This document shows positions 1 to 37,194 of a stretch of DNA of 37,194 nucleotides, one piece after another. Position 1 is the stretch's first letter. The number at the start of each line of letters is the position of its first letter. Both the position numbers and the translations under genes were made by a program. The stretch is from a virus: positions 1-37,194 of IMG/VR virus record IMGVR_UViG_3300023548_000004; one strand, written 5' to 3'. The notes under the pieces are model-generated. The model worked only from the letters and a program-made list of their open reading frames with translations. It did not search any database and had not been told where the DNA came from.

Positions 1-114
1 CGTCGAATGACGTTGAGGGCAAAAAGAAAACAAGAAGAGATGCGTGAAGAAGTTCACGGTGCAGACAGCGGAAACGTGGAGGCACTAATACGTCGGAGTC
101 TTGAAGCGATATGA
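1..114 (+). CDS. Possible 3' end of an upstream + strand gene
   Basis: Frame 1 is open from the first base to TGA at 112-114, giving a 37-residue charged C-terminal fragment (…VEALIRRSLEAI). Its composition resembles a coding C-terminus, and the other early genes run in this direction. It overlaps head-on with the minus-strand frame starting at 397, so only one of the two is likely real here. No family can be assigned from so short a piece. Confidence 0.25.
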   Translation, partial: RRMTLRAKRKQEEMREEVHGADSGNVEALIRRSLEAI

Positions 115-397
115 CAAGCGCGGAAATGTGCATGCCAAGCTGAACAGAAATCAGCTTGATTATAAGGTTATCAATTGTTTTTTCTTTGTACTTATCGGGG
201 TTAGTGATGCTATCAATAGCAAACAAGATTAAATCTTTTCGCAACGCCATGAATGCTGATGCTTTCATACCTTGTAGGCTTTTGCGCAGTTCCTCAGCTT
301 CGCTTATTTTGAAGCTACAGAACACTTGCTCTGAGGCACTATTCAGAAATTCGCCCCACTCCTTCAAAGTTAATTCATCAGTCATAACATCCGACAT
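1..397 (-). CDS. Hypothetical protein, partial (runs off left edge)
   Basis: A minus-strand frame opens with ATG at 397-395 and stays open for 132 codons to the left edge. It is preceded on its own strand by a good Shine-Dalgarno sequence, AAGGAG, seven bases upstream. The first ~95 residues look like a real soluble helical protein (charged and hydrophobic residues alternate; starts MSDVMTDELTLKEWGEF); the last ~30 are less convincing. No family is recognised. It diverges from the transposase gene, the place where Mu-type phages often carry a repressor or small regulator, but no helix-turn-helix is obvious, so that role is only positional inference. It is antiparallel to a short open + strand frame ending at 114; both are unlikely to be genuine over their shared part. 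Confidence 0.45.
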   Translation of the reverse strand, partial: MSDVMTDELTLKEWGEFLNSASEQVFCSFKISEAEELRKSLQGMKASAFMALRKDLILFAIDSITNPDKYKEKTIDNLIIKLISVQLGMHISALVISLQDSDVLVPPRFRCLHRELLHASLLVFFLPSTSFD

Positions 398-472
398 CCT
401 TATTCTCCTTGTTGTTGTTTTTGTGTTGGTAGCACAGCGAAACAGTAGCACGAGAAGCGTGGCGGTGCACTG

Positions 473-2656
473 ATGCCGTCACGCACTATGACTGAATGGT
501 ACTCCGCCAAAGAACTGGCTGGAAAAGAAGGACTGGCTAAAACGCCTCAAAATGTAACAGCCCGATCAAAACGCGAAAACTGGCAGTCCCGCCCACGTCA
601 GGGTCAGGGCGGCGGCAATGAGTACCATATATCCAGCTTGCCTGCTGCTACGCAGGATGCATTGCGCGAAGCGGATCGGCTTGCGGCGGCGGCACAAAGC
701 CCCGCTATGCAGGCTGGTGCTGTGGCTGGTTGCAAACTTAAATTAGAAGCAAAAATAGAAGAAGAACAAACCAAAGCCATTATTGAAGCCTCGCTTGCTG
801 AGGTGTCTAACCTTGATGGTCACGCACGTTCCAGGATGGATGCACGGGTGCAGGTGTTGCAGTCGTTTGCCAAGTATATGGAACGCTTTGACGGCAACAA
901 AACAGAGGCTGCTTACGCTTATGCGCGGGCGTTTAATGAGGGTTCCATTGTGATGGAACTGTGGGTTAAAGACCATTTACGCGGCGGTAAAATCTCGGCA
1001 GCCAGTTTACTGCGTTGGCAGAAAGATTTGCAAAAGAAGGGTTTGAGCTCGCTCGCTGGTCGCTATGGCAACCGTAAAGGTTCGTCTGTTTTGGACACTG
1101 ACCCTGAGCTAAACGGCTTTATGGAAGCATTGATATTTGAGTACCCTGATGCTGGTGCATCGGATTATATGCGCGTGATGCGGGCGTGTTTTGGTCGCAA
1201 CAATGTGCAAGTTTCTTTGCGCGCTTTACAGCGTTGGACGAAGGACTGGAAGCGCAAAAACGAGCGTGTTTTGCTGGCGGTGAGTAACCCTGACGACTGG
1301 AAGAACAAGTTCATGTCTGCTTTTGGCAGTGCTTCGGCTGATATTTTGCGGCTGAACCAGCGGTGGGAGTTGGATTCCACCCCTGCCGATGTTCACCTTA
1401 CCGATGGACGTTATTCCATTGTGGCGATGATTGATGTGTATAGCCGCCGTCCGTTGATGCATGTTGCGAAAACCAGCAGTGCGGCGGCTGTTGCTGCCAT
1501 GTTGCGCCGCGCCATTATGCAATATGGCGTGCCTGAAAGTGTGAAGATTGATAATGGTCAAGACTATGCATCGAAGTGCATTAAGCGGCTGTGCACGGGT
1601 TTGAACATAGAGCAGCACTTTAGCACCCCCTTTTCAGGCTGGGAAAAGCCGCATGTTGAACGGTTCTTCCGTACCTTTAGCCACGAAGTGTGCGAAATGT
1701 TGCCTGGCTATTCGGGGCATAATGTTGCCGATGCGCAAAAGCTGCGGGCGCGTCATTCGTTCGCCGATCAATTGTTCAAAAAGAATACCGTGGTTGATGT
1801 GAAGCTTTCTGCGGCGCAGTTGCAGGCGATTTGTGACGATTGGGTGAACGGCATCTATATGCAACGCAAGCACTCAGGCATCGGCATGTCACCGCTAGAA
1901 AAAGTGGCACAATGGGAAGGCGGAATCAGGACGATAGACAACGAACGCGCCCTTGACCTGTTGCTGGCTGATGTACCAGGCGATGGCACACGCAGCGTGA
2001 CCAAAAAGGGCATCCGCATCACATGGGAAGGCGAGCCTGCCCCGCATTATTACGCTGGGGCTTGTTTGTTTGAGGTGCCAAGCCGCGAAAAAGTGACCGT
2101 GCGCTTTGACCCACTGGGTGACATGGGCAAGTTGTATGTGTTCTTCCGTAAGGCATACCTTGGCATTGCTGAATGCCCTGAGTTGTGCGGCTTTGATCGG
2201 AACGAATTTGCCGCAGGACTCAAGAAAAAGGGTGCGCTGCGCATGAGTGAAGAGCGCAAAGTTATTAAGCAGAAACGCAAGGAACTGAAAGCCTATTCAG
2301 TTACAGAGAAAATGGCAGAGGAAGCCCACGCAGCGGCGGCTACGGTGGCATTGATGCCTGCCGAAGCGATACCGCACACCACAACAGAGCTTAGCGCAGC
2401 AGGCGATGCCATTGCCGCTGATGACGCAGTACCTGCCGTCGCCCCGATTAACCAAACAACCTTAGCCAAAGCACAACAAGCGATGGAAACCGAGGCTATG
2501 CCTAAGCAAAGCCGTGAAGAGCGGTTGGCGCGGTATTTGCGCGTGACCGCCGATGCCAACGCCAGCGCGGATGACCGCGAATGGGCGCGCATTTGGTCGA
2601 TCAGCATCGAAGGGCGCGCACAATTGAAATTGTTAGAACTGGAGGGGCAATCATGA
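473..2656 (+). CDS. A: MuA-like DDE transposase
   Basis: This 727-residue protein is the phage transposase, which cuts and joins the phage ends during integration and replicative transposition. The N-terminus (WYSAKELAGKEGLAKTPQNV, about residues 9-28) matches the Mu-type helix-turn-helix DNA-binding domain. Residues ~290-410 form the RNase H-like integrase core, with the catalytic triad visible as D301 (WELDSTPAD), D360 (KIDNGQDY) and E396 (PHVERFF). The rest is a Mu-type C-terminal domain with a charged tail that would contact the B ATPase. Length is close to MuA (663 aa). A second ATG at 488 gives an N-terminus (MTEWYSAKEL) more typical of the family and may be the true start; neither has a strong ribosome site. 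The stop overlaps the next start. Confidence 0.95.
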   Translation: MPSRTMTEWYSAKELAGKEGLAKTPQNVTARSKRENWQSRPRQGQGGGNEYHISSLPAATQDALREADRLAAAAQSPAMQAGAVAGCKLKLEAKIEEEQTKAIIEASLAEVSNLDGHARSRMDARVQVLQSFAKYMERFDGNKTEAAYAYARAFNEGSIVMELWVKDHLRGGKISAASLLRWQKDLQKKGLSSLAGRYGNRKGSSVLDTDPELNGFMEALIFEYPDAGASDYMRVMRACFGRNNVQVSLRALQRWTKDWKRKNERVLLAVSNPDDWKNKFMSAFGSASADILRLNQRWELDSTPADVHLTDGRYSIVAMIDVYSRRPLMHVAKTSSAAAVAAMLRRAIMQYGVPESVKIDNGQDYASKCIKRLCTGLNIEQHFSTPFSGWEKPHVERFFRTFSHEVCEMLPGYSGHNVADAQKLRARHSFADQLFKKNTVVDVKLSAAQLQAICDDWVNGIYMQRKHSGIGMSPLEKVAQWEGGIRTIDNERALDLLLADVPGDGTRSVTKKGIRITWEGEPAPHYYAGACLFEVPSREKVTVRFDPLGDMGKLYVFFRKAYLGIAECPELCGFDRNEFAAGLKKKGALRMSEERKVIKQKRKELKAYSVTEKMAEEAHAAAATVALMPAEAIPHTTTELSAAGDAIAADDAVPAVAPINQTTLAKAQQAMETEAMPKQSREERLARYLRVTADANASADDREWARIWSISIEGRAQLKLLELEGQS

Positions 2657-2976
2657 ACGAAGAATTGGCACTGATTGCGCTGATGTTGCGGCAGATGCGT
2701 AAGGAACTGAGCTATAAAGCGGCGTTGTATGGCGAATATGCCAAGCAAAGCGAAGGCATTACGCGCTCGGTTTGGCAGGGCAAAAGCGTGGCGATGGTTG
2801 AAGCACTGCGCGCCAGCAACGATTTGACGGCATACATGGAGCAAAACCACGCCCCAGTGCCACAAAAAAAACGGCCAGCTTTGCGGCTGGCCGTAGTGAA
2901 CCCTGATGTAACCAGCATCAAGGGTAATAATGGTAAGCTCACAGTAGTTACCAATGAAAGCGAGGACGAACTATGA
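2653..2976 (+). CDS. Small hypothetical protein between transposase and ATPase
   Basis: The ORF encodes 107 residues from ATG 2653, which overlaps the transposase stop (ATGA) and has the Shine-Dalgarno GGAGG at 2641-2645. A longer reading from 2581 lies inside the transposase gene and is not needed. The N-terminal ~70 residues are helical (ELALIALMLRQMRKELSYKA); the C-terminal part is basic, then acidic. It has no recognised domain. Its position between A and B, with overlaps on both sides, suggests translation coupled to the transposition genes and possibly a role as accessory factor; that is inference only. Confidence 0.75.
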   Translation: MNEELALIALMLRQMRKELSYKAALYGEYAKQSEGITRSVWQGKSVAMVEALRASNDLTAYMEQNHAPVPQKKRPALRLAVVNPDVTSIKGNNGKLTVVTNESEDEL

Positions 2977-3689
2977 AACATAAGACTGTAGCAGTCAATA
3001 ATATTGCTAATTTGATGGAAGCGGGCGAGGCGTTGTTGAGCCGCTCGGCGGGTATGCCTGGCATGGGTTTGCTGTGGGGCGAAACGGGCTATGGCAAGAC
3101 CACGGCGGTGACGTGGTACATCAACCAAGTGAACGGCATTTATGTGCGTGCCATGGCTACGTGGACGCCTTCGGCGATGCTGGAAACGATTTTGGACGAG
3201 CTTGGCCGCCCTGCGCCGCGCCGTATTCATTATATGATTAGAGAGATTGTTGCCTCGATGTCGCAAGAGGCGCGGGTGCTGTTTGTGGACGAAGCGGATT
3301 ACATCATCGAAAACAAGAAGCTGACGGAAACCTTGCGCGACCTGCACGATTTGACGGGCATGCCTGTGATTTTGATCGGCATGAGTGGCATTCAGCGCAA
3401 GTTGCGTGGCAGCAAGCAGTTAAGCGGACGCATGGCGCAGTGGGTTGAGTTCCACAAGTGCGATATTGGTGATGCCAAAAAGCTGGCAACTACGCTTTGC
3501 GAAGTGGCTGTTAGCGATGAATTGCTGGTGGATTTGCACGGCAAGGCGCGTGGCTCTATTCGGCTGCTGGTGGTTGGTTTGGGGCAGATTGAAATGGCAG
3601 CAAAAAACCGTGGGCTGAGCGAAGTCACACTGAACGATTGGCAGCAATGGGCGATGAAGTACTTCATCGGCGATGCCCCGGGTGCATGA
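2973..3689 (+). CDS. B: MuB-like AAA+ ATPase, target DNA activator
   Basis: This 238-residue protein is the partner ATPase of the transposase. In Mu, B binds target DNA, stimulates strand transfer by A and gives target immunity. The Walker A motif GETGYGKTT is at residues 36-44 and Walker B VLFVDEAD at ~102-108; a sensor-like strand (PVILIGMSG) follows at ~131-139. The C-terminal ~60 residues would be the small helical domain. It starts with ATG overlapping the upstream stop (ATGA), and its own stop overlaps the next start. Size is slightly smaller than MuB (312 aa), as in many A/B-type transposable phages. Confidence 0.93.
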   Translation: MKHKTVAVNNIANLMEAGEALLSRSAGMPGMGLLWGETGYGKTTAVTWYINQVNGIYVRAMATWTPSAMLETILDELGRPAPRRIHYMIREIVASMSQEARVLFVDEADYIIENKKLTETLRDLHDLTGMPVILIGMSGIQRKLRGSKQLSGRMAQWVEFHKCDIGDAKKLATTLCEVAVSDELLVDLHGKARGSIRLLVVGLGQIEMAAKNRGLSEVTLNDWQQWAMKYFIGDAPGA

Positions 3690-4111
3690 TGAAACCTGCA
3701 TTGCCCAACAGGGCTAAAAAGAACCCATCACCACGCCACCGTGCATGGCAAAGCATGCGCATATTGGTGGAGTGGACGATGGGGGATATTGAATCCACTG
3801 CCGATATTACGCGCAGCAACCTTGGCAAATACGTCGCGCTGCTGGTGAAGGCTGGTTATGTGACCTGTGTGCGTAAACGGGTTGGTGGTCGCAAAGGTTC
3901 GTACTGTAAATACCGCCTGATTAAGAACACAGGACCTAAAGCCCCTGTGGCGCGGAATTACAACGCGGTGGTGTTGGATTTGAACACGGGTGAAGCCGTG
4001 GTGATCGGGCAACCCCAGCGGGTCAGCGCGAAGCGCGGTGCATCTAAACCTTTACCCAGTACCGAGCGGTACAATGACTTGATTAGAGAAAGGACTCACC
4101 ATGTGGCTTGA
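3686..4111 (+). CDS. Winged helix-turn-helix protein
   Basis: The protein has 141 residues from ATG 3686, whose codon overlaps the B stop; a start at 3638 would lie inside B. Residues ~20-80 (MRILVEWTMGDIESTADITR, then LGKYVALLVKAGYV and a basic wing RKRVGGRKGSYCKYRL) look like a winged helix-turn-helix DNA-binding domain of the MarR/IclR kind. The C-terminal ~60 residues are of unknown fold. It probably regulates early transcription or assists transposition; its target is not visible. No separate Shine-Dalgarno is seen, so translation is likely coupled to B. Confidence 0.72.
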   Translation: MMKPALPNRAKKNPSPRHRAWQSMRILVEWTMGDIESTADITRSNLGKYVALLVKAGYVTCVRKRVGGRKGSYCKYRLIKNTGPKAPVARNYNAVVLDLNTGEAVVIGQPQRVSAKRGASKPLPSTERYNDLIRERTHHVA

Positions 4112-4424
4112 AGCATTAAAAACAGCATGCGAGGCATCATCGCAAGCACAGGTGGCGCGGCGTTTGGGGGTATCTACGGCGATGGTTTCCCAAGCGTTAA
4201 ACGGCGTTTATAAGGGCAATATTCAGCGTTTGCAGGGGTTGGTGGAAGGTGAATTGATGAGCCTTGCCGTTGATTGCCCTGTAATCGGGGCAGAGATCCC
4301 CCGTCAGCGTTGTGTAGAGCATCAGAACCAGCCGTTCCGCATGACATCGCCGATGCGCATCGCGCTATGGAAGGGGTGCAAAAGCTGCCCTAATAAAATT
4401 GTGAACGGAGGCAAAGATGAGTGA
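4101..4424 (+). CDS. Helix-turn-helix transcriptional regulator
   Basis: This 107-residue protein has a clear N-terminal helix-turn-helix (residues ~14-36: SQAQVARRLGVSTAMVSQAL), the type found in lambda Cro/C1-like regulators. The C-terminal half has four cysteines (DCPVIG, RQRCVEH, KGCKSC), which could bind a metal. Proteins of this layout are common in the early region of Mu-type phages. The start has a good ribosome site (AAAGGA, 8 bases upstream), and it overlaps the previous gene by 11 bases. It is a candidate for a Ner-like or early control protein; the operator is not identified. Confidence 0.78.
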   Translation: MWLEALKTACEASSQAQVARRLGVSTAMVSQALNGVYKGNIQRLQGLVEGELMSLAVDCPVIGAEIPRQRCVEHQNQPFRMTSPMRIALWKGCKSCPNKIVNGGKDE

Positions 4425-4689
4425 AATCACCGAAGGTTGGGAAGCGAAGTTGGAAGCCCTGAAGGCATTGGGGGCGCGGGCTAAGCGCGTGAACCACAAC
4501 ACCAGCGGCTTGCGCATGGCAGGTAAGCGCGGTGCGCGGCATTGGGTTTACCGTGCTGTATTACGGCGTGGTGATGCGTTGCCAGGCGGTCGCGTGTTGC
4601 AGGTGGTGAAGCGTGATGGCATGACCATGTTGCAGGTGGTGCGCTGGGATGGTTCAGGCATCAAGGGCGGCAAAGGCGGTGCAGTATGA
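4417..4689 (+). CDS. Small basic hypothetical protein
   Basis: The ORF encodes 90 residues, strongly basic, with two short beta-rich repeats near the C-terminus (GGRVLQVVKRDG, then MTMLQVVRWDG). It begins at ATG 4417 with GGAGG upstream and overlaps the preceding stop. The family is not recognised. The charge suggests nucleic-acid binding, but no known motif supports this. Confidence 0.7.
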   Translation: MSEITEGWEAKLEALKALGARAKRVNHNTSGLRMAGKRGARHWVYRAVLRRGDALPGGRVLQVVKRDGMTMLQVVRWDGSGIKGGKGGAV

Positions 4690-4781
4690 TTTGGGGATTT
4701 TGGTTCGCTGTGGCGGTGCTGTTGGGCATGGACTTTTGGTTTATTTGGACGCTCGTTTGGGGCGGTGATAACGATGAGTGA
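4686..4781 (+). CDS. Tiny single-pass membrane peptide
   Basis: A 31-codon ORF whose ATG overlaps the previous stop (ATGA at 4686-4689). The product is one hydrophobic, tryptophan-rich segment (IWGFWFAVAVLLGMDFWFIW) with an acidic tail, GGDNDE. Coupling to the upstream gene and the clean membrane-spanning composition support expression. Function is unknown; such peptides in early phage regions can act on host membrane processes, which is inference. Confidence 0.55.
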   Translation: MIWGFWFAVAVLLGMDFWFIWTLVWGGDNDE

Positions 4782-4787
4782 ACTTGA

Positions 4788-4895
4788 GTGCCTGCGGCTG
4801 TGCTGTGTGCGGTGTTGGTGGGTGCTTTGGGTGTGGAAGCCATCGGCATGTTGGCGATTTTGAATAGGTTTAATACGGAGGTTGAAGATGAGTGA
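4788..4895 (+). CDS. Tiny membrane peptide, GTG start
   Basis: A 35-codon ORF from GTG 4788 (an in-frame stop lies directly upstream) to TGA 4893-4895, overlapping the start of the next gene at 4888. The product begins with a glycine/alanine-rich hydrophobic helix (PAAVLCAVLVGALGVEAIGM) and ends in an acidic tail. A competing ORF in another frame (ATG 4774, 29 codons) gives an implausible Trp/Cys-rich product. No clear Shine-Dalgarno is seen, so confidence is limited. Confidence 0.45.
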   Translation: MPAAVLCAVLVGALGVEAIGMLAILNRFNTEVEDE

Positions 4896-5511
4896 TGATG
4901 CAGTAGCGATTCCCGCAGGTTATCGCAAAAATGAAAAAGGTCATTTGGTGCCTGAAGACATGATCGACGAGCTGGACAAGATGCGTGATGAGCTGGTGTT
5001 GGATATTAAGGAACGGTTTGTTACCGCGAGTGAATACCTGATCGGCATGAAAACGTGGGTGATGAATGCGATTTACGCCTTCCGCGATGTTTCAGCGATG
5101 GAATACAACGCTCCGATTGGTGGCGCGAAGGGTAACATCCAGTTGATGTCGTTCGACGGCAGCGTGAAGGTGAAGGTGCAGGTGCATGAGTTCATCACGT
5201 TCGATGAACGTTTGCAGGTGGCTAAGACCTTAGTCGATGAATGTATCACCGAATGGACTGAAGGCTCACGCGATGAGCTGAAAGTTATTGTTGCTGGGGC
5301 GTTTGATACAGACAAGCAGGGCAATGTATCCACTGCTAAAATCATGGGCTTGCGCCGCTATAAAATTGACGATGAACGCTGGGTAAGAGCCATGCAGGCA
5401 TTGACAGACTGCATGATTATGCACGGCAGCAAAAGCTATGTGCGCGTGTATTTGCGCGTGGGGGACGACAACAGGTGGAAGGTTGTACCGTTGGAGTTTT
5501 CTGCATTGTAA
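4888..5511 (+). CDS. DUF3164 family protein
   Basis: The 207-residue product matches the DUF3164 family, commonly found in the early region of Mu-type phages (GYRKNEKGHLVPEDMIDELD near the N-terminus; the central GGAKGNIQLMSFDGSVKVKV; C-terminal RRYKIDDERWVRAMQAL). The function of the family is not established, although it is sometimes mislabelled as a sulfate transporter. The start at ATG 4888 follows GGAGG at 4878-4882; an upstream TTG at 4882 is less likely. It is followed by a 77-bp sequence that recurs at 6146. Confidence 0.88.
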   Translation: MSDDAVAIPAGYRKNEKGHLVPEDMIDELDKMRDELVLDIKERFVTASEYLIGMKTWVMNAIYAFRDVSAMEYNAPIGGAKGNIQLMSFDGSVKVKVQVHEFITFDERLQVAKTLVDECITEWTEGSRDELKVIVAGAFDTDKQGNVSTAKIMGLRRYKIDDERWVRAMQALTDCMIMHGSKSYVRVYLRVGDDNRWKVVPLEFSAL

Positions 5512-5515
5512 AAGT

Positions 5516-5592
5516 GAAACGGCGGAGCGATCCGCCGTCTGCCCGGTGTGGTGATCGGGTACTGATGAGCAAGCCGAAGGAGATAGTGATGG
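5516..5592 (+). repeat. 77-bp direct repeat, copy 1 (leader of lar)
   Basis: This stretch is identical to 6146-6222. It contains a hairpin (GGCGGA 5521-5526, loop GCGA, TCCGCC 5531-5536), a mini reading frame ATGAGCAAGCCGAAG from 5565, the Shine-Dalgarno AAGGAG (5577-5582) and the start codon at 5589. The four bases before it (5511-5514) also match, with one difference at 5515. It serves as a ready-made translation leader for the following gene. Confidence 0.95.
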
Positions 5593-5951
5593 ACGTTATA
5601 ACATTGAATGATGAATTAAAACCTTGCCCCTTTTGTGGAGGCGAAATCGATACGATTATTAAGGATGATACACAATGTTTCGTAGTATGTCGTAACTGCG
5701 GTTGCAAGGGGGCACCTAGCTATGCTATTACAGAAGAAGACGCTATCGTTTATGATACAACAACAAAAGAACACTCAAATACTGAAGCTATAGAGAAATG
5801 GAATAAAAGAATTGGTGACCGTAATAAGTTTGTGCCTGTATTTGTACGACCTTCCTCAATCACAACTAATGAGCAAGCCGAAGGTGTTGGGGTTCGTGCC
5901 TCACCGCCAACCTACGAAAGAACTGAAGGAGATGATGATGGACGTATCTAA
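5589..5951 (+). CDS. lar: Lar-family restriction alleviation protein
   Basis: This 120-residue protein carries the Lar signature. Near its start is LKPCPFCGGEID with C13 and C16, then VVCRNCGC with C34 and C37 forming a zinc knuckle pair, and EAIEKWNKR at ~67-74. Rac prophage Lar moderates restriction by type I systems by enhancing modification, so the product is probably an anti-restriction protein. The start is ATG 5589 with AAGGAG six bases upstream, inside the duplicated leader. The core ends near residue 76; the remaining ~45 residues overlap the leader of the next gene and may be a run-on. The region is AT-richer than its neighbours, consistent with acquisition. Confidence 0.85.
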   Translation: MDVITLNDELKPCPFCGGEIDTIIKDDTQCFVVCRNCGCKGAPSYAITEEDAIVYDTTTKEHSNTEAIEKWNKRIGDRNKFVPVFVRPSSITTNEQAEGVGVRASPPTYERTEGDDDGRI

Positions 5952-6138
5952 GATTAAAATATTTGGAGCTGGAAGGGCAAGGGAAATCACCATTAATGTT
6001 TATGGTGGTGGTGTGCCGTTGGACAGTATTGAAGCGGCTGTGAATGCACTGGCAAGGGTTCTACCCCAAGAAGTAAGCATAGCTGCATATACCCATTCTG
6101 GGGAACAAGTCGCTTTTTCGATTGGTTCGGCTACGTAG
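5938..6138 (+). CDS. Small hypothetical protein in accessory block
   Basis: The ORF encodes 66 residues from ATG 5938, with the Shine-Dalgarno GAAGGAG at 5925-5931 placed exactly as in the duplicated leader. The product is a compact alpha/beta protein (ITINVYGGGVPLDSIEAAVN, then ARVLPQEVSIAAYTHSG). No family is recognised. An alternative start at ATG 5869 would add 23 residues beginning MSKPKVLGFVPHRQPTKELK; that reading frame copies the first codons of the repeat. It overlaps the end of lar by 14 bases. Confidence 0.65.
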   Translation: MDVSKIKIFGAGRAREITINVYGGGVPLDSIEAAVNALARVLPQEVSIAAYTHSGEQVAFSIGSAT

Positions 6139-6145
6139 ATAAAGC

Positions 6146-6222
6146 GAAACGGCGGAGCGATCCGCCGTCTGCCCGGTGTGGTGATCGGGTACTGATGAGC
6201 AAGCCGAAGGAGATAGTGATGG
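6146..6222 (+). repeat. 77-bp direct repeat, copy 2 (leader of next gene)
   Basis: It is identical to 5516-5592, 630 bases downstream of the first copy. It includes the GGCGGA/TCCGCC hairpin, the ATGAGCAAGCCGAAG mini frame, AAGGAG at 6207-6212 and the start codon at 6219. The match ends just after the ATG, so the repeat is a leader rather than shared coding sequence. Confidence 0.95.
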
Positions 6223-6479
6223 CACTACAACCAATGCAGAAGTTTTTTTTAATGTTTGATGATGTACAAAATAAACATCCGCATGTTTTGTTCGACATGG
6301 GTTATAATAGGATTTCAGATTGGATCATAACAATCTGGGACGCTGAGCACTGTGGTATAAGAAATGCTAAAATAATTGTTCAATCTAATGGAACGACAAG
6401 AAATAAAGCATTTAAACGTGCAACTAAATCACTTCGGAAATGGGCTTCAACACACAAGAAAGGTCATGACTCACTATGA
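6219..6479 (+). CDS. Hypothetical protein in accessory block
   Basis: The ORF encodes 86 residues from ATG 6219 behind the second copy of the duplicated leader; the in-frame ATG at 6195 would add eight leader-encoded residues. The product is AT-rich in codon use, with a central aromatic segment (DMGYNRISDWIITIWDAEHC) and a basic C-terminus (RATKSLRKWASTHKK). The family is not recognised. Its stop overlaps the following start (ATGA). Its composition and shared leader suggest it was acquired with, or by the same route as, lar; a host-interaction role is possible but unproven. Confidence 0.68.
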   Translation: MALQPMQKFFLMFDDVQNKHPHVLFDMGYNRISDWIITIWDAEHCGIRNAKIIVQSNGTTRNKAFKRATKSLRKWASTHKKGHDSL

Positions 6480-7141
6480 TTGATTGCGCTTGCCCTTGCT
6501 GTGGGGCGCGGGGGTCGCTGGAGATGTTTTGCCAACAAGGTGTGGATGCTTCCTTGATGGCGGCATTGGCGACTATGCCGAGCGATTGCGGTCGCGAAGT
6601 GTTCCGCTACCTGCGGCTATTTGCCCCACAACGTAACAAAAAAATAAGCAAAGATAAGGCACTGCGTTTGCTCAACGAACTGCTGGCAATGATTAAACAC
6701 GGCGGCACATACCGCAAAAAACTGATTACCGCGCCATCACACGTGTGGGCGCAGGCATTGGCGCAAACGTGCGATAGCTTGAACGCCAAAGCCGATTACA
6801 AACCATTGCCCAGCCATAATTACCTGTTGCAGGTGGTGCATAGTGTGCTTAACGGAGGGCAGCGGGCAGAAGACAGAGGGCAGAAAGATGAACCAAAGCA
6901 TATTGCGCCGCGTACGTCATCTGCATTGCAGACGGTGGGCGAAGTGCTGCAACCTAAACCAAAACCAAAACAAGAACCTGTGGTTCACCCCATACCAAAA
7001 GACCAAATTGAACAATGGCTGATAAAAGCAAGAGACGATTTGATTCATGACAAAGGATTGCCCGAAAAAGGCTTGCTACCGTCCATGATCGCCCACCATG
7101 CCGAGGCGTTGTATAATAAGGAGTTGCAAGATGCACGTTAA
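6476..7141 (+). CDS. Zinc-ribbon hypothetical protein of Mu-type early region
   Basis: This 221-residue protein opens with a cysteine cluster (CACPCCG, residues 4-10) that resembles half of a zinc ribbon. Residues ~40-125 are helical and basic (REVFRYLRLFAPQRNKKISK), and ~145-175 are a Lys/Pro/Gln-rich linker (PKPKPKQEP). A degenerate 7-bp repeat tract underlies residues ~127-138 (QRAEDRGQKDE). The C-terminal helix (DQIEQWLIKARDDLIHDKGL) completes it. Its function is unknown; a DNA-binding or replication accessory role is inference. The start overlaps the preceding stop. Confidence 0.75.
   Translation: MIDCACPCCGARGSLEMFCQQGVDASLMAALATMPSDCGREVFRYLRLFAPQRNKKISKDKALRLLNELLAMIKHGGTYRKKLITAPSHVWAQALAQTCDSLNAKADYKPLPSHNYLLQVVHSVLNGGQRAEDRGQKDEPKHIAPRTSSALQTVGEVLQPKPKPKQEPVVHPIPKDQIEQWLIKARDDLIHDKGLPEKGLLPSMIAHHAEALYNKELQDAR
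6855..6889 (+). repeat. Degenerate heptanucleotide tandem repeat in coding sequence
   Basis: The units GAGGGCA, GCGGGCA, GAAGACA, GAGGGCA and GAAAGAT repeat with a 7-base period within the gene at 6476-7141. They form a linker region of the protein. A similar sequence on the opposite strand closes the reverse-strand gene near 8318-8336. Confidence 0.7.
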
Positions 7142-7349
7142 AGAAATAATGAAGTTATTGAATAAAGCCAAGCGCATTTGTGACGAAGACGAATTTGAGC
7201 GGGTGTTTTATGAACTTTTTGGGTGGCGTGATTATCAACACAAAATTAAAAGCGCACAAATTGCACTCGATCATATTGAGTTTGAAAAACTCATGGAAGA
7301 GAATAAAAAGATAGACTATTTTATGGATTATGATGCGCTGGAGGGGTGA
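7131..7349 (+). CDS. Small acidic hypothetical protein
   Basis: The ORF encodes 72 residues from ATG 7131, with AAGGAG at 7119-7124, overlapping the previous stop. The product is helical and charged (KEIMKLLNKAKRICDEDEFE). No family is recognised. The TGA at 7347-7349 is followed in the same frame by 32 further codons of charged helical sequence ending at 7448, so the gene may have been longer or may be followed by a tiny separate ORF (ATG 7362, 28 codons). Confidence 0.65.
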   Translation: MHVKEIMKLLNKAKRICDEDEFERVFYELFGWRDYQHKIKSAQIALDHIEFEKLMEENKKIDYFMDYDALEG

Positions 7350-7361
7350 AGTGCTAAGGAG

Positions 7362-7448
7362 ATGCTGCAAAGAATAGCGAAGCACGAAGAAGACATAGCG
7401 CGTTATGAACGTAATGAAAAACGTATACACAAACTACTGGGGGTTTGA
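7362..7448 (+). CDS. Tiny ORF in frame with upstream gene
   Basis: 28 codons from ATG 7362 give a charged helix (MLQRIAKHEEDIARYERNEK…). It lies in the same frame as the preceding gene, four codons after its stop, and directly precedes gemA. AAGGAG immediately abuts the ATG, which is too close for normal initiation; GGAGG at 7341-7345 is about 16 bases away. It could be a read-through extension, a remnant of a truncated C-terminus, or a coupled micro-gene. Confidence 0.35.
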   Translation: MLQRIAKHEEDIARYERNEKRIHKLLGV

Positions 7449-7449
7449 C

Positions 7450-7866
7450 ATGGCTGACACATCACCTGCGGCTTACCGCCGCCGCGAATTGGGATTGATC
7501 CATCAAGCTAAGGCTGCGCTGAAGCTGGATGATGACGATTACCGCGACATGCTGGAACGGCTGTGTGGTGTGCGTTCAGCCGCCGACTTGGACAGTCGTG
7601 GACGGTTTAAAGTGATCGCCGAGTTGGAGCGCATGGGTTATAAACCCAAAGCGCGCCGTAACTATGGGCGTAAACCTGCTGTAAACGGCGATAAAACGGC
7701 ATTAATGAACAAGATTGAAGCACAGCTAGCCGATGCTAAACTACCGTGGGCGTATGCCGAGGCGATTGCCAAGCGCGTGTGCAAGGTGGACAAATTGGCG
7801 TGGTGCAATACCGCGCAACTGCGCAAGGTGGTGGCTGCCTTGAACTATCGGGCGAAACGCACATGA
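7450..7866 (+). CDS. gemA: GemA-like regulatory protein (Mu gp16)
   Basis: The 138-residue product matches the GemA/DUF1018 family. Its N-terminal signature is LIHQAKAALKLDDDDYRDML followed by ERLCGVRSAADL, and its C-terminal half carries KVDKLAWCNTAQLRKVVAAL. In Mu, gemA modulates host gene expression and DNA topology. The start is ATG 7450; an upstream start at 7405 adds an unlikely N-terminus. No strong Shine-Dalgarno is seen. The stop overlaps the mor start (ATGA), matching the Mu order gp16-mor. Confidence 0.9.
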   Translation: MADTSPAAYRRRELGLIHQAKAALKLDDDDYRDMLERLCGVRSAADLDSRGRFKVIAELERMGYKPKARRNYGRKPAVNGDKTALMNKIEAQLADAKLPWAYAEAIAKRVCKVDKLAWCNTAQLRKVVAALNYRAKRT

Positions 7867-8270
7867 GCAGCGTACGTAAAAACGCTATGGATTGCGATTT
7901 GCCAGAGCTGCTGGATTTGGCGCAAGAGCTGCCCCGCGATTATTCGTGGTTGCAATCGTTGGCAGAGCTGGTGGATGTGCTGCGTGAAGATGCCATACAG
8001 CGCGGTAAAAAAGCGGCAGTAGCAGAAGCCGAGGCAAAGCGCATCGTCATATTGATCGCCCACTATTGGGGTGGTCGTTCGGTTTATTTACCGCGTAACG
8101 ACAAATTGCGCCAAGCCCTGCGCAATATACAGATTTACCACCAGTTTGATGGCTCGAACGTGAAGCAACTGGCAGCGCGCTACCGCTTGACGGAGGTTTC
8201 TATCTACACGATCATCAAAGAGCAGCGGGCGATACGCAAAGCGAAGCAGCCCGCGTTGTTTGGTCGGTAG
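7863..8270 (+). CDS. mor: Mor-family transcription activator
   Basis: This 135-residue protein belongs to the Mor/C family of late transcription activators. Residues ~55-90 carry the dimerisation region (AKRIVILIAHYWGGRSVYLP) and ~95-125 the DNA-binding helix-turn-helix (FDGSNVKQLAARYRLTEVSI). In Mu, Mor activates the middle promoter and C the late promoters; here only one member of the family is seen, so it may do both jobs. It starts at ATG 7863 overlapping gemA. It is the last gene before the accessory block and lysis genes. Confidence 0.9.
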   Translation: MSSVRKNAMDCDLPELLDLAQELPRDYSWLQSLAELVDVLREDAIQRGKKAAVAEAEAKRIVILIAHYWGGRSVYLPRNDKLRQALRNIQIYHQFDGSNVKQLAARYRLTEVSIYTIIKEQRAIRKAKQPALFGR

Positions 8271-8302
8271 TTGGTAGTTGGCAGTTGTTCGTTGGCAGTG
8301 GT
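8268..8302 (+). repeat. Degenerate heptanucleotide tandem repeat
   Basis: The units TAGTTGG, TAGTTGG, CAGTTGT, TCGTTGG and CAGTGGT follow each other with a 7-base period, starting in the mor stop codon region. They fill the gap between mor and the convergent reverse-strand gene. No U-rich terminator is evident there. Confidence 0.7.
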
Positions 8303-8315
8303 GCGCAAGTGCCCC

Positions 8316-9062
8316 TTACGCATCTGCCCTCTGCTCTTTGATACGGTGGGGAAGTTCATACACCTGTTCGGCAATCATGGTGACCAGCGCAATGGCTTCT
8401 TCCACCTGTTTTGCGCTGGGGCGTGTGCCTTCGTGTAGGGCTGCATTGCCTTGGTCGCGTACATGGTGGGCAAGTTCACACAAGGGCTTGGTGATGATGT
8501 TGTTTTGTTGCATTTTTTCTAAGCGGTCAAAAAGGTTGCTGCGGTCGGCTTCGTCCAGCTTCAGTTGCTCTTTGCTGATCAGGTCAAGAATGCAACGGCA
8601 AGCGGCGGCGGCGTGTTTGCTGTTAGCGGCAACTTCAAAAAGGTCATTAAAGGCAGTCGCCACGGCTTCTGGCAGTCCTTGGGGAATGCGTAACAGTGCC
8701 ACTTCGTGCCAGTGAAAGTTGCTGCAAACCTTGCCGAGGTCGCAGCCGTAACCGTCGCCGTTGATGGTGCGCATTTGCTGTTGCTGCAAGCTTACTGGCA
8801 GGTGGCTGGCGGTCGCAGTCACCACTTGCAAGCGGTTTAATTGTGGCTCCAGCAAGTGGCTGTTAAAGCTGGCAAACAAGGCACTGCGGCAATTTGAGCA
8901 GCAAAAGATACCACGCCAGCGGTTGTTTACCTGCTGCCACCCTTGCGTGTTTGGTGCGATATTGCTCAGTTCGGTCACCATGGCCGCATGCAGCAGTGAA
9001 AATTTGGTAATAGCCCGACAGTTCGGGCATGGTTGATGATCAATATAATGGAGATAAGGCAT
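8316..9062 (-). CDS. Zinc-ribbon DUF4145 protein (reverse-strand accessory gene)
   Basis: The 248-residue product starts at the minus-strand ATG 9062-9060, with AGAGGA about ten bases upstream; a start at 9140 is less likely. The N-terminal zinc ribbon has C12-P-N-C15 and C55-S-N-C58 (CCSNC). Residues ~140-240 match DUF4145: a helical region with KHAAAACRCILDLI, ITKPLCELAHHVRDQGNAAL and a final helix IALVTMIAEQVYELP. DUF4145 proteins are often found beside restriction and other defence genes, so a superinfection or defence role is plausible but inferred. Reverse orientation inside a forward phage genome is typical of a moron. Confidence 0.8.
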   Translation of the reverse strand: MPYLHYIDHQPCPNCRAITKFSLLHAAMVTELSNIAPNTQGWQQVNNRWRGIFCCSNCRSALFASFNSHLLEPQLNRLQVVTATASHLPVSLQQQQMRTINGDGYGCDLGKVCSNFHWHEVALLRIPQGLPEAVATAFNDLFEVAANSKHAAAACRCILDLISKEQLKLDEADRSNLFDRLEKMQQNNIITKPLCELAHHVRDQGNAALHEGTRPSAKQVEEAIALVTMIAEQVYELPHRIKEQRADA

Positions 9063-9282
9063 GACACATGAATCCTCTTTAGACGTAGTAATAGAACAAG
9101 TAATTGCTACGCGCTGTGCTATTGACAATCGCGTAATCATAGCAGCGATAGCAGAACAATACGGCTATAGTCTGGTATTGGCAAAATTGACCCGATTGGC
9201 AGAGGTGCAGACGTTGCTATTACAGCAAGAACGCCAGCAACGTAAGATTGCCGAGGCCAAGCTACAAGCATTGCTGGGGTAG
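9061..9282 (+). CDS. Small coiled-coil hypothetical protein
   Basis: The ORF encodes 73 residues from ATG 9061, with GGAG at 9050-9053. The ATG overlaps the start codon of the reverse-strand gene in the palindrome CATG (9060-9063), so the two genes diverge from a single point. The C-terminal half is a coiled coil (AEVQTLLLQQERQQRKIAEA). It has no recognised family. It is followed by a strong terminator. Confidence 0.65.
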   Translation: MTHESSLDVVIEQVIATRCAIDNRVIIAAIAEQYGYSLVLAKLTRLAEVQTLLLQQERQQRKIAEAKLQALLG

Positions 9283-9300
9283 CGTTGTTTGGGTCGGGTA

Positions 9301-9325
9301 GGTTGTGGACAAGTAACCCACAACC
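9301..9325 (+). other. Inverted repeat upstream of terminator
   Basis: GGTTGTGG (9301-9308) pairs with CCACAACC (9318-9325) around a 9-base loop. It lies just before the terminator at 9338 and may form a second hairpin. No U-tract follows, so its role is uncertain. Confidence 0.5.
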
Positions 9326-9337
9326 ACCGAAGCCGAT

Positions 9338-9369
9338 AAAAAAAAGCCACCCTTAGCGGTGGCTTTTTT
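9338..9369 (+). terminator. Rho-independent terminator, probably bidirectional
   Basis: The stem GCCACC (9346-9351) pairs with GGTGGC (9358-9363) around a 6-base loop. It is preceded by eight A (9338-9345) and followed by six T (9364-9369); A and T tracts extend the stem and allow action in both directions. It separates the accessory block from the lysis operon. Confidence 0.93.
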
Positions 9370-9435
9370 CGCTAAACGCTTCAATCTGTTGGTGCTTTTA
9401 TGCTTGTTAGCGTTCGCCTTGTAAGGAGGCGTAAC

Positions 9436-9891
9436 ATGCAGATTACCGAACACTTCACCCTTGCCGAACTCACGCGTAGCCAAATTGCAGCGCGGCGCGG
9501 CATCATCAATCAACCCAACCCACGTCAAAAGGCGAATCTTCGCCGTTTGTGCGAATCGGTACTGGAGCCACTGCGCGAAGCGTTGGCGCGACCTGTTCAC
9601 GTTAATAGCGGCTTCCGCTGCCGCAAACTCAACGCTGCCATTGGTGGCTCGCCACGCTCTGCCCATATGGATGGCTGCGCGGGGGATATTACCGTGCCTG
9701 GCATGACCTCCCGCGAGGTTGCCAAAGCCATCGCATCGTTGGACTTGCCCATTGATACCTTGATTATGGAGTTTGACCAGTGGGTGCATGTGGCAGTTGC
9801 CAAAGACGGCAAGCCACGCGACCGCCATTTGATCGCTCGCTATGACCGCGCTACGGGCGAAAGCGAATACATCCCCACACGGTTTTGTTGA
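9436..9891 (+). CDS. Peptidase M15A endolysin
   Basis: The 151-residue product is a zinc peptidase of the M15A (D-Ala-D-Ala carboxypeptidase-like) family, used by many phages as endolysin. The core motifs are HVNSGFRCRKLN (55-66), SAHMDGCAGDI (75-85; H77 and D84 as metal ligands), E112 as catalytic acid, and WVHVAV with H118 as the third ligand. No signal peptide is seen, so release would depend on a holin. The start is ATG 9436 with the strong AAGGAGG at 9423-9429. It is the first gene after the terminator, so a Mor-dependent late promoter probably lies at 9370-9420, though none can be assigned. Confidence 0.92.
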   Translation: MQITEHFTLAELTRSQIAARRGIINQPNPRQKANLRRLCESVLEPLREALARPVHVNSGFRCRKLNAAIGGSPRSAHMDGCAGDITVPGMTSREVAKAIASLDLPIDTLIMEFDQWVHVAVAKDGKPRDRHLIARYDRATGESEYIPTRFC

Positions 9892-9892
9892 T

Positions 9893-10333
9893 ATGATGAA
9901 TCAATCTAGCTCTGTATTCAACACCATCATTTTTCCACTGATCGTTAAAACCTGCAAAGCATTTTTATTGTTTGTGCTGGCTGTGATGCTGGTGCTGCTG
10001 CTTGCGCCGATTGTGATGCCCTTACGCATCGCCTGGCTAACGGCAACAAGCCGAAAAATGGAAGCCATCGCCGATTACTTTATGGCCATGGCCATTGGCA
10101 TGGATCAGTTCGGCGGCTCGGTGCTCTATGGTACAGAAGACTTCACCGTAAGCGCATGGACGTACAAGTTGGCCACTGAAGACGGCTACAAATCTGCCCG
10201 CGCATTACGATGTTTTATCGACCTGCTGTTTGGGCGCATGCATTGCTATAACGCATTCATGAATGAAATCGTATTGATGGAACAATGGCAGGACGAATTG
10301 GAACAACTCAAAAACAAGGCAGGTGAAGCGTGA
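9893..10333 (+). CDS. Lysis-region membrane protein
   Basis: The 146-residue product has one long hydrophobic segment (residues ~12-43, VKTCKAFLLFVLAVMLVLLL), followed by a soluble region with DYFMAMAIGMDQFGGSVLYG, SAWTYKL and GRMHCYNAFMNEI. This layout matches a group of phage lysis-region proteins with a conserved DQ...G, S..Y and HCYNA pattern, sometimes annotated without support as pseudouridine synthase. The start is one of two adjacent ATGs (9893 or 9896), right after the endolysin stop. A holin-associated or membrane function is inferred from context. Confidence 0.7.
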   Translation: MMNQSSSVFNTIIFPLIVKTCKAFLLFVLAVMLVLLLAPIVMPLRIAWLTATSRKMEAIADYFMAMAIGMDQFGGSVLYGTEDFTVSAWTYKLATEDGYKSARALRCFIDLLFGRMHCYNAFMNEIVLMEQWQDELEQLKNKAGEA

Positions 10334-10557
10334 ATATTACACTACTGGTGATCTATACATTATTGAGCATGGGCATGGCGGTAGGCGTATCATACGGCGG
10401 TCATATGCTCTACATAAACCATAATGCGAGCTTTGATAGCGCAGGTGGTCAAAAGGAACTTTTTGGCATTGTGCTGACAAGCGTATGCACCGTGCTACTC
10501 CTGTTGTTTGGTAGCACAGCTTGGGCGTTTTGGCGCGTTGTACAGCATGCTGCTTAG
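10330..10557 (+). CDS. Small two-segment membrane protein, candidate holin
   Basis: The ORF encodes 75 residues from GTG 10330, overlapping the previous stop. Two hydrophobic segments are visible at ~1-26 (ITLLVIYTLLSMGMAVGVSY) and ~46-70 (FGIVLTSVCTVLLLLFGSTA). The size, two-segment topology and position between endolysin and spanins suggest a holin. No specific holin family is recognised, so this is a contextual call. Confidence 0.65.
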   Translation: MNITLLVIYTLLSMGMAVGVSYGGHMLYINHNASFDSAGGQKELFGIVLTSVCTVLLLLFGSTAWAFWRVVQHAA

Positions 10558-11101
10558 CCCTCTGCTGGGTCGTTTTGGTGTTTACCTATTGCTAGCCATT
10601 GCACTTGCCAGTGGCGGTGCTTTTGCCTGGCATAAATACAATAGCGCGCTGGATGCGGCACAGCAATATCAAACACAGCTACAGCAGGCAGCGCAGGATA
10701 TTGCTGTAGCAAAATCAAACACAGAGGCGATTGCTCATGAATACAAAACGCAGCAACAGGAATACACAGCAGCCCGCAAGAACTGGCAGAAGCAACAAGC
10801 AACGGCTGGCAAAAGGCTGCGTAAACTCCGTGAACAAGCGGTGCAATTTGCATCTACGACTACTACCAAAACTCATGTTGTTGACGCTGCTATCAACAAG
10901 CGGCTGTGCGACATTTTCGGGCGAATCTCAGGCACGCCAGTGTGCGGAGCAACCGATCCATATTCAGCAAGCCCGACCATTGCCGCCGCGTCCGCTAATG
11001 TCGCCCGTTACTGTTTTGCTGATTCGACCAGTGCAGCAACCATGATGGACAATTTGGAACGTGTCGCAACGTATATTGAATCGGTGGAGGGGATGGAGTG
11101 A
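10547..11101 (+). CDS. Rz: Rz-like inner-membrane spanin
   Basis: The 184-residue product has an N-terminal membrane anchor (~9-28, RFGVYLLLAIALASGGAFAW), then a long Gln/Ala-rich coiled coil (~30-112), the standard layout of an i-spanin that joins with Rz1 to fuse inner and outer membranes at lysis. The C-terminal ~70 residues contain cysteines (RLCDIFG, TPVCGA, ARYCFA). It starts at ATG 10547 inside the end of the previous gene. The o-spanin Rz1 is embedded in another frame, as in lambda. Confidence 0.85.
   Translation: MLLSPLLGRFGVYLLLAIALASGGAFAWHKYNSALDAAQQYQTQLQQAAQDIAVAKSNTEAIAHEYKTQQQEYTAARKNWQKQQATAGKRLRKLREQAVQFASTTTTKTHVVDAAINKRLCDIFGRISGTPVCGATDPYSASPTIAAASANVARYCFADSTSAATMMDNLERVATYIESVEGME
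10830..11045 (+). CDS. Rz1: Rz1-like outer-membrane lipoprotein spanin, embedded in Rz
   Basis: Inside Rz, in a different frame, an ORF ending at 11045 encodes a lipoprotein. It has a basic n-region, a hydrophobic core (LRLLPKLMLLTLLSTSG) and a lipobox-like STSGC with the lipidated Cys at 10905-10907. The mature part contains a proline-rich segment (QQARPLPPRPLMS), typical of Rz1. GTG 10830 gives a 71-residue precursor with a normal signal length; an upstream ATG at 10731 would give an overlong n-region. The -3 residue of the lipobox is T rather than L. The embedded architecture supports the call. Confidence 0.75.
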   Translation: MNKRCNLHLRLLPKLMLLTLLSTSGCATFSGESQARQCAEQPIHIQQARPLPPRPLMSPVTVLLIRPVQQP

Positions 11102-11451
11102 TTGAAGTTAAAACATTGATTGAGTTAATCAGCCTGCTATTAACCACCTGTGCCATTGCTTTTACGGGCTTCCGCTGGATGTCGGCACGGTTGGATGCCA
11201 CATTGCTGATGTGGCGTGATGAACTGCAAAAACAGCACCACGAACTGCATGACAAGCACGACTTGTTACGGCGCGATATGGAGCAATTACAACGTGATTT
11301 GCCGCTGCAATATTACCGCCGCGAAGAGCAAATACGGCAAGACGCGCTGATTAACACCAAACTGGATGCCTTGGCTTCGCGGCTGGAGCGTTACAACGAA
11401 GCGACCAAGCAGCGCATTATTTGCTATGGGCAAGATAAGGAGACGGCATGA
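11098..11451 (+). CDS. Mu gp25-like protein (DUF2730)
   Basis: The ORF encodes 117 residues from GTG 11098, with GGAGG eight bases upstream, overlapping the Rz stop. It has one N-terminal membrane segment (~6-25, TLIELISLLLTTCAIAFTGF) followed by a long charged coiled coil (WRDELQKQHHELHDKHDLLR). This layout and position, before the gp26- and gp27-like genes, match the DUF2730/Mu gp25 family, whose function is not known. Confidence 0.75.
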   Translation: MIEVKTLIELISLLLTTCAIAFTGFRWMSARLDATLLMWRDELQKQHHELHDKHDLLRRDMEQLQRDLPLQYYRREEQIRQDALINTKLDALASRLERYNEATKQRIICYGQDKETA

Positions 11452-11765
11452 ATAATCAGGTAGATATGCGCCGCATCCGCCGCGAAGCGGTGCGCTGGAC
11501 TGTGTTGCAAACGTTGGATGCAGCGCGCCCCATTGGTGCGAATGACCAAATGATGATGAGCGTGTTGGTGGAAGTGCAAGACAATGTGACCATGCACGAG
11601 CTACACCGCGAGCTTGATTACCTGTCTGACCGCAAACTCGTCGAGGTGGACAAGGGCGAACGCCTCAACCAATGGCGCGGCAAGCTCACGCCGCAAGGCA
11701 TTGACGTGGTAGAATATACCGTGGACTGCCCCAAAGGCATCGCCCGACCTGCGAAGTATTGGTGA
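11448..11765 (+). CDS. Mu gp26-like protein
   Basis: The 105-residue product matches the Mu gp26 family: N-terminal helix with LQTLDAARPIGAND, a central LHRELDYLSDRKLVEVDKGE, and the C-terminal signature GIDVVEYTVDCPKGIARPAK. The middle looks like a small winged-helix fold. It sits between the gp25 and terminase small-subunit homologues as in Mu. Its function is not established. ATG 11448 overlaps the previous stop. Confidence 0.88.
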   Translation: MNNQVDMRRIRREAVRWTVLQTLDAARPIGANDQMMMSVLVEVQDNVTMHELHRELDYLSDRKLVEVDKGERLNQWRGKLTPQGIDVVEYTVDCPKGIARPAKYW

Positions 11766-12310
11766 TGGCTAAACCATCCACTATTTCACGCTTGCCCGAT
11801 GATGTGCGCCGTGAGTTTGAGGCGCGCTTGGTTGCGCATGGCTTTGCAGACTATAGCACATTAACCGACTGGCTGAATGAGCAAGGGTATGAAATCAGCC
11901 GATCCGCAGTAGGTCGCGCAGGCTTGGCAGTCAAGAACCGCTTGGCATCCATCAAAGCAGCAACAGACGCTGCCAAGATGATTGCCGCTGAAGCCGACGA
12001 TAGCGAAGATAGTCGCTCTGCTGGCGTCATGGCGATGCTACAAACAGATTTGTTTAATGTGTTACTGACGTTACAGCAAGCCGAGGTAGCCGACCCAGAA
12101 GAGCGCGTGAAGCTGCTGGGTAGCGCATCCCGTGCCGTTGCCGACCTCAGCCGTGCCAGCATCAGCCAAAAAAAACACGCAGCCGATGTGCGAGCAAACG
12201 CTGCCAAAATTGCTGCTGAAGCTGCTGATGAGGCGGCAAAAAAAGCGGGCATGAGTTCTGCAGGTGTTGCTTCTATTCGTGCTGCTATTATGGATTCATT
12301 AGCCGTTTAA
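11765..12310 (+). CDS. Terminase small subunit (Mu gp27-like, DUF3486)
   Basis: The 181-residue product matches DUF3486, the Mu gp27 family, which acts as the DNA-recognition subunit of the packaging motor. The signature is LPDDVRREFEARLVAHGFAD, followed by LTDWLNEQGYEISRSAVGRA, a helix-turn-helix-like region. The remainder is an alanine-rich helical bundle that would mediate oligomerisation. The start is ATG 11765, sharing a base with the previous stop. It directly precedes the large subunit. Confidence 0.9.
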   Translation: MAKPSTISRLPDDVRREFEARLVAHGFADYSTLTDWLNEQGYEISRSAVGRAGLAVKNRLASIKAATDAAKMIAAEADDSEDSRSAGVMAMLQTDLFNVLLTLQQAEVADPEERVKLLGSASRAVADLSRASISQKKHAADVRANAAKIAAEAADEAAKKAGMSSAGVASIRAAIMDSLAV

Positions 12311-12311
12311 T

Positions 12312-13796
12312 ATGCATTCAATACTTCTTCGGTATCAATCAAAATGGGTAGCTGATCAGGCTGCTGTAAAGGTGATTGAAAAGAGTCGCCGCATTGGCAT
12401 ATCGTATGCTGAAGCATCCGATGCTGTGTTGCATGCAGCAGCAGAAGCTGGCGCAAACGTCTATTATATATCCTACGACAAGGAAATGACAAGCGGTTTT
12501 ATTCAGGATTGCGCTAACTGGGCGAAAGCCTTTGGCAGTGTAGCAAGCGAGATTGGCGAAGCGATGATGCCACACCCTGACGACCCCGACCGAGACATAC
12601 TCACTTATGCGATCAAGTTTGCCAGCGGTCATGAGATTCGCACGTTTTCCAGCAATCCGCGCAATCTGCGCTCCAAAGGTCGCCCGAAAGAACGGTTGAT
12701 TATTGATGAAGCGGCTTTCGTCGATGACTTGGATGAGCTGCTAAAATCAGCCTTGGCGATGACCATGTGGGGCGGAACAATACACATCATCAGCACACAT
12801 AACGGTGATGATAATCCTTTTAATAGTTTGGTGAATGATATTCGCGCAGGTCGTGCGGATTATAGCTTACACCGTGTAACATTTGATGATGCGATAGCCG
12901 ACGGATTCTACCGCAGGATATGCAAGGTGTCGGGGCTAGAGTATTCCGCAGCGGCGGAGGCAATATGGCGAGCTGACATCCGCAAGCGTTATCGCGGTAA
13001 TGAGGCAGAGGAGCTGGACTGCATTCCTCGAGCTGGCGGTGGTGCTTATTTGTCTAGGGCACTGATTGAGTCCTGTATGTTTGATGCGCCTGTGGTTCGA
13101 TTCATCGGCACACCAACATTTAACATGGCTCCAGAACCAGCACGCAGGCTCGAGATGGCTGATTGGATACGTTACAACCTAGAGCCGCTTTATGCGCAGT
13201 TAGATAGAAAGCGGCGACATGTGTTTGGCATGGACTTTGCCCGCAGCAGCGACATGAGCGACATCGTACCGATGGAGATTGGCGAAACGCTAATAAAAAC
13301 CGCACCGTTTATTATTGAAATGCACAATGTACCGCATAAACAGCAAGAGCAGGTGATGCTATCGTTAGGCAATGCATTGCCGCGCATGAGTGGCGCAGCA
13401 CTGGATGAGACGGGCAATGGCTCGTTCCTTGCCGAATGTGCAGTTGATGAGTTTGGTAGCCGTGCTGAAAAGGTGAAGTTCAGCGAAACATGGTATAGAG
13501 AAAACATGCCAAAATATAAGGCTGCGTTTGAAGATAGAACCATCATGCTACCACGCCACGATGATATTGTTGATGACCATCGGGCAATTAAAGTGGTGAA
13601 CGGTGTACCCCGTTTGCCCCGCAAAAAAACCGATGGTGATGGTCAACGGCATGGTGATTCCGCTATTGCTGGCGTACTAGCATATTATGCATCTAACTTT
13701 GATGTAGCCCCCATGGAATATATTAGCGATACCAAAAGCGGATTGGGCTTTGTTACAGGTGATGCGGTGGATCACCAACTGTTTATTGGAGGTTGA
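12312..13796 (+). CDS. Terminase large subunit (Mu gp28-like)
   Basis: The 494-residue motor-nuclease drives DNA into the prohead and cuts it. A Walker A-like loop EKSRRIGIS lies at residues 23-31, Walker B LIIDEAAF at ~129-136 (D132, E133) and the coupling motif IISTHNG at ~159-165. The C-terminal RNase H-like nuclease has acidic residues D308 (FGMDFARSSD), D365 (ALDETGNG) and D449 (HGDSAIAG). This matches the Mu gp28 family. It starts two bases after the small-subunit stop with no clear Shine-Dalgarno, so it is probably translationally coupled. Confidence 0.93.
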   Translation: MHSILLRYQSKWVADQAAVKVIEKSRRIGISYAEASDAVLHAAAEAGANVYYISYDKEMTSGFIQDCANWAKAFGSVASEIGEAMMPHPDDPDRDILTYAIKFASGHEIRTFSSNPRNLRSKGRPKERLIIDEAAFVDDLDELLKSALAMTMWGGTIHIISTHNGDDNPFNSLVNDIRAGRADYSLHRVTFDDAIADGFYRRICKVSGLEYSAAAEAIWRADIRKRYRGNEAEELDCIPRAGGGAYLSRALIESCMFDAPVVRFIGTPTFNMAPEPARRLEMADWIRYNLEPLYAQLDRKRRHVFGMDFARSSDMSDIVPMEIGETLIKTAPFIIEMHNVPHKQQEQVMLSLGNALPRMSGAALDETGNGSFLAECAVDEFGSRAEKVKFSETWYRENMPKYKAAFEDRTIMLPRHDDIVDDHRAIKVVNGVPRLPRKKTDGDGQRHGDSAIAGVLAYYASNFDVAPMEYISDTKSGLGFVTGDAVDHQLFIGG

Positions 13797-13798
13797 CG

Positions 13799-14302
13799 AT
13801 GGATATTGTGTTGGATATGGAAACAGGAACATCCGTGCCGCCACCTGCAATGGCTAAACCTGCCACGGTGCAGTTGTTGGTTGATGAAGCGCGGCGCATG
13901 CATGAACATTTGATTGCCCGTGAGCTGATGTTGATTGCGCGTGTGGAACGGCTGGGGCAGTTGTGGCTTGCTGCTTCGGCATTGTTTGCGGCTGCTGGTT
14001 TATTTGGTGGTTTAACGGCTGATTTGTGGCTGGCGTTTGGCTTTGCCTGTGGCTTTGCATTGTCGGTGGTGTTGCGATTACCGCAGCCTGCTACATTGGC
14101 TGGGTTGCTGATGGTGGAATTTAACGACCCTTATGCTTTGGCAGATGAACAAACGCCAGCGCGCCTGCTTGCTACGCTGGACGAGATTAACCAGCGCGCC
14201 TGCGAAGCCTTGGCGGCACGGCTGCGCCGCTACACGATCAGCGTGGTGATGCTGTCGGTGTATGTACCCTTGGCGTTGCTGTTGCGCGTGGTGGGTGTGT
14301 AG
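13799..14302 (+). CDS. Three-segment membrane protein between terminase and portal
   Basis: The ORF encodes 167 residues from ATG 13799, with GGAGG at 13788-13792. Residues 1-50 are soluble and helical; hydrophobic segments follow at ~54-72, ~76-93 and ~146-165, with a soluble loop between the second and third. It has no recognised family. Mu-type phages usually have the portal directly after the large terminase, so this is an insertion in the head operon. Its tight spacing (2 bases before, 0 after) suggests it is co-expressed with late genes. Confidence 0.75.
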   Translation: MDIVLDMETGTSVPPPAMAKPATVQLLVDEARRMHEHLIARELMLIARVERLGQLWLAASALFAAAGLFGGLTADLWLAFGFACGFALSVVLRLPQPATLAGLLMVEFNDPYALADEQTPARLLATLDEINQRACEALAARLRRYTISVVMLSVYVPLALLLRVVGV

Positions 14303-15799
14303 ATGGCATTACCCAAAGACCTACGGCTGGAATATGCCAGTGATGACCCTGCGGTTGATGTTACCCGTGCTTACCTTGGCAACATCCGTTATAATGAAGA
14401 CAAGTTGTTACGTTCGCTGGGCGGCAACTTGGATGTGTATGAAGATGTGTACCGCGATGATCGTGTTCGTTCGTGCTTGCAGCAGCGGATTGGCGCAGTC
14501 ACAGCGAATGATTATGACATCGTGCCAGGCGGCGATAGCGCGGCAGATATAGCCGCAGCAGATGCCGCCAAGACGATGATTGAAAGTATTGGTTTTGACC
14601 ACCTGACCGAAAAGGTGTTGCTGCAAAGCCTGCTCAAAGGCTTTTGCGTGGCGGAGATTATTTGGAGTGTTAAAGACGGGCTGTATTGGCCTGCGGGGGT
14701 GAAGGTTAAACGCAGTCAGCGGTTTATGTTTGCCCCGTTGTATTTAACGCCGCCGCGCAGTGAACGCTATGACGATGTACGCCAAGCCCTGCGGCTAGAA
14801 CCAAGCCTGCGGCTGAAGACGCGGCGCAATCTGCTTACGGGTGAACCATTGCCAGCGCGTAAAGCGTTTGTCCACCACGTGGCGGCATTGGATGATGACA
14901 ACCCCTACGGCACGGGTTTGGGCTTTTGGCTGTATTGGCCAGTGCGCTTTAAGCGCGAGGGCATGAGCCTGTGGTTACAGTTTATTGATAAGTTTGGTTC
15001 ACCGTCGCTGAAGGGCACATACCCCAACGGCGCAACCGAGGCGGACAAGCGGGTGCTGATGGATGCCTTGCGCGCCCTGCGTAGTAACAGTGTAACAGCC
15101 GTACCAGAAGGCATGGCTGCCGAGCTGATGGATGCAGCGCGCACGGGTATTACCAGCCATGAGCAGTTGATTGAACGCATGGATCAGGCAATCACCACGG
15201 TGATTCTGTCGCAAACGTTGACGACGACACAGGGTCAGCGCGGTTCGCAAGCACTGGGTACAGTGCATGAAACCATTAAAGATGAAGTGGCGAAATCCGA
15301 TGCTGATGCGTTGAGCGATACGATAAACGAAACGCTGTTGACGTGGTTCACGCAGATGAACTTCGCCACCGCCAAACGTCCGCGCTTGCGCCGTGATATG
15401 TCCGAGGTGGAAAACCTTGGCGATAAAGCGACACGGGACAAAACACTGGCAGATGCTGCGGCTATGCCGTTGGATCAAACCTATGTGGAAGAAGAATATA
15501 ACATCAAACTGAGCGGCAAGCCTGCCACCGCTGCGGCGAGCTTTGCCGAGGCTGGTGAGGCTGGCGATGCTGTAAGCCACGCCAGTGGGCAATTAGAACG
15601 CGAAGCAGCACCAATCACTGATGCCATGATTGCGCAAGCGCGGCAACTGCTGGATGAAGCAGGTGATTTAACGGAGTTTGCCGAAAAGTTGCCAGCATTG
15701 CTGGGCGAGATGGACACTGCCGCGCTGAACGCCTTGATGACCAAGGCATTCAGCAGCATGGAGTTAGCGGGGCGTTATGCGGTGCAGCATGAGCAATAA
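14303..15799 (+). CDS. Portal protein (Mu gp29-like, DUF935)
   Basis: The 498-residue product matches the DUF935/Mu gp29 portal family, which forms the dodecameric ring through which DNA enters the head. Recognisable segments are RVRSCLQQRIGAVTANDYDI (~56-75), LLKGFCVAEIIWSVKDGLYW (~109-128) and the central PYGTGLGFWLYWPVRFKREG. The stretch TTVILSQTLTTTQGQRGSQA lies at ~297-316. The C-terminal ~100 residues are Ala/Glu-rich and helical. It starts directly after the membrane protein stop and is followed by the F-like head gene. Confidence 0.93.
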   Translation: MALPKDLRLEYASDDPAVDVTRAYLGNIRYNEDKLLRSLGGNLDVYEDVYRDDRVRSCLQQRIGAVTANDYDIVPGGDSAADIAAADAAKTMIESIGFDHLTEKVLLQSLLKGFCVAEIIWSVKDGLYWPAGVKVKRSQRFMFAPLYLTPPRSERYDDVRQALRLEPSLRLKTRRNLLTGEPLPARKAFVHHVAALDDDNPYGTGLGFWLYWPVRFKREGMSLWLQFIDKFGSPSLKGTYPNGATEADKRVLMDALRALRSNSVTAVPEGMAAELMDAARTGITSHEQLIERMDQAITTVILSQTLTTTQGQRGSQALGTVHETIKDEVAKSDADALSDTINETLLTWFTQMNFATAKRPRLRRDMSEVENLGDKATRDKTLADAAAMPLDQTYVEEEYNIKLSGKPATAAASFAEAGEAGDAVSHASGQLEREAAPITDAMIAQARQLLDEAGDLTEFAEKLPALLGEMDTAALNALMTKAFSSMELAGRYAVQHEQ

Positions 15800-15826
15800 A
15801 GCACGTTATAACGGCGTTATAACGCC

Positions 15827-17059
15827 ATGAAAACGGCAGCCTATGGCAGTTTGCCGTTTGATGCCCAGATTGCCTTCTTTCGTAATAAGTTGGCGATGCC
15901 GAGTACGGCATGGTCGGATGTGTGGCAGGGTAATCACGATCATGCTTTTGTGGTGGCAGGGGCGATGAAGATGGCACTGGTGGAGGATTTGCAAGCCGCT
16001 GTGCAGCAGGCGATTGCCGAAGGCACGACTATTGCAGAGTTCCGCCAGCGGTTTGATGCGGCAGTGGCGGAACATGGTTGGTCGTACAAGGGTAATCATG
16101 GTTGGCGCACGCGGGTGATATACGAAACGAATATGCGTACATCCCACGCGGCGGGGCGTTACACGCAATTGCAGCGTATGCCGTATTGGCAATACCACCA
16201 TGCCAGTGGTGTGAATAACCCACGCCACCAACACCTTGCATGGTCGGGCATAGTGCTAGCCAAAGATGATCCGTTTTGGCAAACGCATTACCCACCCAAT
16301 GGCTGGGGCTGCCGTTGCTATGTAACAGGGATGAGTAAGGCACGGATGCAGCGTAAAGGCTTGCAGGTTGCGGAATCGCCCGCAGTCATCACGCGCCGCG
16401 TAAAGGTGGGCAAGCAGGTGTTGGATGTGCCAGACGGCATTGACGCGGGTTGGGCGTATGCACCAGGGCGTAGTGCGTGGATGCATGCTCACGTGCCACC
16501 TGCAACGGGTGAAGCACCGCATGGATTTGCACAACTGATACCTGCCACGGCAGCGCAAGACCTGTTGCCAGAACCGCAAACCGTAGCAGCAGAACAACTG
16601 CTACCCGCCATGAAGGATGGCGAAGAGGAAGCGTATGCGCGTCAGTTTTTGCAAGCGTTTGATGCCGACATCGGCAAGCCTGTGGTGTTTACCGATGCCG
16701 CTGGTGAGGCGGTGGTTATATCCGAAGCGTTATTAAAAGATGTACGCGGACGGTGGAAGATTGCCAAGCGTGGGCGCGAACGTTTTTTGCTCATGATGGC
16801 GGATGCTATAAAGAACCCTGATGAGATATGGGTAGGCATGGAGTGGATGCATAGCCAAAAGCGTGCGGTAGTACGCCGTCGCTATGTATCACGTCGGTTA
16901 ATAGATGGTGTGGATAAAACGGCGTTTACGGTGTTTGAGTTTGCGACCGATGGCTGGCGTGGTAAAACCAGTTATGTGCTGGATCATGCGGTGGATGAGT
17001 TGAGTGATGAGGTAGAGGGATTGCGGCGTGGTGTTCGGTTATACCGCAGGGGTGAATAA
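15827..17059 (+). CDS. F: Mu F-like head morphogenesis protein with C-terminal nuclease-like domain
   Basis: The 410-residue product has a Mu F domain in residues ~50-175 (RTRVIYETNMRTSHAAGRYT, then the end motif PPNGWGCRCYV at ~156-166). This family is a minor head protein needed for morphogenesis. The C-terminal ~130 residues (from PVVFTDAAGEAVVIS near 283 to the end) resemble the phage-linked Barnase/EndoU/ColicinE5/RelE-like nuclease group (PBECR), with LMMADAIKNPDEIW at ~320-333 and a basic RRRYVSRR. Such domains are often fused to F homologues and may enter the host with DNA. The start ATG 15827 has no clear ribosome site; two GTTATAACG repeats lie just upstream. Confidence 0.88.
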   Translation: MKTAAYGSLPFDAQIAFFRNKLAMPSTAWSDVWQGNHDHAFVVAGAMKMALVEDLQAAVQQAIAEGTTIAEFRQRFDAAVAEHGWSYKGNHGWRTRVIYETNMRTSHAAGRYTQLQRMPYWQYHHASGVNNPRHQHLAWSGIVLAKDDPFWQTHYPPNGWGCRCYVTGMSKARMQRKGLQVAESPAVITRRVKVGKQVLDVPDGIDAGWAYAPGRSAWMHAHVPPATGEAPHGFAQLIPATAAQDLLPEPQTVAAEQLLPAMKDGEEEAYARQFLQAFDADIGKPVVFTDAAGEAVVISEALLKDVRGRWKIAKRGRERFLLMMADAIKNPDEIWVGMEWMHSQKRAVVRRRYVSRRLIDGVDKTAFTVFEFATDGWRGKTSYVLDHAVDELSDEVEGLRRGVRLYRRGE

Positions 17060-17202
17060 TTCAGGTTAAAACTACCGCCGCCGACCCAGCGGTAATCACC
17101 CGTGCGTAGGATTGGAGGTCTGGTCGGAGACTGCTCGCACGATGGCTAATGGGCACAGCGTAATGAACGCTTATGATGATGTCAATAAGCGTAGGAGAAG
17201 AC

Positions 17203-17643
17203 ATGACAGGCACAAGCATAACGATTGACCCCAATGCTAAGGCGTTACACAGCATGGCGAGCGAGCTGTCCACGGTGTTGCATGCTGTGCAAGATAGTTT
17301 AGGCGACATTGGCGAGCATATGATTGAAAGCACACGGCAACGCTTTGACGACCAAACCGCACCAGATGGCACAGCATGGGATGCGTTAGCCGATGCGACT
17401 GTTGCCCGCAAGCACCGTAACCCCGATGCGATATTGCGCGAATATGGTGGCTTGGAGGATTCGATTCATACTGAATGGTTGGACAGCAGCGTGGAAGTGG
17501 GAACGAACCTGATTTATGCCGCCACCCACCAATTTGGTGCCGATGAACGCAATATACCCGCTCGCCCATTCATGGGCGTGACCGCCGACGATGAGGCGGA
17601 GATTGCGCAAATTATCCGCGATGCATTGGCGGGGATGATGTAG
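17203..17643 (+). CDS. G: Virion morphogenesis protein (Mu gpG-like)
   Basis: The 146-residue product matches the phage virion morphogenesis family (Mu gpG / P2 gpS), which completes the tail or neck. The signature segments are HMIESTRQRFDDQTAPDGTA, REYGGLEDSIHTEWLDSSVE and NIPARPFMGVTADDEAEI. The start is ATG 17203 with GGAG at 17193-17196; an upstream start at 17173 is less likely. A 143-bp gap before it holds a weak TACCGC/GCGGTA hairpin and no convincing gene. A terminator follows. Confidence 0.88.
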   Translation: MTGTSITIDPNAKALHSMASELSTVLHAVQDSLGDIGEHMIESTRQRFDDQTAPDGTAWDALADATVARKHRNPDAILREYGGLEDSIHTEWLDSSVEVGTNLIYAATHQFGADERNIPARPFMGVTADDEAEIAQIIRDALAGMM

Positions 17644-17696
17644 GGTCAATCCTACGCGCCTGCCTGTTACGCATACATCAAAATTAAACGGGGGTT

Positions 17697-17730
17697 AAAC
17701 GGGCTAGAACGCCCGTTTCTTTGTTTTTGG
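17697..17730 (+). terminator. Rho-independent terminator after gpG-like gene
   Basis: AAACGGGC (17697-17704) pairs with GCCCGTTT (17711-17718) around the loop TAGAAC, followed by a T-rich run (TTTCTTTGTTTTT). It divides the head genes into two transcription units. The following 150 bases hold an AAGTCCTAT tandem duplication (17791-17808) and no clear gene. Confidence 0.88.
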
Positions 17731-17790
17731 TAGTTGGGTATGGAATTGGTGGTGCATCGCCTGTATTGCCGTTTTTTTTTCGTGCGGGAT

Positions 17791-17808
17791 AAGTCCTATA
17801 AGTCCTAT
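17791..17808 (+). repeat. 9-bp tandem duplication upstream of protease gene
   Basis: AAGTCCTAT occurs twice in tandem and is followed by AAGG. It sits in the 240-bp gap after the terminator, where a promoter for the protease/capsid unit would be expected. TATAAG occurs in each copy, but no -35 element at good spacing is convincing. Confidence 0.75.
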
Positions 17809-17883
17809 AAGGTGCGGGGGTACATAAAAACTCCTTAGATACTTAGAAACTGGCAACCCTTCGCCGTGGCTAGCGTTCGCCCT

Positions 17884-19011
17884 ATGCCAGACACACACAC
17901 CCAACCGATTCACGCTTTTATCGCAGGTACGCACCGCACATCCAGCGGGGCAACCGTCACGATCAGTGCCGAAGACTTGCAGGCTGCGGCAGCAGCATAT
18001 AACCCTGAGTTGCACGAAGCACCGCTGGTGATCGGGCATCCGACGGGTCAAGCACCCGCTTATGGTTGGGTGGAATCCTTCCGCGTGGAGGGTAATGACT
18101 TATTGGCGATGCCAACACAGGTTAACCCTGACTTTTCCGAACTGCATAAAACAGGCGCGTTTAAGAAACGTTCAATGTCCTTTTACCACCCCGATAATCC
18201 CAACAACCCTGTGGCTGGTGTGTGGTACCCGCGTCACTTGGGCTTCCTTGGTGCGGTCGCACCTGCGATTAAAGGCTTGCGAGCGGCTGACTTTGCCGAC
18301 GAAGGCGAAATGTTGACCGTGGACTTTGGCAGCCATGAAGACCAAACCGAGGCAGGGCTATGGCGCAGCCTGCGCGAATGGATGATTGGTAAGTTCGGTA
18401 AAGATGAAGCGGACAAAACTATCCCCGACTGGGATGTGCAATCGCTGCAACGCGAAGCCGACAAAGAACAACAACAAGAACAATCCGAAGAGGCAAAGCT
18501 TGCCCCCCCACAACCTGCATTTGCAGAAGATGAAAAGGAGGGCGCAATGCCCGACAATGATGAACAAGCGCAGCAACTGCTGGCGCGTGAAAATAAACTG
18601 AAACAGCGTGAGGAAGTACTGGCAGCGCGTGAGGCTGCCATGCACCGCGCTGATTGTGCCACCTTTGCTGAGTCATTATTGACCCAAGGCAAGCTGTTGC
18701 CAGCCATGAAAGATGGCGTGGTTGACTTTATGGCTGCGTTGGAACGCGTCGAGACGATTGAGTTCGCAGAGGGCGAATCCACCAGCCATAAAACCCCCCT
18801 AGATTTTATGAAGGACTACCTGCAAGCGCAGCCGCCTTTGGTCAGCTTTGGTGAACTGCCGAACGATGATGGCAAGGGTGTGGATGTGACCGATGCTAAG
18901 GCATTGGCTGCGGCAGCCGTGGACTTTCAAGAATCTGAGGCGGCAAAAGGTCGTAACATCACCATCACTGAGGCGGTGAAACACATCGAAGCACAAGGTA
19001 GCAACGCATGA
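17884..19011 (+). CDS. I: Mu I-like prohead protease with scaffold C-terminus
   Basis: The 375-residue product (from ATG 17884; GTG 17866 is also possible) matches the Mu I-like protease family that matures the prohead. The protease domain occupies about the first 150 residues (LVIGHPTGQAPAYGWVESFR, GAFKKRSMSFYHPDNPNNPV, PRHLGFLGAVAPAIKGL). The rest is an acidic, Gln/Glu-rich linker followed by a coiled coil, the scaffold. An internal ATG at 18547 with a perfect ribosome site gives a separate scaffold protein. The start itself has no good Shine-Dalgarno. The stop overlaps the decoration gene start. Confidence 0.9.
   Translation: MPDTHTQPIHAFIAGTHRTSSGATVTISAEDLQAAAAAYNPELHEAPLVIGHPTGQAPAYGWVESFRVEGNDLLAMPTQVNPDFSELHKTGAFKKRSMSFYHPDNPNNPVAGVWYPRHLGFLGAVAPAIKGLRAADFADEGEMLTVDFGSHEDQTEAGLWRSLREWMIGKFGKDEADKTIPDWDVQSLQREADKEQQQEQSEEAKLAPPQPAFAEDEKEGAMPDNDEQAQQLLARENKLKQREEVLAAREAAMHRADCATFAESLLTQGKLLPAMKDGVVDFMAALERVETIEFAEGESTSHKTPLDFMKDYLQAQPPLVSFGELPNDDGKGVDVTDAKALAAAAVDFQESEAAKGRNITITEAVKHIEAQGSNA
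18547..19011 (+). CDS. Z: Nested in-frame scaffold protein (Mu Z-like)
   Basis: Inside the protease gene, in the same frame, ATG 18547 is preceded by AAGGAGG (18536-18542) five bases upstream, far better than the site of the full-length gene. It would yield 154 residues: a coiled coil (AQQLLARENKLKQREEVLAA) followed by a helical C-terminal region. Mu encodes its scaffold Z the same way, nested in gene I, so the arrangement fits a known strategy. Expression as a separate product is inferred. Confidence 0.78.
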   Translation: MPDNDEQAQQLLARENKLKQREEVLAAREAAMHRADCATFAESLLTQGKLLPAMKDGVVDFMAALERVETIEFAEGESTSHKTPLDFMKDYLQAQPPLVSFGELPNDDGKGVDVTDAKALAAAAVDFQESEAAKGRNITITEAVKHIEAQGSNA

Positions 19012-19394
19012 ACAATCCTGGACTGACTAAAAACTTTAAAATTGCCGCACTGGTTCCGCCTTACCGCATCGTAACCTTTGGTGTGGACGCATTCCATGTG
19101 GTATTGCCCGCGCTCGCCACTGACCCATTGATTGGTGTCACCGATGCTGTTGTGCCTGTTGCGCCACTGGTGGCAAGCAGTGCCGTGGACGTGGTGATGG
19201 ATAAGATCACCCAAGTGGAGTTTGGCGGCGTTGTGACCGCTGGCGACTTATTGACTGCCGATGCCACAGGTCGGGCGATTAAAGCCTTGCCTGCGGTAGG
19301 TGCAAACATGCGCATTATCGGCATGGCCGTGGAAAGCGGCGTATTGGGCGACATTGGTTCGCTGATCATCAATCAATCACAAATCCAAGGCTAA
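19008..19394 (+). CDS. Capsid decoration-type protein (DUF2190-like)
   Basis: The 128-residue product is a beta-rich protein placed between scaffold and capsid. Its segments (DKITQVEFGGVVTAGDLLTA, DATGRAIKALPA, ANMRIIGMAVESGVLGDIGS) fit the DUF2190/capsid cement family, which binds the outside of the head. ATG 19008 overlaps the protease stop. Confidence 0.75.
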   Translation: MNNPGLTKNFKIAALVPPYRIVTFGVDAFHVVLPALATDPLIGVTDAVVPVAPLVASSAVDVVMDKITQVEFGGVVTAGDLLTADATGRAIKALPAVGANMRIIGMAVESGVLGDIGSLIINQSQIQG

Positions 19395-19404
19395 GAGGTA
19401 AACT

Positions 19405-20334
19405 ATGCCAGCTCCAGCTCCATTCCCTATTCAACCCGATTTAACCGCCATTGCCATTGCCTACCGCAATGGGAAAATGGTGGCAGACGAAGTATTGCCC
19501 CGCGTACCTGTGGGCAAGCAAGATTTTAAGTACTTGCTCCACAACCTTGCTGATGGGTTCACTATTCCAGACACCGCAGTGGGGCGCAAGTCACAGCCTA
19601 ATCAGGTCGAGTTCACTGCCACCGAGGTGACGGCATCGACCGAAGACCACGCGCTGGATGCGATGGTGCCACAGGCAGATATTGCAAACGCCCCCGTTAA
19701 TTACAACCCCTTGGGTCGTGCCGTGGAAGGGGTGCAAAACCTGATTGCCTTGGATCGTGAAGTGCGCGTGTCCAACCTTGTATTCGGTGCTGCGAATTAT
19801 GCGGCGACAAATAAAGTCACCTTGTCGGGAGCATCGTTATTTACCGACCCCACATCCAACCCGCAAGCGTTGATTCAGGACGCTGCTGATTCGATGATCT
19901 TGCGTCCTAACGTGATGGTGCTGGGTCGCCGTGCCTTTACGGTGCTGAGCCGCCACCCTGCGATTGTGAAGGCGTTCCACGGTAATGCTGGTGATGGTGG
20001 TGTTGCCAGTCGCCAGTTTATTGCTGACCTCTTCGAGATGGACAAGGTGATTGTGGGCGAAGCCCGCGTCAATACAGCGCGTAAAGGTCAAGCGGCAACG
20101 CTGGCGCGTGCTTGGGGTAATCATATTGCCCTGTTGGTGCAAGACAGCCACTCCGACACCATGAGCGGCACTGCCACCTTTGGTCTGACGGCGCAATTTG
20201 GCGACCGCGTAGCTGGTGCCATGCCTAACCCCAATATCGGTATGCGCGGCGGTCAACAGGTGCGTTCGGGTGAATCGGTGAAAGAACTGATTACCGCCCC
20301 TGATTTGGGCTATTTGATTCAGAACGTTGGTTAA
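19405..20334 (+). CDS. Major capsid protein
   Basis: The 309-residue product is the main head subunit, with an HK97-type fold expected. The N-terminal ADEVLPRVPVGKQDFKYLL and central LIQDAADSMILRPNVMVLGR are typical of the capsid family found in Mu-type phages with this gene order (protease, decoration, capsid). It has a good ribosome site (AAGAGGT, 19393-19399). It is larger than the decoration protein and lies exactly at the Mu T position. Confidence 0.9.
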   Translation: MPAPAPFPIQPDLTAIAIAYRNGKMVADEVLPRVPVGKQDFKYLLHNLADGFTIPDTAVGRKSQPNQVEFTATEVTASTEDHALDAMVPQADIANAPVNYNPLGRAVEGVQNLIALDREVRVSNLVFGAANYAATNKVTLSGASLFTDPTSNPQALIQDAADSMILRPNVMVLGRRAFTVLSRHPAIVKAFHGNAGDGGVASRQFIADLFEMDKVIVGEARVNTARKGQAATLARAWGNHIALLVQDSHSDTMSGTATFGLTAQFGDRVAGAMPNPNIGMRGGQQVRSGESVKELITAPDLGYLIQNVG

Positions 20335-20344
20335 GGAGCTACGT

Positions 20345-20533
20345 ATGAAATACACCGTAAAGACACCGCTGAAGCATGATGATAAAGATTATGCGGTAGG
20401 CAGCACCGTTGAACTGACAGAAGAAGAGGCGACACCGTTGCTGGCTATTGAAGCGATTGAACCTTTAGATGAGGCTGATGACGCTGCGAAGGCTGATGAC
20501 GCTGCGAAGACCAAAGTAGCGGCGAAGGGCTAA
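20345..20533 (+). CDS. Small head protein (Mu gp35 position)
   Basis: The ORF encodes 62 residues from ATG 20345, with AAGGAG at 20333-20338. The N-terminal ~40 residues (KYTVKTPLKHDDKDYAVGST, then VELTEEEATPLL) form a small beta domain seen in many phages between capsid and gp36. The acidic/alanine C-terminus contains two exact 18-bp repeats encoding ADDAAK twice (20474-20491 and 20492-20509). Function is unknown. Confidence 0.75.
   Translation: MKYTVKTPLKHDDKDYAVGSTVELTEEEATPLLAIEAIEPLDEADDAAKADDAAKTKVAAKG
20474..20509 (+). repeat. Two exact 18-bp tandem repeats in coding sequence
   Basis: GCTGATGACGCTGCGAAG occurs twice in tandem and encodes ADDAAK-ADDAAK in the C-terminus of the small head protein. 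Length change by whole units would keep the reading frame. Confidence 0.9.
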
Positions 20534-20536
20534 ACC

Positions 20537-20965
20537 ATGAGCTATGCCAGCGCGCAACAGATGATTGACCGCTTTGGTGAGGCAGAGCTGATCCAGTTGA
20601 CGGATCGTGCCAACCCACCATTGCAGACGATAGACGATGATGTGCTTAATGCTGCCTTGAATGATGCTGATGCAGAAATCAACGGCTATTTGCAAGCGCG
20701 TTATACGTTGCCGCTGGCTAGCGTACCCTTAAACATTGCCCGCATAGCGCGAGACATTGCGCGCTACCGCTTGTATGACGATGCCGTGACGGATGCTGTG
20801 AAGCTGCGTTATGAGCAGGCAGTCAAAGAGCTGGAGCGGATCAGCAAGGGTATTATTCAACTCGGGTTGGATGGTAGCAACCACACGGTGAATGCCACAG
20901 CACAGGCGGCAACGGCTGCTGATGCTGCGGTGTTCACGCCAACAGCATTAGCGGGGTATCAATAA
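20537..20965 (+). CDS. Mu gp36-like head-tail connector protein (DUF1320)
   Basis: The 142-residue product matches DUF1320, the Mu gp36 family. The N-terminal MIDRFGEAELIQLTDRANPP is the family signature, followed by ADAEINGYLQARYTLPLASV and a helical IARIARDIARYRLYDD. Proteins of this type join head and tail. The final ~35 residues are Ala/Thr-rich. Its stop overlaps the next start (TAATG). Confidence 0.9.
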   Translation: MSYASAQQMIDRFGEAELIQLTDRANPPLQTIDDDVLNAALNDADAEINGYLQARYTLPLASVPLNIARIARDIARYRLYDDAVTDAVKLRYEQAVKELERISKGIIQLGLDGSNHTVNATAQAATAADAAVFTPTALAGYQ

Positions 20966-22257
20966 TGGGCGCGCTGGTTGACTTCTTTGCTGATTTGGAT
21001 GCTAACGCGGCAGCTAAGGCAAAGTTGCAGGGCATTGGCGCGGCGCAGTTCGCCAGCTTGAAGCTACAAGCGGCAGATGCCGATATGGCACGCGGCTTTG
21101 TGGTAGCGAACCCTGTGGGAACTGCCCACCTGACTGCTGCCGATGGTGTTGGCGTGGTGCATAGTTATTACACCGATGGCGGGCTTATTGTTATGCCTTC
21201 GGCATTGCGCAAAACCAGCAATGGCGAGGTGTGGGTGGCTTCGGAAACGGCTAGTGCAGCGATTGCGCTGGCTAGGTTTGATGCCAACTTTTCCTTCCTT
21301 GGTTATTGGGGACGCTCCGCAGCGGCGGATGGTCTGTATTTAACACGCGATTTTGCCTTGGATGAAGTCAACCGCCGTATTTACACCGTGGGTAATAACC
21401 ATGTATTACGCGCTTTTGATTTAGATACGCAAGCCATGCTGTGGCAGTTTGGCACACACAATGCGGCGTTAAACTTGCCTACAGGCTTATATACGCCTTC
21501 GGGTGTAGATATGTTACCGAATGGTAATATTATCGTCGCGTCATGGAGTGGCATGGCTGTGGGTGCATCGGGGCATGGCCATCTTTCCGAATTTGACCCT
21601 GCTGGCGCGTTGGTTGCCACCCATGCCATGAATAACGGTGGTGTATCGGAGCCGTGGTCAGGTAGCATCCGTAACCCCGACAAAGTGCGTGTTGATGCAC
21701 TGAACAACCTTATTTATGTGTCGTTGTACTATGACGACATGATTGCCGTTTATGATGCCACCAGCTTTGCTTATGTGGCGTGCTACACTAAACCAGCAGG
21801 TATTGCCGCCGGTAATCTGTTGCCGCGTGGTTTTTATGTATCACAGGATCATAATCAATTGGTCATTGGAGCATCGTCGCCGCGCTTGTTGGCAGCGTTG
21901 GGGGTTGATAATCACGATCTGGCATGGATTGCAGGGCATGCGGTGTATGATGCTGGCGCACAGGCGTTTAACCGTCCCAACGAGTTATGGGGCTGCCGCG
22001 ATGTGTTGGAGTTGTCGCCTGGTCATTATTTGGTTGCCGACGATGGCAACAACCGCTTAACCGTCATCAGCAACAACAACACACATATTATTCCTTACGA
22101 TACCGCTGCTTTAATCCCTGCGGGTTGGCAGCTTGCGCTTGCGGCGATGCCAACAGGCTATGACCCTACCAACCATACCATGACCGTACCGCTGGCGAAT
22201 GCGGCAACGGCTGGCGCATTGTACTTACCCATTGAACGTAGCCATGCCTACGTTTGA
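20965..22257 (+). CDS. Beta-propeller protein between gp36- and gp37-like genes
   Basis: The 430-residue product has about six repeated four-stranded units of NHL/SMP-30 type beta-propeller style. Examples are TSNGEVWVASETASAAIALA, LDEVNRRIYTVGNNHVLRAF, LPNGNIIVASWSG, DALNNLIYVSLYYDDMIAVY and SPGHYLVADDGNNRLTVISN. The N-terminal ~60 residues are alpha-rich; the C-terminal ~45 residues look like a small extra domain. There is no signal peptide. Mu and P2 have no such gene here. The position between connector genes suggests a virion component, such as a neck or surface decoration; an enzyme or binding role is also possible. Start and stop overlap both neighbours. Confidence 0.75.
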   Translation: MGALVDFFADLDANAAAKAKLQGIGAAQFASLKLQAADADMARGFVVANPVGTAHLTAADGVGVVHSYYTDGGLIVMPSALRKTSNGEVWVASETASAAIALARFDANFSFLGYWGRSAAADGLYLTRDFALDEVNRRIYTVGNNHVLRAFDLDTQAMLWQFGTHNAALNLPTGLYTPSGVDMLPNGNIIVASWSGMAVGASGHGHLSEFDPAGALVATHAMNNGGVSEPWSGSIRNPDKVRVDALNNLIYVSLYYDDMIAVYDATSFAYVACYTKPAGIAAGNLLPRGFYVSQDHNQLVIGASSPRLLAALGVDNHDLAWIAGHAVYDAGAQAFNRPNELWGCRDVLELSPGHYLVADDGNNRLTVISNNNTHIIPYDTAALIPAGWQLALAAMPTGYDPTNHTMTVPLANAATAGALYLPIERSHAYV

Positions 22258-22780
22258 GCAATATGAAACCGCCATTGTTGCGGGGTTGAAGGGCGTGAGC
22301 GGCGTACGTGATGTGACCGAATACGCCTTTGACCTATCGCCAGCGGCATTAAAGAAGATTGCACCGCGTGGTGATGGTGTGTTGTTTGTGCCATTGGGCG
22401 GTAAGCCCAGTAATGAGCAACCCAGCACAGGGCAATTTGCGTTTGAGTGCCGCAATGCTGCGTTCATCATTACCCGCAACGCACGAGGTGCAGCAGCGCG
22501 TGGGCAGTCGGCACGGGTGATCGCACGGAACATCATGCTATTGATCCATCAACAACAATGGGGGCTGAACGATGTGTTCCCCGCCGTGGTGGAACGCTTG
22601 GAAAACCGTTCGGCCGCGCAGGTGGACAACGAAGGCTATGCCATTTGGCTGGTGCTATGGAAGCAGCTTATTTATGCCGATGATGCGGTGATTGCACCTG
22701 ACCTAGCCCCAGCAACCTTATTGATTGGTAAAGCACCGAACATTGGTGACGGGCATGCAGCGGATTACCGCCATGTCTGA
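22244..22780 (+). CDS. Mu gp37-like protein (DUF1834)
   Basis: The ORF encodes 178 residues from ATG 22244, inside the end of the propeller gene. It matches DUF1834/Mu gp37, a tail-completion or terminator-type protein: TFEQYETAIVAGLKGVSGVR at the start, FAFECRNAAFIITRNARGAA in the middle, and YAIWLVLWKQLIYAD near the end. The family lies next to gp36 in Mu; here the propeller gene separates them. No clear Shine-Dalgarno is seen, so it is probably coupled. Confidence 0.82.
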   Translation: MPTFEQYETAIVAGLKGVSGVRDVTEYAFDLSPAALKKIAPRGDGVLFVPLGGKPSNEQPSTGQFAFECRNAAFIITRNARGAAARGQSARVIARNIMLLIHQQQWGLNDVFPAVVERLENRSAAQVDNEGYAIWLVLWKQLIYADDAVIAPDLAPATLLIGKAPNIGDGHAADYRHV

Positions 22781-23324
22781 ACTACACTTCACGGTTGCAG
22801 AACTGGAACGGCGACTGCTTAACATTGTGCGCTTTGGCACGGTTGCCAGCGTCAACACCAGCAGCAAAACCTGCCGTGTTAAGTTAAACGATACATTGAC
22901 CACAGGCGACTTGCCTTGGGCTGTTCGCCGTGCTGGTCGCGTACGTACTGCCAGTGCGCCCAGCGTGGGTGAACAGGTTACGGTGATTGCACCTGCGGGC
23001 GAGTTGAGCCAAGCGGTGGTGTTTTTAGCAATCTACCAAAGCGCATTCGACGCGCCGAGCACTGACCCCGATGATGACTGGGTGCAGTATGCCGATGGTG
23101 CGGTTATCCATTACAACCAGCGTAGCCACAGCTTGCAGGCAAGCCTGCCTGCTGGTGGCACGGTAACAGTGCAAGCAGACGGTGGAATTACACTCATTGG
23201 CGATGTGACCATCAATGGCACACTGCATACCACGGGCGACACGGTGGCAGGCAGCGTCAGCTTACAGCAACACGTCCACGGCGGTATTCAGCCAGGCGGC
23301 GCAAATACTGGGGTAGCGCAATGA
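22773..23324 (+). CDS. V: Baseplate spike protein (P2 gpV-like)
   Basis: The 183-residue product is the puncturing spike at the tail tip. It has an OB-fold domain in residues ~15-100 (FGTVASVNTSSKTCRVKLND), then a beta-helical stalk (GGTVTVQADGGITLIGDVTI). The tip sequence QQHVHGGIQPGG has H167 and H169 in the H-x-H pattern that binds a metal in P2 gpV. It starts the P2-type tail cluster. ATG 22773 overlaps the gp37-like stop. Confidence 0.93.
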   Translation: MSELHFTVAELERRLLNIVRFGTVASVNTSSKTCRVKLNDTLTTGDLPWAVRRAGRVRTASAPSVGEQVTVIAPAGELSQAVVFLAIYQSAFDAPSTDPDDDWVQYADGAVIHYNQRSHSLQASLPAGGTVTVQADGGITLIGDVTINGTLHTTGDTVAGSVSLQQHVHGGIQPGGANTGVAQ

Positions 23325-23656
23325 ACGGCATGGATCGTAATACAGGCGTGATGATTGGCAGTACGGCGCATTTGATGCAACGCTTGCAAAGCTTGTTGAC
23401 CACGCCTTTGGGTAGCCGTGTGATGCGGCGTAATTATGGCTCACGGCTGCCGCGTTTGGTGGATCGTCCGATGAACGCATCGCTCAAGCTCGATGTTGTG
23501 CATGCCGTGGTGGATGCCATTGGTCAGTGGGAAACGGAGTTTGTGGTCGATCAAGTGCGTGTAAGCGTGGGCGAGGCTAACCAGTTGCTAATTGACCTTT
23601 ATGGCCATGATGTGATTGGCGGCAAGGCGATTACCTTGCAAGGGCTGGTGGTGTAA
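23321..23656 (+). CDS. W: Baseplate assembly protein (P2 gpW / gp25-like)
   Basis: The 111-residue product belongs to the GPW/gp25 family that forms the inner baseplate wedge. Recognisable parts are HLMQRLQSLLTTPLGSRVMR followed by RNYGSRLPRLVDRPMN, with helical ending VRVSVGEANQLLIDLYGHDV. It overlaps both neighbours by one to four bases. Confidence 0.93.
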   Translation: MNGMDRNTGVMIGSTAHLMQRLQSLLTTPLGSRVMRRNYGSRLPRLVDRPMNASLKLDVVHAVVDAIGQWETEFVVDQVRVSVGEANQLLIDLYGHDVIGGKAITLQGLVV

Positions 23657-24552
23657 TGGCTTATACGCAAATTGATTTTGCCAAGATGGCTGCCCCCAAT
23701 GTAATTGAACCGCTGGATTATGAAACCATTTTAGCGGCGTTAAAAGCCGATTTACTGGCACGTAACCCCGACTTAAACGCCCTACAGCTTGAATCATCGG
23801 TGGAAGCGCAACTGTTGGAAGTATGCGCCTACCGCGAACTGCTTATCCGTCAACGCATCAACGATGGCGCGCATGCTGTAATGCTTGCCTATGCCGCTGG
23901 TGGCGACCTTGACCAAATAGGAGCGAACTTTGGTGTAGCACGGTTAACGATTACGCCTGCCAACCCCAACACCGTGCCACCGACTGCTGCCGTGTTGGAG
24001 GCAGACAACCCATTCCGCGAGCGGATACGACTGAGCTTATACAGTCGCACCAGCGCAGGGCCTGCTAACCAGTACCTTTATTTTGCGCGGTCGGCGGATG
24101 CTGATGTGCTGGATGCCAGCGTGATCAGCCCTGTGCCTGGCGATGTGTTGATTACGGTACTTTCCCACAGCAACGGCGGTATTGCACCGCAAGCGGTGCT
24201 GGATGCTGTACTCACCACCTGCAATGCTGACGATGTGCGACCGTTGACTGACCATGTGATGGTGCAAGCAGCCACGCTATTGCCCTACAGTATTGATGTG
24301 GCATTAACACTCTACCCCACAGGCGATGCTGTAACACTGCAAGCGGCAGCACTGGCGGCTGTGCAGGCATACGCCGACCAGCACCATGCCTTGGGGCATG
24401 ATATTACGCGGGCAGGCTTGATTGCGGCGGCAACCGTGGCGAGTGTGCAAAACGTGAACTTGATTGCACCTGCCACGGATATTGTGGTTGGTGACGAGCA
24501 AGCATCCAGCGTTACGGGCATCAACGTGAGTGTGGCAGGGGTAGCGGTCTGA
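23656..24552 (+). CDS. J: Baseplate protein J (P2 gpJ-like)
   Basis: The 298-residue product is the baseplate wedge protein of the gpJ family. The N-terminal PNVIEPLDYETILAALKADL and YRELLIRQRINDGAHAVMLA are typical, as is GGDLDQIGANFGVARLTI and the later FRERIRLSLYSRTSAGPANQ. It sits in the P2 order after W. Confidence 0.94.
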   Translation: MAYTQIDFAKMAAPNVIEPLDYETILAALKADLLARNPDLNALQLESSVEAQLLEVCAYRELLIRQRINDGAHAVMLAYAAGGDLDQIGANFGVARLTITPANPNTVPPTAAVLEADNPFRERIRLSLYSRTSAGPANQYLYFARSADADVLDASVISPVPGDVLITVLSHSNGGIAPQAVLDAVLTTCNADDVRPLTDHVMVQAATLLPYSIDVALTLYPTGDAVTLQAAALAAVQAYADQHHALGHDITRAGLIAAATVASVQNVNLIAPATDIVVGDEQASSVTGINVSVAGVAV

Positions 24553-25295
24553 TGGCTGACGTACTGAGCATACTCCCACCCAATGCCACAGCGAGGGAAC
24601 ACAGCCTAGAGCAGGCAGGCACAGGGCGGATTGAACAAACGCCCGTGGATATTCACACGTTATGGAATGCCGACACCTGCCCACTCGCCCTGTTGCCGTG
24701 GCTGGCGTGGGCGTTGGATGTGGAGTTTTTTAGTTCGCAATGGTTAGCGGCAGAGCAACGCAATGTTATTCGTCAATCGTACCAATCGCACAATATAGCA
24801 GGAACGTTATTGGCATTAAAAAACGCTATCATGGCACTGGGTTATAGTGCGGTTGCTGTGCGTGAATACAACGCTTTTCGGCGTAATCGCGGCTATACCT
24901 ACAATGGTAAGGCATCGCATACAGGGGATACCTTGGCCTACACCTATGACCTTGAAGTAACTGACCTGCGACCCACGTTTTCGGCGTATGATGGTACGGT
25001 TAAAAGGGACGGTACACGCTGGCACGATGGTTACAGCGCGCCGTTTCGGTTGGCATTGCAAACGATCATGCAGGTGATTGCCGAGCATGCCAATGTGCGC
25101 AGCCACTTGCGCACGCTCAGCTATGTTTATACACGCTCGCAGACGATGAACGGCCGTTATAACATGGATGGCAGTACGAACTTTGACAATAATTATGGCA
25201 CAACAGCAGCACAATATTTTGATGGTGCGGCACGGTTCGATGGTGCAATCAGTTTTAGCGATGGTATTTTTACAGGTGATTTATGGTTGATTTAG
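24552..25295 (+). CDS. I: Tail protein I (P2 gpI-like)
   Basis: The 247-residue product matches phage tail protein I, which links the baseplate to tail fibres. Characteristic parts are LPPNATAREHSLEQAGTGRI, LPWLAWALDVEFFSSQWLAA and IAGTLLALKNAIMALGYSAV. The C-terminus (~205-247) contains Tyr/Asn-rich segments NGRYNMDGSTNFDNNYG and FDGAARFDGAISFSDG, a fibre-attachment style tail. The stop overlaps the spike gene start. Confidence 0.93.
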   Translation: MADVLSILPPNATAREHSLEQAGTGRIEQTPVDIHTLWNADTCPLALLPWLAWALDVEFFSSQWLAAEQRNVIRQSYQSHNIAGTLLALKNAIMALGYSAVAVREYNAFRRNRGYTYNGKASHTGDTLAYTYDLEVTDLRPTFSAYDGTVKRDGTRWHDGYSAPFRLALQTIMQVIAEHANVRSHLRTLSYVYTRSQTMNGRYNMDGSTNFDNNYGTTAAQYFDGAARFDGAISFSDGIFTGDLWLI

Positions 25296-27319
25296 TAGCA
25301 AACCCACGGTTCGACAACGTTTACCAATTAGAAGTAACTGACCCTGTGTTGGCAGGGCCTGGTGGCATTGTAAACCGCCCTATTCAGCAGTTATTGAACC
25401 GCACGGAGTTTTTGCGGAAACGCATGGGATCATTAGCTAATGCTCCCGCGTTTGACCGTGCTGTATTAACCGCGAACGCTGTTGGCGCAGCAACGTGGAC
25501 GCGCAGTGCCACGGTGTCGCTATGGTCGTATTTAACCGATGCACAAATAGCAGATGTGCAAACAGGTTCGCCCACATTGGACACCACCGCAGCGTTCCAA
25601 GCAGCATTTGATGCGCTGGGCGATGGTGATGTGTTGGATGTGCCAAAGGGGGTGTACTTATGCGCTGACCTTGCGCCTGTTGCGCCGACGATCACGGTAC
25701 GGAATGTGGTGATTAATGGGCATGGCGCAACGATTCGGCGACCTGATGCCACGGGAACAGGTACGGGAAACTATGCCTGGCACTTCAAAAACTTTCATCA
25801 TATTGACGTAAATGGTTTTGTGTTTGAACGCCTCAATACAGCAACGGCAAACGTTGGCTTTAATGGTGTGCAATTTGAATCGTGTGATTTTGCGGTGTGT
25901 TCGTTTTGTGATTTTAGCGATTGTTTGTGGGGGATGGTTTCTGCTGGCGTGGCGCGGCATAACCTAGCCTACCGTTGCGTTAGCGACACCACTGCGCTGA
26001 CGTATTCGGATGCTGCATTCACAGAACTTCGGCGACCTGAGTTTATTTACCGCGTATTTGGTTTGCTGGGGGCGCAGCATTGTAGCGCGGTGGAATGTGT
26101 GTCGCTGGGGGCTTCGATGGTGTTTCAGCCTAACGATGCGCCCTATTCAAAATCCATTGACAGCGTGTCGGTTGGTTGTTGGGCATCGCCTATTTACGGA
26201 GCTAGCGACCATTTTGAAAGCCGTGGTGACGTGGTGATTAATGCAGGTAAGGATGGCATTAAGATCAACGAACTATACCGCCAAAAAGAGAGTGTCGGCG
26301 GTGTGATTACTGGTGCGGTAATCATCGGTTGCGGTAAAACCCGACCTGACGGTGGTCAGTGCATCAGCGTTGCAGCGCGTTCGGCACGGGTTCACCACAA
26401 TTACGTTGAGCTTAGCCCCATTGCCCAAGATACTGCGCCCGAACAAAACGGCGTGTTGCTGATTGGCAATCGCTGCCGTGTTGACCATAACGAGATTGTA
26501 GGGGCTGCCACAGCCAGCAAAGAAGGAACAGCGATTTTGATGCGTGGTCGCCATTATGTGAATGGGGCGATCAGTTACGCATTAGGCTCTTCTGGTCATC
26601 GCGGCACTGGCAATACGGCACGGAATACAGCCAGCGGCGTGGCGTGGCGTAACTCCAGCAACGTATTGCTAACATGCAGTAATAATACGATTGCATGTGA
26701 CTGCGATGGCGTGAGTTACCCCGCTGACGTGTACAGCGCGGCAGGCATGGATATGGCAGACAATGGTTTTAGTGGTGAGGTGCGTGGCGCAGTAGCAGGG
26801 CTATTATCGGTTGGTAGTACGAACTTTACGTTTTCGGCAACGTTATCTGCTGCCGCTGGCACTGGCTCTAGTGTGTTTAATCTGACTAATAGCACAGGTG
26901 TACGCTTGCTTAACGTAGTGTCGGATGGTTCATACGGCAATTACAGCACTTACGACAGTGCCAGCGAAGTGATTGCCATGCGCGGTTGTGTTGACCTTGG
27001 TGGCGTGGGTGAAAACGTGAGTCAACGGTTCCAAACAGCCGCCACGGGCATCATCCACGCCGCAGGCAATAGCGAGTTACGCACCAACACCGTCAACAGT
27101 GTATTGACGCTCAACAATGGTGCTTACCCCTTACAACGGAAGGTCTTGTTTGCAACGTTTATTAGCGTGGGCAATACGGTGGTGGTCAATGGCGCATTCA
27201 ATCACGCAGGTGCAGCAGCCAGCAGTATTACATTCAACGCAGCCAATACTTTGGTTGAACTGCAATGGGATGGTGCAACATGGCAAACAATCCACACCAA
27301 TGGGGTGATAGTAGCATAA
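25283..27319 (+). CDS. Tail spike with beta-helix domain
   Basis: The 678-residue product is probably the receptor-binding tailspike. Residues 1-50 form a short virion-anchoring module (DPVLAGPGGIVNRPIQQLLN) shared with the next gene. Residues ~85-480 look like a right-handed parallel beta-helix: GDGDVLDVPKGVYLCAD begins it (a pectate-lyase-superfamily start), followed by repeated short strands such as VVINAGKDGIKINELY, GAVIIGCGKTRPDG, NGVLLIGNRCRVDHNEIV and NVLLTCSNNTIACDC. The C-terminal ~180 residues form a distinct beta-rich domain. Such spikes often degrade capsule or O-antigen; the substrate is unknown. Confidence 0.82.
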   Translation: MVDLVANPRFDNVYQLEVTDPVLAGPGGIVNRPIQQLLNRTEFLRKRMGSLANAPAFDRAVLTANAVGAATWTRSATVSLWSYLTDAQIADVQTGSPTLDTTAAFQAAFDALGDGDVLDVPKGVYLCADLAPVAPTITVRNVVINGHGATIRRPDATGTGTGNYAWHFKNFHHIDVNGFVFERLNTATANVGFNGVQFESCDFAVCSFCDFSDCLWGMVSAGVARHNLAYRCVSDTTALTYSDAAFTELRRPEFIYRVFGLLGAQHCSAVECVSLGASMVFQPNDAPYSKSIDSVSVGCWASPIYGASDHFESRGDVVINAGKDGIKINELYRQKESVGGVITGAVIIGCGKTRPDGGQCISVAARSARVHHNYVELSPIAQDTAPEQNGVLLIGNRCRVDHNEIVGAATASKEGTAILMRGRHYVNGAISYALGSSGHRGTGNTARNTASGVAWRNSSNVLLTCSNNTIACDCDGVSYPADVYSAAGMDMADNGFSGEVRGAVAGLLSVGSTNFTFSATLSAAAGTGSSVFNLTNSTGVRLLNVVSDGSYGNYSTYDSASEVIAMRGCVDLGGVGENVSQRFQTAATGIIHAAGNSELRTNTVNSVLTLNNGAYPLQRKVLFATFISVGNTVVVNGAFNHAGAAASSITFNAANTLVELQWDGATWQTIHTNGVIVA

Positions 27320-27320
27320 G

Positions 27321-28730
27321 ATGGCAGATTTAACCGATAACCCAAATACATTCCCCGTCGCAGTGCATGAAATTGGCATAAACGAGCCAGTCATGGGCGG
27401 CGCAGGTGGTAACGATAATGTACCGCATCAGCAGTTAGCCGACAGAACGGCGTGGTTAAAGGCGCAGGTTGATGCGCTAAAAACAGCAGGCTTTGTGGAT
27501 GCCGCAGCCATTACCGCTGCCATTAACGCCCACCTTTCCGCTGCCGACCCTCACCAGCAATACACAACGCAAGCCGAAGTGGATGCCGCGATTGCGGCGC
27601 AGACGCTGCAACCACTATTGACCAATGCCGATGTGCTGGCAACAGCAAAAAGTGCGATGAACGTGGATGCCAATACCATGACAACATCAGGCTTTTACAA
27701 CGGTTATGGCACAAACTGGCCGCTGACTGGGGCGGCAAACTGGCAATACATGACGGTGCTGCGGCATAGCAATGGAACGGTGGTGTGGTGTCATCAGCGG
27801 GTGTATGACTTTTACTCGGTAAAAACATTTGAACGTCGCGCAGAAGGCGGCGTGTGGCAGCCGTGGGTGGAAACAACAGTCAGCAGCGTAGCCGACATTA
27901 TTGCCTTGATTAACAACCACGCCCCTGCTGCACCCGTACAATCGGTGGCTGGAAAAACAGGAGCAGTAACGCTGGTTGCCAGTGATGTAGGGGCAGAGCC
28001 TGCTAATGGCAACATTCAAGGTCACATCGCTGCACCACACCAGCCGTTATTGACCAATGACGATGCCCTTGCCAGCGCGTTATATAAACCAGCGGTTGAT
28101 GCCAACAGCTTGGTCGTGACTGGTATTTACAATGGGTACGGTGCCAACTGGCCGCTGACTGGCACAATGAACTGGCAATACATGACGGTGATTCGCCACA
28201 CCGCTGCGTCAGCAGTGTGGTGTGTGCAAACCGTGTATGATTTTTACAGCGATACCACATGGCAGCGGCGATGCGTCAATAATGTATGGGCGGCATGGGT
28301 GAAAACATCGGGCTATAACAGCGCGGGGGCAGTGATTGCCTTAGCACATAGCACCGTGCCTGCGGGTTATTTTGAGTGCAATGGTGCAGCTATATCGCGC
28401 ACGGTTTATGCTGATTTGTTTGCGGCAATCGGCATTAGTTACGGTGTTGGTGATGGCACGACTACGTTTAACCTACCCGATTTGCGTGGTGAGTTTGTGC
28501 GTGGTTGGTCGCATGGTCGAGCGGTAGATACAGGACGTGCGCTGGGAAGCTGGCAGGTCGATGATTTTAAGAGCCATACGCATACACAGCTCTTTAAAAG
28601 CACAACAGGCGGATCGAGCGCAGGCGGCGACCCAAACAACATCGTTAACAGTACAATCAATACTGGAGCAACAGGTGGCACAGAAACACGACCACGCAAC
28701 GTGGCGATGATGTATTGCATTAAGTATTAA
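27321..28730 (+). CDS. H: Tail fibre with duplicated knob and collar domain
   Basis: The 469-residue product starts with the same anchor module as the spike (DLTDNPNTF, NEPVMGGAGGNDNVPHQQLA). Two similar units at ~98-184 and ~241-328, 143 residues apart, resemble the pyocin-type knob (GFYNGYGTNWPLTGAANWQY versus GIYNGYGANWPLTGTMNWQY). Between them lies VQSVAGKTGAVTLVASDVGA. The C-terminal ~335-469 is a phage tail collar domain (VPAGYFECNGAAISR, DGTTTFNLPDLRGEFVRGWS). It probably binds host surface sugars. A 7-bp repeat tract follows the stop. Confidence 0.88.
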   Translation: MADLTDNPNTFPVAVHEIGINEPVMGGAGGNDNVPHQQLADRTAWLKAQVDALKTAGFVDAAAITAAINAHLSAADPHQQYTTQAEVDAAIAAQTLQPLLTNADVLATAKSAMNVDANTMTTSGFYNGYGTNWPLTGAANWQYMTVLRHSNGTVVWCHQRVYDFYSVKTFERRAEGGVWQPWVETTVSSVADIIALINNHAPAAPVQSVAGKTGAVTLVASDVGAEPANGNIQGHIAAPHQPLLTNDDALASALYKPAVDANSLVVTGIYNGYGANWPLTGTMNWQYMTVIRHTAASAVWCVQTVYDFYSDTTWQRRCVNNVWAAWVKTSGYNSAGAVIALAHSTVPAGYFECNGAAISRTVYADLFAAIGISYGVGDGTTTFNLPDLRGEFVRGWSHGRAVDTGRALGSWQVDDFKSHTHTQLFKSTTGGSSAGGDPNNIVNSTINTGATGGTETRPRNVAMMYCIKY

Positions 28731-28733
28731 TGA

Positions 28734-28782
28734 CGAATTAAGAATTACGAATTACGAATGAGGAATTAGGAATGAGGAATGA
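28734..28782 (+). repeat. Heptanucleotide tandem repeat carrying a start codon
   Basis: Seven 7-base units follow one another: CGAATTA, AGAATTA, CGAATTA, CGAATGA, GGAATTA, GGAATGA, GGAATGA. The start codon of the next gene (28779-28781) is in the last unit, and the Shine-Dalgarno AGGA (28768-28771) comes from earlier units. Confidence 0.92.
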
Positions 28783-29492
28783 ATAACACACCATCACAAA
28801 CAATCACGGCTGATCCTATTGTTGATATTCATCACTTTGATGATGCTGGGGTTTATATTCGCACTACGTCGAGCATTAATGACCCCATCGCTGGGCAGCG
28901 AATGATACCTGCCTTGGCGACCGATGTGGCGTTGCCTGTGTTGGCTGCTGGCGAGACGGCGCAATTTGATACTGTGGCGCAAACATGGGCTGTCGTGCCT
29001 GACCTGCGCGGAACCACGGTGTATGACACTGCCACGCAGCAAGCTGAAGTGTGGCAAGCGGTGGGCGCGTTGCCTGCGACCAAGACCGAGCTTGTGCCAC
29101 CGCCTGAGAGCCAGTGGGACGCTGCGACGCAGGCATGGGTGATTGATGTGGTAGCTGTACGCGATGCCGCACTATCGCGTGTGCTGCGTGCATACCAAGC
29201 CGATATGAACACGCCGATTACATACGCAGGCGCGAGCGTGCAAGCGAGCGATGCAGATGCGCAAACGCTGGCTGGTGTGTTGACAGCGATCAGTAACGGT
29301 TGGGTATTACCGCAAGGGTTTGCGTGGATTGATGCAAACAATCAGCCCATCGCCGCCGATGTTGCGTGGCTGACTGGCTTATCGGCAGCGATGGCAGACC
29401 ATAAGTTCCAAGCATTTGCCCGTTTACAAAGCGCAAAAGCTGCTATCCGTGCAGCCAGTAATGAAACTGCTATCCGCGCAGTGAACTATTAG
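28779..29492 (+). CDS. G: Tail fibre assembly-like protein with DUF4376
   Basis: The 237-residue product sits where P2-type phages have the fibre-assembly gene. The first ~130 residues resemble an assembly-chaperone-like or fibre-accessory domain (HHFDDAGVYIRTTSSIND, PESQWDAATQAWVID). The C-terminal ~100 residues match DUF4376: LRAYQADMNTPITYAGASVQ, TLAGVLTAISNGWVLP, FQAFARLQSAKAAIRAA. It probably helps fold or trim the fibre or spike. The start lies in the heptanucleotide repeat. Confidence 0.75.
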   Translation: MNNTPSQTITADPIVDIHHFDDAGVYIRTTSSINDPIAGQRMIPALATDVALPVLAAGETAQFDTVAQTWAVVPDLRGTTVYDTATQQAEVWQAVGALPATKTELVPPPESQWDAATQAWVIDVVAVRDAALSRVLRAYQADMNTPITYAGASVQASDADAQTLAGVLTAISNGWVLPQGFAWIDANNQPIAADVAWLTGLSAAMADHKFQAFARLQSAKAAIRAASNETAIRAVNY

Positions 29493-29501
29493 GAGTTATT
29501 T

Positions 29502-31007
29502 ATGCCAGGACAATACTTACACGGGATTGATGTTGTTGATGTAGCAACAGGTACACGCCCGATCAACAATGTGAACATGAGCACCATTGGGCTGGTGTGT
29601 ACTGCACCGAATGCCGCCCTTGGCGTGGTTGCGACACTGAGCATTGGGCTGGTTGCTAGCAATAATGCCTTAACGTTTGATGCGTTAAGCGTGGGTGCGA
29701 CGGGTAACACGATCAGTGTGCTGTTGCGTAATCCGCGCGCTAATGCTGCGCCGCTGGCGGTGTCGGTGAGCGGTACGGTGATTACGGTGGATTTGGCAAC
29801 GGATGCCACAGGGCTGATTACCAGCACGGCAACGCAAGTATTGGCGGCGATTGCTGCCCATGCTGTGGCTTCGCTGTTGGTGGTGGTCAGTCATACGGCT
29901 GGTTCAACAGGGGCAGGCGTGGTTGCGCCTACATCGTCGGCATTGTTCCTGAGCGGCGGTGTGGATGAGGCGTTCCCGCTGAATACACCTGTGCGTATTG
30001 CCAGCCGTACCGAAGCCGCCGCCTTGGATACCACGGGCGCAGGCTTGGGCACTGGTCCTGCTGCGATTGATGATATATTCGATCAAGGATCGTTCGCGGT
30101 GGTGGTGGTGCGTGTGGCAGAAGGTGCGACCGTGGCAGCTACCAAAGCCAACGTCATTGGTGGCGTATCGGTAACAGGACAACGCACGGGGCTGCAAGCG
30201 TTGTTGGATGCCGAATCCGTCACGGGTGCGAAACCCAAAGTGCTATGCGCCCCTGGCTTTACCCACGATGCTGCGGTGGTGACGGAGTTTGTTGCTGTTG
30301 CCAACCGTTTGTTGGCGATGGTAGTGGCAGATGGTACGAACACCACCGATGCCGATGCGATTAATTACCGTGGCAACTTTGGTTCGCCGCGTGTGTGGCT
30401 GGTTGACCCTTGGTGTACCCGTTTTGATGTAATTTCGGCATCCAACGTAACGTCACCTGCTTCGGCACGCTTTGCCGCTGTGTTGGCATCGCGTGGTTAT
30501 TGGGAATCACCATCTAACCAACCGCTCAATGGTGTTGCTGGCACAGCTCGCCCGATCATCAGTTCCGCGCAGGGCGATGCCAACAGCACAGCTAACTTCC
30601 TGAACGAGAACCAAGTGGCGACGATTATCCGCGATGATAACTACCGCGTGTGGGGTTCGCGCACATGCTCGGATGACCCGCGCTTTGCCTTTGTTTCCAC
30701 TGTGCGTACGGATGATGCTATCGCCGAAGCGATGGTCACATCGCACAAGTGGGCGATTGACCAAGGGATCACCAAAAACTTCATCGAAGCGGTGGTGGAT
30801 GGCATTAACGCCTACTTGCAGCACGAAGTGGCGTTGGGGCATTTGATTGGCGGCAAGGCGTGGGTTGACGCTGCGCTGAACACGCCCGAAAGCTTGGCTA
30901 ATGGTCATATTTACTTTGATTATGACTTCACCGACGTGAAAACGGCGGAGCATATCACCATGCGTAAACACTTGGTGAACGACTATTTGAAGGGGTTGTT
31001 TAAATGA
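29502..31007 (+). CDS. FI: Tail sheath protein (P2 FI-like)
   Basis: The 501-residue product is the contractile sheath subunit. The N-terminal PGQYLHGIDVVDVATGTRPI and the C-terminal half (GSPRVWLVDPWCTRF, NFLNENQVATIIRDDNYRVW, HEVALGHLIGGKAWVDAALN) are typical of the family. Residues ~40-155 are an Ala/Val-rich insertion domain, more variable. It has the ribosome site TAGGAG at 29491-29496. Confidence 0.94.
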   Translation: MPGQYLHGIDVVDVATGTRPINNVNMSTIGLVCTAPNAALGVVATLSIGLVASNNALTFDALSVGATGNTISVLLRNPRANAAPLAVSVSGTVITVDLATDATGLITSTATQVLAAIAAHAVASLLVVVSHTAGSTGAGVVAPTSSALFLSGGVDEAFPLNTPVRIASRTEAAALDTTGAGLGTGPAAIDDIFDQGSFAVVVVRVAEGATVAATKANVIGGVSVTGQRTGLQALLDAESVTGAKPKVLCAPGFTHDAAVVTEFVAVANRLLAMVVADGTNTTDADAINYRGNFGSPRVWLVDPWCTRFDVISASNVTSPASARFAAVLASRGYWESPSNQPLNGVAGTARPIISSAQGDANSTANFLNENQVATIIRDDNYRVWGSRTCSDDPRFAFVSTVRTDDAIAEAMVTSHKWAIDQGITKNFIEAVVDGINAYLQHEVALGHLIGGKAWVDAALNTPESLANGHIYFDYDFTDVKTAEHITMRKHLVNDYLKGLFK

Positions 31008-31510
31008 GTATTCCACAGGTATTAAAAAACTTTGACCTGTTTGTGTCTTACCGTGGCAAGGCAGGCGTGGTGGATGAAGTCACCTTGCCTAAGTTGACCA
31101 TGAAGACCGACGAGCACCGCGCTGGCGGTATGGACGCGCCGATTGAATTGGAATTAGGCATGGAAAAGATGGAGTCCAACTTCACATTAAGCCAGTTCGA
31201 TGCCCAAGCGTTGCCACTGTTTGGCTTGAGCAACGGTGCCGATGTTCCCTTAACCTTTAAGGGCGCATTGCTGGGCAATGCAGGCTTGATTGTGCCTGTG
31301 CAGGCAAAGATGCGCGGATTGCTGAAAGAAGTGGACTTCGGCACGGCGAAGATGGGCGACAAAACGCAAATCAAGTTTGCTATGGCGGTGCGTTACTACC
31401 AACTGATGGTGGGTGGCGTGGTGATTTATGAAATTGATATTGAAAACATGGTGCGCATCGTGGGCGGCGTGGATCAGCTATTGCTGGAACGTGCAGCGAT
31501 TGGGGGTTAA
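31004..31510 (+). CDS. FII: Tail tube protein (P2 FII-like)
   Basis: The 168-residue product forms the inner tail tube around which the sheath contracts. Typical segments are PQVLKNFDLFVSYRGKAGVV, LPKLTMKTDEHRAGGMDAPI and FNFTLSQFD-type ESNFTLSQFDAQALPLFGLS. It overlaps the sheath stop with ATGA. Confidence 0.94.
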   Translation: MSIPQVLKNFDLFVSYRGKAGVVDEVTLPKLTMKTDEHRAGGMDAPIELELGMEKMESNFTLSQFDAQALPLFGLSNGADVPLTFKGALLGNAGLIVPVQAKMRGLLKEVDFGTAKMGDKTQIKFAMAVRYYQLMVGGVVIYEIDIENMVRIVGGVDQLLLERAAIGG

Positions 31511-31662
31511 TGATGCAGTATGAAGTATTAAAGCCGTTTGGCGGCAACAGTGTGGGTGATGTGCTGGTGATGAATGTACGGCAGGCGCAGCACTGGTTGT
31601 TGGCGGAGTTTGTGAAGCCGTACCAGCCGCCCAAAAAAGCCGCCGATGGTAAGACCAAGTAG
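31510..31662 (+). CDS. Small tail-region protein (50 aa)
   Basis: A 50-codon ORF from ATG 31510 (ATG 31513 also possible) to TAG 31660-31662 starts on the tube gene's stop codon. The product (YEVLKPFGGNSVGDVLVMNV…) ends in a Lys/Pro-rich tail. It resembles the first 40 residues of the small head protein at 20345 in pattern (Y-x-V-x-x-P, then G-x-x-V-x, then LLA-x-x-x-x-x-P), which suggests the same small fold. Function unknown. Confidence 0.7.
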   Translation: MMQYEVLKPFGGNSVGDVLVMNVRQAQHWLLAEFVKPYQPPKKAADGKTK

Positions 31663-31677
31663 CACAACAGTATGACC

Positions 31678-31706
31678 GTTGCTGTGTTTGGTTCAAACAC
31701 AGCAAC
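31678..31706 (+). other. Perfect 12-bp hairpin between tube and E genes
   Basis: GTTGCTGTGTTT (31678-31689) pairs perfectly with AAACACAGCAAC (31695-31706) around the loop GGTTC. No U-tract follows, so it is not a standard terminator; it may attenuate, protect mRNA ends or bind a protein. A tandem ACCGACAAAAAG duplication follows at 31761-31783. Confidence 0.8.
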
Positions 31707-31792
31707 GCTTGCATAAGGCTATAATATAACAGCATAACGCGGCGAGTATGCGGCGTTACAACCGACAAAAAGACCGACAAAAGAGGCATAAG

Positions 31793-32175
31793 ATGAGTGA
31801 AATTACATTAGACTACCCGATTGACGTCGATGGCAAGAAGGTCAACCGCGTTACCACCCGACGATTGACCGCGCTGGATTTGGAGTTGGCAGAAAACGGC
31901 AATAACGGCAACAACGTGACTAAAACCATTATGCTGTGTTCAGCCACTGCCGAAATGTCACCCGATGACGTGCGCAAGCTGGATGCAAAAGACTTTGGCA
32001 AGTTGACCGATGAGGTCAACGCTTTTTTGGGCTGACCGCGTCAGACCTGCGCGTGGTAATGGCAAACCTCGCGCTTCATTACCATTGGCAATGGTCAGGG
32101 ATGATGGCAATGCCGATTGAAGAACTGCTGGCGTTCCATGATGTGATGATTACTGCCACGGCAAGCGGCCAGTAG
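31793..32175 (+). CDS. E: Tail assembly chaperones E and E' via -1 frameshift
   Basis: Frame 0 encodes the 80-residue E chaperone (MSEITLDYPIDVDGKKVNRV…), ending at TGA 32033-32035. The heptamer T TTT TTG at 32023-32029, exactly in the X XXY YYZ phase, would allow a -1 shift. Reading then continues GLTASDLRVVMANLALHYHW…MPIEELLAFHDVM to TAG 32173-32175, a clear E'-type sequence, giving a 127-residue fusion. P2 uses the same site type for E+E', and the pair guides tape-measure and tail length assembly. The ribosome site AGAGG is at 31780-31784. The minus-strand membrane ORF overlaps its end. Confidence 0.92.
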
Positions 32176-32353
32176 GTCCACCTGCTGGTCGGTCGCTGTG
32201 TTCGTTCAGGTTAAAGGCTACGACCAGCAGCGGAATATACACAACAACGAACAATATAGCCGCTGCGATATAAGCACTCATGTATAAAGGGTGCTCAGCT
32301 ATGACGATGATCGGTACGATGCACGCGAGCACAAAGGCAGTTCGGTATGACAT
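32150..32353 (-). CDS. Reverse-strand two-segment membrane protein candidate
   Basis: A 67-residue minus-strand ORF fills the 206-bp gap between E' and the tape measure. Its composition is strongly membrane-like: segments ~4-20 (RTAFVLACIVPIIVIAE) and ~25-47 (MSAYIAAAILFVVVYIPLLV), then a hydrophilic tail (NLNEHSDRPAGG). Most shadow ORFs here do not look like this. It has no clear Shine-Dalgarno, and its last codons overlap E'. It could be a moron, such as a superinfection-exclusion peptide expressed from the prophage. Confidence 0.5.
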   Translation of the reverse strand: MSYRTAFVLACIVPIIVIAEHPLYMSAYIAAAILFVVVYIPLLVVAFNLNEHSDRPAGGPTGRLPWQ

Positions 32354-32381
32354 GGTTCAACAGTAAGGCGGTGGTAAAAAA

Positions 32382-34652
32382 ATGTCTAACAACATGAATG
32401 TGAGCGTGGTTATCAGCGCGATGGATAAGTTCACCGCGCCCGCCAAAAAGATTGCCCAAGTAGGCGATGTGATGGCGAAGAAGCTGGAAAAAACGCAAAC
32501 CACATTAAACGAATTAGCAAACAAAGCGACTAAGGTTGAATCGTTCCGCCAGCTTAAACAATCGGTAGCCGCCTCTGCTGCAAAGTTGGCACAGCTTCAA
32601 GGTGAGGCGCAACAGGCTGGCAAGCGCATGGTCGAGGCAAAGCAGCAGGTTGCAGAATTAAAACAAGCATTAGAGCAAGAAACATCTGCCACCACACAAA
32701 ATAAAGCAGCGCAAAAGCGGCTGACTGCTGCGCTAGAAAAAGCCAAGCATGCGTTTGATGCGGCAGAGCGCGCAAATAAACGTTTGGCAGCACAAAGCAA
32801 CACAGCAAAGCGCGGCGTAGCCGATCAGCAACAGCAGTTACAACGCCTGCGTGGTGAATTGCAACAATCAGGCATTGAAACCAAAAACCTAGCAGCACAT
32901 CAGCGCGACTTAAAAAAGAACATCGCTGACACTACCGCCGCGATGGAGCGCGAGGCGTTGCGCGTGGAGCGGCTTACTGCCTCTACCCACAAATATGAAT
33001 CCGCGATGCAGAAGGCGGCAAACATATCCTTTGTTGCCGATGCTGTGGGGCGCACTGGCGATACTATTACAGGGGCATTGTCTGCACCGCTGAATAAAGC
33101 CATTGATTTTGAGACTGCAATGACAGGCGTGGCAAAAACCACCAACTTCAGCCCCGAGGGATTGCAGCGGTTTAATAGCGAAATAAAGGATATGAGCAAA
33201 CGCATTCCGATTGCTGCGACAGGCTTGGCAGATATTGCCGCGTCAGGTGGGCAGTTGGGTATTGCTGAGGTGGATTTAAACCCCTTTGTAGAGACAATTG
33301 CGATGATGTCCACCGCCTTTGATATGTTACCCGATGCCGCCGCCGATGCCATGGGTAAACTGGCTAATGTGTACCATATTCCTATTCCATCCATTGGTCA
33401 GCTCGGTGACACGATCAATGAACTATCTAACAACTCACCATCCAAGGCGCGAGAGATTGTCGATGCCTTGCAGCGGATTGGCGGCACAGCGCAATCGTTC
33501 GGTTTAAGCAGCGATCAGGCGGCAGCGTTAACCTCTACCTTGATCGCGCTCGGTAAACCACCTGAAGTGGCAGGCACGGCGATCAATTCCATGCTGCAAA
33601 AGATTCAGACTGCCGATAGCCAAGGGAAGAAGTTTCAAACAACACTGGCGGGCATCGGCATCAATGCCAGCGATCTGGCGGCAGCGGTGGAAAACGATGC
33701 CCAAGGCGCGTTGCAAGGGCTGCTTGGCAAGTTGGGTGAGTTGGATTCCAAGCAACGTGCGGGTGTGTTGGTGGGATTGTTCGGCACGGAGTTCTCTGAC
33801 GATGTTGGAACGCTGGTGGGTTCGTTAGGGTTGTATAAAAAGCAGTTGCTGATTGCGACCAATGATGCAGCAAAAGCGAGGAGTATGGAGCGTGAGTTCC
33901 AAACCCAAGCCAGCACCACCGCCAATAAAATTAAACTGATGCAGCATCGTTGGGATGCATTACAAATCAAGCTCGGTAATAAGCTGATCCCCGTGCTGGA
34001 ACGCATGATGCCCGTGATTGAAGCTGTGGTGGATGGGGTTGACCGTTTTACCACAAACTTCCCCACGGCGACGACGGTGATCCTCACGACTGTTGCAACG
34101 GTTGGTGGTATTGCTGTGGTGGTTGCGCCTGTGCTTACTGCCATTGCCGCGTTGATTGGGGCGATTGCATTTTTGGGCGCAGCATCACGCAAGGCATCGA
34201 TTGAACTGGCAGCGCGTGGCATGGCGGGTAAAGCTGGCGGTATGGCTTCTAAGGTCGGAGGCATTGCCACCAAGGCTGGTGGTGTCGTCGCTGGAGCTGC
34301 TACAGCAATGGGTCCTGCTGGGTGGATTGGTTTGGCTGGAGCCGCTGGAGCTGCTGGAGCGTACCATTATAGCAAAAACAACTTGGACTGGGGTAGTAAA
34401 CTCTATGACGCAATACATGGCGACCCATTGGCGAACCAAAAGCCTATCGTCCATGCGGTGAAACGCGTTAAGCCTATGGCTGCTGCGCCTGTAAACACCA
34501 CCACCAACAATCAAAACACCTACCATATTAGCCTAAATGCAACCAGCGGACACGATGGCGCGCAGTTGGTGGACGAGATGGAGCGCGAAATCAAACGCCG
34601 CGACGATGCGCGTGGGCGCGGTTTGATGGTCAATAGAGAGACTGACTTATGA
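32382..34652 (+). CDS. T: Tail tape measure protein (P2 gpT-like)
   Basis: The 756-residue product sets tail length. Residues ~30-200 are a long Ala/Lys/Gln coiled coil, ~215-430 match the TP901-type tape-measure core (TGVAKTTNFSPEGLQRFNSE, SGGQLGIAEVDLNPFVETIA, KLANVYHIPIPSIGQL), and ~560-605 is a hydrophobic region that would insert into the host membrane. A Gly/Ala-rich segment follows (MAGKAGGMASKVGGIATKAG). It comes right after E/E', which are its chaperones. The start has only a weak upstream site. Confidence 0.93.
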   Translation: MSNNMNVSVVISAMDKFTAPAKKIAQVGDVMAKKLEKTQTTLNELANKATKVESFRQLKQSVAASAAKLAQLQGEAQQAGKRMVEAKQQVAELKQALEQETSATTQNKAAQKRLTAALEKAKHAFDAAERANKRLAAQSNTAKRGVADQQQQLQRLRGELQQSGIETKNLAAHQRDLKKNIADTTAAMEREALRVERLTASTHKYESAMQKAANISFVADAVGRTGDTITGALSAPLNKAIDFETAMTGVAKTTNFSPEGLQRFNSEIKDMSKRIPIAATGLADIAASGGQLGIAEVDLNPFVETIAMMSTAFDMLPDAAADAMGKLANVYHIPIPSIGQLGDTINELSNNSPSKAREIVDALQRIGGTAQSFGLSSDQAAALTSTLIALGKPPEVAGTAINSMLQKIQTADSQGKKFQTTLAGIGINASDLAAAVENDAQGALQGLLGKLGELDSKQRAGVLVGLFGTEFSDDVGTLVGSLGLYKKQLLIATNDAAKARSMEREFQTQASTTANKIKLMQHRWDALQIKLGNKLIPVLERMMPVIEAVVDGVDRFTTNFPTATTVILTTVATVGGIAVVVAPVLTAIAALIGAIAFLGAASRKASIELAARGMAGKAGGMASKVGGIATKAGGVVAGAATAMGPAGWIGLAGAAGAAGAYHYSKNNLDWGSKLYDAIHGDPLANQKPIVHAVKRVKPMAAAPVNTTTNNQNTYHISLNATSGHDGAQLVDEMEREIKRRDDARGRGLMVNRETDL

Positions 34653-35047
34653 ATGATCCATTGTTGCAAATCGGGCAGTATCAATTTTCTATTTCAACCG
34701 CTGCCTATGATGTATTGAACAGGCAACCAGCATACCGTTGGGCATCAAGTGAACGCTTCGGGCAAGCACCTGCCAAGCAGTTTGTCGGGCTGGGTGATGA
34801 TAGCATCGAGATTAAAGGCACGGTGTACCCGCATTGGCGCGGGGGCTTGTATCAGTTAGATGATATGCGCGCCCTAGCAGCGCAAGGGCAGCCGTTAAAC
34901 GTGGTGGCTATGCCTAGCGTTAATACAGGCGTAAACCTAGGTTTATGGGTGATTGAATCCGTCACCGAAGAGCAATCATTGATTAAGAACGGTGGCATAC
35001 CAGGGCGGCAGCAATTTACGCTGCGTATGTCGGCATACGGGGCTTAA
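34649..35047 (+). CDS. U: Tail completion protein (P2 gpU-like)
   Basis: The 132-residue product belongs to the gpU family that caps or completes the tail. Diagnostic parts are YRWASSERFGQAPAKQFVGL, DDSIEIKGTVYPHWRGGLYQ and the ending GRQQFTLRMSAYG. It overlaps the tape-measure stop with ATGA. Confidence 0.93.
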   Translation: MNDPLLQIGQYQFSISTAAYDVLNRQPAYRWASSERFGQAPAKQFVGLGDDSIEIKGTVYPHWRGGLYQLDDMRALAAQGQPLNVVAMPSVNTGVNLGLWVIESVTEEQSLIKNGGIPGRQQFTLRMSAYGA

Positions 35048-35254
35048 ATGGCTGTTTACCGCACACAAGATAATGATATGCTGGATGATGTCTGTTACCG
35101 TCATTATGGGCGTTCAACAGGCGTGGTGGAGCTAGTGCTACAGGCAAACCCACACCTTGCTGACTTAGGCAGTGTGTTGCCTATTGGGGTGTTGATTACC
35201 CTGCCTGTGATACAGCCACAAGCCAAAGCCGCGCCTGTGCGCCTGTGGGATTAA
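35048..35254 (+). CDS. X: Tail protein X (P2 gpX-like, LysM-type)
   Basis: The 68-residue product is the small LysM-like tail protein X: YRTQDNDMLDDVCYRHYGRS, VELVLQANPHLADLGSVLP, IGVLITLPVI. In P2 it is a baseplate hub component and may touch peptidoglycan. It abuts U without a gap. Confidence 0.93.
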   Translation: MAVYRTQDNDMLDDVCYRHYGRSTGVVELVLQANPHLADLGSVLPIGVLITLPVIQPQAKAAPVRLWD

Positions 35255-35255
35255 C

Positions 35256-36239
35256 ATGCAGCCACGTTACCAAATTACCGCCAATGGCGTAGATGTCACC
35301 GATGCTGTGAACCAGCGTTTGATTAAGCTGGTGTGGCGTGACGAGCGTGGCTATGAAACAGACACCTTAACGCTCACGCTGGATGATAGACCAGCACTGG
35401 ATGGCTCATACATTGAAATGCCGCGCACGGGTGCCAAGCTGACGCTATCGCTAGGCTACGGCGATCAGCTCGAACAAGTTGGCGTGTTTGTGGTGAGTGA
35501 AAGTAATCCTTCTGGCTTCCCTGAGCGGCTAACGGTTAAAGCGCATGCCGCAGATATGCAAGCAGGGCTGAAAGAAAAGCGTTCACGTGGCTTCGACCAC
35601 ATCAGCATTGCGGAGCTGGTCACGACGGTTGCCACAGAACATGGCTACAACGCGAAAGTAAGCCCTACGCTGGCAACGTATATTTACCCACGCATTGATC
35701 AAAGCGAAGAAAACGACATGCACTTGCTACAACGGCTCGCAAAAGAGCGCGGCGCGGTCGCTAAAATCAGCAACGGCTACGTGTTGTTTGTGCTCAAAGG
35801 CGATGCAAAAAGCGTCAGTGGGCAAGTGCTGCCTACCGTTGATTTGCATAAAACGGATTTATCCAGCTTTGATGCCGTGTTCGCAGACCGAGAACAATAC
35901 CAACAAGTGATAGCACGCTACCACAGCAAAGCGACCAGTATGGAACATTATGTGCATGTGGGACGTGGCTTCCCTGTTTTCTCCATCAGTCGCATATTTA
36001 ACGATGCCGCCAGCGCACAAGCAGCCGCGCAAGCGCGTTATGACCAGCAGGCAGCAGGTACATTGTCGCTCGAATGTGTAACCGCAGGCAATACGCACAT
36101 GTTAGCAGAAACCATCATCAATATAACAGGCATGCGCCCAGGCATTCCGACGAAATGGGTATGCGATAGCGCAGAACATACCCTAGATAAGACCAATGGA
36201 TGGCAAGCACGATTGAAATTAAAGAAAGCGACTGGTTGA
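35256..36239 (+). CDS. D: Baseplate hub / late-control protein D (P2 gpD-like)
   Basis: The 327-residue product matches the P2 gpD family, which forms the hub holding the spike. Recognisable segments include NQRLIKLVWRDERGYETDTL, RTGAKLTLSLGYGDQLEQVG, NDMHLLQRLAKERGAVAKIS and the end MRPGIPTKWVCDSAEHTLDK. It is the last gene of the tail cluster. Its end sits inside a 10-bp perfect hairpin. Confidence 0.93.
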   Translation: MQPRYQITANGVDVTDAVNQRLIKLVWRDERGYETDTLTLTLDDRPALDGSYIEMPRTGAKLTLSLGYGDQLEQVGVFVVSESNPSGFPERLTVKAHAADMQAGLKEKRSRGFDHISIAELVTTVATEHGYNAKVSPTLATYIYPRIDQSEENDMHLLQRLAKERGAVAKISNGYVLFVLKGDAKSVSGQVLPTVDLHKTDLSSFDAVFADREQYQQVIARYHSKATSMEHYVHVGRGFPVFSISRIFNDAASAQAAAQARYDQQAAGTLSLECVTAGNTHMLAETIINITGMRPGIPTKWVCDSAEHTLDKTNGWQARLKLKKATG

Positions 36240-36258
36240 TGCAGCAACATCAACCAGT
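36231..36258 (+). terminator. Hairpin at end of tail operon
   Basis: ACTGGTTGAT (36231-36240) pairs perfectly with ATCAACCAGT (36249-36258) around GCAGCAAC, spanning the stop of D. No U-run follows, so it may be Rho-aided, or may protect mRNA rather than terminate. It is separate from the second structured segment at 36281-36350. Confidence 0.6.
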
Positions 36259-36280
36259 CACCGTACACACTGAATAAGCA

Positions 36281-36350
36281 GTGAGCACAGCCAAGGCTTT
36301 CCTGTTCTGACCAGAACGTCGGGAAGCCTACACATAAGATGGAGGCTCAC
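36281..36350 (+). promoter_or_regulatory. Structured leader of the methyltransferase gene
   Basis: The outer arm GTGAGC (36281-36286) can pair with GCTCAC (36345-36350), whose edge is part of the Shine-Dalgarno GGAGG (36341-36345). Inside lies a nested hairpin: AGGCTTTCC (36294-36302) with GGGAAGCCT (36321-36329), and GTTCTG (36304-36309) with CAGAAC (36312-36317). This fold would partly hide the ribosome site and suggests translational control. The pairing is read from sequence; regulation is inferred. Confidence 0.6.
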
Positions 36351-36352
36351 AA

Positions 36353-37114
36353 ATGAGAGTAAAACCCATAATACCGTGGATGGGCGGTAAACGTAGGCTA
36401 GTCAAAGATATATTGCCGTTGTTCCCTGAACACGAATGCTACGTCGAACCCTTTTTTGGCGGTGGCGCAATGTATTTTGCAAAAGAAGAGTCGAAGGTTG
36501 AGGTAATTAACGACATCAATTGCGAATTAGTGAACCTATATCGCGTAGTGCAAAATCACCTTGAGCCATTCGTTGATTGCTTCAAATATGCTGTAAGCCG
36601 TAAAGTGTTCGAATGGGAGAAAATGAAGAACCCAGAGACACTAACTGATATCCAACGCGCCGCTCGATTCTTTTATCTTCAAAGGTCATGCTATGGCGGA
36701 AAGATAACAAGCCAAACGTTTGGCACAGCAACTACGGATAAGCCAAAGCTAAACTTGCTCAGGGTAGAAGAGGATTTATCTGAAGCCTATCTGAGGCTAC
36801 AACAATCGTTCATTGAGTGTTTACCATGGGACGAGGTGGTTAAAAAATATGACCGCGCTCATACGTTGTTCTACTTTGATCCGCCATATTTGGATGTAGC
36901 AGGCTATGGCGTTGAGTTCGGTATAGAAGAATACCAGCATATGGCAGAGCTAATGCAAACGATGTCAGGTAAAGCGATCCTTAGCATCAATGCCCATCCG
37001 ACTATTCGAGATATATTTCAATCGTTTGAAATGAGCGAGGTAAATATCAAATACACAGTAGGCGGAGGCAAGAAAGCCAAGCAGGCTAAAGAGTTAATTA
37101 TCCGTAACTTCTAA
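36353..37114 (+). CDS. Dam-type DNA adenine methyltransferase
   Basis: The 253-residue enzyme transfers a methyl group from S-adenosylmethionine to adenine N6 (D12/alpha class). Motif X is PWMGGK (8-13), motif I VEPFFGGGAM (31-40), and the catalytic motif IV DPPY (176-179). The other typical stretch is RSCYGGKITSQTFG. The exact target (GATC or another) cannot be read from this. It holds the place of Mu's mom gene at the right end, and probably protects phage DNA from restriction. ATG 36353 follows GGAGG at a 7-base spacing, inside a structured leader. Confidence 0.92.
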   Translation: MRVKPIIPWMGGKRRLVKDILPLFPEHECYVEPFFGGGAMYFAKEESKVEVINDINCELVNLYRVVQNHLEPFVDCFKYAVSRKVFEWEKMKNPETLTDIQRAARFFYLQRSCYGGKITSQTFGTATTDKPKLNLLRVEEDLSEAYLRLQQSFIECLPWDEVVKKYDRAHTLFYFDPPYLDVAGYGVEFGIEEYQHMAELMQTMSGKAILSINAHPTIRDIFQSFEMSEVNIKYTVGGGKKAKQAKELIIRNF

Positions 37115-37128
37115 CGCCTTTCTTACAC

Positions 37129-37168
37129 ACGCGCCGCATGGTTTGCGGATTCAAACCAAGCGGCGCGT
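37129..37168. repeat. Inverted repeat formed by opposing end sites
   Basis: The 17 bases at 37129-37145 are an inverted copy, with one difference, of 37152-37168, separated by CGGATT. The copy could be a third transposase site in reverse orientation. As RNA it could also act as a hairpin after the methyltransferase gene. Confidence 0.8.
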
Positions 37169-37194
37169 TACAACAAACCAAGCGGCGCGTTACA
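37152..37194. repeat. Right transposon-end sites: two 21-bp direct repeats
   Basis: CAAACCAAGCGGCGCGTTAC followed by A occurs at 37152-37172 and again at 37174-37194, with a 22-base period. The outer copy ends at the last base of the window with ...TTACA. Mu-family elements end in CA and carry several transposase-binding sites at each end, so these are probably the right-end sites bound by protein A. The left end, whose outer sequence would read TGTAACGCGCC..., is not in this window. Confidence 0.85.

Follow-up and report, generated by a model that had tools for sequence, protein, structure and literature searches.

Tandem type II hammerhead ribozymes in the variable DUF3164-GemA region of a B3/Mu-like transposable phage

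Introduction

In 2011, tandem hammerhead ribozymes were described on either side of variable prophage genes, ardA among them (Perreault et al., PMC3088659). They cleave in vitro, and those of Agrobacterium also cleave when cloned in E. coli (PMC3088659). The same authors proposed that the tandem prophage hammerheads cut phage RNA into shorter mRNAs; recombination is not mentioned in their paper (PMC3088659). The purpose of hammerheads in bacterial and phage genomes has been called an open question (PMC6155905).

The DNA analysed here is a viral record of 37,194 bases, referred to as the window. It has MuA- and MuB-like genes by position together with DUF3164, Lar and GemA, and this gene content identifies it as a B3/Mu-like transposable phage. 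Pseudomonas phage B3 and Ochrobactrum phage POA1180 share with it the series of MuA, MuB, small genes, DUF3164 and variable genes, and GemA is also present in B3. Unlike the window, the two phages have no hammerhead match in the parts examined. The window resembles the triple hammerhead around ardA of Agrobacterium tumefaciens (PMC3088659) in that several prophage hammerheads flank single genes or short blocks and an anti-restriction gene lies downstream. It differs in the location, the DUF3164-GemA slot of a B3/Mu-like phage, in the gene, which is lar and not ardA, and in the near identity of its ribozyme copies. The ribozyme class and its tandem arrangement around phage genes, one of them an anti-restriction gene, were thus already known (PMC3088659). 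What is new is that the DUF3164-GemA slot is conserved and that there are signs of crossover inside the core of the ribozyme. A literature search that left most subscription journals outside found no work naming this slot, the overlap of ribozymes with stop codons or a gene exchange at hammerheads.

Results

The repeat pair was confirmed by self-comparison of the window. Positions 5516-5592 and 6146-6222 are identical over 77 nt, as the original prediction had stated, and in the extended repeat (5511-5592 and 6141-6222) the lone mismatch is T5515 versus C6145. The repeat ends at ATGG, just within the start codons of lar (5589) and of an orphan gene (6219), which also agrees with the earlier description. 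At a length of at least 30 nt, the window contains just two families of direct repeats, and the leader pair is one of them. A genome-wide repeat was ruled out, since the 37-kb record holds only two full copies and one remnant. The features of the region are collected in Table 1. As a separate observation, two 122-nt direct repeats (27694-27815 and 28126-28247, 73% identical) are found within one gene for a 469-aa protein that resembles a tail-fibre or collar protein.

Table 1. Coordinates of the features around the repeated leader (window positions).
Feature	Position	Strand	Evidence and remarks
DUF3164 gene	4882..5511	+	PF11363, phrog_846; E=2.9e-69; UAA stop at 5509-5511 adjoins HHR1
Repeat copy 1	5511..5592	+	Ribozyme, ribosome-binding site GAAGGAG and ATGG; 81/82 identity to 6141-6222
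HHR1, type II hammerhead ribozyme copy 1	5512..5579	+	Rfam RF02276 54.9 bits (cutoff 37); model R1 66.5 bits
lar, restriction alleviation protein	5589..5951	+	PF14354 47.9 bits (cutoff 28.6); phrog_599 E=3e-18
3'-end remnant of a third hammerhead, CTAATGAGCAAGCCGAAGG	5865..5884	+	20 nt; BLAST match to the leader, E=4e-4
Orphan gene between lar and HHR2	5938..6138 (or from ATG 5869)	+	ORF
Repeat copy 2	6141..6222	+	Ribozyme, ribosome-binding site and ATGG
HHR2, type II hammerhead ribozyme copy 2, consensus core	6142..6209	+	RF02276 60.1 bits; model R1 70.2 bits
Orphan gene after HHR2	6219..6479 (or from AUG 6195 in the ribozyme core)	+	ORF
phrog_2161 gene, right edge of the insert	6476..7141	+	E=7e-40; directly after DUF3164 in L097
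GemA (Mu-like), right limit of the ribozyme-bearing slot in relatives	7450..7866	+	PF06252 95.7 bits

An exact search found no copy of the leader in genome_contigs, and its exact core is present in three further IMG/VR contigs. For most of their length these contigs match the window at 99.1-99.8% identity, and each carries both copies. Two contigs of this phage that include both flanks, L004 and L006, retain the T5515/C6145 difference; a third, L005, begins at 5516 and therefore lacks the first flank. A 77-mer repeat could be made by an assembler, because 77 nt is a common k-mer size and L005 starts exactly at the first base of the repeat. However, in four contigs with 99.1-99.8% identity the genes are complete and each of the two copies has its own flanks, and the T/C difference, lying outside the 77-mer, is preserved in L004 and L006. 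Since both copies and this difference recur in other contigs of the same phage, an assembly artefact is extremely improbable. Two other features of these contigs were observed. In L005, positions 6663-8400 link window 12181 to an inverted segment, window 21465-19728, which reflects either a misassembly or a rearranged genome. In L004, 1-1311 is DNA left of the first base of the window, and thus the window is without part of the left (regulatory) region of the phage.

The two leader copies gave the only Rfam matches in the window, both to RF02276, with scores well above the gathering threshold of 37. GAAAC, GUC and CUGAUGA form the core of both, and both contain the whole tested set of CUGAUGA, GAAA, A15.1-U16.1 and a NUH cleavage triplet. 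With the type II family RF02276 (PMC3088659) they share the open stem II, the closed stems I and III, the GAAA and CUGAUGA cores, the GUC cleavage site and the pseudoknot between loop I and the 3' tail, the strands of which are UGG/CCG in the window. They differ from it by U11.1 in copy 1 and, in both copies, by one additional A, lacking in most relatives, that separates stem II from the pseudoknot strand. HHR1 and HHR2 are on one strand, the same as the genes, and are 563 bp apart. Judged by these matches and core motifs, both leader copies are type II hammerhead ribozymes (RF02276). From the core and the established hammerhead mechanism, cuts are predicted after C5539 in copy 1 and after C6169 in copy 2.

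The hairpin, the mini reading frame and the strong ribosome site that the original prediction had listed are all there. The hairpin is stem III of the hammerhead (5519-5538 in copy 1), the ribosome site is GAAGGAG, and the start of the mini reading frame is the AUG within the catalytic core CUGAUGA (5565 in HHR1, in frame with lar). This frame was considered as a leader peptide and rejected. The core AUG opens a frame of at least 40 codons in 26 of the 79 ribozymes having this AUG, which is about the one third expected by chance; the frame is a by-product of the CUGAUGA core. A promoter or terminator reading was also rejected, because promoter-like matches are near chance and the only terminator-like match at the leader lies on the opposite, minus strand.

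When the leader was compared by BLAST with DUF3164 relatives, a 35-nt stretch with up to 94% identity emerged, conserved in phages whose DUF3164 proteins are less than 50% identical. This indicates that the element itself is under constraint. A covariance model was built from 37 relatives and used to scan 147 non-redundant DUF3164 loci. Ribozymes were detected in 85 of the 147 loci, two or more in 22, and on the coding strand in every case. Where both markers were detectable, the ribozymes lie between DUF3164 and GemA without exception (68/68 loci). The end of the upstream stop codon falls -8 to +3 nt from nt 1 of the ribozyme in 97 of 103 cases, and the stop codon overlaps the ribozyme by 1-3 nt in 73 of these. 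A start codon follows downstream, usually within about 20 nt. The usual setting is therefore a tight fit between the stop of one gene and the ribosome site of the next. In a set of 249 genomes sampled from one Pseudomonas-type genus, such ribozymes occur in 10; in 5 of the 10 they form pairs with a spacing of about 0.7-1.2 kb. The exact 77-bp leader turned up in this phage alone, but its structural homologues are widespread.

The alignment of 66 distinct sequences showed that 16 of 21 pairs are altered on both sides and 95.9% of cells are paired, which no shuffle matched. Covariation is strong in stems I and III and supports the type II topology, with I and III closed by loops and II open. The pseudoknot between loop I and the tail covaries as well (96% of cells paired), changing from UGG/CCA to CGG/CCG and UAG/CUA. 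A plain duplicated leader, that is, a promoter, terminator or ribosome-site region serving as a recombination arm and having no ribozyme function, would explain why the duplication is exact and ends at the start codon. Yet the RF02276 matches, the covarying structure and conserved core in 85 loci, the lack of a promoter excess and a terminator-like match on the other strand only already contradict it, and we regard it as very improbable. The leader had been taken for an anonymous recombination arm; it is instead a hammerhead with conserved homologues, and its main role is probably RNA cleavage.

The window pair is the most alike of the 22 tandem cases, with 98.5% identity against 58-92% in the others and an average of 72% in unrelated pairs. 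The duplication or conversion is therefore recent. A different spacing was seen in L135 (5515-5672), where a gap of just 30 nt, without a gene of usual size, separates two hammerheads.

The single mismatch between the copies sits on core nucleotide 11.1. The 10.1-11.1 pair closing stem II is G-C in copy 2 and a G-U wobble in copy 1 because of T5515. C is found at 11.1 in all but 3 of about 107 ribozymes, and U11.1 occurs elsewhere among them only in L091 (6039-6128) and in the second ribozyme of L114 (6416-6487). U11.1 may weaken copy 1. Structure prediction without the pseudoknot favoured an alternative fold by about 13 kcal/mol in both window copies; the median of this gap in relatives is 6.3 kcal/mol, and the window exceeds most of them. 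The copies could be decayed or regulated ribozymes, with copy 1 slow or inactive and HHR2 alone efficient, so that lar and the last gene would be unequally expressed. The only difference between the copies is at this core position and is fixed in the assemblies of the phage that cover it, copy 1 has the lower score (54.9 versus 60.1 bits), and the alternative fold is strong. However, G10.1 and U11.1 are still able to pair, L091 and L114 have U11.1 too, and activity can persist with weakened 10.1-11.1 pairs (PMC3088659). We consider this reading rather unlikely.

For the genes of the region, the phage collection contains no DNA-level relatives of 5300-6700. The Lar protein of the window has the zinc-ribbon domain (PF14354) above the curated cutoff. 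Searches of Pfam and the phage collection gave no match for the middle orphan gene, and relatives of the last orphan gene were seen in the same phage only. Neither lar nor the last orphan gene was found beside a ribozyme in other phages.

The remnant of a third hammerhead sits near the 3' end of the lar frame and precedes the middle gene. A scan with model R1 detected no full hammerhead there, even with the filters off. Differing from other Lar proteins in its C-terminal part, the lar frame (5865-5951) runs beyond the Lar domain, through the remnant and into the start of the next gene. The array may once have had three ribozymes, and a deletion may have fused lar to the remnant. Separately, the leader of the middle gene, HRQPTKELKEMMM (window 5869-5941), resembles that of the gene after DUF3164 in L008 (5654-5690; SRQPTLKEMEM), and the likeness includes CGCCAACCTACG at the DNA level. 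Leaders 1 and 2 look alike but for 45 bp missing between GAAGG repeats.

Comparison of related phages showed that homology often ends at or within a ribozyme. L097, the closest distinct relative, has the phrog_2161 gene immediately after DUF3164 and lacks the entire insert of HHR1, lar, orphan gene, HHR2 and orphan gene. L071, L168 and L169 have both ribozymes and the outer flanks in common, with three different contents in between: a gene of 71 codons together with a DUF2786-like gene, only the DUF2786-like gene, and two other genes. Two ribozymes flank a 134-codon gene in L103, and L107 and L123 have a single ribozyme and then directly GemA. Similarly, two ribozymes flank a DUF2786-like gene in L109 and L133 has one. 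This one is a hybrid, its 5' half being as in L109 HHR1 and its tail as in L109 HHR2.

Ribozyme halves were tracked in 52 pairs of ribozymes with flanks homologous on a single side. Stem III goes with the upstream gene (85% versus 71%), the tail with the downstream gene (87% versus 80%); the permutation p=5e-5 is without correction for relatedness. This is the pattern expected from crossover within the ribozyme core. Compared with all gene junctions, ribozyme junctions are more often breakpoints. Compared with junctions of the same region, the frequency of homology breaks is 0.84 at ribozymes versus 0.60 on the right-conserved side, and on the left-conserved side it is 0.80 versus 0.79, with no excess. 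The case for ribozyme junctions as exceptional breakpoints is clear against all junctions and only partly so against same-region ones. The comparison indicates that the whole region is hypervariable and that the ribozymes are at least passive seams.

It is a realistic possibility, if a somewhat less than even one, that the ribozymes only process RNA and mark gene boundaries in a hypervariable early-gene slot that breaks at gene borders anyway. All DUF3164-GemA junctions break often, as the left-conserved side shows (0.80 versus 0.79), and the closest relative, L097, has neither the insert nor a ribozyme scar. Against this, phage pairs with two versus one ribozyme show the hybrid expected of crossover, entire ribozyme-to-ribozyme intervals are replaced, the 5' half follows the upstream gene while the tail follows the downstream gene, and the window pair is 98.5% identical.

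The original prediction of a cassette slot was partly borne out. Gene content varies, and swaps and losses coincide with homologous copies of the element; the leader, however, is not a mere recombination arm. Constant gene content, which would have spoken against a slot, was not what we found, since the genes downstream differ among relatives. The insert is absent from L097. The four assemblies of the window phage are constant in content, and its predicted deletion form (DUF3164, one hammerhead, last gene) was not detected in viral contigs. Anti-restriction genes, supposed to be the typical cargo, did not hold as a rule: Lar is one of 104 genes directly downstream of ribozymes, and the only PADLOC match is weak.

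Discussion

We consider it highly probable that the hammerheads cut the early-operon RNA of this B3/Mu-like phage and also offer DNA where genes get exchanged. Most likely, the operon RNA is cut into shorter mRNAs. This fits the geometry of the locus, because the stop codon and a 3' hairpin stay with the upstream piece and a 5' hairpin and the ribosome site go with the downstream piece. In the window phage, cleavage after C5539 and C6169 would release separate mRNAs for DUF3164, for lar with an orphan gene, and for the other orphan gene with the phrog_2161 gene. Each upstream piece would keep its own stop codon and end in the stem III hairpin. At the start of each downstream piece there would be a 5'-OH, followed by the hairpin of stem I and a strong ribosome site, and expression of the piece may be affected by the cut. 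One may speculate that the stop codon at the ribozyme edge lets a terminating ribosome delay folding.

As DNA, the repeated element between genes would provide a short conserved stretch for the gain, loss or exchange of neighbours, and we infer that recombination could have caused the exchanges. HHR1, lar, the orphan gene, HHR2 and the second orphan gene make up an insert lying between DUF3164 and the phrog_2161 gene. One of the two window ribozymes is a recent duplicate of the other, in either direction.

Tentatively, and with some doubt, we propose that the hammerheads are working joints of a modular operon, where genes between copies become independently translated units and are traded by crossover in the core. 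In this view each ribozyme would free its transcript by cutting and would at once provide a spacer from stop to start and conserved DNA for recombination. This study places many hammerheads at one defined slot of Mu-like phages, in a fixed relation to stop and start codons, and provides concrete phage pairs in which a ribozyme is the seam of a gene swap. The roles of these ribozymes in RNA processing and in cassette exchange thereby become directly testable.
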